Shown here piece by piece: positions 1-43,780 of a stretch of 43,780 bases of DNA. Position 1 is the first letter of the stretch, and the number at the start of each line of letters is the position of its first letter. The position numbers were made by a program, and so were the translations under genes. The notes beneath the pieces were generated by a model. The model had not been told where the DNA came from and did not search any database. It saw only the letters and a list, made by a program, of their open reading frames with translations. Source of the DNA: Methanobacteriota archaeon (GTDB lineage Archaea > Halobacteriota > Methanosarcinia > Methanosarcinales > Methanosarcinaceae); NCBI GenBank assembly GCA_030054735.1, contig JASGVX010000107.1:1-43780 (forward strand), written 5' to 3'.

Positions 1-69
1 GTATCAATACTCATAGATATAAATGAAGAATGGATTACAGGAAATAAGTATTTAATAATGGAACAATAA
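1..69 (+). pseudogene. 3' end of a transposase gene, probably IS256/Mutator type (runs off the window)
   Basis: Frame 1 is open from the first base to a TAA at 67-69 and encodes about 22 residues ending in DINEEWITGNKYLIMEQ. The pattern 'I-x-E-E-W-x-T-G-x-x-Y-L' matches the usual C-terminus of IS256/Mutator transposases (known family feature). Only the tail is visible, so I cannot say whether the element is intact to the left. A small dispersed hairpin repeat lies about 135 bases downstream. Confidence 0.5.
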
Positions 70-205
70 TCAAAAAACAAGAGGAAAAGGGTATAGAGAA
101 TTTTACAGAAAATTAGGCACACTGCCAGTGAACACAGAGAATTATAAAAAAACAACAAAAAAGATGAAAAACAATCGAGAGAAATAAAGGATAAAATGTA
201 GAAGG

Positions 206-276
206 AAACGCATATGACATTCTTCGAATAACAGGCACAAAAAATGAAAGTACCTGGAAGCACTTTCATGCTAAAC
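206..276. repeat. Small dispersed hairpin repeat 'B', copy 1
   Basis: About 70 bp that recur at 16660-16730 with only a few changes. Both copies share AAACGCATATGA, ATTCTTCGA, AACAGGCACAAA and a terminal GCACTTTCATGCTAAA. The right half folds into a hairpin (GAAAGT...CTTTC). At 16660 it sits inside another repeat, so it looks mobile in its own right. It encodes nothing visible. Confidence 0.6.
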
Positions 277-305
277 AATAAGTAGAGTTACTGGTAGAAT
301 GCCAA

Positions 306-336
306 AATAAGATCCGGAAAGAGTCTTCTCTCCGGA
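306..336 (-). terminator. Intrinsic-type terminator after the TPR gene
   Basis: Directly after the stop of the minus-strand TPR gene, ATCCGGA and TCCGGAT form a 7-bp stem. On the minus strand this is followed by CTTATTTT, a T-rich run. The placement and hairpin-plus-T pattern support a terminator. Confidence 0.55.
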
Positions 337-1533
337 TTACTGAATGTCTCCTCTTATTTCAGCGTATCTGGGGTTAATTTTTACGGCTTTTCTGTATGCA
401 TCCTCAGCCTCACTTTCGCGTCCAAGGGAACTCAGGCAGATAGCTTTTCCAAACCAGGAGTCTCCAGCTTCTGGGTCAAGCTTGAGAGCTTTCTCATAGG
501 TTTCCAGTGCTTCTTCAAAGCGCTTGAGCTGAACCAGCACAAAACCCAGGCATGAGTAGGCTTCCATGTACTCAGAGTCAAGCTGTATAGCTTTCCTATA
601 GGCTTCGACAGCTTCGTCAAATCTCTGAACCTGGCTGAGGGTAAAGCCTTTGTTATACCATACATCGGAATTTTCTGAATTGATGCTGATCGCCCTTTCA
701 AAAGCATTAATTGCTTCGTCATGCCTTTCCAGGGTTTCCAGATCTATTCCCATATTATTCCAGGCATCATCATTTTCAGGGTCAATTTCCACGGCTTTTT
801 CATAGGCTTTCAGAGCCTGCTTGAAACTGCCAAGGCTGTCAAAATCCACTCCTTTATAATACCAGGCTTCAAGAAAGTCGGGGTCAATCTCGATGGCTTT
901 ATCGTATGCAACTATAGCCTCATCATACTTTCCCATCTGCCCGAGAGCGATACCTTTTCCTGCCCAGGCTTCTTTGTAATTCGGGTTTTCTTTCAGGACT
1001 CTTTCATAGGCATCAACGGCCTCTTCGTATCTTCCTGCATGGCTGAGGTTCAGGGCTTTTCCATAGCATGCGTTGGGATAGTCCGGCTTTAGCTCAAGAG
1101 CCTTTTCGTAGGCTTCTACTGATTTTTCATATTCTCCTATCTGGGAGTAAGAAAAAGCCATGTTATTCCAGAGATCTGCATCCTCGGAATAAATCTTTAT
1201 AGCTTTGTTGTAAAGTTCAAGCGCTTCCTCAAACTTTTCCAGGCTTTCAAGAGCTGCCGCCTTATTGTTTAAAAGATAAATATTTCCCGGATCTTTTTCA
1301 ATTGCCTTATCAAAGGCAACTATTGCCTCGTTAAGCTTCCCAAGCCTGAGAAGGTCAAGACCGCACTCATTAAGTTCTGCAGCAAGAATTTCGCTGCTGA
1401 CATCCTCATCTGCCACACTCCCCGAGTCGTTTAAAACATAGATATCCCCAGAAAGCAAACTTTCTCCGGTATCAGCTTTATCCTCTTTTTCTTCTTCTGT
1501 GAAAGATTCGTCCTTTGATTCTCCAGAATTCAT
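337..1533 (-). CDS. TPR-repeat protein, ten tandem tetratricopeptide repeats
   Basis: A 398-residue protein with an acidic, low-complexity N-terminus (residues 1 to about 50, rich in Glu, Asp and Ser). Ten consecutive 34-residue TPR units fill the rest. Each shows the G-x-Y/F-x-x-A and Y-x-x-A-I/L-x-x-x-P signature, for example GKYDEAIVAYDKAIEIDPD in the fifth unit. No signal peptide or membrane segment is visible, so it is probably cytoplasmic. TPR solenoids bind partner proteins; the partner cannot be read here. Methanosarcina genomes carry many such TPR proteins. It is transcribed alone, away from the HAD gene, with a hairpin terminator after the stop. The near-identical units make it prone to repeat-number change. 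Confidence 0.9.
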   Translation of the reverse strand: MNSGESKDESFTEEEKEDKADTGESLLSGDIYVLNDSGSVADEDVSSEILAAELNECGLDLLRLGKLNEAIVAFDKAIEKDPGNIYLLNNKAAALESLEKFEEALELYNKAIKIYSEDADLWNNMAFSYSQIGEYEKSVEAYEKALELKPDYPNACYGKALNLSHAGRYEEAVDAYERVLKENPNYKEAWAGKGIALGQMGKYDEAIVAYDKAIEIDPDFLEAWYYKGVDFDSLGSFKQALKAYEKAVEIDPENDDAWNNMGIDLETLERHDEAINAFERAISINSENSDVWYNKGFTLSQVQRFDEAVEAYRKAIQLDSEYMEAYSCLGFVLVQLKRFEEALETYEKALKLDPEAGDSWFGKAICLSSLGRESEAEDAYRKAVKINPRYAEIRGDIQ

Positions 1534-1776
1534 GTTAAAAATTCCTCTAATATCCTTTAAAATTAAGAGCTACGGTTTTTGGGTTATTCGCCTTCGTTAT
1601 CTACTTAAGTCTATTGTTCGTTATGATCTATACATCTGTTCTTTATGGCTTTTATAGCCTTCCTTCAAAAAGTAGTCTGAAATGTGCAAAAAAAGGGAAG
1701 GAGAGAGAAGATAATCAGATAGCTCCTGAAAACATAAAATACAACTTAATAAAGTAGCTAATAAAAAGCAGGAAAT

Positions 1777-2568
1777 ATGCCGAGCAAAATGAAACTGGTC
1801 CGCGGAAATCAGGAAAGAATTGGGAAAAATATACATAAAGACTATCAGAATGCCTTGAAAGCTGTTCTTTTTGATATGGATAATACTCTTTTTGATTTCA
1901 TAGCTGTAAAACTCATCGCATGCAGGGAAATTCTTTCCTATCTTGGAGAATATGATACAAAATTTAAGAAAGATCCCGCAGAGCTTTTCAGGTATTTTCT
2001 CAGGGGCGCGTATGGGTTTGAAGATCATGAAAATATAATGGACTACATGCAGGAGAGAAAGCTTTTCACAGTACAGGGGTATAGAGATTGCTGTGAGATC
2101 TATGACAGAGAAAAACTTCAAAACCTTGAACTGTATCCGGGGGTCAGGGATACCCTTAAGGAATTAAAAAAACTCGGCTTAAGGCTTGCAATAATAACTG
2201 ATGCCGACAGGTATCACGCCCGTGCAAGGCTTACAAGAGTGGGTCTTATGGATTCCTTTGAACTTCTAATATCTGCAGATATGACAGGTACGAAAAAACC
2301 GGACCCTGCCCATTTTCTCTTTGCTCTTGATGCCCTTGGGTTAAAGCCGGAAGAAAGTCTTGTAGTTGGTGATAGCATCAAAAGGGATATGGCGCCTGCT
2401 CACAAGTTAGGTTTAAAAACAGCTTATGCCTCCTATGGAGACTGGAGACCTGCAGAAAAAACAGAAAAGTGCTTTGACTTTCAACTCAATGATTTTCAGG
2501 ATCTGATAAAATGTATTTATGTGCTTAACAGTGGCCTGGTTCAGGCAGATTTGCAAATCAAAAGCTAA
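1777..2568 (+). CDS. HAD-superfamily hydrolase (phosphatase-like)
   Basis: 263 residues with all four haloacid dehalogenase motifs. DMDNTL carries the nucleophile Asp33 and general acid Asp35. ITDAD has Thr141. KKPDP at 173-177 supplies the conserved Lys. VGDSIKRD at 197-204 supplies the Mg-binding acidic residues. A helical cap (residues 45-120) follows motif I, the C1-cap arrangement of phosphoglycolate-phosphatase-like enzymes. The substrate cannot be inferred. The first 25 residues are poorly HAD-like and the true start could be the ATG encoding Met5. AGGA lies just upstream of the ATG chosen. It stands alone between two minus-strand genes. Confidence 0.85.
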   Translation: MPSKMKLVRGNQERIGKNIHKDYQNALKAVLFDMDNTLFDFIAVKLIACREILSYLGEYDTKFKKDPAELFRYFLRGAYGFEDHENIMDYMQERKLFTVQGYRDCCEIYDREKLQNLELYPGVRDTLKELKKLGLRLAIITDADRYHARARLTRVGLMDSFELLISADMTGTKKPDPAHFLFALDALGLKPEESLVVGDSIKRDMAPAHKLGLKTAYASYGDWRPAEKTEKCFDFQLNDFQDLIKCIYVLNSGLVQADLQIKS

Positions 2569-2621
2569 ACTCAATCATTAAGGGCATGTCTTTTTTGAAC
2601 ATATTTAATATTTGAACTTGT

Positions 2622-3245
2622 TTAATTTTTCCTTAATTCCTTACTTGCAGCCTGGGAGAGTGCCCTTATATGAAATTCCGAACCGAGTTCCTCTGAAACC
2701 TTTCTGCATTTTTCGATGTCAATCTCGGGTATCTGAACAACTGTAACCCTTGTAGATATTCCTGCCTTTTTTGCGCCCTTTACAAAATCAAGGACAGCTA
2801 GGTAAGCTTTTTTGTGGGAAGGTCTGCAGAGTTTGTCATATTTTTCTTCGGACTCGGCATTAAGGCTAACTGAAATCGAATCAACTCCTGCGTTTTTTAA
2901 TTCTGCAATTACATCCAGTTCAGGATTAATTAATGCAGCATGACCGTTAGTATCGAGCCTTACCTTCAGTCCCCGACTTTTAAGCCAGTGGATGACTGCC
3001 AGTACAACATCAAACCTGAGGGTAGGCTCCCCAAGCCCTGTGAACACGATTTCCCTGTAATTTGAAAGGTCAAGCCCTTCAAGGGCTTCGATAATCTCCT
3101 CAATAGAGGGCTCTTTTGAAAGCCTCAGGTCATACCCATAAACTCCGTCTGCAAAGTTGCGGATGCAAAAAACGCAGTCTGCACTGCAGCGGTTTGTAAG
3201 GTTAAGGTAAAGGTTATTATGGGCTTCGTAGTAAATTGTGTCCAT
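2622..3245 (-). CDS. Radical SAM protein of the TatD-associated family
   Basis: About 207 residues from the internal ATG at 3245. The open frame extends to 3278, but homologues begin close to the TIYY...LYLNLTNRC stretch, so the downstream Met is preferred. The radical SAM CxxxCxxC motif is CSADCVFC (Cys20, Cys24, Cys27), which binds the 4Fe-4S cluster that cleaves S-adenosylmethionine. GLGEPTLR corresponds to the SAM-binding GGEP motif. VRLDTNGHA and VSISLNAE-like strands complete the partial barrel. The family (often annotated 'TatD-linked radical SAM') is short and lacks an auxiliary cluster domain. Its substrate is unknown. No TatD gene is adjacent in this window. It is divergent from the ribosomal operon. 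Confidence 0.8.
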   Translation of the reverse strand: MDTIYYEAHNNLYLNLTNRCSADCVFCIRNFADGVYGYDLRLSKEPSIEEIIEALEGLDLSNYREIVFTGLGEPTLRFDVVLAVIHWLKSRGLKVRLDTNGHAALINPELDVIAELKNAGVDSISVSLNAESEEKYDKLCRPSHKKAYLAVLDFVKGAKKAGISTRVTVVQIPEIDIEKCRKVSEELGSEFHIRALSQAASKELRKN

Positions 3246-3278
3246 ACAAATCAAAGTCCTTAGATTCCTTATAAGCAT

Positions 3279-3583
3279 GACGCATTTGCTAATTTCTGAC
3301 TTATGGTTGAAGTTTTTCTTATATATTCCTATTTTTATCGTTCTTACCTGGTATCTGTCGATTGCACTTTTTTCTCAAGCAGAAGGTTTATAGGTTAGTA
3401 TGTACTTTTAAGGTTCAATCTGCAGCATCTAGCTAGCAGTATCTATGTTTCAACTCATTTACTCTCCGCATTGAAGCGCTTCAGGTTCCTGGAATTTGAA
3501 CATTTCAATGTTGACAGATATGTGTTAAAAACCTATGATTGATGAAAAATTGCGATATCCGCAATTTCGAAGGAGAAACTTAA
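3279..3583. promoter_or_regulatory. Divergent promoter region and leader of the L7Ae operon
   Basis: About 305 bases without a gene between the radical SAM gene and L7Ae. Close to L7Ae a perfect hairpin (AAATTGCG at 3547-3554, AAATTGCG complement CGCAATTT at 3560-3567, 5-base loop) ends one base before the Shine-Dalgarno sequence GAAGGAG at 3569-3575. A TGATGA box lies just 5' of the hairpin. TATA-like stretches occur near 3320 (CTTATATATT). This arrangement could allow autoregulation by L7Ae. Confidence 0.45.
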
Positions 3584-3946
<363 letters not shown>

Positions 3947-3955
3947 CCCTGATAA

Positions 3956-4192
<237 letters not shown>

Positions 4193-4213
4193 AAAGACAG
4201 ACGGTGAAAATAA

Positions 4214-4402
<189 letters not shown>

Positions 4403-4433
4403 CTGCCTATTTCAAATACAGCAAGGTGTGCAT

Positions 4434-4883
4434 ATGGAAGAGACATATGTTATGGTGAAGCCTGACGGAGTTCAGCGCGGGCTGGTCGGAGAGGTAATCT
4501 CCAGAATCGAAAAGAGAGGCTTAAAGATTCTTGCCCTCAGAATGAACGTCATTGCCGAAGCTACTGCAAAAGAACACTATGGCGAACACGCAGCAAGACC
4601 ATTTTTCCCCTCCCTTATCGAGTTCATTACTTCAGGTCCTTCAGTCTCAATGGTAGTTGCAGGAAAGGATGCAATAAAGGTCATGAGGGCAATAAACGGA
4701 GCTACAAATCCTGTGGATGCTGACCCAGGAACTATCCGCGGAGACTTTGCTCTTGATGTGGGAAGAAACGTGGTTCATGCCTCAGATTCTCCCGAAGCTG
4801 CAGCAAGAGAAATTGCAATTCACTTTAAGGACTCTGAAATTGCAAAGTATTCCAGAGTTGATGAGGTCTGTCTGTACGAGTAA
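4434..4883 (+). CDS. ndk: Nucleoside diphosphate kinase
   Basis: 149 residues starting at the ATG at 4434 ([11 protein letters not shown]-type start). AAGGTG at 4423-4428 is a good ribosome-binding site for it, while the upstream GTG at 4428 overlaps that site. It transfers the gamma phosphate between NTPs and NDPs through a phosphohistidine. Visible motifs are [17 protein letters not shown] at the N-terminus, the [17 protein letters not shown] loop, and [16 protein letters not shown], whose His is the phosphorylated catalytic residue. Its place between L24e and aIF5B is typical for euryarchaea; it supplies GTP. Confidence 0.95.
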
Positions 4884-5029
4884 TGCAGGTGCGAGAAAGC
4901 CTTTTAAAGTTTTTGATATTGTCCAGGGCTTTCATTCATCCAGTACCTGCTTAATGGGTCCTTCCGGGGAAACCCGGGCCCTTCTGGACCTGCAGCCAAT
5001 AAGACGCGGGAATGAGAGAGGTTTTGTAT

Positions 5030-6808
5030 ATGACCGACAGGAAAAAAAATCTCAGGACTCCTATAGTCTGCGTGATGGGGCACGTTGACCACGGGAAAAC
5101 TACTCTGCTTGACAAGATCAGGGGTACTGCTATTGTCAGTGGAGAAGCTGGGGCTATCACCCAGCACATTGGGGCAACCGAAGTCCCTATAGATGTGATC
5201 GTCAAAAAGCTCGGAGACCCCAGGCTCAGGGACCGTTTCATGGTACCAGGGCTGCTTTTTATAGATACTCCGGGGCACCACGCTTTTACAACACTCAGGA
5301 GCCGAGGAGGCGCACTTGCTGACCTTGCAATTGTGGTTGTTGACATAAATGAAGGTTTCAAACCTCAGACCTACGAGAGCTTGCAGATTTTAAGGCGGTT
5401 CAAGACTCCTTTTGTTGTTGTTGCTAATAAGATCGATAAAATCGGCGCCTGGGTTTCACAGAAGGACATGCCTTTTGCAGCTACTTTCAAGAAGCAGTCA
5501 AGTGATGTACAGGCAAGGCTTGAAACAAAGCTCTACGAGGTAATAGGTGAACTCTACAACCAGGGTTTTGCCGCAGAACGTTATGACAGGGTAACAAACT
5601 TCCAGAAAACCCTTGGCGTGGTCCCTGTAAGCGCTTTTACAGGAGAAGGCATTCCTGATGTTCTTATGGTGCTTTTAGGTCTTGCCCAGAAATTCCTTGA
5701 GGCAAACCTGCAGTACAATGCCAAAGGCCCTGGAGTCGGGACTGTCCTTGAGGTAAAGGAAGAAAAAGGTCTCGGAGCAACCCTTGATATTATCCTTTAC
5801 GACGGTGCGTTGAAGAAAGGAGATGCGGTTGTTATTGGAAGCTTGGGCGAGCCGATCCAGACAAAGGTGAGAGCTCTTTTAAAGCCGAGGGAACTTTCCG
5901 AAATCCGTTATGAGAGCAAGTTCCAGCAGGTGAATAAGGTCACTGCTGCTGCTGGTGTAAAAATCTCTGCTCCTGGTCTGGAAGGTGCTCTTTCAGGCTC
6001 TCCTATAAGGGTTGCAACAGAAGATAGCCTTGAAGAGATTGTTGCCCAGGTAAAGTCCGAGATCGATGAGGTCAGGATTGATACGGGTTCAGTCGGGATA
6101 ATGATTAAAGCAGATACCCTAGGCTCTCTTGAAGCCCTTGTCCACGAGTTCCAGAAAAATGAGGTCCTTATCAGGAAAGCCGAAGTAGGAGACATCTCCC
6201 ACAGGGATGCTGTTGAGGCTTCGACAGTTGAAGACCCTATTTACTCGGTGCTTATAGGTTTCAATGTTAAGGTCCACCCTGATGCCAGAGATTTCCTGCA
6301 GGAAAGCAGTGTGAAGGTATTTACAAGTGACGTGATCTACCGCCTGGTTGAAGATTACCAGAAGTACGTCAAAGAGCGGCAGGAATTTGCTGAAAAGAAG
6401 ATTTTCGAAACAATAATCCGTCCAGGTAAGTTTAAGATTCTTCCAGGATGTGTTTTCCGCCAGAGCAAACCCGCAGTCGTCGGGGTAAGAGTGCTCGGCG
6501 GTGTTATTCGAACAAATACAGATGTCATGCTCGAAAACGGAAACGTTGTTGGCAAGATCAAGGGTCTGCAGTCCGATGGGGAAAATATTCCTTCTGCAAA
6601 GGTAGGGAAAGAAGTTGCAATGGCAATTGACGGAGCAACCGTAGGCAGGCAGATCAAAGAAGAAGATATGCTCTATGTTAACCTTCCTGAGAGGCATGCC
6701 AAAATTCTTGAGCACGAAATATACGACTCCCTTTCAAGCGATGAAAAGGAAACTCTTGATATTTTCCTGACACTTAAAAGGAAAGACAATCCTTTCTGGG
6801 CAAAGTAA
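5030..6808 (+). CDS. infB: Translation initiation factor aIF5B (IF2-like GTPase)
   Basis: 592 residues from the ATG at 5030, which has GAGAGG eight bases upstream and gives the usual TDRKKNLRTPIVCVMGHVDHG start. The upstream in-frame ATG at 5012 overlaps that site. G-domain motifs are GHVDHGKT (G1), DTPGHHAF (G3), NKID (G4) and SAF (G5). Domains II to IV follow: an EF-Tu-like barrel around GPGVGTVLEVKEEKG, the alpha-beta-alpha domain around VGIMIKADTLGSLEAL, and the C-terminal barrel that recognises Met-tRNAi. It promotes subunit joining at initiation. It has the short archaeal form without the long eukaryotic N-terminal extension. It follows ndk after a 146-base gap. Confidence 0.96.
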   Translation: MTDRKKNLRTPIVCVMGHVDHGKTTLLDKIRGTAIVSGEAGAITQHIGATEVPIDVIVKKLGDPRLRDRFMVPGLLFIDTPGHHAFTTLRSRGGALADLAIVVVDINEGFKPQTYESLQILRRFKTPFVVVANKIDKIGAWVSQKDMPFAATFKKQSSDVQARLETKLYEVIGELYNQGFAAERYDRVTNFQKTLGVVPVSAFTGEGIPDVLMVLLGLAQKFLEANLQYNAKGPGVGTVLEVKEEKGLGATLDIILYDGALKKGDAVVIGSLGEPIQTKVRALLKPRELSEIRYESKFQQVNKVTAAAGVKISAPGLEGALSGSPIRVATEDSLEEIVAQVKSEIDEVRIDTGSVGIMIKADTLGSLEALVHEFQKNEVLIRKAEVGDISHRDAVEASTVEDPIYSVLIGFNVKVHPDARDFLQESSVKVFTSDVIYRLVEDYQKYVKERQEFAEKKIFETIIRPGKFKILPGCVFRQSKPAVVGVRVLGGVIRTNTDVMLENGNVVGKIKGLQSDGENIPSAKVGKEVAMAIDGATVGRQIKEEDMLYVNLPERHAKILEHEIYDSLSSDEKETLDIFLTLKRKDNPFWAK

Positions 6809-6907
6809 TGGCTGATATGCAGCGGCATATTCAGTATGCAACAAGGCAAGAATTCAAGATAACTCATATAAAAAAGCAAGCTAAGGCAAAGAAATTATTA
6901 TAAATAA

Positions 6908-7336
<429 letters not shown>

Positions 7337-7361
7337 TTTCAAGTAGAGTAAACTTCAAGTT

Positions 7362-7382
7362 CCGCCTTCGGGCGGGATTTTC
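7362..7382 (+). terminator. Terminator of the translation operon (UUCG-loop hairpin)
   Basis: CCGCC and GGCGG (7362-7366 and 7371-7375) form a 5-bp GC stem closed by the stable TTCG tetraloop, about 25 bases after the S6e stop. ATTTT and several further T-runs follow to about 7430. Confidence 0.7.
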
Positions 7383-7466
7383 CATACTCTTTAGTTTCCT
7401 TTTATTAATTTTTTTCAGATTCTTTTTGGACAAGTTTCTTTTGTGAGTACATTTTTAAATATGCAT

Positions 7467-7484
7467 GACTTACGCACTTGAAAT
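7467..7484. repeat. Solo copy of a MITE end sequence
   Basis: GACTTACGCACTTGAAAT is identical to the inner part of the left terminal repeat of the MITE that begins 46 bases downstream. It may be the end of a second, truncated element or a nested insertion. Confidence 0.45.
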
Positions 7485-7512
7485 ACCAAAAACCTAATCT
7501 CATTTAAAAGAT

Positions 7513-7630
7513 ATAGGACTTACGCACTTGAAATGTAAAATCAGGCATATGCGGGCTTGTCAACGTTAGTCTGATTTATATGTTAAGTCTTTTCCGCTTA
7601 TGGTTTTCAGTTCAACTGCGTAAGTCCTAT
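7513..7630. mobile_element. MITE-like element with 20-bp terminal inverted repeats
   Basis: A 118-bp element bounded by ATAGGACTTACGCACTTGAA (7513-7532) and TTCAACTGCGTAAGTCCTAT (7611-7630), perfect inverted repeats but for one base. It has no coding capacity. Its right end abuts the truncated end of an IS4-type transposase remnant exactly, so it may have inserted there or be an internally deleted relative of that element. No clear target duplication is visible. Confidence 0.65.
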
Positions 7631-7770
7631 CCTCTATGAAATTCCTCTATTTTCCACGACTTCTTTTCCAATTCTTCACGTTTTTCTTCCTCCATCTCTT
7701 GCACATCTGTAACCCGGTGTCGCGCGTCTCCATCCTTTGAAACTATCCTAAACACCTTTACAAATCCATG
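7630..7770 (-). pseudogene. IS4-type transposase, C-proximal fragment
   Basis: Read on the minus strand, about 45 codons encode GFVKVFRIVSKDGDAR, then EEEKREELEKKSWKIEEFHRG. The last part is the typical 'WxIExFHRxLKQ' region around the catalytic Glu of IS4-family transposases. The frame is cut off at HRG by the MITE terminal repeat, whose TAG supplies the stop, and its 5' side runs into the CDC48 fragment at 7768. It is a remnant only. Confidence 0.5.
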
Positions 7771-8222
7771 TCCATGAGTGAACTGAGGCGGATTTTACCG
7801 ATAATTGCAAAAGCCATTGCCCATGGGTCCGATTCCAACTTCATCACAGCTAAAGGAAGCGACCTGCTCTCCAGGTGGTATGCTGAGTCTGAAATGCGGT
7901 TTGTGGAAGTCTTCATGCGTGCACGGCAGGTTGCTCCTGCAATCATTTTCCTGGACGAACTGGATTTCCTAGCACCCGTACGTGGAATTTCCGCAGGAGA
8001 AACTCATGTGACAGCCAGGATCTTAAATCAGCTCCTTTCGGAAATGGACGGGCTCGGAAAACTTGGAATATCGTGGTACTGGGCGCCACCAAGACATAAT
8101 TGACCCTGTCCTGATCCGTTCATGACGCTTTGATGAACTCATCCTGGTGCCTATTCTGGATAAGGGTTCTTGGGGGAAATTTTCAAAGTGCACACAAAAA
8201 AGAAGAAAAAGAAGAAGAGCTG
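7768..8222 (+). pseudogene. CDC48/VCP-like AAA ATPase fragment (decayed)
   Basis: The open frame at 7768-8103 encodes AKAIAHGSDSNFITAKG, FLDELDFLAP and VTARILNQLLSEMDGL. These match the second AAA domain of archaeal CDC48, including Walker B (FLDELD). Walker A should lie just upstream and is absent; the IS4 remnant sits there instead. After a frameshift near 8080 the homology continues as DIIDPVLIRS, a stop, then RFDELILVPI and EIFKVHTKK-like sequence to about 8222. Truncated at both ends with a frameshift and stops, so not functional. Substitutions in conserved spots (YAESEM for YGESEK) fit decay. Confidence 0.75.
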
Positions 8223-8480
8223 CTCAAAATCTTTTTTGTTGTTTATTCATCTTTTTAGTTATTCTATTCTTTTTTATTACTTTATTATTAATTTTTTTAC
8301 TGGCTCTGTGTTATTCTTCTTAATAAGCGGTTATTTATAAATAGAATTACTTATTGACAACCTGTTTCAAAGGGCATCTCCGGAATAAAATTAACTGGCT
8401 CAGAAAATCATTTATATATAAACTCTTCAAATTATGTTAACCAATGGCATTAAATATCATAATTACTATCAGTAATACAT
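8223..8480 (+). promoter_or_regulatory. AT-rich spacer and promoter of the HTH-CBS gene
   Basis: No gene seen. A TATA box, TTTATATATAAA, starts at 8411. It would place the transcription start near 8436-8440, about 40 bases before the ATG at 8481. The rest is AT-rich (long T-runs around 8226-8310) without recognisable structure. Confidence 0.5.
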
Positions 8481-9044
8481 ATGCAGCTTCCAACACCCGA
8501 AGATCTTAAAAAAAGAAGAAATGAACTCGGGCTTACTCAGAGCGATCTGGCTAAAAGGGCAGGCGTAAGCCAGCCACTCATAGCGCGTATAGAATCTGGA
8601 GATGTAGATCCAAGGCTCTCAACGGTCAGAAAAATCCTTGATGCTTTTGAGGATGCTGAGAAGGAGCAGCAGATTATTATAAGGGACCTGATGCATTCCC
8701 CTGTCCTTCATGTTTCTCCTGAAGACTCAGTAGAAGAGGTAGTAAACCTTATGCATATTCATGGGTTTTCACAGATTCCCGTTCTTGATAAGGGTATTCC
8801 GGTTGGAAGTGTTTCGGAGGACATGATCGTAAGACTGATGGCCGAGAGCAAGAAAAAATCTATCTCTCAGTTGAAAGTTTCAGGGATAATGGGGGATTCG
8901 TTTCCGACAGTGTCTCCTGGTATCTCAATCTCAGTAGTTTCGTATATACTCGAAGGAAACCCTGCTGTACTTGTGGTAGAAAAAGGAGCAGTCGTAGGCG
9001 TTGTAACAAAACACGATGTAATGATGCTCCTTAAGGGCAAGTGA
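8481..9044 (+). CDS. HTH-type regulator with paired CBS domains
   Basis: 187 residues. Residues about 8-60 are an XRE/lambda-repressor helix-turn-helix (RRNELGLTQSDLAKRAG, then SQPLIARIESGDVDPRLSTVRKIL). Residues about 65-187 are two CBS motifs (MHSPVLHVSPEDSVEEVV and VSGIMGDSFPTVSPG, ending in GVVTKHDVMMLLKGK). CBS pairs bind adenosyl ligands such as AMP, ATP or SAM, so this is probably a ligand-sensing transcription regulator (inference). The family is broadly conserved in methanogens, with no target established here. It is monocistronic, with its own TATA box at 8411, and is followed by more than 300 bases without a gene. Confidence 0.85.
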   Translation: MQLPTPEDLKKRRNELGLTQSDLAKRAGVSQPLIARIESGDVDPRLSTVRKILDAFEDAEKEQQIIIRDLMHSPVLHVSPEDSVEEVVNLMHIHGFSQIPVLDKGIPVGSVSEDMIVRLMAESKKKSISQLKVSGIMGDSFPTVSPGISISVVSYILEGNPAVLVVEKGAVVGVVTKHDVMMLLKGK

Positions 9045-9377
9045 GTTTATTCCCTTTTCCTTCTTCCTTAAATATCGAAATCTAAAATTTAACTGGAAAA
9101 GCACATGAATTATATAGTAGTATTCAATTAAACCTGAATCCTTGATTTAATTTAGTGATCAACATATCTTATATGATACTAAAAGATGGCAAGTGTATCC
9201 GAAAAGCTATCAGGGCAGGAAACACTGCATAGCTCTCCTTGCACACTATATTTATGAAAATTATTACCCTGAATTATTTCTGGGTTGTATGGTTGAAAAT
9301 TACAGGCTTACGTAAATTTCCTAATAAATAATATACAAAGCGAGTTAATTTCTAAAAAAGTGTGGAGCATAAAAAAT
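9045..9377. other. Gene-free spacer
   Basis: About 330 AT-rich bases between the HTH-CBS gene and the aminotransferase pseudogene. I see no open frame, RNA fold or repeat worth naming. It probably includes the old promoter of the pseudogene. Confidence 0.4.
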
Positions 9378-10237
9378 ATGGATCTGGAGGATACCCTTCT
9401 CATGTTGACTGGTCCCGTACCTGTTGACCTCGAGAAAGTTAAAGATAAGTTTGAGGAAAGGGAAAAAGCCATTACCTTGTCCACAACGAAACATCTGCAG
9501 GTATCATGAATCCAGCTGTCCAAATCAGCAAACTTGCAAAAAAACACGATGCTCTTTTTATCATGAACGCCGTAACCTCTCATGGAGGAGACGAGGCCAA
9601 AGTTGATGATTGGGGTGTTGACATTGCAGTTGCAGGTTCGCAGAAATGCCTCGCAGTTCCACCAGAAATAGCAGCCGTTTCCGTAAGTGAAAAAGCTTTT
9701 GAGTCCATAGACAGTGTAAAGAAGAGGCCTTATTATAATGACCTGAAAGCATATAAAAAGAGAGGGGACAGGCCAGGGTATGAAACACCTTAGATGCCTG
9801 CAATTCTTCTTTTCTATGCATTTCAGGAAGCACTTCATATCGTTAAAGGAGAGGGTATGGAGGCAAGGAACAAAAGGCACAGAGACCTCTCCGGAGCTGT
9901 AAGAGCAGCAGCTGGCACAATTAAATATAGAAATTCCCTCAGCTTAACGAGTACAGCCAGTACCCCAAAACGTCACTGCAATGAAATCTCCTGCAGGGAT
10001 TGACAGAGAAGATATCAAAAATGATATGAAGAAGCGCGGCGTATTATTGCTGATGGGCAGAAATGCCTGAAAAACAAAATTTTCAGTATTGGAAGTATAG
10101 GAAATGTGACTGCAAGGGACGTTGTCCCTAACATCAAACAACTGGAAATCGTGCTGAATAAACGCGGTTATATTGACAATTTGGGAGCAGGTACTGAAGC
10201 TGCAATAAGCGTTAATGACAGGTATGATAGGATTTAA
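9378..10237 (+). pseudogene. Class V aminotransferase (alanine/serine-glyoxylate type), multiply broken
   Basis: Starting at ATG 9378 the frame reads MLTGPVPVDLEKV, the usual N-terminus of this PLP enzyme family, then stops at 9509. Homology resumes in a second frame (HNETSAGIMNPAVQI, then DAVTS-like NAVTSHGG and AGSQKCLAVPPEIA, whose Lys is the PLP-binding residue). A further stop after GYETP and another frame change give LFYAFQEALHIVKGEGMEA. The last part, NVTARDVVPNIKQLEIVLN, ends at the TAA at 10237. About 90 residues are missing after residue 35-40, compared with the roughly 380-residue family. Several frameshifts, stops and an internal deletion make it a clear pseudogene. Confidence 0.85.
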
Positions 10238-10296
10238 AAAATCCTTCATAACCAAGGTTTATAAACGTTTCAGAAAAACAGAAGAATAAAACTTAG

Positions 10297-10791
<495 letters not shown>

Positions 10792-10796
10792 AACAA

Positions 10797-10924
10797 CTTA
10801 AGGAATGGTGCAAATTTAATTTCAAATACTTATACATTACATTACCATTAATGATATTGGGAAGTGCAATTATAGAGCCATTAGCAAAGTGAAAACTTGA
10901 AGTCATATTTCAACCATTCCTTAG
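10797..10924. mobile_element. MITE family A, copy 1 (between ribC and ribH)
   Basis: About 127 bp with imperfect terminal inverted repeats (CTTAAGGAATGGT at the left, ACCATTCCTTAG at the right). Its reverse complement matches the copy at 30968-31094 nearly end to end (shared GACTTCAAGTTTT, TTTGCTAATGGCTC, AATATCATTAATG). It encodes nothing. It lies within the ribC-ribH unit and ends about 40 bases before the ribH start. Confidence 0.8.
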
Positions 10925-10962
10925 TAACTTTTAATTAAAAACAAAACTGGAGACCTTATTAG

Positions 10963-11367
10963 ATGACAATCAGCCTAGGATTTGTTGTAGCTGAATTTAA
11001 CAGGGACCTTACCTATCAGATGGAGCTGCTTGGAAGGGAGCATGCAGAGTTTCTGGGAGCAACAGTTAAAGAGACCATTCTCGTGCCAGGGGTCTTTGAT
11101 ATGCCTCTTGCAATCAAGAAGCTCTGTCAGAATGAGGATGTTGATGCAGTTGTTACTATAGGATCGGTAATCGAAGGTGAGACCGATCACGACCAGGTTG
11201 TTATGCAGCATGCCGCAAGGAAGATTATGGACCTTTCCCTTGAGTTCAACAAGCCGATAACGCTTGGAATTCCTGGTCCGGGTATGACCAGGATGGCTGC
11301 TCATGAACGTGTCGACTATGCTAAAAGGGCAGTCGAAGCTGCTGTAAAACTAGTACAGCGGCTGTGA
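10963..11367 (+). CDS. ribH: 6,7-dimethyl-8-ribityllumazine synthase
   Basis: 134 residues, the compact archaeal length. It condenses 5-amino-6-ribitylaminouracil with dihydroxybutanone phosphate, giving the substrate of RibC. Landmarks are [13 protein letters not shown] (substrate Phe/Asn region), [14 protein letters not shown] (phosphate-binding P-G-x-F/x-E/D-x-P loop), [16 protein letters not shown] with the catalytic His, and [15 protein letters not shown] near the C-terminus. GGAGACC precedes the ATG. A MITE separates it from ribC; the spacer between MITE and gene is too short for a clear independent TATA box. An aminotransferase gene follows after 54 bases. Confidence 0.93.
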
Positions 11368-11421
11368 TATTCTTTAATGTCTCAATAGCTAGCAAAATGA
11401 AACAAAACCAGGACCATTCCT

Positions 11422-12564
11422 ATGTCATCCATAAGGCTTAAGCGTGTAGAAGAATCCGCAACGATCAGGATCTCCAATATTGCAACCAGAATGATTAAAG
11501 AGGGCACAGACGTTATCAACTTTAGCCTTGGCGAACCTGATTTCGATACCCCGAAAAATATCTGTGATGCTGCGGCAAAGGCTATGTATGAAGGAAAGAC
11601 CCATTATGCTCCTTCTGCCGGCATTCCTGAATTAAGGGCGGCCATTGCCGAAAAAATGAAGACTGAAAACGGTCTGGATGTGACCGAAAAAGATGTGCTG
11701 GTCACCCCGGGTGCAAAGCAGGGGATTTTTGAAGTTATGATGAGTGTCCTTGGCGACGGGGATCAGGCGATCCTTTTTGACCCTGCCTGGGTTACTTATG
11801 ATGCCTGCGTCCGTTTTGCAGGTGCAGATACGGTATGGGTACCTACGGTTCCTGAGAAAGGTTTCCTGCCTGACAATTTCTCCGAGTCCATTAATAGCAA
11901 GACAAAGCTTATTGTTGTAAATAGCCCTAGCAACCCTACAGGCGGTGTATTCGGGAAAAAGACCCTGCAGTGTATTGCTGATCTTGCAATTGACCACGAT
12001 CTTCTGGTACTCTCAGATGAGATCTATGAGAAAATCATCTATGACCGGGAACACATAAGTATTGGCAGTTTCGATGGAATGCAGGAAAGGACTGTTACTG
12101 TAAACGGTTTTTCCAAGGCATATGCAATGACAGGCTGGAGGCTTGGGTACCTTGCAGCTCCACCTGATATATTTAAGCTTCTGCAGAAGATCCAGTCGCA
12201 CTCAGTAAGTAGCGCCACTACATTTGTCCAGTACGGAGGGCTTGAAGCTCTTCAGGGCTCACAGGACAGGGCCCGGGCGATGGTAGACCGCTTTAAAATG
12301 CGTAGAGATATACTCATTGACGGGCTGAATAAAATGGGGCTTGAGTGCAAGAAACCGGATGGAGCATTTTATGCCTTTGCCAATGTAAGCGAGTATGGGA
12401 ACGGGACAGAGGTTGCTGAAAAACTCCTGAAAGAAGCTCATGTGGCAGTAACTCCGGGAATTGCTTTTGGGGCTTCCGGTAAGGACTTTATCCGGATTTC
12501 CTATGCAACATCCATTGATAGAATTCGTGAAGCTCTCGACAGACTTGAAAAAGTATTTGTATAA
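11422..12564 (+). CDS. PLP-dependent aspartate aminotransferase, class I
   Basis: 380 residues of fold-type I aminotransferase, I-gamma subgroup. VINFSLGEPDFDTP lies at residues 32-45, NSPSNPTGG near 167 (Asn binding PLP), LSDEIYEKIIYD near 198, and NGFSKAYAMTGWRLGY near 229-244, containing the Schiff-base Lys. FIRISYATS near 354 has the substrate-carboxylate Arg. It probably transfers amino groups between aspartate or another amino acid and 2-oxoglutarate; exact specificity cannot be read. It follows ribH after 54 bases and may share its transcript. It is convergent with ribL. This intact gene is unrelated to the broken class V aminotransferase at 9378. Confidence 0.9.
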   Translation: MSSIRLKRVEESATIRISNIATRMIKEGTDVINFSLGEPDFDTPKNICDAAAKAMYEGKTHYAPSAGIPELRAAIAEKMKTENGLDVTEKDVLVTPGAKQGIFEVMMSVLGDGDQAILFDPAWVTYDACVRFAGADTVWVPTVPEKGFLPDNFSESINSKTKLIVVNSPSNPTGGVFGKKTLQCIADLAIDHDLLVLSDEIYEKIIYDREHISIGSFDGMQERTVTVNGFSKAYAMTGWRLGYLAAPPDIFKLLQKIQSHSVSSATTFVQYGGLEALQGSQDRARAMVDRFKMRRDILIDGLNKMGLECKKPDGAFYAFANVSEYGNGTEVAEKLLKEAHVAVTPGIAFGASGKDFIRISYATSIDRIREALDRLEKVFV

Positions 12565-12591
12565 AATAGTATACAGGCGGTATGGGTAAAT

Positions 12592-13011
12592 TTACCCGTG
12601 CCGTTTAAGGACTTCTTTTATTATTGCAGCGCTACTGCAAAGGGGGCATTCTTTTGAAAGCGGGATTCTTACTACTTTTGCAGGAAGCCCTCTTTTACTA
12701 AGTTCTTTTTCCAGAAACTCAATTTCAAAACGCTGGTCGTAGCCAAGAGCAATGATGTCAGGTCTTATGACCTTCAGGGGTTCAAAAATATCCTTTTCAC
12801 TGCCAAGAACGGCTTTGTCTACCGTTCCAAGCGCATATACCATCTCAAGCCGCTGTTCCTCAGGAATTATTGGTTTTGGCTTATGAGTCACATTCGAATC
12901 CCTGGCAACAATGACAAAAAGCTCATCTCCAAGATCCCTTGCCTGAGCCAGGAAATAAACATGTCCCGGATGGAGAATATCAAAAGTTCCGGTAGCTAGT
13001 ACGCGTGTCAA
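12592..13011 (-). CDS. ribL: FAD synthase (archaeal nucleotidyltransferase RibL)
   Basis: 139 residues from the TTG at 13011. The frame is open to an ATG at 13047, but AGGTGA stands seven bases before the TTG and the TTG start gives the family's usual TRVLATGTFDILHPGH N-terminus. RibL adenylates FMN to FAD and, unusually, is air-sensitive. Motifs are TGTFDILHPGH (the HxGH nucleotide-binding signature), RDSNVTHKPKP, and GYDQRFE in place of the ISSTxxR region. ECPLCSSAAI near the C-terminus has the conserved Cys pair. Together with ribC and ribH on the opposite strand this groups three flavin genes within 3 kb. Confidence 0.9.
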   Translation of the reverse strand: MTRVLATGTFDILHPGHVYFLAQARDLGDELFVIVARDSNVTHKPKPIIPEEQRLEMVYALGTVDKAVLGSEKDIFEPLKVIRPDIIALGYDQRFEIEFLEKELSKRGLPAKVVRIPLSKECPLCSSAAIIKEVLKRHG

Positions 13012-13047
13012 TAAATCACCTGGTTTCGGGTAATATCCTGCAAGCAT

Positions 13048-13467
13048 AAGAAACTTACTGAAAACAGCCTTACTTTCTGACCTGTAAGTATTCTATGTTG
13101 TTCAATTCGTAAATAGTGTGAATGTTCATTGATTGCTCTCAAAACAGTCCAATATTACGGATGTTTAATTATTATAAGTAATATATTTGATTTATAATTA
13201 TGTATAATTAATTATTGAAATGGAAAACTGACAGCAATCGTTTGAAGCCAAAAACTCATAACCAGGATTTTAAGTTCTCATAGAGCTGGCTGTTACCAGG
13301 GGTTATCACAGGTGATCTGGTGAACCTGTTGATTGCTCAAGTTGAAAGTGATACTCAGAAAACAAGATGCTTCAGAGTGTATTTTTATCAGCCCTGTAAG
13401 ATCACAAGTAATATATAATCTGGCAAAAATTACCTTTTAGAGAAGTTTATAGTAAGAGGAAGCCCGT
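13048..13467 (+). promoter_or_regulatory. Divergent control region before the homocysteine genes
   Basis: About 420 gene-free bases. A TATA box (AGTAATATATAATC) at 13408-13420 puts the transcription start near 13440, about 28 bases before the ATG, too short for a riboswitch. Some 80 bases upstream lie overlapping dyads: ATCAC-AG-GTGAT, and ACAGGT with ACCTGT twelve bases apart (about 13306-13330). They could bind a regulator. The 5' part, 13130-13220, is very AT-rich. Confidence 0.4.
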
Positions 13468-14970
13468 ATGGTTAAAAAATCGGTTCATGAGATTAATAAA
13501 AAAATTGAAGATGGGAGTGTCAATGTAGTCACAGCCGAGGAAATGGTTGGAATTGTTGAAAACCTTGGCGTGGAAGGTGCTGCAAAAGAAGTGGATGTGG
13601 TTACTACAGGCACTTTCGGAGCCATGTGCTCTTCAGGTTTAATGCTTAATCTGGGTCACTCGGAACCTCCTATCAAAATTCAGAAAGCCTGGTTTAATAA
13701 TGTGGAGGCATATAGTGGGCTTGCTGCTGTTGACGCTTACCTTGGAGCTGCCCAGATCTCGGAGACGCGCGGAATTCAGTATGGTGGAGCACATGTAATA
13801 GAAGACCTGCTGAGAGGAAAAGAAATCAAAGTGCATGCTACATCCTATGGGACAGATTGCTACCCCAGGAAACGTCTTGACACCAGAATCACCCTTGATG
13901 ACTTAAACGAAGCAGTCCTGATCAACCCGAGGAACGCTTACCAGAAATACAACGCTGCAACAAACAGTTCTAAACGGATCCTGAATACTTATATGGGCGA
14001 GCTTCTGCCCAATTTCGGGAACGTTACCTACTCAGGTGCAGGAGTGCTGTCTCCCCTGTCAAACGACCCCAGCTATGAAACTATAGGGACAGGCACAAGG
14101 ATTTTCATGGGAGGTGCCCAGGGTTATGTTATAGGAAACGGGACTCAGCACTCTCCTTCGAGCGGGTTTGGGACACTTATGCTTAAAGGAAACCTCAAGG
14201 AGATGAGCCCTGAGTATTTAAGAGCCGCCTCATTTACAGGTTACGGGTCAACCCTTTACATGGGAATTGGAATTCCTATACCCATTCTGAACGAAAAGCT
14301 TGCAGCTGCAACTGCAGTACGTGATGAGGATATCAATACCAGTGTTCTGGATTACGCTGTGGGCAGCAGAGATAAGCCTGTGATAAGGCAGGTAAATTAT
14401 GCCGAACTCAGGTCAGGTTCTGTGCAGATAGAAGGAAAGGATGTCCCAACATCTTCACTTTCGAGCTTCAAGAACGCGAGAAAGATTGCAAATGAACTTA
14501 AAGACTGGGTGGAACATGGGAAATTTTTTGTCAGCATGCCTGTGGAAAGACTTTGCAGTGAAGGCTCGGCAAAGCCTATGAAGGAGACTCAGGCAGTGCC
14601 TCTCGTAAAAGACGTCATGTCCGATTTCTTTGTCACTATCAAAAAGGATCAGACTGCCCAGGACGCTGCCAAGAAGATCTGGGAGAATTCTTTCAACCAC
14701 CTTGCAGTGGTTTCTGATACAGGTGAGCTTGTAGGAATACTTACTGCCTGGGATATATCAAAAGCCGTTGCAGAAAATATTTTTGATTCCGTAGAGAGCA
14801 TCATGACGAAAAGGGTTCTCACCTGTGCTCCGAACGAACCTGTAGACCTCGCAGCCCGCAGACTTGACCGCTATGGCGTTTCGGCAATGCCTGTAATCGA
14901 TACTCAGAGAAAGGTTCTTGGAATTATCACAAGTGACAATATAAGCAAACTCCTTGCAAGGAGGTACTGA
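13468..14970 (+). CDS. Homocysteine biosynthesis protein, DUF39 with C-terminal CBS pair (MA1821-like)
   Basis: 500 residues. Residues 1 to about 380 are DUF39 (GTFGAMCSSGLMLNLGHSEPP, IQYGGAHVIEDLLRGKEI, YSGAGVLSPLSNDPSYE). Residues about 388-500 are two CBS motifs (VKDVMSDFFVTIKKDQTA and SIMTKRVLTCAPNEPVD). The M. acetivorans homologue MA1821, together with the ferredoxin MA1822, was shown genetically to be needed for making homocysteine from aspartate semialdehyde (established knowledge). The Cys in the CSSG segment is a candidate catalytic residue (inference). The CBS pair may sense an adenosyl ligand such as SAM. The NIL-ferredoxin gene starts two bases after the stop, so the pair is co-translated. 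Confidence 0.88.
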   Translation: MVKKSVHEINKKIEDGSVNVVTAEEMVGIVENLGVEGAAKEVDVVTTGTFGAMCSSGLMLNLGHSEPPIKIQKAWFNNVEAYSGLAAVDAYLGAAQISETRGIQYGGAHVIEDLLRGKEIKVHATSYGTDCYPRKRLDTRITLDDLNEAVLINPRNAYQKYNAATNSSKRILNTYMGELLPNFGNVTYSGAGVLSPLSNDPSYETIGTGTRIFMGGAQGYVIGNGTQHSPSSGFGTLMLKGNLKEMSPEYLRAASFTGYGSTLYMGIGIPIPILNEKLAAATAVRDEDINTSVLDYAVGSRDKPVIRQVNYAELRSGSVQIEGKDVPTSSLSSFKNARKIANELKDWVEHGKFFVSMPVERLCSEGSAKPMKETQAVPLVKDVMSDFFVTIKKDQTAQDAAKKIWENSFNHLAVVSDTGELVGILTAWDISKAVAENIFDSVESIMTKRVLTCAPNEPVDLAARRLDRYGVSAMPVIDTQRKVLGIITSDNISKLLARRY

Positions 14971-14972
14971 GC

Positions 14973-15359
14973 ATGAAAATAAAGATCTGCATCCCTACTG
15001 AAAAGATACACGACCCCATTATCTCCGAGTCTATTATTGAAACAGGAATCCGGCTTAATATTATGGTCGCAAATATTGACTCGACTTATGGTGAGCTGAT
15101 TGCAGACGTTAAAGATTTCAGGTTCGATAAGATTAAAAATGCTCTTGAAGTAAGAGGAGCAATAGTTTCAATTCTGGACCAGCCAATTCACTGGGATGAG
15201 GAAGAATGTGTTGAATGCGGGGCCTGCATCTCAGTTTGTCCTATGAATGTTTATTCTTTTGATGAGGACTGGAACCTCTGTGTGGCCGAAAAGAAATGCA
15301 TCCAGTGCGGCATGTGCATCAAGATGTGCCCGCACGGGGCTTTAAAGCTGGGAGAATGA
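14973..15359 (+). CDS. NIL-domain 2[4Fe-4S] ferredoxin for homocysteine synthesis (MA1822-like)
   Basis: 128 residues. The N-terminal half (1 to about 75) is a NIL domain, a ferredoxin-fold module also found at the end of methionine-importer ATPases. The C-terminal half has two 4Fe-4S motifs, CVECGACISVCP and CIQCGMCIKMCP. It is the partner of the DUF39 protein encoded immediately upstream (2-base spacing, GGAGG within the end of that gene). The expected job is delivering electrons or sulfide in the conversion of aspartate semialdehyde to homocysteine; the mechanism is not settled. A strong hairpin terminator overlaps the stop codon. Confidence 0.9.
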   Translation: MKIKICIPTEKIHDPIISESIIETGIRLNIMVANIDSTYGELIADVKDFRFDKIKNALEVRGAIVSILDQPIHWDEEECVECGACISVCPMNVYSFDEDWNLCVAEKKCIQCGMCIKMCPHGALKLGE

Positions 15360-15400
15360 AAAAACTGAAGCTCAGTTTTTTCTCTTTTTTCCTTTCTCTT
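15359..15400 (+). terminator. Terminator after the homocysteine operon
   Basis: AAAAAACTGA (15359-15368) and TCAGTTTTTT (15372-15381) are perfect 10-bp arms around a 3-base loop. T-rich sequence follows to beyond 15400. The left arm begins at the last base of the TGA stop. Confidence 0.75.
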
Positions 15401-15757
15401 TTTTCAGTTTTCTATTCCGGCTATAGTATTCAAATATAGGTATATGAGTGGATACCAATTTCTATTTTGAAACTCCCATTATTTATAGATTGAAACAAAT
15501 AATTATAATGTATAGCAGGATGATAAAAGGTGAAAGTCATCTGCAGTCAGAAATGTCTGCGGTTTGAAACCCCCTTCTGTGAGAACTGCATTTTAATAGT
15601 TTCTCAGCAACCTCTGCAAAAACAGGTTTTTTTCTCTGTATTTTATTCATTTTTGGAGATAAAGCAGGTGAGGGAATCTTTACAACGAAAACTAAATCTT
15701 TACAAAGAAAGCTAATTTACAAATTAATTTTGGAATCCTTAAAAAGGTGAGCAAACT
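15401..15757. other. Gene-poor spacer before the DUF166 gene
   Basis: About 350 bases. A 61-codon frame from GTG 15530 to 15715 begins with two Cys pairs, in KVICSQKCLRFETPFCENC, then becomes low-complexity. I do not accept it as a gene without homologues. TATA-like AATTATAATGTATAG lies near 15500. Confidence 0.35.
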
Positions 15758-16570
15758 ATGAGAATCCTAGTGCTTTATTCAGGCGAACTCGGAAAAAAAG
15801 TTATTCAGAATCTTATTAACTCGTCAACTTTTTGCGTGTCGTGTGGTGAACTCTGCAACCACTGCCGCCAGGCAAGAAAATCTTATGCAAACCTTGTTGT
15901 GGGAATTCATGAGTTTCCGGATGATCTTCCTTCTTTTATCGAAGAGCCTTCCCAGTTCCTGCCTCCAAAACTTCCGGAATGTGACCTGATCCTTGCCATA
16001 GGGATCCATCCAGATCTCTTTGCAGCTATTCCTGAAGTCGTGCAGAAAACAGGAGCAAAAGCTGTAATCGCCCCTGCTGAGGACTCAAAAAAGACTCCTG
16101 CCGGTGTCCTAGAGCAGCTCAGAAAAGAACTTGAAGCCACAGGTATCGAATTCGAGGCTCCAAAGCCATTCTGTGCCCTTGAAAAGACCGGAAAACCAGT
16201 TATAGATGCTTTTGTTGACCTCGGCTTCGGAAGGCCGTTGCTCAGGATAGAGATGAGCCCTGATGGGAAGATGTTCATAGGTGCAGGTGTGCTCAGGGAC
16301 GCTCCCTGCGGCTCGACGTGGTTTATCGCAAAGAAGCTCGGATGGACAGATTTTTCAGAATATAAAGAGACCGTCTCAGGAGCACACCATTCCTATCCCT
16401 GTACAGGAAGCATGGACAAGGATCCTCAGATCGGAGATACTATCCTTCACAAAGCCGGATATATTATTAGAGAGGCTGTGGAAGGAGGAATTGAGTGTGC
16501 AAAAAAAGAAAAGGCCAGGTTTTCGACAACCTGTATTAATGAAACTCCTGCCTTAACTTTTGAAAATTAA
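15758..16570 (+). CDS. DUF166 family protein
   Basis: 270 residues, recognised as DUF166, an archaeal family of unknown function sometimes mis-annotated as thymidylate synthase. The start is MRILVLYSGELGKKVIQNL. A Cys-rich cluster, CVSCGELCNHCRQ (residues about 27-40), could hold metal or an Fe-S cluster. A second set of conserved residues, APCGSTWFIAKKL and SGAHHSYPCTGSM (residues 185-215), contains further Cys and His. AAAGGTGAG precedes the ATG. It appears monocistronic, with a hairpin terminator after the stop (AAGGCAC...GTGCCTT). The Cys-rich makeup suggests a redox or metal protein (inference only). Confidence 0.75.
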   Translation: MRILVLYSGELGKKVIQNLINSSTFCVSCGELCNHCRQARKSYANLVVGIHEFPDDLPSFIEEPSQFLPPKLPECDLILAIGIHPDLFAAIPEVVQKTGAKAVIAPAEDSKKTPAGVLEQLRKELEATGIEFEAPKPFCALEKTGKPVIDAFVDLGFGRPLLRIEMSPDGKMFIGAGVLRDAPCGSTWFIAKKLGWTDFSEYKETVSGAHHSYPCTGSMDKDPQIGDTILHKAGYIIREAVEGGIECAKKEKARFSTTCINETPALTFEN

Positions 16571-16583
16571 AAAGAGAAAATAT

Positions 16584-16620
16584 GAAGGCACAGTTTTTTT
16601 CCGTGCCTTTCCTTCTTTTA
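16584..16620 (+). terminator. Terminator after the DUF166 gene
   Basis: GAAGGCAC and GTGCCTTT form a stem around a T-rich loop, about 14 bases after the stop, with CCTTCTTTTA following. Confidence 0.55.
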
Positions 16621-16646
16621 CCTGGAAAAAAAGGCATTTATCGGGT

Positions 16647-16796
16647 TAAGGAATAGTTGAAACGCATATGAAATTCTTCGAACAACAGGCACAAAGAAAT
16701 GAAAGTGCTGGAAAGCACTTTCATGCTAAATATGACTTCAAGTTTTCACTTTGCTAATGGCTCTATAATTGCACTTCCCAATATCATTAATGATAA
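16647..16796. mobile_element. MITE family A, copy 2, interrupted by repeat B and truncated at its right end
   Basis: The left terminal repeat TTAAGGAATAGTTGAAA (to 16662) and the body TATGACTTCAAGTTTTCAC to AATATCATTAATGATAA (16730-16796) match the family A copies at 10797 and 30968. Repeat B (16660-16730) is inserted between them. After 16796 the match is lost and no right terminal repeat is present. Confidence 0.75.
16660..16730. repeat. Hairpin repeat 'B', copy 2, nested in MITE A
   Basis: Matches 206-276. The hairpin is perfect here: GAAAGTGCT and AGCACTTTC around GGAA. Since intact family A copies lack this segment, B must have entered A. Confidence 0.7.
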
Positions 16797-16910
16797 GGTC
16801 GTGGCCATGAATTATAGATCAATTCTGAAAAGCGAGTACATCCCATATATTCAATGAATATATTAAGAGATTCTTATGCTTTCGATTTTCAATGATTCAG
16901 ACCCACGACC
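16797..16910. repeat. Segment bounded by an 8-bp inverted repeat
   Basis: GGTCGTGG (16797-16804) and CCACGACC (16903-16910) flank 98 AT-rich bases, starting exactly where MITE A breaks off. It could be another small element or chance. It includes the palindrome ATATATTCAATGAATATAT (about 16853-16871). Confidence 0.3.
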
Positions 16911-16958
16911 CGTTAATTCGATGGGTATAATTACTTTGACTATATATGTTTTATGTGT

Positions 16959-18134
16959 ATGCAGATAGGAATTGTGATTCATAACCTCCAGCTTATGGAT
17001 TCTCCCCAGACGATAAAAGATATTCTTACTCTACTTTCCAGGGAAAATAGTATAAATGCCTGCCTCTGCGGTACCATGGGAAAAGTTGCTGCAATTGATG
17101 CCGGACTTGAAGACCTGATTGAAATAGAACAGTTTCTAAAACCCAGTGCCTGTATAGAGTCTCTTTTCGAGTCAAATGACCTGGTGTGCCTCCTGAACCA
17201 TGGCCGTGAGCTTAAAACAGGCCGGACTTTTGGAAGGATCGTAGTTTCAAATATTAAAAATCCTGAAGAGAAACCCCTAATACAGATTGAAAGGCCTGGA
17301 TGCCTTGATGGTGAAATTATTCCCTGGAACAGAGATGCAGATCCTCATGCAAAAAAACTATCCAACCTTCTTAACCTGAAAATTTCCCAGCCTCCACTGC
17401 CAGTCAATTCAATAGAGGTCAGCAAGCATGGAATGCAGATCCTTAGAAGAATATCGACATTTTCTGGAGCAAACATAATGGTCGAAGGGATTGTGGTCGG
17501 AAAAGCCACTTCTTCTGAAGTCGCCATTATCTCTGAAAATGGTTTTCTGACTGCAATAGAAGGAGGAATTATTAAGGAACAGGGCATCGAAATCCTTCAC
17601 AGGCATGAGGAAAGAGTTCCTATAGATCTTTCCACAGCATGGGTAAAAACCTCAGCTTCCCGAAAAAAAACAGATGGCTGCAAAAGCCTGATCGTAAACA
17701 AAAACGAAGTGTTAGCGAAACCCCTTCCTCTGAAAAATAATTTTTTACAGGAGCAAAACACGGAAGGTGGAGTCAAGGTCATTCTTATAGACCACTGTGC
17801 AGAGCGTTCATTTGAGCTGAAAGAAGGAGCAGGCTTTGCCATCACTGTTGGAGATGATACCACAGAGATTGCAGGAAGTATCTTATCCAGGTTTGGAATA
17901 CCGGTTCTTGGGATTACGGATGGGGATTGTGATGAACTCGCAACTGCGGTGAACTATGCTTCTGGTTCACTGATCCTGCATTTAAAACCCGGAAGGGATG
18001 ATGAGTTGGGGAGAAAGCTTCAGCAGGACCTCTTTTCTGGAAAATATACTGCTTTTTTTGAAAATCTTGATAGTCTGAAGCAGAAGGTCATAACTCTTGC
18101 AGAATATTCTCTGGAGTCCGTCTCCAAATATTGA
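16959..18134 (+). CDS. DUF2117 family protein (uncharacterised, archaeal)
   Basis: About 391 residues starting MQIGIVIHNLQLMDSP; an ATG two codons upstream (16953) is also possible. I recognise it, with moderate confidence, as DUF2117, a methanogen-restricted family. The N-terminal third looks like a Rossmann-type domain (NACLCGTMGKVAAIDAG). The middle part (residues about 150-210) carries ANIMVEGIVVGKATSSEVAI. The C-terminal part (about 270-390) has VILIDHCAERSFELK and AITVGDDTTEIAGSILSRFGIPVLGITDGD, which resembles a nucleotide- or metal-binding fold. The function is unknown. It lies alone between mobile repeats and a long AT-rich gap. Confidence 0.65.
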   Translation: MQIGIVIHNLQLMDSPQTIKDILTLLSRENSINACLCGTMGKVAAIDAGLEDLIEIEQFLKPSACIESLFESNDLVCLLNHGRELKTGRTFGRIVVSNIKNPEEKPLIQIERPGCLDGEIIPWNRDADPHAKKLSNLLNLKISQPPLPVNSIEVSKHGMQILRRISTFSGANIMVEGIVVGKATSSEVAIISENGFLTAIEGGIIKEQGIEILHRHEERVPIDLSTAWVKTSASRKKTDGCKSLIVNKNEVLAKPLPLKNNFLQEQNTEGGVKVILIDHCAERSFELKEGAGFAITVGDDTTEIAGSILSRFGIPVLGITDGDCDELATAVNYASGSLILHLKPGRDDELGRKLQQDLFSGKYTAFFENLDSLKQKVITLAEYSLESVSKY

Positions 18135-18547
18135 AATTTTGCCTGTAGTCTGAATCTTTACCTGTACTGATACCAGAAATGGTAAAATCGGGATTTATTC
18201 CGGATTAGCTAGGTCCTGAGCTTCCAGGGAGCATGATTAGGTTTTAAAAAAGATAATTAATATCTCCTAAATAATTAACATAAACTATGTGTTAATTTAA
18301 ATGAGAATATGCAACATTTTATAATATTTATGATGAAAACAAATGTTTTTAATATATCAAGATCTCTGATATTTAAAAATAAATCATATAACAAACATGA
18401 ATTTCAGAGTAACTGAAAATTCATTACAATTGCCGGAAGCTCAATTTACGATGTAGAATCAGAATTTAATATGTAGAATAAGAAATGAATATAAAATAAT
18501 TTTGAATTGCAGTCTGATCATAAACAAGAACCTAAAAATCTTGAGGT
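18135..18547. other. AT-rich spacer and promoter of the PGF-pre-PGF gene
   Basis: About 410 bases, strongly AT-rich between 18240 and 18500, with no convincing open frame. TATA-like stretches (GAATATAAAATAATT near 18487) could serve the downstream gene. Confidence 0.4.
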
Positions 18548-18553
18548 TTGCGG

Positions 18554-19684
18554 ATGAAAATGAAAGTTGTATTAATCATCTTCGCTCTTATAGTCTCGAT
18601 GCAGGTCGTTACTGCTTCTGATATAGGGGTTGGGGTAAGCCCAGGAAACATGAGTTACAGGCTTGCTCCTGGAAGCTCGGAAGAGCAGCCACTGTATGTG
18701 ATAAATACAGGGACTGAAACTGCAACATATAACCTTTTCGTAGATGAAAGTGCTTACGATAGCTGGTTTGCATTTTCTGTCTCTTCATTTGAACTGAGAC
18801 CAGGGGAAAATAAAGAAGTTAAGGTAACGCTCAGTGTCCCGGCTTCGGCTGAAGAGGACATGGACTGCAAGATAAAAATCCCATGTACCGTGCCTGGAGG
18901 AGAGGTCGGAACAGGGATTATAATCCCTGTTCATATCGAGCTTTTAAGCTCTGTAAGTTCTTCAGGGAAGAGCTCTTCCGGCAGCAGTTCTTCCGGTGGA
19001 GGAGCTTCCCCGGAATCCTCCAGCAACGTAGAAGTCAAAGAACTTTCACAACAGTATGTCGCAAGCGGAAACAAAGTCAGGTTTAGTTTCACGCAGAATG
19101 CCACCTGCGTCAAGTATGTGGAGTTTGATGCAAAAAAAAGCCTTGGAAAGACCACAACTGTTGTCGAGATGTTAAAAGGGCGGTCCACTCTAACCTCGAG
19201 TATACCTGACGGTGAAGTCTACAGATACCTGAATATCTGGGTTGGAAACGACGGCATTGCAACTCCAGAAAATATAGAAAATGCCGTAATCGGTTTTATG
19301 GTGAATAAAACCTGGGTATATGAAAACGATATTGACATAAGTTCAATCTCCCTGAACTGTTACGACGGCGAGAAATGGGAGCCTCTGTCTGTAAAGCAGG
19401 TAGGAGAGGACGAAGGTTTTCTCTGCCTTGAAGCCGAAACCGTACGTTTTTCTCACTTTGCCATAACAGGCAAGAAAACGGACGAAACTGGTATGGATTT
19501 AGGGTTAGTTCCAATCACAAAAGCAGGTGAAAAGTTAAAAGATACTGCTGAAAACCTTGAGTCAAATGCAGTTAAGAATTTTGAAGAAAAGAGTCCCGTT
19601 GTTTTGTCAAAAATTGAAAGCTATAAACAAATACTTCGAGAGCTCTTCCTGGATCTGATTCAGTTTGTGCAGGGTAAAGTTTGA
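18554..19684 (+). CDS. Exported PGF-pre-PGF domain protein (cell surface)
   Basis: About 376 residues from the ATG at 18554, chosen for GAGG seven bases upstream; a TTG two codons earlier is possible. Residues 1-22 are a signal peptide (VVLIIFALIVSMQVVTA). Residues about 25-130 form an Ig-like, NEW3/CARDB-type beta domain (GTETATYNLFVDES, LRPGENKEVKVTLSVPA). A Ser/Gly linker (about 136-160) leads to the PGF-pre-PGF domain (about 165-305: VRFSFTQNATCVKYVEFDA, VNKTWVYENDIDISSISL, VRFSHFAITG). These domains occur in Methanosarcina surface proteins. The expected C-terminal PGF anchor is absent; instead a charged, helical tail follows. Confidence 0.8.
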   Translation: MKMKVVLIIFALIVSMQVVTASDIGVGVSPGNMSYRLAPGSSEEQPLYVINTGTETATYNLFVDESAYDSWFAFSVSSFELRPGENKEVKVTLSVPASAEEDMDCKIKIPCTVPGGEVGTGIIIPVHIELLSSVSSSGKSSSGSSSSGGGASPESSSNVEVKELSQQYVASGNKVRFSFTQNATCVKYVEFDAKKSLGKTTTVVEMLKGRSTLTSSIPDGEVYRYLNIWVGNDGIATPENIENAVIGFMVNKTWVYENDIDISSISLNCYDGEKWEPLSVKQVGEDEGFLCLEAETVRFSHFAITGKKTDETGMDLGLVPITKAGEKLKDTAENLESNAVKNFEEKSPVVLSKIESYKQILRELFLDLIQFVQGKV

Positions 19685-19837
19685 TGATTTCAGGCTGCTT
19701 TATAGATCTAAAGCTAAGATCTCTTACCCGTATAAATGGACATAAGTGAGCCTTTGCCAATTTGGCTATTAATGCTTTAAACCTTAGTTCCCATATTTTA
19801 AGCGCATAATTTTCATAATCTGTTTGAATTCTCCTAA

Positions 19838-19861
19838 TTCATGCGCAGTTGCGCATGAATT
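19838..19861. repeat. Perfect palindrome inside the IS left end
   Basis: ATTCATGCGCA and TGCGCATGAAT (11-bp arms, 2-base spacer) lie about 66 bases before the transposase start. Likely a regulatory hairpin or transposase/repressor-binding site. Confidence 0.6.
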
Positions 19862-19903
19862 TGCCTTCTTTTTACCTTCAATTAGAAAAATTTAAACACA
19901 ATT

Positions 19904-19926
19904 ATGTGCTTATATTATAAGCACAT
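19904..19926 (+). promoter_or_regulatory. Perfect palindrome directly before the transposase ATG
   Basis: ATGTGCTTATA and TATAAGCACAT, 11-bp arms around one base, end immediately before the ATG at 19927. In RNA this would be a hairpin at the ribosome entry region; as DNA it spans a TATA-like core. Either way it may hold transposase expression low. Confidence 0.55.
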
Positions 19927-21498
19927 ATGAAACCTGCACTCCGTATCAAGAAAATAAATGGAATTGAATACTGGTATGAAGACACCCCTTACTATGACAG
20001 AGAAAAGAAACAGATTCGCTATCGATCCAAATACGTTGGTAGAAACATAAACGGCAAACCTGTTAAAATTCGAGATACATTGAACTCCAATAGGGAAATT
20101 TCTTTGCCTTCTAGCAAACCTGTAAAAGCTTACAACTATGGTGAGCTTCTCCCCTTACAAAAAATAACAGATGAACTCCAGATTGGAGAGTATCTCGGAG
20201 ATCTGTTTAAAGAAAAAGACAGAAACATGATACTTTCAATCGCACTCAATCGTATAGCTCGTCCTACAGCTATGTATAACCTTAAAACCTGGTACGAGAA
20301 TTCTGCTCTTTCCCTTGAGTGGCCTGAGTTGCCTTTCAAAAGTCAAAACATTAGCAACTTACTTGCTAAAATAGGGAACAGTAACATTCCATCTATATTT
20401 ATGGGCAAAATGCTCAGAAATCTTGGGACAAAACGAACATTAGTATATAATCTTAGCAGTTTTTCAAATTACTCTCAGCTGATAAATCTCCTTGTATACG
20501 GATATAACAGGGATGATCTTGATCTCCCACAAATAAATCTCTCTATGATTGTGGATAAGGAACAAGGCATTCCTGTGATGTATGATATCTATCCAGGAAG
20601 TATTGTTGATGTTACAACTCTTAAAAATACAATAAAAAAGATAGAATCTTACGGAGTGGAAGATTATACACTGGTAATGGACCGAGGATTCTTCAGCAAG
20701 GGTAACATTGAAGAGTTGCTCCATGAAAAAATCTCTTTCATTATGCCGGCTACAATGACACTTAAAAGTGTCAAGGAGCTTATGAGTTCAGCACAAAAAG
20801 ACATTGAAAGTCCAGAATACCTACATAAATTTAACAAGAAACCAATATTTGTAAAGCCTGTTGTTCTTGAAGAAAAGGAGTTTACACTCAATGGATACTG
20901 TTTTTATGATCCAAAAAGAGAACTGGAAGAGAAAAACGCATTTTACTCTCATCTTTATGATGTGAAGGAAAAACTAGAAAAAGCAGCGATTCCAGGATGG
21001 AAGAAACCAGAAGAAGTATTCAAAGAGAGAGCAAAGGAAATGTCAAGTTACTATTCATGGGAACGGATAGATGACCATTTCAGGATTGATATCAAGAAAA
21101 ATGCGGTATCTCAGAGAGTAAACAGAATGGGGAAGTTTTTCCTATTCTACAATGGGGAACGTGACTGGATGGAATGTCTTACCATATACAGAGAAAGGGA
21201 TATTGTCGAAAAAGGATTCAAAACGATGAAGAATGATATTCAATCACTTCCACTAAACACAAATAAAGATTCGACAACAAAAGGATTCATATTTATCTGT
21301 TTCATTGGACTCATTATTAGAATGAGGCTACTCAATAGAATGAGGGAGACGAAGATTATAGGGGAATATACAGTTGAAAGTTTACTCTTAGAGCTTGAAA
21401 AGATAAAAAAAGTAGAACTGCAAAATGGGGAAATAATAGTTACAGAAATCACAAGAAAGCAAAAAGAAATTATGGAAAAATTGAATTTATGCGCTTAA
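19927..21498 (+). CDS. Transposase, IS1634 family
   Basis: 523 residues of a DDE transposase in the IS4 superfamily. The N-terminal part (residues 1-60) has the IS1634 pattern INGIEYWYEDTPYYD. The catalytic core shows LSMIVDKEQGIPVMYDIYPGSIVD (first Asp), YTLVMDRGFFSKGN (second Asp), and the Y-R-E-R-D-x-V-E-K-x-F signature YRERDIVEKGFKTMKND (catalytic Glu), followed by ICFIGLIIRMRL. The frame is uninterrupted and ends within the right terminal repeat, so the element is probably active or recent. No Shine-Dalgarno is evident; a palindrome abuts the ATG. Confidence 0.92.
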   Translation: MKPALRIKKINGIEYWYEDTPYYDREKKQIRYRSKYVGRNINGKPVKIRDTLNSNREISLPSSKPVKAYNYGELLPLQKITDELQIGEYLGDLFKEKDRNMILSIALNRIARPTAMYNLKTWYENSALSLEWPELPFKSQNISNLLAKIGNSNIPSIFMGKMLRNLGTKRTLVYNLSSFSNYSQLINLLVYGYNRDDLDLPQINLSMIVDKEQGIPVMYDIYPGSIVDVTTLKNTIKKIESYGVEDYTLVMDRGFFSKGNIEELLHEKISFIMPATMTLKSVKELMSSAQKDIESPEYLHKFNKKPIFVKPVVLEEKEFTLNGYCFYDPKRELEEKNAFYSHLYDVKEKLEKAAIPGWKKPEEVFKERAKEMSSYYSWERIDDHFRIDIKKNAVSQRVNRMGKFFLFYNGERDWMECLTIYRERDIVEKGFKTMKNDIQSLPLNTNKDSTTKGFIFICFIGLIIRMRLLNRMRETKIIGEYTVESLLLELEKIKKVELQNGEIIVTEITRKQKEIMEKLNLCA

Positions 21499-21525
21499 AA
21501 TAGCGGAAGTCAGGATATAAAGTAA

Positions 21526-21700
21526 ACGTGCCAGATCGTGCGCAAAACGTACGCATCCTTTAGTAGCGAAGAGATGAGTACATTGGTATCGACTACAAGT
21601 AGTATTTCTTCCGCGTCTCGCTCCATGCTCTTTCCCTTGCTGCTTCAAGCCCCACCAGGTCATCCTCGTTCAGTGAAGGCTCATCTTTGCACCGCTCAAA
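21526..21700 (-). pseudogene. Remnant of a toxin-antitoxin pair (antitoxin tail and PIN-domain start)
   Basis: On the minus strand one frame (about 21700 to 21593) ends in DEPSLNEDDLVGLEAARERA and SETRKKYYL-stop, resembling the C-terminus of antitoxins coupled to PIN toxins. Overlapping it, an ATG at 21626 opens ILLVVDTNVLISSLLKDA, the N-terminal beta strand of a PIN ribonuclease with its first catalytic Asp. Homology is lost after LLKDA and the frame stops near the right end of the IS1634 element. The antitoxin side is also cut by an upstream stop. Both genes are dead. The IS insertion or a linked deletion may have removed the rest. Confidence 0.45.
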
Positions 21701-21843
21701 TAAAGCCTACTTCAATTCTTCTTTCTCTCACAAGGGTGTAGATCTTTTTCTTCAGATACGGCCCTGGGAGCCCTGAACAGCAGATGAATGATGCGCCTCT
21801 CCTATTATATGACAAATGCAGGGAAAAAGAGTTTCGCAAAACG

Positions 21844-22020
21844 TGGGGTCGGTGAGATTTGAACTCACGACCGACGGGTCTCCCCGACAAGCGAACATCT
21901 TCGGGAGCAGTGAGTTAGGTCAGTGCTCCAGCGTGTCATCATCAAATCAGCAGACCCGATAGTTCATCATACGCTAATACCGCTGGAGCCCGTCGCCATT
22001 CCGGACTAGGCCACGACCCC
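21844..22020 (-). tRNA. tRNA-Trp (anticodon CCA) with a 103-base intron
   Basis: The 5' exon (22020 to 21983) begins GGGGTCGTGGCCTAGTCCGG and ends ACGGGCTCCAG, giving anticodon CCA after U33 and G37 before the intron. The 3' exon (21879 to 21844) starts ACCCGTCGG and ends GTTCAAATCTCACCGACCCCA, completing the acceptor (GGGGTCG with CGACCCC), T arm (GTTCAAATC) and discriminator A; CCA is not encoded. The intron follows position 37, the canonical archaeal site, so splicing uses the bulge-helix-bulge endonuclease. The intron holds a box C/D guide RNA. Confidence 0.93.
21880..21982 (-). ncRNA. Box C/D guide RNA within the tRNA-Trp intron, targeting nucleotides 34 and 39
   Basis: Reading the minus strand: box C ATGATGA (21970-21964), D' CTGA (21950-21947), C' TGATGATGA (21944-21936), D CTGA (21923-21920). 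The D guide CGCTGGAGC pairs with the unspliced 5' exon/intron border GCTCCAGCG; the fifth base from box D faces C34. The D' guide CGGGTCTG pairs with CAGACCCG, which exists only across the joined exons; the fifth base faces C39. This matches the known haloarchaeal pre-tRNA-Trp system, which methylates positions 34 and 39. L7Ae, Nop5 and fibrillarin would form the RNP. Confidence 0.9.
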
Positions 22021-22083
22021 AGCAGTTTTCTTATACAAATTCTGCGTATATTGATTTAAGCATTGTGTTTCCTGATTCGGACC

Positions 22084-24075
22084 TCATATCCGGGTGATGA
22101 AGATGATGACAAGGAACACTGCCATTACGATGATGAAGATCAGAAGGTAGAGAAGATCATGTTTTGTGTCGGCAGCCGGTTTTTCCTGCAGGGGGACACG
22201 GATGACTGTATCTGCCGGTCTATCTGAATCAATGGTTAAACTCGGTGAAGATTTCTTTAATTCAAAAAGCTCCATGAAAGAATAGAAGCTTTCTGTAGTT
22301 CCTCCGGAAATAACCACCTTTCCATTTGCGACGGCGTCTTCAGGATTGAGCTTCGCCAGAACCAGTTGCTTCCAGGTCAGCGAGTCGGTCACGATCTCAA
22401 ACTGCCACTTGCTCGCGGATGGGGGATCCACCTCGAGAATGCCCTTACGAACGTTCAACGTGTAGTGATTCTGCATCATGGGGTCATTCATATTGCTGTC
22501 GGTCAGCTGAAGGCTAACGACGATGTCCTTCTCCATCGATTTCGATGCATTGAGACTGACGGACAGGATACGATGCAGGGTTGTCATGGGCATCAACTCA
22601 ACAAAGTTATCTCCAATATTCGAAAAAACAAGCTTTGGATTACCGAGTGCGTAGCCCCTAGTAGTCTGGTTGGTCATCAACAAGTAGTCGGACAGAAGCA
22701 TGTTGCGCGCCTGCGAATTCATTGTGTTTTCCGCCAGGGTCAGCATGGCCGCCTTCTTGGTCTCGAATGCCACAGAGTTATTCGGGTCCAGCACGAGCGC
22801 ATCGTCGGCGAGTCTCAATGCCCATTCCGGGTTGATATCCAGAGCCGCTTGGGCTTTACTTGCCAGATCTCCATCGCCTTCAGCGAGGAAGGCCGACATC
22901 TCTGCCTCACTCCGGGTAGTTTGTGGAAACAGATCCCTTACTTCGCCGGTGTAGTAACCGCGGTAATAGCGGAAGATGTGGACGATGTTCCATTCTTTCG
23001 ATCCGTAAATCTCCTGCAAATAGGGACTGGAAGCAAGATGGGGCGGCAACACGATCAGGTCCATCATCTCCTCCGCTGTATAGCCTTTGTTCATGTAGTA
23101 GAGTGTTTGGTCATTCACGAACTGGATTGCATCGCTGAAGTTGGTGAGGTATTGGCTGACGTTTTCTTTACCGCTTGTGACGGGATTGGGGCCATGGATC
23201 GTCACCAGGTATTCGGGATTGAGTCCCCTCGCAATCTTCAGGGTATTGACGTAATCCAGCGGATCCCTCAGGCGGCTGCCTCGCGTGGTGGAGATAGCCG
23301 GAAATGCCTCGTAGACGACGGCGATCTGGATCAGGACTTCTTTTTGCGGCAACCACACCAAGAGGACATCTGTCGTCTCACCGGCCACGGGAATGAGAAC
23401 TACATCAACACCGGAGATTGTCAGCCTTGTCTCTTCCTTGATGGTCTTTGTCGGCGCCAGGAAGCCTGATGGCCCGAAAATCTGCGGCCCGGCAAGCGCG
23501 TAGCCGGCATACCAGCCTTTTCCGTCCCGGACGGGTGCGTCCTGGAACAACGCTCCTACCATCTTGCTACCGCCCTCGACTCGCGACGGATAGACCGGGC
23601 CGAACCATTCGCTGAACATGTTACTCAGCAGGCTCTCGTGACCGATGATTTCCGTTTGTTCGTCGGCAAAGACAGAGGCGCCGTTGACATGGCAGTCATG
23701 GTGATGGGTGTAGATGATTGCTTTTACGGGTTTCTTGTCGAAGATATTGTCCAGGTTGGCATTGAATGCATCCTTGACCTTCTGTGCCGCTGGAATGCTC
23801 TCCCCAGGATCTACGATTATCAAGCCGTCGACGCCCTCGATAAGCACGGGATTGTCCCGGTTGTATCCTCTGGCAACCCAGACACCGTCTGTTACTTTTA
23901 ACACTGCGGGTGGAAAGAACTCCTCATACTTGGCCAGGAGCGTCGGATGGACGGGTACTGTCTCCGGCTCATATGGCACCGATACTGCTTCAGGTTCTTG
24001 TGCCGCTACGCAAACAGCTGTCCCGGCCAGAGCCAGGATGGTCACGAGGACCAAAAGTTGGAATTTCGTTTTCAT
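22084..24075 (-). CDS. Exported alkylsulfatase-like metallo-beta-lactamase hydrolase
   Basis: 663 residues from the ATG at 24075, chosen because AAGGAGAAAGGCA precedes it and it begins a clear signal peptide (KFQLLVLVTILALAGTAVCVA). The open frame extends 23 codons further. Domains: a metallo-beta-lactamase fold (about 60-360: VLIEGVDGLIIVDPGES, YTHHHDCHVNGAS, VTIHGPNP), an alkylsulfatase dimerisation part (about 360-500), and an SCP2-like C-terminal domain (about 515-625). A final TM segment (LLYLLIFIIVMAVFLVIIF) anchors it outside the membrane. SdsA1/BDS1 relatives cut sulfate from alkyl esters. The metal motif reads HHHDCH instead of HxHxDH. Base composition is much richer in GC than its neighbours, suggesting transfer from bacteria. 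Confidence 0.82.
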   Translation of the reverse strand: MKTKFQLLVLVTILALAGTAVCVAAQEPEAVSVPYEPETVPVHPTLLAKYEEFFPPAVLKVTDGVWVARGYNRDNPVLIEGVDGLIIVDPGESIPAAQKVKDAFNANLDNIFDKKPVKAIIYTHHHDCHVNGASVFADEQTEIIGHESLLSNMFSEWFGPVYPSRVEGGSKMVGALFQDAPVRDGKGWYAGYALAGPQIFGPSGFLAPTKTIKEETRLTISGVDVVLIPVAGETTDVLLVWLPQKEVLIQIAVVYEAFPAISTTRGSRLRDPLDYVNTLKIARGLNPEYLVTIHGPNPVTSGKENVSQYLTNFSDAIQFVNDQTLYYMNKGYTAEEMMDLIVLPPHLASSPYLQEIYGSKEWNIVHIFRYYRGYYTGEVRDLFPQTTRSEAEMSAFLAEGDGDLASKAQAALDINPEWALRLADDALVLDPNNSVAFETKKAAMLTLAENTMNSQARNMLLSDYLLMTNQTTRGYALGNPKLVFSNIGDNFVELMPMTTLHRILSVSLNASKSMEKDIVVSLQLTDSNMNDPMMQNHYTLNVRKGILEVDPPSASKWQFEIVTDSLTWKQLVLAKLNPEDAVANGKVVISGGTTESFYSFMELFELKKSSPSLTIDSDRPADTVIRVPLQEKPAADTKHDLLYLLIFIIVMAVFLVIIFITRI

Positions 24076-24152
24076 TGCCTTTCTCCTTATCTTTTGAACA
24101 TCGATCGATGCACGGCGAACGTTTCGCGTACTTTGTTTCCGCATAGCCGTTT

Positions 24153-24466
24153 CTATTCTTCTCCATAGTCTTCCTTCCCAACCTCACCCCTGATTGGGTG
24201 AGTTCGATCAGGTTTGAAAGCTTTCAATAGCTCCTCCTTTCTAGGGGGTGGAATATCCATTACCTCGGACGACAGTCTTCGTAGGGCGGCTGTCCACCGT
24301 TCGCTCAAGAAGGCGAACAATTGCTCCAGGTTGAGAACAACCGGCGCTCAACGGTATGCAGGCGTTCAATGTAGGTGCGCCGCTACCTGCGGCCCTGGTA
24401 CTCGCTCCGCCACAAGCGACGCTGGTAGGCGTGGTAGACGCCGGGTTCTTCGTTCGTTTTGTTCAT
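24153..24466 (-). pseudogene. Small bacterial-type gene ('RLWR' family), broken by a TAG and a frameshift
   Basis: From ATG 24466 the minus strand encodes EPGVYHAYQRRLWRSEYQGR, an amber TAG, then RRTYIERLHTVERRLFS. After a +/-1 shift it continues NLEQLFAFLSERWTAALRRL and about 40 more residues to a stop at 24153. The layout (…Y..RLWR… W R-x-x-(L/I)E…GERR-x-F-x-x-L-x-x-L-x-x-F-L) recalls small soluble proteins common in Chloroflexi and other bacteria; I cite that from memory. Composition is GC-rich like the alkylsulfatase gene that follows by about 80 bases, so both probably arrived together. UAG can encode pyrrolysine in Methanosarcina, but the frameshift argues for decay. Confidence 0.5.
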
Positions 24467-24474
24467 TTCGGTTA

Positions 24475-24530
24475 TCCTATATTTCACTGTAACTATATAA
24501 AGTCCTATATTTCGCTATAACTACATAACT
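24475..24530 (-). promoter_or_regulatory. 28-bp direct repeat flanking a TATA box
   Basis: Two copies of TCCTATATTTC(A/G)CT(G/A)TAACTA(T/C)ATAA, at 24475-24502 and 24503-24530, stand directly before the broken small gene. On the minus strand CTTTATATAGTT is a good TATA box, with the GTTA(T/C)AG(C/T)GAAATATAGGA half-repeats on either side. This is the layout of an archaeal repressor operator. Confidence 0.45.
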
Positions 24531-24990
24531 TTACTTCTGATATTCATTAGTTCAGATTTACTGTAGTTCCAAACGACTTTTCTTAATCATTTCTGATTTT
24601 TTCCCAATATTTCATAAAAAACGCGTTGTAATCTTCGTGTGTTGGTACAAGCGAAGGTTTCATAAAAAATCACCATCGGAGGATAGTATAAACTCTGAAA
24701 TAAATTTTACGATTTTATACGACAGAAAATAGAATTTTAGACAAAAATAAAATGTATTTTTTTAAGGGAAGCTAAATTCAATGTATTTTTTTGAGAATAA
24801 AACATTTCTATCACTTATTATTCTATAGGATTTTTTAGGTCCCTCAATGTATATCTTGCCATTCCTACCGTTATACCCCGCAAGTTCTTCAATTGTCTAC
24901 TCTTTCATTTCCCATTTCTTTGACACTTCAGCGCATAATCCGAGTACTTACAATCCGCCCTGAGGCCTGTAGCCAGCCAGAGTGAAAAAC
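24531..24990. other. Gene-free AT-rich spacer
   Basis: About 460 bases between the GC-rich module and the YyaL-type gene. Composition returns to the low GC of the host. I see no gene, stable hairpin or repeat. Confidence 0.4.
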
Positions 24991-27108
24991 TCAAACATTT
25001 AACATCTTTAACATCTCAATTGTTTCAGTAGTAGGTAACTGGCATTCATAGTCCTTGCAGACATAAGCAGTTGCCTTTCCTTCAATTGGATATTGTTCTT
25101 TTGTATACTTTGCCAGGTCCGTAATTTCGGGTTTTTCTCCATCAGGTCTGAAAATAATCACCTTGTTGGGCACGAAATAGCTCCATAGTTCTTCCAGCAT
25201 ATGTCCCGTGTCCTGAGCCCCGGGCTTTCCTGAGATTATCACTTCATATGAAGGCCCGAGCCTGAAGTCAAGAGCAGACAGAAACGCAGTATATGCGGAA
25301 GGGGCTTTTATTATCAGCTTTGAAAATGCGCGTTCGAGTCTGTCAGCTGTTTCTTCGAGTCCGGGGTCTGCAATTATTCTGGAAAGGCGCAAAAGGTTCA
25401 ACATTTCTACTGAGTTCCCGGATGGTATTGCTGAATCTGTAAACTCCTTTTTTCTGAAGATAAGAGCCTCGCTGTCATTGGATGTAAAATAAAGTCCGCC
25501 GTTGATAGGGTCCCAGAAGTGTTCAAGCAGCTCGCTGTTCAGAGAAACTGCAGCTTTAAGGTAGCGCAGTTCGAATCCTGCCTCATAAAGCTCCAGGAGC
25601 CCATAAATCAAAAAGGCATAATCATCGGAAGTTCCGTAAATCCCTGCAACCCCTTCCCTGTAGCGGTGAAGCAGCCTGCCATCTGAACTATAAAGAGTCT
25701 TAAGAATAAAATCTGCAGCTTTCTCTGCGGCTTTTAGATATTTCTGTTCTCCAAAAACCTGAAAACCTTTTGCAAAGGCTGCAATCATAAGCCCGTTCCA
25801 GTCGGTAAGTATCTTATCATCCTTTGAAGGTTTTTTGCGCTCATACCTGGCTTTAAGGAGTTTACCCCTGGCATTGTTTACACGTTTTTCTATTTCTTCT
25901 ACAGGAACCTTAATTTCGGCTGCAAGGGACCCTGATGAACGCGCCATATAGAAGAGGTTAGTCCCGGTTTTTCTGCCTCTTATTTCTTCTTCAAAGTTGC
26001 CCCCCTCTCTCAAATTGAACATTTTAATAATCAACTCGGAATCCTCAGGGCCAAGGACACTCCTGACCTCTTCTATGGTCCACAGATAGTACTTTCCTTC
26101 TTCTCCTTCGACATCTGCGTCTTCTCCGCAGTAAAACCCGTCTTCTGGAGAGGTCAGGTCTCTTAAGACGTAATCAAGGATTCCTTCCGCTGTCTCTTTA
26201 TACAGGTCTTTTCCTGTAACCTGATAGGCTTCGGTATACGCAACTGCGCTAAGAGCCTGGTCGTATAACATTTTCTCAAAGTGGGGCAGAACCCACATCC
26301 TGTCCGTAGAATAGCGGTGGAAACCCGATCCCAGATGGTCATAGATCCCTCCCCTGCGCATATTTTCCAGGGTATGTTCTACCATATAAAGGGCTTCAGG
26401 GTTTCCACTGCGCCTCCAATAGCGGAGCAAAAAAGAAATTCTATGCGGGGTCGGAAATTTTAGAGCTCCTCCGAAACCTCCGTATTCCGTATCAAATGAA
26501 TTAAGCATTTCATCGTAAGCTTCTTCTATTATCTCTTTTCCGAGCCCCTCTCCTGAAGATTCCTCAATCATGTTCTGGATACTAGATGTAATCTTTTCAG
26601 CAGAATCAAGAACCTCTTCATGCTGCTGCTCCCAGATTTCTTTTATCCTGGGGACCAGTTCCAGCATTCCTGTCTGGCTAAAACGGGATTTTTTCGGGAT
26701 ATATGTGCCTGCAAAAAAGGGCTTCTTCTCCGGGGTCATGATGATATTAAGAGGCCATCCTCCTCTCCCAAGGATAATCTGACAGATAGTCATGTAAACA
26801 TTATCAATATCAGGCCTCTCTTCCCTATCGACTTTTATGGAGACAAAAGCTTCATTCATAAGCCTTGCAACTTCTTCGTCCTCAAAAGATTCATGTGCCA
26901 TCACATGACACCAGTGGCAGGTTGAGTATCCGATTGAGAGAAAAACAGGTTTGTTTTCTTTTCTGGCTTTTTCAAAAGCCTCTTCTTCCCATGGGTACCA
27001 GTCAACAGGATTATAGGCGTGCTGCAAAAGATAAGGACTTTTTTCGTTAATCAGGCGGTTAGGCTTTTTTCGTTCTTTTTCCAGTATAATCCCTCCTGAT
27101 TCCTTCAA
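24991..27108 (-). CDS. YyaL-type protein: thioredoxin-like (DUF255) and glycosidase-like toroid domains
   Basis: 705 residues, the full family length. Residues about 16-175 form the DUF255 thioredoxin-like domain, beginning [21 protein letters not shown] and holding the CxxC-type active site [14 protein letters not shown]. The rest is an alpha/alpha toroid similar to N-acylglucosamine epimerases and glycosidases ([80 protein letters not shown]). Relatives (B. subtilis YyaL, human SPATA20) have no settled reaction. No signal peptide is seen. The start could be a few codons downstream. A long spacer separates it from the neighbours. Confidence 0.88.
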
Positions 27109-27575
27109 TGTCTAAACTCTGCCTTTCAAACCCTCTCCTGTATTCCTTGCAGGAATAAGAATTAAACTCTTTATAAGTGTCCATAATAATTCCCCTCTTC
27201 TGAATGAGTAACTACGGGATCGTTGACCATCTACTGGATAGCCTTGGCGGATAGCTTGATCTTATCTCCGGGTTTTTAAATTCCTTACTTTGCAATAAGT
27301 TCTTAGAGGTGTTGATTATTCTGGGTACTGAAAAATCAGATATGCCAATTTTTCCCCAGTTAATATAGTCTCCACTGAATATTAATGTAGTGGTGTTATC
27401 TGGGCTTTTTTTCTTAGAGATTGCTGGTCAGAAGGATAATTTTGAAAAGAAAGAGTATGGGGCCTGTACGGTTCAAAAAAAAGAGTTTGTATTGTCGACG
27501 TAAAGATACAGGTTAACAGCAGGATTAATCGTTAATCTTCTTCAGGTATTCTATTTTCTACAAACTTTAACAATT
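27109..27575. other. Gene-free spacer
   Basis: About 470 AT-rich bases between two minus-strand genes. The part adjoining 27109 should carry the promoter of the YyaL-type gene. No repeat or RNA structure stands out. Confidence 0.4.
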
Positions 27576-28508
27576 TCAGGATACTTTCTGCTTTTTCAAC
27601 AGCAGTAGCTGTCTCAATTCTTCACCTTTTTCTTCGTGTTTTCCTATTCTAAGAAAATTTTTAATTTTTGAGACACGGTATGAGTGCTCACGCGTTTTTT
27701 CTTCTTTTCGAGTCTGATATACTCTGATCGAACGGAGAAAGTCGATTTTTCGGAATTCGGGCCAGAAAGGAGCGCAGAAATAAGTCGCACATTCGCTGCC
27801 GTTAGCCTGCCACGGGAGGAAGTTAGAGACTCTTTCATCTCCTCCTGTGCGGACAATAAGATCTACATTCGGGACCGGGATTCCAGGAGATGGGTAGAGG
27901 TGTCTTGAAATCAAGTTTTCGTTAACATCTTCAAGAGAAAGTTTCCCGCTGGAAACGCAGGTTGCAATATCCCTTACTGCCTGAATTATATCTTGCCTGC
28001 CCCCGTAAGCGATAGCCACGTTCAAGTTGAATTTCCTGTGGTTTTCTGTGGCTTTCTCAATCTTTTCAATAGACTCATTCAGAAAAGCGGGAAGTTTTGT
28101 CCTGTCACCTATTACCCTGACCTGCGTCTCTTTTTCATAGGTTCTTTTATCGGTATAAAGCTTCAGAAACTTCTCATTGATCAGGTTGAAGAGCCCATCG
28201 ACTTCTTCCTCTGAACGCCTGAAATTTTCCGTGGAAAAAGCATAGAGCGTAAGCTGTTTTACTCCAATCCTATAGCACCACTCTATAACCATTTCAGTAA
28301 CTTCTGCTCCCATAGCATGTCCGAAACTTCGAGTTTTTCCCATCTGACCTGCATATCTGCGGTTCCCATCCATAATTACAGCTATATGTTCAGGGATTTC
28401 AGATCTCAGAATCTCTTTTTCAAGGATCTGCTCATACTTCTGGTAGAACACGCCTAAAGTCCAGTTTTTTACGAAGCGAAGCCCTGTCCGGAAGACTCTT
28501 TTATTCAA
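27576..28508 (-). CDS. uppS: cis-Prenyltransferase (polyprenyl diphosphate synthase, UppS family)
   Basis: 310 residues. It extends farnesyl- or geranylgeranyl-PP with isopentenyl-PP in cis to make the polyprenyl carrier used for glycan and N-glycosylation lipids. Motifs: [17 protein letters not shown] with the catalytic Asp (residues about 42-58), [51 protein letters not shown], and the C-terminal [19 protein letters not shown]. The usual W after FLPWQ-A-x-x-S-E is followed by [13 protein letters not shown]. Compared with bacterial UppS (about 250 residues) it has an N-terminal extension of about 35 residues and a basic C-terminal tail, as in archaeal members. Confidence 0.92.
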
Positions 28509-29144
28509 TGACTCAATCCTCAGGCTAATTATCTATTTTCCCCCTGGCAAATATATCCCAAATCTGACAGAAGCATAGAGTTTATAGTATCTAAATAGGC
28601 TTCATGCTTCTGTTTTCATCATACAATTCAATCTTTTGTCTTGAATCTTATGATTTTTTGACATTTACCATATTACTTAGATGTAATGTGACAATACGAT
28701 ATGTTTTGTGTAATGACATACTCTATTAATTAATAGAATCTGTCAATTTAGGGATATATACGTAGAAGGAATATATAGGTAACGGAAATAATTCATATAC
28801 ATTTTTTGCGGGATGGAATTCAATTTTTCTTGGATTTAAGAAGCTGAATCTTTTTTTTCCTTGGACTTTTTTCACCTTAAATAAACGGCTATATTATAAG
28901 ATCGTTGAGTTTGCAATTGATAGTAATATTGGGTTAATACTGGGGCATCAACTCCAAAAAAATGTAAAATTTATGATAATGATTTTTATGGGACGCTTAC
29001 TTTCGATATCTCTATTTTTATCCCCCTATTATTTTGATGGGTGTTTAAACTTATAATTCATATGTTTTGATATCATCAGGATAAGAACATGAGATTTGGG
29101 AAATTCTCATCACATAAAAATAGGATTTACAGCAATAATGCAGC
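28509..29144. other. Long gene-free AT-rich spacer
   Basis: About 640 bases. TATA-like stretches suited to the uppS promoter occur in the left part. Nothing else recognisable: no open frame of note, no terminal repeats, no stable hairpin. Confidence 0.4.
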
Positions 29145-29420
29145 TCAGTAGTTCTCAAGAACAGAGCCAACGATGTTTTTGTAATTCTCTTTCAGGGAAT
29201 ACACATTATGGTCCCCTGTGACATTTATGCTCAGGATTCCCAGTCTCGTATTCATAAGCCCGACCATGGCTGAGACTCCCCGGTAGCTTACCTCAAAGTT
29301 TCCTTTATCAAGGTAGTCATAAACTTCACCGGTGGTGAACTTGTCTCCGGTCAGGAAGAGATTGAGCACAACCTTGCGTATCCCGTTTTCGTCCCTGCCG
29401 AGATACTTTATCAATCTCAC
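29145..29420 (-). CDS. DUF2551-like small protein
   Basis: 91 residues, matching from memory the methanogen family DUF2551: RDENGIRKVVLNLFL near the N-terminus, TTGEVYDYLDKGNFEVSYRGVSAMVGLMNTRLGIL in the middle, and DHNVYSLKENYKNIV at the end. The central region reads like a winged-helix fold (helix, YDYL turn, VSYRGVSAMVG recognition helix, then a beta wing). It may therefore bind DNA (inference). It is monocistronic. Four 17-bp tandem repeats lie 60-127 bases upstream, in promoter position. Confidence 0.65.
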   Translation of the reverse strand: MRLIKYLGRDENGIRKVVLNLFLTGDKFTTGEVYDYLDKGNFEVSYRGVSAMVGLMNTRLGILSINVTGDHNVYSLKENYKNIVGSVLENY

Positions 29421-29479
29421 TCTTACCCTTTCTTCCGTAGTTTGCAGTTTCGGACACCTCAGTTTTAATGATAATTTTG

Positions 29480-29547
29480 AATTATATTCTTCTCTAAATT
29501 ATATTCTTCTCTAAATTAAATTCTCCTATAAATTAAATTCTTTTCTA
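29480..29547. repeat. Four tandem 17-bp repeats upstream of the DUF2551-like gene
   Basis: AATTATATTCTTCTCTA occurs twice exactly (29480-29496, 29497-29513), then AATTAAATTCTCCTATA and AATTAAATTCTTTTCTA (29514-29547). The period is exactly 17 and not a codon multiple. On the minus strand each unit includes AATATAATT, a TATA-like core. Confidence 0.8.
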
Positions 29548-30264
29548 CTGTATTCATCCCATTCTGGTTGTTATTTCCAGAGAGATGCGACCCCTTTAAG
29601 GTGGAGCTAAGAACCGAATACCCTATATCCTTATCGTTTATATATTTTAGGATTACTTCTTTTTAACCGGAGTTTATACTTTCATACATAAAACAATATA
29701 ATAGGCATTTTTTTATAGGGTCTAATAAAAAATTAATTATCTTGGCAAGTAATTCCAAAAAGTTTAATACAAAATAGAGATATATTAAACTGATTAAGTT
29801 ATAGTCCTTATTGTGAAAAATGAAGACTTTTGCGATTATAGAGTCTAAATAATAATAACAAAAATAAAATACAGTAAAACGCTTACCCTCCCTACAAGAA
29901 GATAACAAATCACATAAATAATTATCAAGCCCTTAGAAAAGCAATTCAATATTAGGCGACAACAAGACTTGAATTAGGCGAGGTTTAGAACTTAGTTAAT
30001 TTTTATATACTTGAATTTATCGTAGCCAGGAGCTTTTATTTCCCAATATCTTTCAAACTCCGGTTTAAATATTTATATTGAAGTATGTTTTTTGGGTCCC
30101 GATATCTTTCTTATCGATCAACCAGTAAAGAAAAGAGCGGGTCCAAACCTTTTGGAATAAGGGCGGTTTTAAGGATTACCGTAAAAAACGCTTTGTTCCA
30201 GAAGCAGAATGATATCACTAATTGTTTTATATTAATTAATTGTAATAGATAGAGACGAAGTTAT
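29548..30264. other. Gene-free spacer before the biosynthetic cluster
   Basis: About 700 AT-rich bases. An 81-codon frame on the minus strand (29663-29908) is low-complexity, and I do not accept it. The stretch 30125-30250 stays open in one frame without a start and may be a decayed fragment. TATA-like TTAATTTTTATATACTTG is near 29996-30013. No strong ribosome-binding site precedes 30265. Confidence 0.4.
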
Positions 30265-30939
30265 ATGCACAGCGAAAATTTGATACTCTCTTCTATTTCT
30301 CTGGAAAACACTCTTCACCTGTGGGAAGAGAATGATATACTGATCTTTTTTATTGATCTGGATAGTTATGATGTCTTAAGTACGGAGTATCTCAATAATA
30401 CCGAAAAAGAAGAACTGGGAAAACTTCAAACACTATATTTCCAAAAAAGATTTGTTATTTCCAGGATGGTTTTGAAATCTATTCTATGTATTCTACTTAA
30501 AATGGAGTCTAGCCTGGACATCTCCACTTATAAAGACAGTTACGGAAAAGTTCATATACTCGGCCATGAGGACCTGCATATCTGTATTTCCTACTCTGAA
30601 AACATTGTAGCTCTTGCAATATCAAAGGTGAAGATTGGTATTGACGTCGAAATTAAAAGGCCGCTTGCATTAAAAAATACTTTTAAATACTTCCATAAAA
30701 CAGCATTATGCGGAGACAAATCAGCAAATGATGCTGATCTATTAAAGACATGGACTATAAAAGAGGCATATTGTAAGTTTTTTAACAAAACTATGCTTTC
30801 CTCTCTAAGTAAAGACCCTGACTTCAATAACGCTTCCTACTTTAACTTTTTACTGGACGACAAATATGTCTTTTCTATTGTTACTGAGTCGGATCAGTAC
30901 GCAATTAATATAAGCCGTCTTGAGAAAATCAATGATTAG
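30265..30939 (+). CDS. 4'-Phosphopantetheinyl transferase, Sfp type
   Basis: 224 residues, the Sfp-type length. It transfers phosphopantetheine from coenzyme A to the Ser of a carrier protein. Motifs: LGKLQTLYFQKRFVISRMVLK (residues about 51-71), the P-x-x-YGKV-like DSYGKVHI (91-98), ICISYSENIVALAIS (with His replaced by Ile-Cys in the usual FNLSHS position), IGIDVEI with the Mg-binding Asp127 and Glu129, and WTIKEAYCKF with Glu167 (W-x-x-K-E-A-x-x-K). Its evident partner is the carrier protein 343 bases downstream, from which it is separated by a MITE. Such enzymes are uncommon in archaea. Confidence 0.85.
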   Translation: MHSENLILSSISLENTLHLWEENDILIFFIDLDSYDVLSTEYLNNTEKEELGKLQTLYFQKRFVISRMVLKSILCILLKMESSLDISTYKDSYGKVHILGHEDLHICISYSENIVALAISKVKIGIDVEIKRPLALKNTFKYFHKTALCGDKSANDADLLKTWTIKEAYCKFFNKTMLSSLSKDPDFNNASYFNFLLDDKYVFSIVTESDQYAINISRLEKIND

Positions 30940-30967
30940 GGCAGGTTTGTCCACAAGGTCGGCTAAA

Positions 30968-31094
30968 CTTAGGAATAGTTTAAATATGACTTCAAGTTTT
31001 TACTTTGCTAATGGCTCTATAATTGCATCCCTCAATATCATTAATGATAATAAGGGGTATAAGTGTTTGAATTTAAATTTTCACCATTCCTTAA
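30968..31094. mobile_element. MITE family A, copy 3 (between transferase and carrier protein)
   Basis: 127 bp, from CTTAGGAATAGTTTAAA to TTTCACCATTCCTTAA, in the opposite orientation to copy 1 at 10797. The two align over the whole length with scattered differences. It is non-coding and inserted within the biosynthetic cluster. Confidence 0.8.
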
Positions 31095-31282
31095 TTCAAA
31101 TATCAGTAACTGATACATATAGGCTTTTTTCCAGCTCTTTTTCTGGAGATATTTATCTACATAAAACACTTTCAAATTATTTATATACTTGTATAACATA
31201 ATTACTCATGGGTCTTTCAATTAATGGGTAAGTGTATGTTACTAGCAGTTGTTAATCTAATTAAGTAAAGGGGTAAGATTGT

Positions 31283-31528
31283 ATGGAACAGATCAAAAAT
31301 GATATCCTAGATTACTTAAAGAACAATTCATTTATGGAGAGAGAAAAGACTATTGATGATAGTGATTCTCTTACTCAGAACGGGATACTAGATTCTATAG
31401 GTTTGCTTGAGTTGATAGACTATATCTGTGAACGATATTCTATCGAAATTCCTGAAGATATGTTGACTCCAGAGAATTTCGATTCTCTGCGTGGAATCAC
31501 CAACCTGATAACCAGACTGGCGAAGTGA
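31283..31528 (+). CDS. Acyl/peptidyl carrier protein
   Basis: 81 residues with the four-helix carrier-protein pattern. The phosphopantetheine site is Ser38 in the DSIGLLELIDYI segment (residues 37-48). Helix III follows, and VxIPxxxLTPENFDS-type sequence (IEIPEDMLTPENFDSLRGI, about 54-72) matches ACP helix II-III. It is acidic overall. AAAGGGG precedes the ATG. The next gene, an AMP-forming ligase, overlaps its stop, so ligase and carrier are translated together and probably work together. Free-standing carrier proteins are rare in archaea. Confidence 0.9.
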   Translation: MEQIKNDILDYLKNNSFMEREKTIDDSDSLTQNGILDSIGLLELIDYICERYSIEIPEDMLTPENFDSLRGITNLITRLAK

Positions 31529-33012
31529 AGGGCATGAGAATTGATGCTTATATCCTTGAGCACGCCAGAAAAACTCCTCACCAGATTGCTCTTGAAGAAG
31601 GTAAAAGGTCCATTTCTTACAGCTGCCTCGATGAAGATATAAATATAGTTGCTTCATCTCTTTCTGACTTTGATCACTGCAAATTTGCAATACTGGCTGA
31701 GTCCGGCATACAGTACATAAAAATACTTATGGCAGTATACCGGTCAGGCAATATTGCAATACCCCTACCAATCGAATTGCCAGGGTTAAGCCTTGAGAGA
31801 ATCCTTGATTCTGCATGCATTAATAACATAATTGCAACGAAAAAACTGTATTCGAGGTTCGGAGACGGATTTTTTGAGAGGTTTGGAACAGTGATTGTTG
31901 TTTCAGACAATACTGCAGTAGAGGCTCTAAGCAAAAGAGTGATACTCGAAAGAAACGATCCCGAACTGAGGCTTGTGCTTTATACCTCAGGTACAACAGG
32001 GACTCCTAAAGGAGTTATGCTGAGCGACAAAAATCTGGTCTCAAATGCCAGATCAATAACCGAGGTTCTCAGTCTAACTTCAAAAGACAAAGCCGCCCTG
32101 GTAATCTCTCCTCATCACGCTTTTGGAAATTCGATAATTAATTCACACATTATGGCTGGAAGCTCGATAAGTATCGGGACAATGAATTTCATAGGTCCTG
32201 TTTTCAGTCTCATTGAATCCGGAGTATCTATATTCTATGGAGTGCCCAGTACATATCGTATCCTTCTCAAATACCCGGAAAGATTCAAAAAAGCTTTTAC
32301 AAATGTCAGAACCGCCGCATCTGCTGGCGGAGCCATGGATAGGGTTATTGTACGGGCTATAAAGGAATTTAGTCCAAACACAGAGATTCTGCCAATGTAC
32401 GGCCAGACAGAAGCTACAGCAAGGCTTGCCTACCTGCCTTCAGAAGATGTGGATGAATTTATAGATACAATAGGAAAGGCGATTCCTGGGGTCACACTGG
32501 ATGTTTTTGATTCGGAAAACTGGCCTTTAGAGCCCGGTATCACAGGTGAGCTTGTTGCAAAAGGGGATAATATCCTTCTTGGTTACCTGAACGATGATGC
32601 TGCAACTGAAAAAATAATTATTGACGGGTGGCTACATACAGGTGATCTGGCACAGAAACTTCAGGGCGGGTATATCAGGCTTCTCGGGCGAAAGGACGAT
32701 CTCATAAAAGTAGGCGATCATCGGGTTAACCCGAGAGAGGTTGAAAAAGAGATTGAGATGAACAACGAGGTTTCCAACGTTTTTGTTGTGCCTGTGTCCC
32801 ATGAGCTTATGGGTAATGCAATCAGCCTCATGGTGATACCAAATCAGGAAACTGACGTCGAGAAAATTTTTGCTTTTTGCAGGAAGAACCTGCCAGGCTA
32901 TCTGTACCCAAGGGAGATCCTCTTCATTGACCATCTTCCACTGAGCGAGAATGGAAAAATATCCAACAGATCCATAATAGAGGAGTACCAGCATGTCAAA
33001 GCTAGTATGTAA
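31525..33012 (+). CDS. AMP-forming ligase loading the carrier protein (ANL superfamily)
   Basis: 495 residues with all core ANL motifs. LYTSGTTGTPKGVML (153-167) is the phosphate loop. MYGQTEATA (291-299), GWLHTGDL (368-375), and LLGRKDDLIKVGDHRVNPREVE (386-407) carry the adenylate contacts and hinge. NGKISN (476-481) supplies the catalytic Lys478. The start shown is a GTG overlapping the carrier stop by 4 bases; ATG at 31534 is an alternative. It should activate a carboxylic or amino acid as adenylate and load it on the carrier protein. The substrate is not readable by eye. It overlaps the downstream PP-loop gene by 20 bases. Confidence 0.9.
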   Translation: MKGMRIDAYILEHARKTPHQIALEEGKRSISYSCLDEDINIVASSLSDFDHCKFAILAESGIQYIKILMAVYRSGNIAIPLPIELPGLSLERILDSACINNIIATKKLYSRFGDGFFERFGTVIVVSDNTAVEALSKRVILERNDPELRLVLYTSGTTGTPKGVMLSDKNLVSNARSITEVLSLTSKDKAALVISPHHAFGNSIINSHIMAGSSISIGTMNFIGPVFSLIESGVSIFYGVPSTYRILLKYPERFKKAFTNVRTAASAGGAMDRVIVRAIKEFSPNTEILPMYGQTEATARLAYLPSEDVDEFIDTIGKAIPGVTLDVFDSENWPLEPGITGELVAKGDNILLGYLNDDAATEKIIIDGWLHTGDLAQKLQGGYIRLLGRKDDLIKVGDHRVNPREVEKEIEMNNEVSNVFVVPVSHELMGNAISLMVIPNQETDVEKIFAFCRKNLPGYLYPREILFIDHLPLSENGKISNRSIIEEYQHVKASM

Positions 33013-34024
33013 AAGGTGTGTTCTGGATTCTGATATTCCAGGAATAGAAATCAATAAAGAAACCGGTTTCTGCCACTTCTGTGAGACGTATGTACCAATC
33101 TCTTCACAGGAAAAGGAGCAGTACCTTAACAGGATTGAAGAACTTTTTAAAAAATACAGCGGCAGGGGCAATTATGATGTGATATTTGCACTTTCAGGGG
33201 GAAAGGACTCTTCATACACACTTTATAAACTCAAAAAAGATTATCCCTTCCTGAAAACACTTGCTGTCCAGTTTGATAACGGGTTCATTTCAGACTATGC
33301 CATAATAAATGCAAAGAAAATATGTGAAATTTCTGGATGCGACTATTTTAAGCTGACAATAGAAAAAAAAGTCCTGTACGAGCTCTTTAGAAAAGCAGCT
33401 GAGTCTTATGATGAGTTTCCGAAATTTGCCAAATACAGGGCAAGTGACATCTGCAATATCTGTATCAGCATAATAAAACAGAAGCTGATAGAACAGGCAA
33501 TAGTCCAGAAAGCGCCTTTTATTGTATTTGCTTTTACAGCAGGTCAATCGCCAAATCCCATTATCAACCTGCCATCTAACTTTATACAATGGTCAAGAAA
33601 CCTTTTTGAAAAGCAGCTTCAAAAAATCGGAGTTGATGACAGGGATGAGCAGTTCATTATTAAAAACGAGGTCATTAAAAATATAGGTGATATTGCTCCC
33701 TCCATTCTGCACCCGCTTTGCCTGTGGGAATACAGTGAGGACAAAGTTCTTGAGACAATAGTTCAGCTAGGATGGAAGCCTCCTGCCCTCGAGGATAGCA
33801 ATTCAACAAATTGTACATTGAATTCTTTTGCATGCTATAACCATCTGGAAAAGTATGGTTTCCATCCATATACCTTTGACATAGCAGGACTTGTCCGAAG
33901 TGGAGAAATGTCAAGGGAAGACGGGCTGGAAAAACTTCAACAGGAACTTTCACAGCCACTGATAGATGATGCTGCAAAGAAACTTGATATCAAGATAAAT
34001 AAGCCTCAAAAAATCCTGCTTTAA
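32993..34024 (+). CDS. PP-loop (AANH) ATP-pyrophosphatase, N-acetyl sugar amidotransferase-like
   Basis: 343 residues. Residues 6-30 have two Cys pairs (CKRC and CHFC), probably a zinc knuckle. Residues 64-74 form the PP-loop, IFALSGGKDSS, which binds ATP to activate a carbonyl by adenylation. SDICNICISIIKQK (residues 149-162) gives another Cys pair. The layout resembles WbpG/PseA-type amidotransferases that convert an acetyl amide to an acetamidine, and other AANH enzymes that insert N or S. The start overlaps the ligase gene by 20 bases, showing tight coupling with ligase and carrier. The C-terminal part (HPLCLWEYSEDKVLETI, GLVRSGEMSREDGLEKL) is typical of the family. The nucleophile donor is unknown. 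Confidence 0.8.
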   Translation: MSKLVCKRCVLDSDIPGIEINKETGFCHFCETYVPISSQEKEQYLNRIEELFKKYSGRGNYDVIFALSGGKDSSYTLYKLKKDYPFLKTLAVQFDNGFISDYAIINAKKICEISGCDYFKLTIEKKVLYELFRKAAESYDEFPKFAKYRASDICNICISIIKQKLIEQAIVQKAPFIVFAFTAGQSPNPIINLPSNFIQWSRNLFEKQLQKIGVDDRDEQFIIKNEVIKNIGDIAPSILHPLCLWEYSEDKVLETIVQLGWKPPALEDSNSTNCTLNSFACYNHLEKYGFHPYTFDIAGLVRSGEMSREDGLEKLQQELSQPLIDDAAKKLDIKINKPQKILL

Positions 34025-34181
34025 CTTTAAGCAGTAATTCTCAAAAATGAACTGTTTAAGTAAAGGATCAGAAAGATGAATAAATGGTCAAATAAACAGT
34101 TACCTACATTTAGATGTTTAACAGTTATTTTAGAGTATAAGCCATAACAAATAATATATATAATCTATGAGGGGGGTTAGT

Positions 34182-35252
34182 ATGCAGATTGTCGGAAGTA
34201 GATTAGCGAAAACTACCGAGAGTCACGTAAAGAGTTTATCAAAGAACGGTACCGGAAGACCAATGGATTATAGCAATGTGCAGATTCTGAACGAACTGAA
34301 CAGCGATATTGATGAGCTTGCCGAAATGATCAAGGGTTTTATACGAGACCAGGTCACCGGTTTTAAGAAAAAAGGGGTGGTTCTGGGGGTTTCGGGAGGT
34401 ATAGATTCAGCTGTAGCCCTTACACTATGTGTACAGGAGTTTGGCAAAGAAAACGTGTACGGTCTCCTTATCCCTGAAAAAGAATCAGCTCCTTCAAGCA
34501 AAGCCCTGGGAGCAGAAATCTGTGAAAACCTGGGGGTTTCATATGAGGAGGTCCCTATTTCTCCAATCATTGAGGCTCTCGGAATTTATGAGAAAAAAGA
34601 GCAGATTATTAAAAGGACCTGCCCGGAATACGATTCTGGAGTACACAAAACCTCACTTGTGCTGCCTGACTTCCTTAACCAGGGCCTTTTGAATGTTCCA
34701 CATATAAGATTAATAAAAGATGAAAAAACGGTTGCCAGGTGCAGGTTGAAAGCAAACGATTATCTGGAGTTGGTCAGCCTGCAGAATGTCAAGCAGAGGT
34801 CCAGAATGATAATTCAGTATATGTACGCTGAAAAACTGAATTATGCTGTTTGCGGCACAACCAACAAAACTGAACTTATGCTGGGACAGTTTGTAAAGTA
34901 CGGGGACGGCGGTGTGGACTTCGAACCTTTTGCAGACTGCTATAAAACCCAGATTTATGCTCTGGCAAAATACCTCAAGGTAAATGAGGAAATTATAAAA
35001 CGCCCTCCAAGTGCCGACACCTGGAGTCATTATACATCAGATGAGGAATTCTACTGGCGCATGCCTATACACATCATGGACCAGTTGCTCTACGCTCAGG
35101 AACATAAACTGCCTGTAGAGGTTGCTGAAAAGAACACGGGACTGCCCAGAGATACCATAGAAAAGGCCTGGAGGCATATCGACAAGGTAAGAGATGCTAC
35201 TGATTATGTACGTATTGCTCCGCCTGTTTATTATATGAGTTGCAAAAAGTAA
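34182..35252 (+). CDS. NAD-synthase-like PP-loop amidotransferase, divergent
   Basis: 356 residues from ATG 34182, which has GGGGGG five bases upstream. ATG 34167 and ATG 34263 are alternatives. ATATATATAAT at 34154-34164 is a TATA box very close to the start. The PP-loop is GVSGGIDSAVAL. NadE-type motifs follow: QRSRMIIQYMYAE, VCGTTNKTELMLGQFVKYGDGG and FADCYKTQIYALAKYL. The conserved PSAxLxPxQTDE of NadE becomes PPSADTWSHYTSDEE, and an unusual insert (CPEYDSGVHKTSLVL) lies between. No glutaminase domain is present. It could be a genuine ammonia-dependent NAD synthase, but position and changes favour an amide- or thioamide-forming role (inference). Confidence 0.78.
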   Translation: MQIVGSRLAKTTESHVKSLSKNGTGRPMDYSNVQILNELNSDIDELAEMIKGFIRDQVTGFKKKGVVLGVSGGIDSAVALTLCVQEFGKENVYGLLIPEKESAPSSKALGAEICENLGVSYEEVPISPIIEALGIYEKKEQIIKRTCPEYDSGVHKTSLVLPDFLNQGLLNVPHIRLIKDEKTVARCRLKANDYLELVSLQNVKQRSRMIIQYMYAEKLNYAVCGTTNKTELMLGQFVKYGDGGVDFEPFADCYKTQIYALAKYLKVNEEIIKRPPSADTWSHYTSDEEFYWRMPIHIMDQLLYAQEHKLPVEVAEKNTGLPRDTIEKAWRHIDKVRDATDYVRIAPPVYYMSCKK

Positions 35253-35398
35253 GTTCTTACTTCAAACATCTGCAGGCAGATACTGCAAGCACGATTTGGG
35301 TGTTTTCACTCTCAAAGACTAACGAAGTTAAAGTCTAAAGAGTTCAAAAACAGCGCCCAGGGCCAATAATATCTGATTTAGAATTCCGGAGGATAAGC

Positions 35399-36532
35399 AT
35401 GAACACCACAGTCTCCATTGTACGTTGTCCCGACTACTCAAACGTAAAAAGTGCAATTAAAGAGGCGCTTGCCCTTATAGGCGGACTTGAGAGTATTATT
35501 ACTCCCGGGAAGCGCGTGCTGCTCAAACCCAATGTGCTTTCAATTCGGGCTCCGGAAGATGCTGTAACCACTCATCCTGCGGTGGTATCTGCAATGTGCG
35601 AGCTGGTTAAGGAAGCTGGCGGAATCCCGCTTATAGGAGATGGATCGGGAATTGTAAAACCGGGTTCAACCTCGACTTCGGAAGCTTTTCGTGCTTCAGG
35701 AATAGAAGCTGCCGCATCGGCATGTGGGGCAGAGCTTATTAATTTCGAGACGTCGGGTTATACAGAAGTCTCTGTTCCTGCAGCCAGGCAGTTTCCGCGC
35801 ATTTACATAGCAAAGGCAGTCCTTGAGGCCGATGTTGTAATCTCGCTTCCGAAACTCAAAACGCATGAACTGACCCTCTATACCGGTGCTGTCAAAAACT
35901 TTTTTGGGGCAGTGCCCCAGAAATTCAGAAAGCAGGCACATGCTCTGGAAGACCGTGAGCGCTTTGGAGAAGCTGTGGTTGATATCTACTCAATAGTTAA
36001 ACCTCACCTTGCCGTCATGGATGGAGTGCTTGGGATGGAGGGAAACGGCCCTGCTAATGGAACGCCCATTCTTTCAGGAGTGGTCATGGCAAGTTACGAT
36101 TGCGTAGCCCTTGACATGGTTGCTTCCGAACTGATAGGGATCGATCCGTTAAAAGTGCCGACAAACAAAGCTGCGCTTTCAAGAGGATTCGGGATCAGTC
36201 AGCCGGAGGTTTCAGGAGTAGCTCTGAAGGATGTGCGTCTCAGGTTTAAAATGCCCGAAGGTGGAGTCACCGCAATGGTGCCTTCTTTTCTTATGAGAAT
36301 CCTCAGGAAACATTTGACTGTAAAGCCTTTCATCAATACTTCAAACTGTGCACTTTGTAAAGCCTGCATTATGAACTGTTCAGCACATGCAATTGAGGAA
36401 ATGGGCAATATGCTCAAAATCAATCAGGAAAAGTGTATCCAGTGTTACTGCTGCCGTGAACTCTGCCCTGAAGACGCGGTAGAAATAAAGAAATCATTAC
36501 TGCTGAAGATTGTGACCAGAAGCAGAACATAA
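35399..36532 (+). CDS. DUF362 protein with C-terminal 2[4Fe-4S] domain
   Basis: 377 residues. Residues 1 to about 300 are DUF362 (KRVLLKPNVLSIRAPEDAVTTHPAVV, PLIGDGSGIVKPG, DVVISLPKLKTHELTLYTGAVKNFFG, MDGVLGMEGNGPANG). Residues about 315-362 have two ferredoxin motifs, CALCKACIMNCSA and CIQCYCCRELCPEDA. The family is found widely in anaerobes and is often an electron-transfer or ligand-binding partner; its reaction is not established. GGAGGATAAGC precedes the ATG. It lies 146 bases after the NadE-like gene, and I include it as a likely cluster member. Confidence 0.88.
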   Translation: MNTTVSIVRCPDYSNVKSAIKEALALIGGLESIITPGKRVLLKPNVLSIRAPEDAVTTHPAVVSAMCELVKEAGGIPLIGDGSGIVKPGSTSTSEAFRASGIEAAASACGAELINFETSGYTEVSVPAARQFPRIYIAKAVLEADVVISLPKLKTHELTLYTGAVKNFFGAVPQKFRKQAHALEDRERFGEAVVDIYSIVKPHLAVMDGVLGMEGNGPANGTPILSGVVMASYDCVALDMVASELIGIDPLKVPTNKAALSRGFGISQPEVSGVALKDVRLRFKMPEGGVTAMVPSFLMRILRKHLTVKPFINTSNCALCKACIMNCSAHAIEEMGNMLKINQEKCIQCYCCRELCPEDAVEIKKSLLLKIVTRSRT

Positions 36533-36630
36533 GAAAATTACCAGATAAAAGGAGACAGGCAGAGAATAAGATTCTTCAAAAATTATAGCGTTATGAATTT
36601 CAATCAGCATTACTGGTTGTCAATTTATCT

Positions 36631-36720
36631 GACCCATAACAAATCTGACCCATAACAAATTTGACCCATAACAAATTTGACCCATAACAAATCTGACCCA
36701 TAACAAATCTGACCCATAAA
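36631..36720. repeat. 16-bp tandem repeat, about 5.6 copies
   Basis: GACCCATAACAAAT(C/T)T repeats with an exact 16-base period, starting at 36631, 36647, 36663, 36679, 36695 and 36711 (the last partial). It sits in the 223-base gap before the acyltransferase gene. The copies differ only at one C/T position, pointing to recent expansion or selection. Confidence 0.9.
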
Positions 36721-36803
36721 TAACTATAGGAAATATATTTATCGGTGGAAAATTATTGGTTATAAGTGTCAGGCGTTTTTCACCGCAAAACGGGGGCATT
36801 ACC

Positions 36804-37352
36804 GTGACTTCCATAGTATCCAATAGAGACAAAGTAACTTTTGCTGAAGTGGCTGATCATTATCATAGCAATAAACTCATCTTTGGAATAAAGTACTTAA
36901 AGAACTGGTTTCTGGAACGTCTTGCTTCGTGGTTTCCGGTTCCTTCATGGAGAGCGAAATTTCACAGAATGCGAGGCGTGAATCTCGGAAAAAACGTTTA
37001 TGTCGGCTACGATGTGGTTTTTGACAGGCTTCACCCAGAGATGATTACAGTGGGAGATTACTCTGAAATAGGAGACCGCTGCATCCTCTCTGCTCATTCC
37101 AGAGGCAGCCTGACCACAAGACAGGCATATCCGAGAACCATAGATCCCATAAAAATAGGACGTGGAGTTTCTGTAAATCCTGGGTGTATAATTACTCAGG
37201 GAGTCGAGATAGGGGATAACTCGATAATTGGCATCGGATCCGTAGTTACCCGTGATATATCTCCAAACAGCCTTGCGCTGGGTTATCCGGCTCGAGTTGT
37301 TAAAAAGCTTGAAGGCGTGGGTGAACTTCAAAACAGTTTTGACGATTCTTAA
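36804..37352 (+). CDS. Hexapeptide-repeat (left-handed beta-helix) acyltransferase
   Basis: 182 residues from the GTG at 36804, chosen because GGGGG stands eight bases upstream; a TTG at 36756 extends the frame by 16 codons. After a helical N-terminus the LbH repeats begin (LGKNVYVGYDVVFDRL, ITVGDYSEIGDRC, IKIGRGVSVNPGCIITQGVEIGDNSIIGIGSVVTRDI) and close with NSLALGYPARVVKKL, the standard WbbJ/NodL/maltose-acetyltransferase ending. Such trimeric enzymes acetylate sugars or other small molecules using acetyl-CoA. It could tailor the product of the upstream cluster or act on surface glycans. Confidence 0.85.
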   Translation: MTSIVSNRDKVTFAEVADHYHSNKLIFGIKYLKNWFLERLASWFPVPSWRAKFHRMRGVNLGKNVYVGYDVVFDRLHPEMITVGDYSEIGDRCILSAHSRGSLTTRQAYPRTIDPIKIGRGVSVNPGCIITQGVEIGDNSIIGIGSVVTRDISPNSLALGYPARVVKKLEGVGELQNSFDDS

Positions 37353-37680
37353 CATTTTTTATTTTTCGTATTTTTTTGTTTTTTCTATTTTTCATGGCTT
37401 TTTAATTATAGGGTATCTATGTTATATGATTGAGTATTTTGTATTATTTCATCCAGTGTGATAATTGAGTTTGTTTTTCCACTTTATACAGTCTGGTTCA
37501 TGTTTTGTGCGTCAGATTAAAAGAAAAAAAGTGAAATATCAATATTTGCAGTAATTTCTAAATAATAACAAGCAGTTAATCAGGGAGCACCTGATTATGT
37601 CTTTGTTATTAATTTTGTTTCCCACATAATTAAATTTTTTATCTAATTTATTTTGTTTAATCCCTTAAGCGGATTAAAAA
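37353..37680. other. Convergent intergenic region with a nested hairpin
   Basis: About 330 bases between the acyltransferase and the minus-strand membrane gene. A 47-base nested hairpin lies at 37564-37610: AATAACAA/TTGTTATT outside and AATCAGG/CCTGATT inside. T-runs follow on both strands, so it may be a two-way terminator. The remainder is AT-rich. Confidence 0.45.
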
Positions 37681-38268
37681 TTATTTTTCAGTTCTGTAAC
37701 CGAACTCAAATCCAAATTTGTTCAAAGCGAATAGCGCCATTAATATTACAATGAAAACGCAGAAAACGAATGCAATTGATTCTATTAGATAGCGAAACAG
37801 GCTGCCAGCTTCTGCAAATCCTGTATCCATTATTGTGAATACACTGATGGGTTTATTATACAGTGGGTATAGATAAGCAAAGCCCCCTTCGGCAATATCA
37901 TCCAGGAGCAGGTGTGTAAGAAAAGCAGACTCTGCAAAGATTGCCATATATATTGCTTTATTAAATTCCCTGTATGCAGCATATCCGACAAACCCTCCAA
38001 AAAGTATTGCAGTGAAACTGAACAGCAGTGAATGTGTAGGAATCGAGCCAACCCAGCAGTGCTCAAGGGTGTTGTTTATGAGTATATTATATACAACCAT
38101 CATATCCGGGAACAAAGTGCATAAGCCGCCTACGAATACCAGTAACAGCAGCTTTCTGGCATCCCTGAAAGAGAGTTCTCTTCTAGAGAGTGGACTAATT
38201 AAAGCATATAGAGCTGCCGCGCAGATACAACAAAGGAAGAACAGAACATGTACAACAGGATATGGCAT
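37681..38268 (-). CDS. DUF457/YdjM-like membrane-bound metal-dependent hydrolase
   Basis: 195 residues with five predicted TM segments (near residues 5-25, 38-60, 80-100, 105-125 and 160-185). Conserved His and Asp residues of the family are visible: PYPVVHVLF at the N-terminus, LFPDMMVVYN (FPD), PTHSLLFS (HS), and HLLLDDIAEGG (H-x-x-x-D). Together they suggest a metal site within the membrane. YdjM-like proteins are regulated by the SOS response in bacteria, but the reaction is unknown. It is monocistronic. Confidence 0.75.
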   Translation of the reverse strand: MPYPVVHVLFFLCCICAAALYALISPLSRRELSFRDARKLLLLVFVGGLCTLFPDMMVVYNILINNTLEHCWVGSIPTHSLLFSFTAILFGGFVGYAAYREFNKAIYMAIFAESAFLTHLLLDDIAEGGFAYLYPLYNKPISVFTIMDTGFAEAGSLFRYLIESIAFVFCVFIVILMALFALNKFGFEFGYRTEK

Positions 38269-38397
38269 GAGAAAACCTTTTTTAATAATTCTTTAGACTT
38301 TATTGTTCGATCTTCTATAAAATTTTAATCCTATGTCTGAACTTATTTTGAACTGACTTATTTAAAATAATATGGATATAAGCTCAGGCATATGTGC

Positions 38398-39459
38398 TCA
38401 TAAAGGAATAAGCTCTACGAGCAACCCGTCTTCAAATGGGTGTCTCTCGACAATGAAAAGCTTTGTCCCTGAGGGCTCAAGTTCTTCTTTAAGCCCATAC
38501 TTAAGGTCTTCAAGCACCCACCAGGCTATCTCGATTTTCCCTTCTTTTACTTCAAACAGTTCTTCAGGAACTTCGACTTCTTTGAGTATTTCTTCAGCAA
38601 GCGCCTGATCTCCCCCATTGATAACCCCGTAAATAAGAGTTCCGTCTTCCGTAATCTCATCAAACTCTCTTGCGGTGTTTTTTGCAATTCTCTGAAACCT
38701 TTTGCGCAACTGGACTGCATCCTTATAGGTTGAAGAACAGAAGTGCACTCTTTTGCAAGCACGGAAAGCGTTCTCAGCATGTACGCAGGAATCTACAGCA
38801 GCACACGAGGTATCTGATTCAAGGGAAAAACCGTTTTTCAGAAGCGCTTCAGAGTTATTATCGGAAAATTCCAGTTCGTTGAGGTTGAGGAAAATATCCA
38901 TTTCCTCTACAAAGGCTGCGACCTTCTCTACCCCTTCTAGAGAGGGTATTTCAATTCCTGCTTCAATTCCAAGGTTCTTTGCATTTTTCAGGGCAGCTGC
39001 ATAGGGGCTCTGCCTGAGTTCTCCCCAGGCCGACTGTGGAGGATGGAGACGGATCTCGTCAAGGCCCGCTTCTGCGAGTCTTTCCAGAATTTCTCTTTCC
39101 GGAGCAAGAGATGTGTAAAGATGAATATGATGCTCTTGCCCAAAAGAGGACTTGAGCAGGCGGATGTAGTACAGGACTCTATCTACTTTTACTAATGGTT
39201 CCCCGCCAGTTATCCCTGTCCCCAGAGCGTCCATAAGCTCAGCTTCTTTAAGCAGGTCCTCATCGTTTTTTACATGCCTTTCATTTGCAAAAACAAGGTC
39301 TTTTCCACGTCTTTCGTTGGAAAGCGGGCAGTAAAAACAGCTTTTAGGGCAGAGCCCGCTTACAAAGAGCACCATTTTGGCACCCTGCTGGCAGAGTTTG
39401 CAGCCTTCTGAAAGGTAACTGCAAAAAGAGCCTGTTTCATCTTTGGTGAAATTCTCCAT
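38398..39459 (-). CDS. Radical SAM protein (archaeal, PflA-like)
   Basis: 353 residues. An N-terminal Cys set, CSYLSEGCKLCQQGAK (residues about 13-28), precedes the radical SAM cluster motif CPKSCFYCPL (about 37-46; CxxxCxxC). GITGGEPLVK near 83 is the SAM-binding GGEP motif; HIHLYTSLAPEREIL and LDEIRLHPP are later barrel strands. The extra Cys could bind zinc or a second cluster. A C-terminal part (residues about 245-353, EEILKEVEVPEELFEV) resembles a small add-on domain. It is divergent from the ferredoxin gene, which begins about 165 bases away and may donate electrons. Confidence 0.8.
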   Translation of the reverse strand: MENFTKDETGSFCSYLSEGCKLCQQGAKMVLFVSGLCPKSCFYCPLSNERRGKDLVFANERHVKNDEDLLKEAELMDALGTGITGGEPLVKVDRVLYYIRLLKSSFGQEHHIHLYTSLAPEREILERLAEAGLDEIRLHPPQSAWGELRQSPYAAALKNAKNLGIEAGIEIPSLEGVEKVAAFVEEMDIFLNLNELEFSDNNSEALLKNGFSLESDTSCAAVDSCVHAENAFRACKRVHFCSSTYKDAVQLRKRFQRIAKNTAREFDEITEDGTLIYGVINGGDQALAEEILKEVEVPEELFEVKEGKIEIAWWVLEDLKYGLKEELEPSGTKLFIVERHPFEDGLLVELIPL

Positions 39460-39623
39460 TCTGAGACTGCATATCCTTTTGTCCTATATAAGGCTTGTTT
39501 CCTTATGCTTTCCCAGGGTGCTGATGATACAGGATCCCAATGAAAAGGAGTTTTTCAGTTCAGGTTTAGAAATTGATTCCTGTTCAGAAATTAATATATC
39601 TATCAGCTTCCAAAGATTCACTG

Positions 39624-39809
39624 ATGTCAGAGCAAAATGGGTATGTTGTAGTTTTCGGCTGCAAAAGGTGCGGCAAGTGCAGGGACATCTGCCCTGTGGG
39701 TGCTATTTATGAAGAAAATGAGCTTGCGAAGATTGATCCTGAAAAATGTAACCTCTGCATGAAGTGCATAGATGAATGTAATAATAGATCCATCATTTAC
39801 ATGGAGTGA
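39624..39809 (+). CDS. 2[4Fe-4S] ferredoxin
   Basis: 61 residues from ATG 39624, which yields a normal short ferredoxin; the frame is open further upstream to 39573. Two cluster motifs are seen, CKRCGKCRDICPVGAI and CNLCMKCIDECNNRSI. The second lacks Pro after its last Cys (CNN rather than CP), a mild departure. It is probably an electron carrier for nearby redox enzymes, the divergent radical SAM protein being a candidate. The next gene follows 123 bases later. Confidence 0.88.
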   Translation: MSEQNGYVVVFGCKRCGKCRDICPVGAIYEENELAKIDPEKCNLCMKCIDECNNRSIIYME

Positions 39810-39932
39810 TGAGAGAATAAATCAGGACCAGATCTGAACGAAATCTGAATGAAATCAGGACCAGACCAGAATTAGTTTGAGTGAAACTGAGCCGAAACAA
39901 AGCCAGAGAAAATCAGGATTGGGTGAAATGAG

Positions 39933-40691
39933 ATGTTTACCCCGGAAAAAATGCCATTTACGGGAAAGATCATGGATATTACAGTCCCTATTTCTTCTTT
40001 TACTCCAATATTTCCCGGAGACCCCGCAACCTCAATCGAAAGCACCTCTACTCTCGAAAAAGACGGGTGTGCAGTATCCAGGTTGAGTTTCGGGAGCCAT
40101 ACTGGTACACATGTTGATGCGCCTTCTCATGTCCTGAAAGACGGGATTGCTGTTGCCGACCTTAACCTTGAAAATCTTATGGGTCCGGCGGTTGTTCTGG
40201 ATTTTTCCCAGAGAAGCGGGGCATTGACAGATTTTATTCTTGATAAAGCCTGTAATGACCTGAAGATTGCCGAACGGGTTTCCACTGAAGATGTTCCCAC
40301 CGGCCATGTTTCTATTTTACTCCTGAAGACAAAGTCTTGTTTCCAGAAAGAAATAAATTCCGGAATTTCGTGCCTTCCGACAGGAGAATATGATATGAGA
40401 AAGGATCTTGAGGGTTTGCCTGAAGATTCTGTTTACCTTGATGAAGGTGCTGCATCCTGGATTGTCAGGAACAGGTTCAAAACAGTCGGGACAGACAGTC
40501 TTTCCGTTGACAGTCTCTCTTCTGAAAATCTGCCTGCTCATCACATATTACTTTCAAATAACGTGAATATCGTGGAATGCCTTGACCTGAGTTTGGTAAA
40601 AGAGGGAACTTATTTTTTTCTTTGCTTGCCTCTGAAAATTGAGGGCTGCGATGGTGCCCCTGCAAGGGCATTATTGATTTCTGACTCCTGA
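39933..40691 (+). CDS. Cyclase/kynurenine-formamidase-like metal hydrolase
   Basis: 252 residues of the cyclase family (PF04199). The metal motif is SHTGTHVDAPSHVL (the HxGTHxDxPxH pattern), near residues 55-68. ITVPISSFTPIFPGDP at 14-29 is the usual start, and VGTDSLSVDS near 188 is the conserved substrate-pocket strand. In bacteria members hydrolyse N-formylkynurenine or act on other cyclic amides; the substrate here is unknown. The first 13 residues may be dispensable, and ATG 39972 is an alternative start. T-rich terminator repeats follow the stop. Confidence 0.85.
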   Translation: MFTPEKMPFTGKIMDITVPISSFTPIFPGDPATSIESTSTLEKDGCAVSRLSFGSHTGTHVDAPSHVLKDGIAVADLNLENLMGPAVVLDFSQRSGALTDFILDKACNDLKIAERVSTEDVPTGHVSILLLKTKSCFQKEINSGISCLPTGEYDMRKDLEGLPEDSVYLDEGAASWIVRNRFKTVGTDSLSVDSLSSENLPAHHILLSNNVNIVECLDLSLVKEGTYFFLCLPLKIEGCDGAPARALLISDS

Positions 40692-40716
40692 TTATTTCTG
40701 GCTATTTCTGAGTCTT

Positions 40717-40765
40717 CTGATTTTTTTTTCCTGATTTTTTCCTGATTTTTTCCTGATTTTTTTCA
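40717..40765 (+). terminator. Oligo-T terminator built of tandem CTGATTTTTTC units
   Basis: CTGA followed by 6-9 T occurs four times, at 40717, 40731, 40742 and 40753 (period about 11). Runs of T are the known archaeal termination signal. The units lie between two convergent genes. Confidence 0.65.
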
Positions 40766-40767
40766 TT

Positions 40768-41356
40768 TTAGAACCGGGCCATTGTATATCCTATGCCATT
40801 GTGAGTTATCATCCCAAAAAGGAATTCCCCTGAAACAGGGTATCCTATTACCACTGCCGTGCTTTCTATATCTAAAAATCTTCCATTGACTTTCCGGTTG
40901 TCTGCTGGGACCCAAATGCCTTCTGAGTTCTGTATGCCTTTTATGAAATGGACTGGCGCCCCATAAAGTAATACTCTTTTATTAACTCCATTTTTATACT
41001 GGTAAATAAGAGTATTATTTTCAGGAACCCACTCTGAGTAGGTCAGGTTGCCGCTGCGTACCTTGTCCTGGTCAACTCCGAAACTGATGTACCTTACGAC
41101 GGCGGAAGAGAAAAGATAAGGGTACACATGCTGCCTTCGGGGCCGTGTCTGTCATCTGAATTCCGGGCGTTCCCTCCCTGAATTGAGAGAAGGAAATAGA
41201 GGAATCTTTTGTCTGGGCTTTTATTTTTTCTTCCTGAAGGTCAGGCGAGGCTATATCCAGGACTGTGCTAGAAGAAGCACCACTGCGGCCAGAAGCGCAA
41301 GACACAATACAAGTTTGAGGGGGATGGTATCTGCAGCCACAGTGTCGGAAACAAAC
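40768..41356 (-). pseudogene. Secreted or pilin-like protein gene broken by frameshifts
   Basis: Read on the minus strand, a hydrophobic segment (DTIPLKLVLCLALLAAVVLL, around 41285-41340) lies in one frame and stops soon after. DIASPDLQEEKIKAQTKDSS to IQMTDTAPKAACVP continues in a second frame. A third frame (40768-41127) encodes YPYLFSSAVVRYISFGVDQD and a beta-rich domain ending HNGIGYTMARF. The three pieces form a plausible single protein with a signal/anchor segment and an extracellular domain, like archaeal pilin-type proteins. A start codon before the hydrophobic part is uncertain (GTG possible). At least two frameshifts are needed, so it is probably inactive. Confidence 0.5.
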
Positions 41357-41571
41357 TTTTCGTGTAATTGTAAACCACCATCATATCATTAAAATTTTTA
41401 TATTGTGACAGGTTTTTTCTCTGGCAGATAAAAACTAAAAGGAAAACTTGAAGATAAAGAACAGATTAAAGGAAATAACAGGAGACAGCTGATAAAAGAA
41501 AGTTGATTAAGATAATAATCAAAAAATAGAATGAAAATGAAAATAAAATTTATTGGAAAGGAGGATTTAGG

Positions 41572-42021
41572 ATAAGCGAAGTATGCAATGAAAACCTGTT
41601 CTGCATACCTTTTTCAAAAGAGCAACTTGAGGATATCAAAAAGTATGCAGCTCTAAACGGCATGGAAGTTGAGGATTTTATAAAAAATGTTTGCCTGACT
41701 TACTGTTTCCAGCATCTGGAATCCTTATACGGACAGAGACCTGAAGAACCTGAAGCTATGGCCGGGGATGAAAAACTGAAAAATGGATTCAAAATCGAGC
41801 CAAAGGAAGTAGAAATTAAAAGTAAAAAGCCGGTTTCAAAGGAACTTCTTGACGGTCCTCTCGTGCTTGATCCGCAATGCATAATGGATCTTTTTGCCAT
41901 TAAGAGAGAATTAGGAATTACTTCTAACAACCAGATAATTACAACCGCCCTGAAACTGGGCTTAAACCAGCTCAATATGACCCTTGATCTGGTCAAATAC
42001 AGCCCAAAAGAAAAGAAGTAG
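41572..42021 (+). CDS. Uncharacterised protein with two RHH-like segments; start codon uncertain (ATA at 41572 or ATG at 41662)
   Basis: The frame is open from 41530 to 42021. The only conventional start with coding sense, ATG 41662, has no ribosome-binding site. At 41560-41564 stands GGAGG, followed seven bases later by ATA (41572). From there the protein would be 149 residues and begins ISEVCNENLFCIPFSKEQLE. Two stretches look like ribbon-helix-helix units: CIPFSKEQLEDIKKYAALNG with VEDFIKNVCLTYC, and a C-terminal LGITSNNQIITTALKLGLNQL. A DNA-binding or antitoxin-like role is possible (inference). I do not recognise the family. Confidence 0.55.
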   Translation: MSEVCNENLFCIPFSKEQLEDIKKYAALNGMEVEDFIKNVCLTYCFQHLESLYGQRPEEPEAMAGDEKLKNGFKIEPKEVEIKSKKPVSKELLDGPLVLDPQCIMDLFAIKRELGITSNNQIITTALKLGLNQLNMTLDLVKYSPKEKK

Positions 42022-42191
42022 CTGTTGTAAATATACGGTTATCTAAGAAGGCGTCTTAAAATTAAATAATGTACTTAGATTGTTCGTTTATGTAAAAACA
42101 ATTCCCTGGATTTCTTTATCCTGGTGTCTAGAAAATTTATTTCCGAGTCCTCAGAATTAAAAAAGGGACTACGTATGAAGTATTGTCTAAG
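42022..42191. other. Spacer before the IS5-type remnant
   Basis: Short AT-rich stretch without gene. A palindrome GGCAATTAAATTGCC at about 42203-42217 lies at the border with the transposase fragment and may mark an old element end. Confidence 0.3.
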
Positions 42192-42203
42192 TATTAACAC
42201 CCG

Positions 42204-42430
42204 GCAATTAAATTGCCAGACACTGGCGATTTATCCGATCAAGAGTGGCAACTAATTAAATCTCATTTTCTGAATCCAAAAACTAATCGGGGTAGAAAAC
42301 ACGTTCATTCTTATCGAGATATACTGAATGCCATCTTCTATCCGCCTTTCCGCAGATGTCCTTCAATTTTTCACAATTTTCATGCCATCGTTTTTCTGAA
42401 AGAATGGTTCTTTCTGTGTTTCTGAGTGAA
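42204..42430 (+). pseudogene. IS5-type transposase, N-terminal fragment
   Basis: About 70 codons: DTGDLSDQEWQLIKSHF and NRGRKHVHSYRDILNAIFY match the N-terminal domain (DUF4096) of IS5/IS1031-type transposases (LSDxEWxxI...GRxRxxxxRxxLNAIFY). After FRRCPS the frame departs from the family and ends at 42425 without the DDE core. No terminal repeats are found, so it is a relic. Confidence 0.7.
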
Positions 42431-42598
42431 AGGCCATTTGCAGACTTTTTCACAGCCCTGTGTCCTATACAACGTCAAATTGAAATTGCCATCTCAGTAT
42501 AGTTTACAAATATTCCATACTCCTTTACAGAATCGAAAAGAATATGAGATCTGGCGGATAATTCATAAAAGGATGTCTGGATTTGAGGGGAAGAGTTC

Positions 42599-43063
42599 AT
42601 GAAAGACGAGAAAAGCACAAACAAAACAGAATACATTGGTTACCAGGAGCGCAACAAACTTCTCTGGAGACTCAGGAGTGACTTTGCCTGGGCAGGAAAG
42701 AAAATCCCTGAGGGTGTGGAAATAGATGGTGAGGAGTACAGGCTGCGCGACATGGTCAGGGAACTTGGAGAAAAAGAAATCCTCAGTCCGGATGAAACTG
42801 CCGAAATCAGGGCTCTGATCCCTAAACTGAAGGAAAAGGCAAAAGCAGATGAAGAACTGCTCGAAAACGAAGAACTTACAGTAGCAGAAGCAGAATCCCT
42901 CTATGAAGAAGCAATCGGGCTTTTGCGGGCGGCAATGGACCTGAAGGACAGGCTTGAAGGAAAATTCGGAGAGAAAGGTGTTGCCGAATTCAAGCGTATG
43001 CTTAACACCCAGAAACTTGTAGATGAAAAACACTTTCAGGAACTTATTAAAAGCTTGAAATAA
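42599..43063 (+). CDS. DUF5788-like protein (Methanosarcina family)
   Basis: 154 residues, soluble, charged and mostly helical. The layout matches DUF5788 as I recall it: ERNKLLWRLRSDFAWAGKKI and PEGVEIDGEEYRLRDMVREL in the first half, a coiled-coil centre (KLKEKAKADEELLENEELT), then AESLYEEAIGLLRAAMDLKD and a Lys-rich end. The function is unknown. GAGGGGAAGAGTTC before the ATG provides a good ribosome-binding site. It stands alone. Confidence 0.65.
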   Translation: MKDEKSTNKTEYIGYQERNKLLWRLRSDFAWAGKKIPEGVEIDGEEYRLRDMVRELGEKEILSPDETAEIRALIPKLKEKAKADEELLENEELTVAEAESLYEEAIGLLRAAMDLKDRLEGKFGEKGVAEFKRMLNTQKLVDEKHFQELIKSLK

Positions 43064-43139
43064 TGAGTTTGTTTGTAATTTCTCCTGTATATTCCGGCTT
43101 CATGGAATATCAATTTCTTTTCTCTTTCTATCTCTTTTC

Positions 43140-43655
43140 TTATCCCTCCTCGTTTCTGAGGATCGCGGTAATTTCTTCCGGTTCTTCGGCGTATAAGCAG
43201 ATTTTCAGGTTTGATTTCGTGCTTACTTTAATTGCTTGTTGATAAGGTGCCGTGAGTTCGCTATTGTAAAGCAGTAATAAGAACATTGCCAGTAATGCAA
43301 GATGGCTTAAAAATAGACTGAGCTCAACGTAATCTGGAAATGACATTTTCAGGTCATGCAAAGTTGTCATTATCTCTTTTTTAAAGTAAAGTGGTATCCA
43401 GATAACGTAAAGTAATCTTATCAGCCAGCAATTATAAGGATTTCCTGTCTTTTTTATTGATATTTGGTTAATGTCCTCTTTTTTGATCACAGTTAACTTA
43501 TGCATAGGTTTTTTGATAATGATTTTTCAGGGCATTACTGAAGCAGTATTTGGACGGTTAAGAAATAACATGAGAGGCAGAAGGAACATAACAGGGCCTG
43601 AAATTATGGCTAAATTAGAGCCTTCAGGAACACATGTCCAGAAAAACAATGAGAC
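43140..43655 (-). pseudogene. Membrane protein gene with an in-frame TGA
   Basis: An intact 121-codon frame runs from ATG 43505 to 43140 (YVELSLFLSHLALLAMFLLLLY is a TM segment). In the same frame upstream, 43655-43530 encodes SLFFWTCVPEGSNLAIISGP and a second hydrophobic stretch (PVMFLLPLMLFLNRP), ending in TGA at 43529-43527. Another TGA stands at 43658-43656. Both segments read as one membrane protein interrupted by stops, so the gene is probably broken. A shortened form from 43505 could still be made. The family is not recognised. Confidence 0.45.
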
Positions 43656-43780
43656 TCAGTAGTTCGCTAAAATTTTTCCTCCACCTTTAGTCTAGCTCCA
43701 TTATCTCAGACACCATACTGCTGTCCTGACCCTCAACTTTCTTCTTAGCCATTCCCCAATTAGAAGTATAAACATTTCAA

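Follow-up and report, generated by a model that had tools for sequence, protein, structure and literature searches.

What does a methanogen make with a phosphopantetheinyl transferase, a lone carrier protein, a ligase and two PP-loop enzymes encoded side by side? Archaea seldom use carrier-protein chemistry, and an earlier account, the sequence-only reading, had taken six genes at 30265-36532 of the window (the whole 43,780-nucleotide stretch of DNA analysed) for a compact carrier-based cluster, perhaps for an amide or thioamide. All six lie on the + strand at the coordinates it gave, and profile matches and motifs upheld their identities. They are given here with the acyltransferase gene directly past the cluster end:

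30265..30939, + strand: PPT, Sfp-type 4'-phosphopantetheinyl transferase, predicted activator of the ACP (PF01648, 26.1 bits against a cut-off of 25; motifs GIDVE and WTIKEAYCK)
31283..31528, + strand: ACP, free-standing 81-aa carrier protein (PF00550, 24.5 bits; pantetheine site Ser38 in DSIG)
31525..33012, + strand: LIG, ANL adenylate-forming ligase, predicted acid loader of the ACP (PF00501, E=3e-52, and PF13193)
32993..34024, + strand: AANH/PP-loop enzyme with SGGKDS, a tetracysteine and an Fe-S-type triad, suggested to insert sulfur into an amide bound to ACP
34167..35252 (start perhaps 34185), + strand: NADE, NAD-synthetase paralogue of the PRK00876 subfamily, proposed amide synthetase (NF002048/PRK00876, 492 bits against a cut-off of 313)
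35399..36532, + strand: DUF362 protein with a 2[4Fe-4S] tail, accessory (PF04015, E=1e-61)
about 36786-37352 (start approximate), + strand: WcaF-like hexapeptide-repeat acyltransferase, accessory, possible transferase (PF00132; NF007797, 66 bits, under cut-off)

The LIG start lies over the ACP stop, an overlap of 4 bp (31525-31528), and AANH overlaps LIG by 20 bp (32993-33012); both overlaps had been noticed in the sequence-only reading and were verified.

Do these genes belong together? The first five (PPT, ACP, LIG, AANH and NADE) are the conserved unit and constitute a real module. Some 40 loci in Methanosarcinaceae show the order (PPT)-ACP-LIG-AANH-NADE; PPT mostly lies directly 5' of ACP, but genus g12 and some others encode it at a separate site in the genome. 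The five-gene set is also present, rearranged, in Methanomicrobiales and in one Thermoplasmata MAG, and some genomes carry two or three copies of the module (two in G075). Among 42 sampled Methanosarcinaceae genomes an AANH orthologue occurs in 18 and a PRK00876 NadE in exactly the same 18; as the genomes are related, no probability is to be read from this co-occurrence. Homologues scattered and never together would have spoken against the sequence-only reading; this was not observed, and its view of a single module stands. That reading had pointed to other Methanosarcinales and to Clostridia as places to search: the module was found in Methanosarcinaceae and also in Methanomicrobiales and Thermoplasmata, but no Clostridia were among the loci found. 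Alphaproteobacteria carry the gene set in a form with AsnB, and a search for phage copies found none.

That the genes are chance neighbours, NADE being just a second NAD synthase, is extremely improbable. NADE does keep its ATP site, with an intact PP-loop and the GTxNKTE motif; against this, AANH and NADE match in their presence and the genes are linked across orders and in bacteria, for which reasons a chance cluster was rejected. NADE also has a large insert of about 50 aa relative to canonical NadE, and a canonical 255-aa NadE is encoded on another contig of the same genome (G000:C39), so NADE is not the only NAD synthase there and a housekeeping role was rejected. Its structure model (pLDDT 67.8) is too poor for the substrate site to be read.

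The DUF362 Fe-S protein had been counted as part of the pathway, a view that does not hold. Its gene adjoins the module only in Methanosarcina and in some of the sister genera; most copies outside Methanosarcina lack it, in L068 it is fragmented and in L070 absent, and this lineage-specific occurrence led us to reject it as a general core partner. Outside Methanosarcina and a few sister genera the acyltransferase, like DUF362, does not accompany the module; it lies 3' of the module in Methanosarcina and is inverted in genus g12.

The loading half of the module is readily recognised. As in CtaC-type thiotemplated pathways, both a carrier protein and a PPTase are available. Ser38 of the DSIG motif is invariant in 40 loci, and the nearest NCBIfam models of the ACP are the AmcB and OlsHI ACPs, all under cut-off. 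LIG has PHHAFGN at the position of the amino-acid adenylation-domain Asp in the alignment, and because this Asp is replaced the predicted substrate is a carboxylic acid, not an alpha-amino acid. Its R300 belongs to a TE-x3-R motif common to the bacterial cassette ligases; prediction of the substrate from the LIG sequence gave nothing convincing. The pair does not correspond to a D-alanylation (Dlt) system, the DltA model scoring 149 against 560 bits and DltC 21 against 68 bits, both under cut-off.

The chemistry turns on the AANH enzyme. It has no Pfam match, and its best NCBIfam model, TIGR03573, scores 125.7 bits, under the cut-off of 203.2. The PP-loop SGGKDS occupies residues 68-73 and a zinc-type tetracysteine is formed by C6/C9/C27/C30; tetracysteine plus PP-loop is the motif of the N-acetyl sugar amidotransferase family (PMC10607449). 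In addition, an Fe-S-type triad, C154/C157/C274, is invariant in 16 cassette AANHs. Profile-based alignment to NcsA, an archaeal tRNA thiolase with the cluster ligands C142/C145/C233 (PMC10067955), places C154-x2-C157 on the NcsA CxxC with 98% probability. The triad follows the [4Fe-4S] pattern known from sulfur insertases; the cluster geometry is a prediction, because C274 is matched by position only and adjoins residues 269-271, modelled at pLDDT<50. The AlphaFold model as a whole (pLDDT 85.5) best matches LpNASAT (8wex), followed by TtuA and [4Fe-4S] LarE, and the cassette enzymes form their own clade in the AANH tree (support 99/99).

With closthioamide biosynthesis the module shares a carrier-based design without large NRPSs, a PP-loop AANH and anaerobic hosts; CtaC of that pathway is, according to PMC6772006, the first thioamide synthetase reported for NRPs. 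The three cluster cysteines, compared by published residue numbers only, lie at near-identical positions (C154/C157/C284 in CtaC; PMC6772006). The archaeal module differs in its NADE paralogue and in the zinc tetracysteine of its AANH, and no genes of the CtaD (ATP-grasp), CtaG (peptidyl transferase) or CtaJ (transglutaminase) type were found among the cassette ORFs. The closthioamide-type comparison drawn by the sequence-only reading thus survives for the cysteine motif and not for these partners: the module is not the closthioamide pathway itself. The sugar amidotransferases WbpG, WbuX and LpNASAT (8wex, PMC10607449) share the zinc tetracysteine, PP-loop and fold; the cassette AANH adds the triad, which typical HisH/HisF-fed members lack, has no HisH/HisF of its own, scores under the family cut-off and stands in a separate clade. 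TtuA/NcsA tRNA thiolases and [4Fe-4S] LarE share the PP-loop and CxxC...C cluster site, but their substrates are RNA or a nucleotide cofactor, not carrier-bound acids.

Based on these observations, we propose that the five genes encode a putative thiotemplated module that makes first an amide and then a thioamide on a carrier, a reading to which we give just short of an even chance. PPTase would convert apo-ACP to holo-ACP, and LIG would adenylate a carboxylic acid and load it as a thioester on ACP. NADE may then activate another carboxylate on the substrate by adenylation and amidate it with ammonia. AANH would activate this amide with ATP, and sulfide delivered through the three-cysteine [4Fe-4S] cluster would replace the oxygen, as CtaC does on its carrier. 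Finally, the acyl group may be handed on by a lineage-specific hexapeptide or GNAT transferase; an amino sugar in a surface glycan would be a conceivable acceptor. The model draws on the linkage of the five genes in three groups despite rearrangement, the matched presence of AANH and NADE, the invariant triad with its NcsA alignment and CtaC-like positions, and the fold matches to LpNASAT, TtuA and LarE. Against it count the match of the third cysteine by position beside poorly modelled residues, the sugar amidotransferase as nearest fold, and a cassette without a sulfur-relay gene, which the closthioamide cluster also lacks.

A further challenge comes from bacteria. A sister operon, found on plasmids of rhizobia and Azospirillum, is likewise compact and contains ACP, an ANL ligase and a PRK00876 NadE; its hosts are Sinorhizobium, Mesorhizobium, Azospirillum and Roseateles. 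AsnB occupies the place that AANH has in archaeal loci, where AsnB is absent from the cassette, and no PPTase was seen within the bacterial operon. Since AsnB transfers nitrogen, the sulfur step of our model stays a proposal. Both PP-loop enzymes might instead give ammonia to a carrier-bound acid, so that a carboxamide forms first and an amidine or another amide follows; AANH would then act as sugar amidotransferases do, its additional cysteines holding a structural metal or cluster. This nitrogen-only chemistry, which also accords with LpNASAT as best fold match and TIGR03573 as best NCBIfam model, is possible, if on balance doubtful: the triad is the pattern of known sulfur insertases, and of 28 representative cassette loci searched for a HisH/HisF partner, 27 gave none. 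The one HisH match, in L149, adjoins a second, triad-less AANH and is about 1.45 kb away from the AANH of the cassette. A HisH/HisF partner is common but not universal among sugar amidotransferase relatives, HisH lying within 1.6 kb of 10/23 triad-less copies against 0/9 triad-bearing ones (Fisher p=0.03) when the L149 HisH is assigned to its triad-less neighbour; by raw distance the latter figure is 1/9 (p=0.11), so that avoidance of HisH by triad-bearing AANHs, which favours the thioamide model, is suggestive only.

Where would the acyl group go? Its delivery in amidated or thioamidated form to an amino sugar, via a GNAT or hexapeptide acyltransferase, is a serious possibility, although we hold it short of even; this judgement concerns destination, fits either chemistry and is not exclusive of other readings. 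Genes of GT2/GT4, WecB, UDP-sugar-dehydrogenase, Gfo/Idh, DegT and flippase type lie near several archaeal copies, glycosyltransferases and an O-antigen ligase surround the Azospirillum operon, and no glycosyltransferase appears among the 25 commonest families of 80 control ORFs, a small and unblinded set. Double-GNAT proteins stand beside several bacterial and some archaeal copies, but their similarity between groups is weak (E about 1e-9 to 1e-3, tiny set), and close to the main Methanosarcina locus only UppS and the acyltransferase are encoded. Release of a free metallophore, signal or antimicrobial from the carrier, as in closthioamide, would likewise suit either chemistry. The multiple module copies and the analogy to CtaC pathways (PMC6772006) speak for it; it seems rather unlikely, as no thioesterase, condensation enzyme, transporter or resistance gene was seen conserved with the module. 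Two further candidates were set aside: an NAGGN-type osmolyte, the bacterial AsnB resembling the NAGGN amidotransferase under cut-off and without supporting neighbours, and methanophenazine biosynthesis, since the genera that probably use this compound are not known to carry the module.

In the complete scheme, the amide would be formed by an NAD synthetase turned to a new use, an Fe-S enzyme resembling CtaC would thionate it while bound to the carrier, and the thioamide acyl group would enter surface glycans. As a whole this scheme is clearly unlikely; no description of cell-surface thioamide acylation was found in the papers searchable, nor did our searches find one of the function of the archaeal module or the rhizobial operon. 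If the module makes thioamides, CtaC-type chemistry would extend to methanogens. A function would be given to the PRK00876 NadE subfamily and to the AANH clade, both so far without one, and the archaeal module would be linked to an operon of plant-associated bacteria that has so far gone undescribed. Also in favour of the thioamide model is a Roseovarius protein in which an NRPS adenylation domain holds a related triad AANH, directly before a PCP; in the archaeal cassette the LIG and AANH genes, for their part, overlap.

Genes of the window form a module across archaeal loci. The sequence-only reading had named six genes, encoding an Sfp-type phosphopantetheinyl transferase (PPTase), a free carrier protein, an ANL ligase, the PP-loop enzyme AANH, a NadE-like protein and a DUF362 protein, and all six lie on the + strand within 30265-36532, at the coordinates originally assigned. 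Family searches back the PPTase and the carrier weakly and the other genes strongly; the PPTase retains its GIDVE and WTIKEAYCK motifs, and the carrier Ser38, within DSIG, is invariant across 40 loci. Carrier and ligase genes overlap by 4 bp, ligase and AANH genes by 20 bp. One further gene lies downstream of the six:

about 36786-37352, hexapeptide acyltransferase

Between it and the DUF362 gene sits a tandem array of a 16-bp unit, ATCTGACCCATAACAA (5.8 copies, window 36627-36719).

In Methanosarcinaceae, some 40 fetched stretches keep the order carrier, ligase, AANH, NadE-like gene, usually with the PPTase upstream. An AANH orthologue occurs in 18 of 42 sampled genomes of the family and a PRK00876-type NadE in the very same 18, the genomes being related and hence not independent samples. 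DUF362 had been counted as a partner and is not a general one: like the acyltransferase, it goes with the module in Methanosarcina and some sister genera alone. Several genera have a FabG-like SDR immediately after the NadE-like gene. Some genomes carry two or three module copies, the PPTase tending to be missing from secondary ones. The same genes cluster, with order and strand altered, in Methanomicrobiales and one Thermoplasmata MAG; a Euryarchaeota MAG locus (L149) has, of the module genes, only those for carrier, AANH and NadE-like protein within its 19 kb, and the PPTase is absent from locus L140. Four cassette copies are apparently decaying or reduced: L068 (fragmented DUF362), L070 (no DUF362), L071 (truncated ligase, no NadE-like gene) and L076 (no NadE-like gene). 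Searches of a literature that excludes most subscription journals turned up no description of the module.

What chemistry might the module perform? The earlier observation of a gene cluster stands, and its interpretation as a thiotemplated pathway is supported in part. Our best estimate, tentative and at just under even chances, is a carrier-based module that forms an amide and then a thioamide. AANH shares a zinc tetracysteine with sugar amidotransferases (PMC10607449) and in addition has C154-x2-C157 and C274, a triad invariant throughout the cassette family. Profile alignment to NcsA, an archaeal tRNA thiolase, superposes C154/C157 on its CxxC at 98% probability when the query includes related triad-bearing proteins (with cassette sequences alone the alignment ended before CxxC); for the third cysteine the match is one of position only. 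The cluster ligands are C142/C145/C233 in NcsA (PMC10067955) and C154/C157/C284 in CtaC, the closthioamide thioamide synthetase (PMC6772006). An AlphaFold model (pLDDT 85.5; residues 269-271 of low confidence) best matches the N-acetyl sugar amidotransferase LpNASAT, then TtuA and [4Fe-4S] LarE. AANH bears a sulfur-insertase signature, the cluster itself being predicted, and this speaks against the main rival, nitrogen-only chemistry, which we regard as possible though on the doubtful side. What favours that rival is a set of plasmids of Sinorhizobium, Mesorhizobium, Azospirillum and Roseateles, where carrier, ligase and PRK00876 nadE accompany asnB, whereas the archaeal module has AANH. The Sinorhizobium AsnB has its glutaminase Cys right after Met and a complete synthase domain. 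Were AsnB and AANH equivalent in function, that function would be nitrogen transfer, and the bacterial counterpart argues for nitrogen chemistry. However, a cluster of a Helicobacteraceae MAG (L151) holds both triad-bearing AANH and AsnB-like genes (AsnB judged from the N-terminus only), so that the two need not be alternatives.

The NadE-like protein is not the housekeeping enzyme: as the proposal required, it is not the only NAD synthase of its genome, a canonical 255-aa NadE being encoded on contig C39. Its PP-loop and GTxNKTE are intact, and an insert of about 50 residues separates its two halves, at the same location as in the Sinorhizobium and Azospirillum copies.

Cassette AANHs form a single clade (99/99) in a maximum-likelihood tree that requires three changes of the triad; an ancestral triad with three losses is compatible with it under a midpoint root, which is arbitrary. 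Of 23 triad-less copies among the collected proteins of the N-acetyl sugar amidotransferase type (TIGR03573), 10 have the ammonia partner HisH within 1.6 kb. Of the triad-bearing ones outside the window, 0/9 have it if the HisH of L149 is given to its abutting neighbour (Fisher p=0.03), and 1/9 by raw distance (p=0.11); as the proteins are related, a link between triad and missing HisH is suggestive only. In L149 (9001-12170) the cassette AANH is followed by a triad-less AANH abutting HisH, then HisF, which places HisH 1452 bp from the cassette AANH. That HisH was the one match when the DNA flanking 28 representative cassette loci was scanned. Both AANH types also occur in the glycan-type cluster of L151 (8968-16089): HisH and HisF come after the triad-less one, and the triad-bearing one, at a distance of about 5 kb, has neither next to it. 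In genus g12, an AANH paralogue (L165, where it bears the triad, and the fragmentary L170) has as neighbours Gfo/Idh, DegT and acetyltransferase genes that look like those of a 2,3-diacetamido sugar pathway, with no HisH/HisF in the fetched DNA.

A glycan is a plausible acceptor, judging from gene neighbourhoods. Near several archaeal copies are glycosyltransferases, UDP-GlcNAc 2-epimerase, UDP-sugar dehydrogenase, DegT aminotransferase, Gfo/Idh and a flippase; glycosyltransferases and O-antigen ligase are close to the Azospirillum copy, and double-GNAT proteins adjoin bacterial copies and some archaeal ones. The 25 commonest families in 80 control ORFs, a small, unblinded set mostly from the same genomes, included none of glycosyltransferases.

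A related AANH is found within an NRPS region on Roseovarius and Pseudohalocynthiibacter plasmids. The Roseovarius AANH has the cassette triad and interrupts an adenylation domain after the AMP-binding core and before the C-terminal subdomain ends; a PCP comes next. The branch of this AANH in the tree is long (1.62), which makes its placement uncertain. This arrangement agrees with the ligase/AANH gene overlap in the window and with a link to the carrier. The interrupted NRPS adjoins a flippase and sugar genes on the Roseovarius pelagicus plasmid (L104, 6424-14469), and L105 is similar. The window's genome also has, on contig C89 (about 30052-39581), an NRPS-like 3008-aa frame with three PP-binding matches, near which lies a separate, stronger PPTase match.
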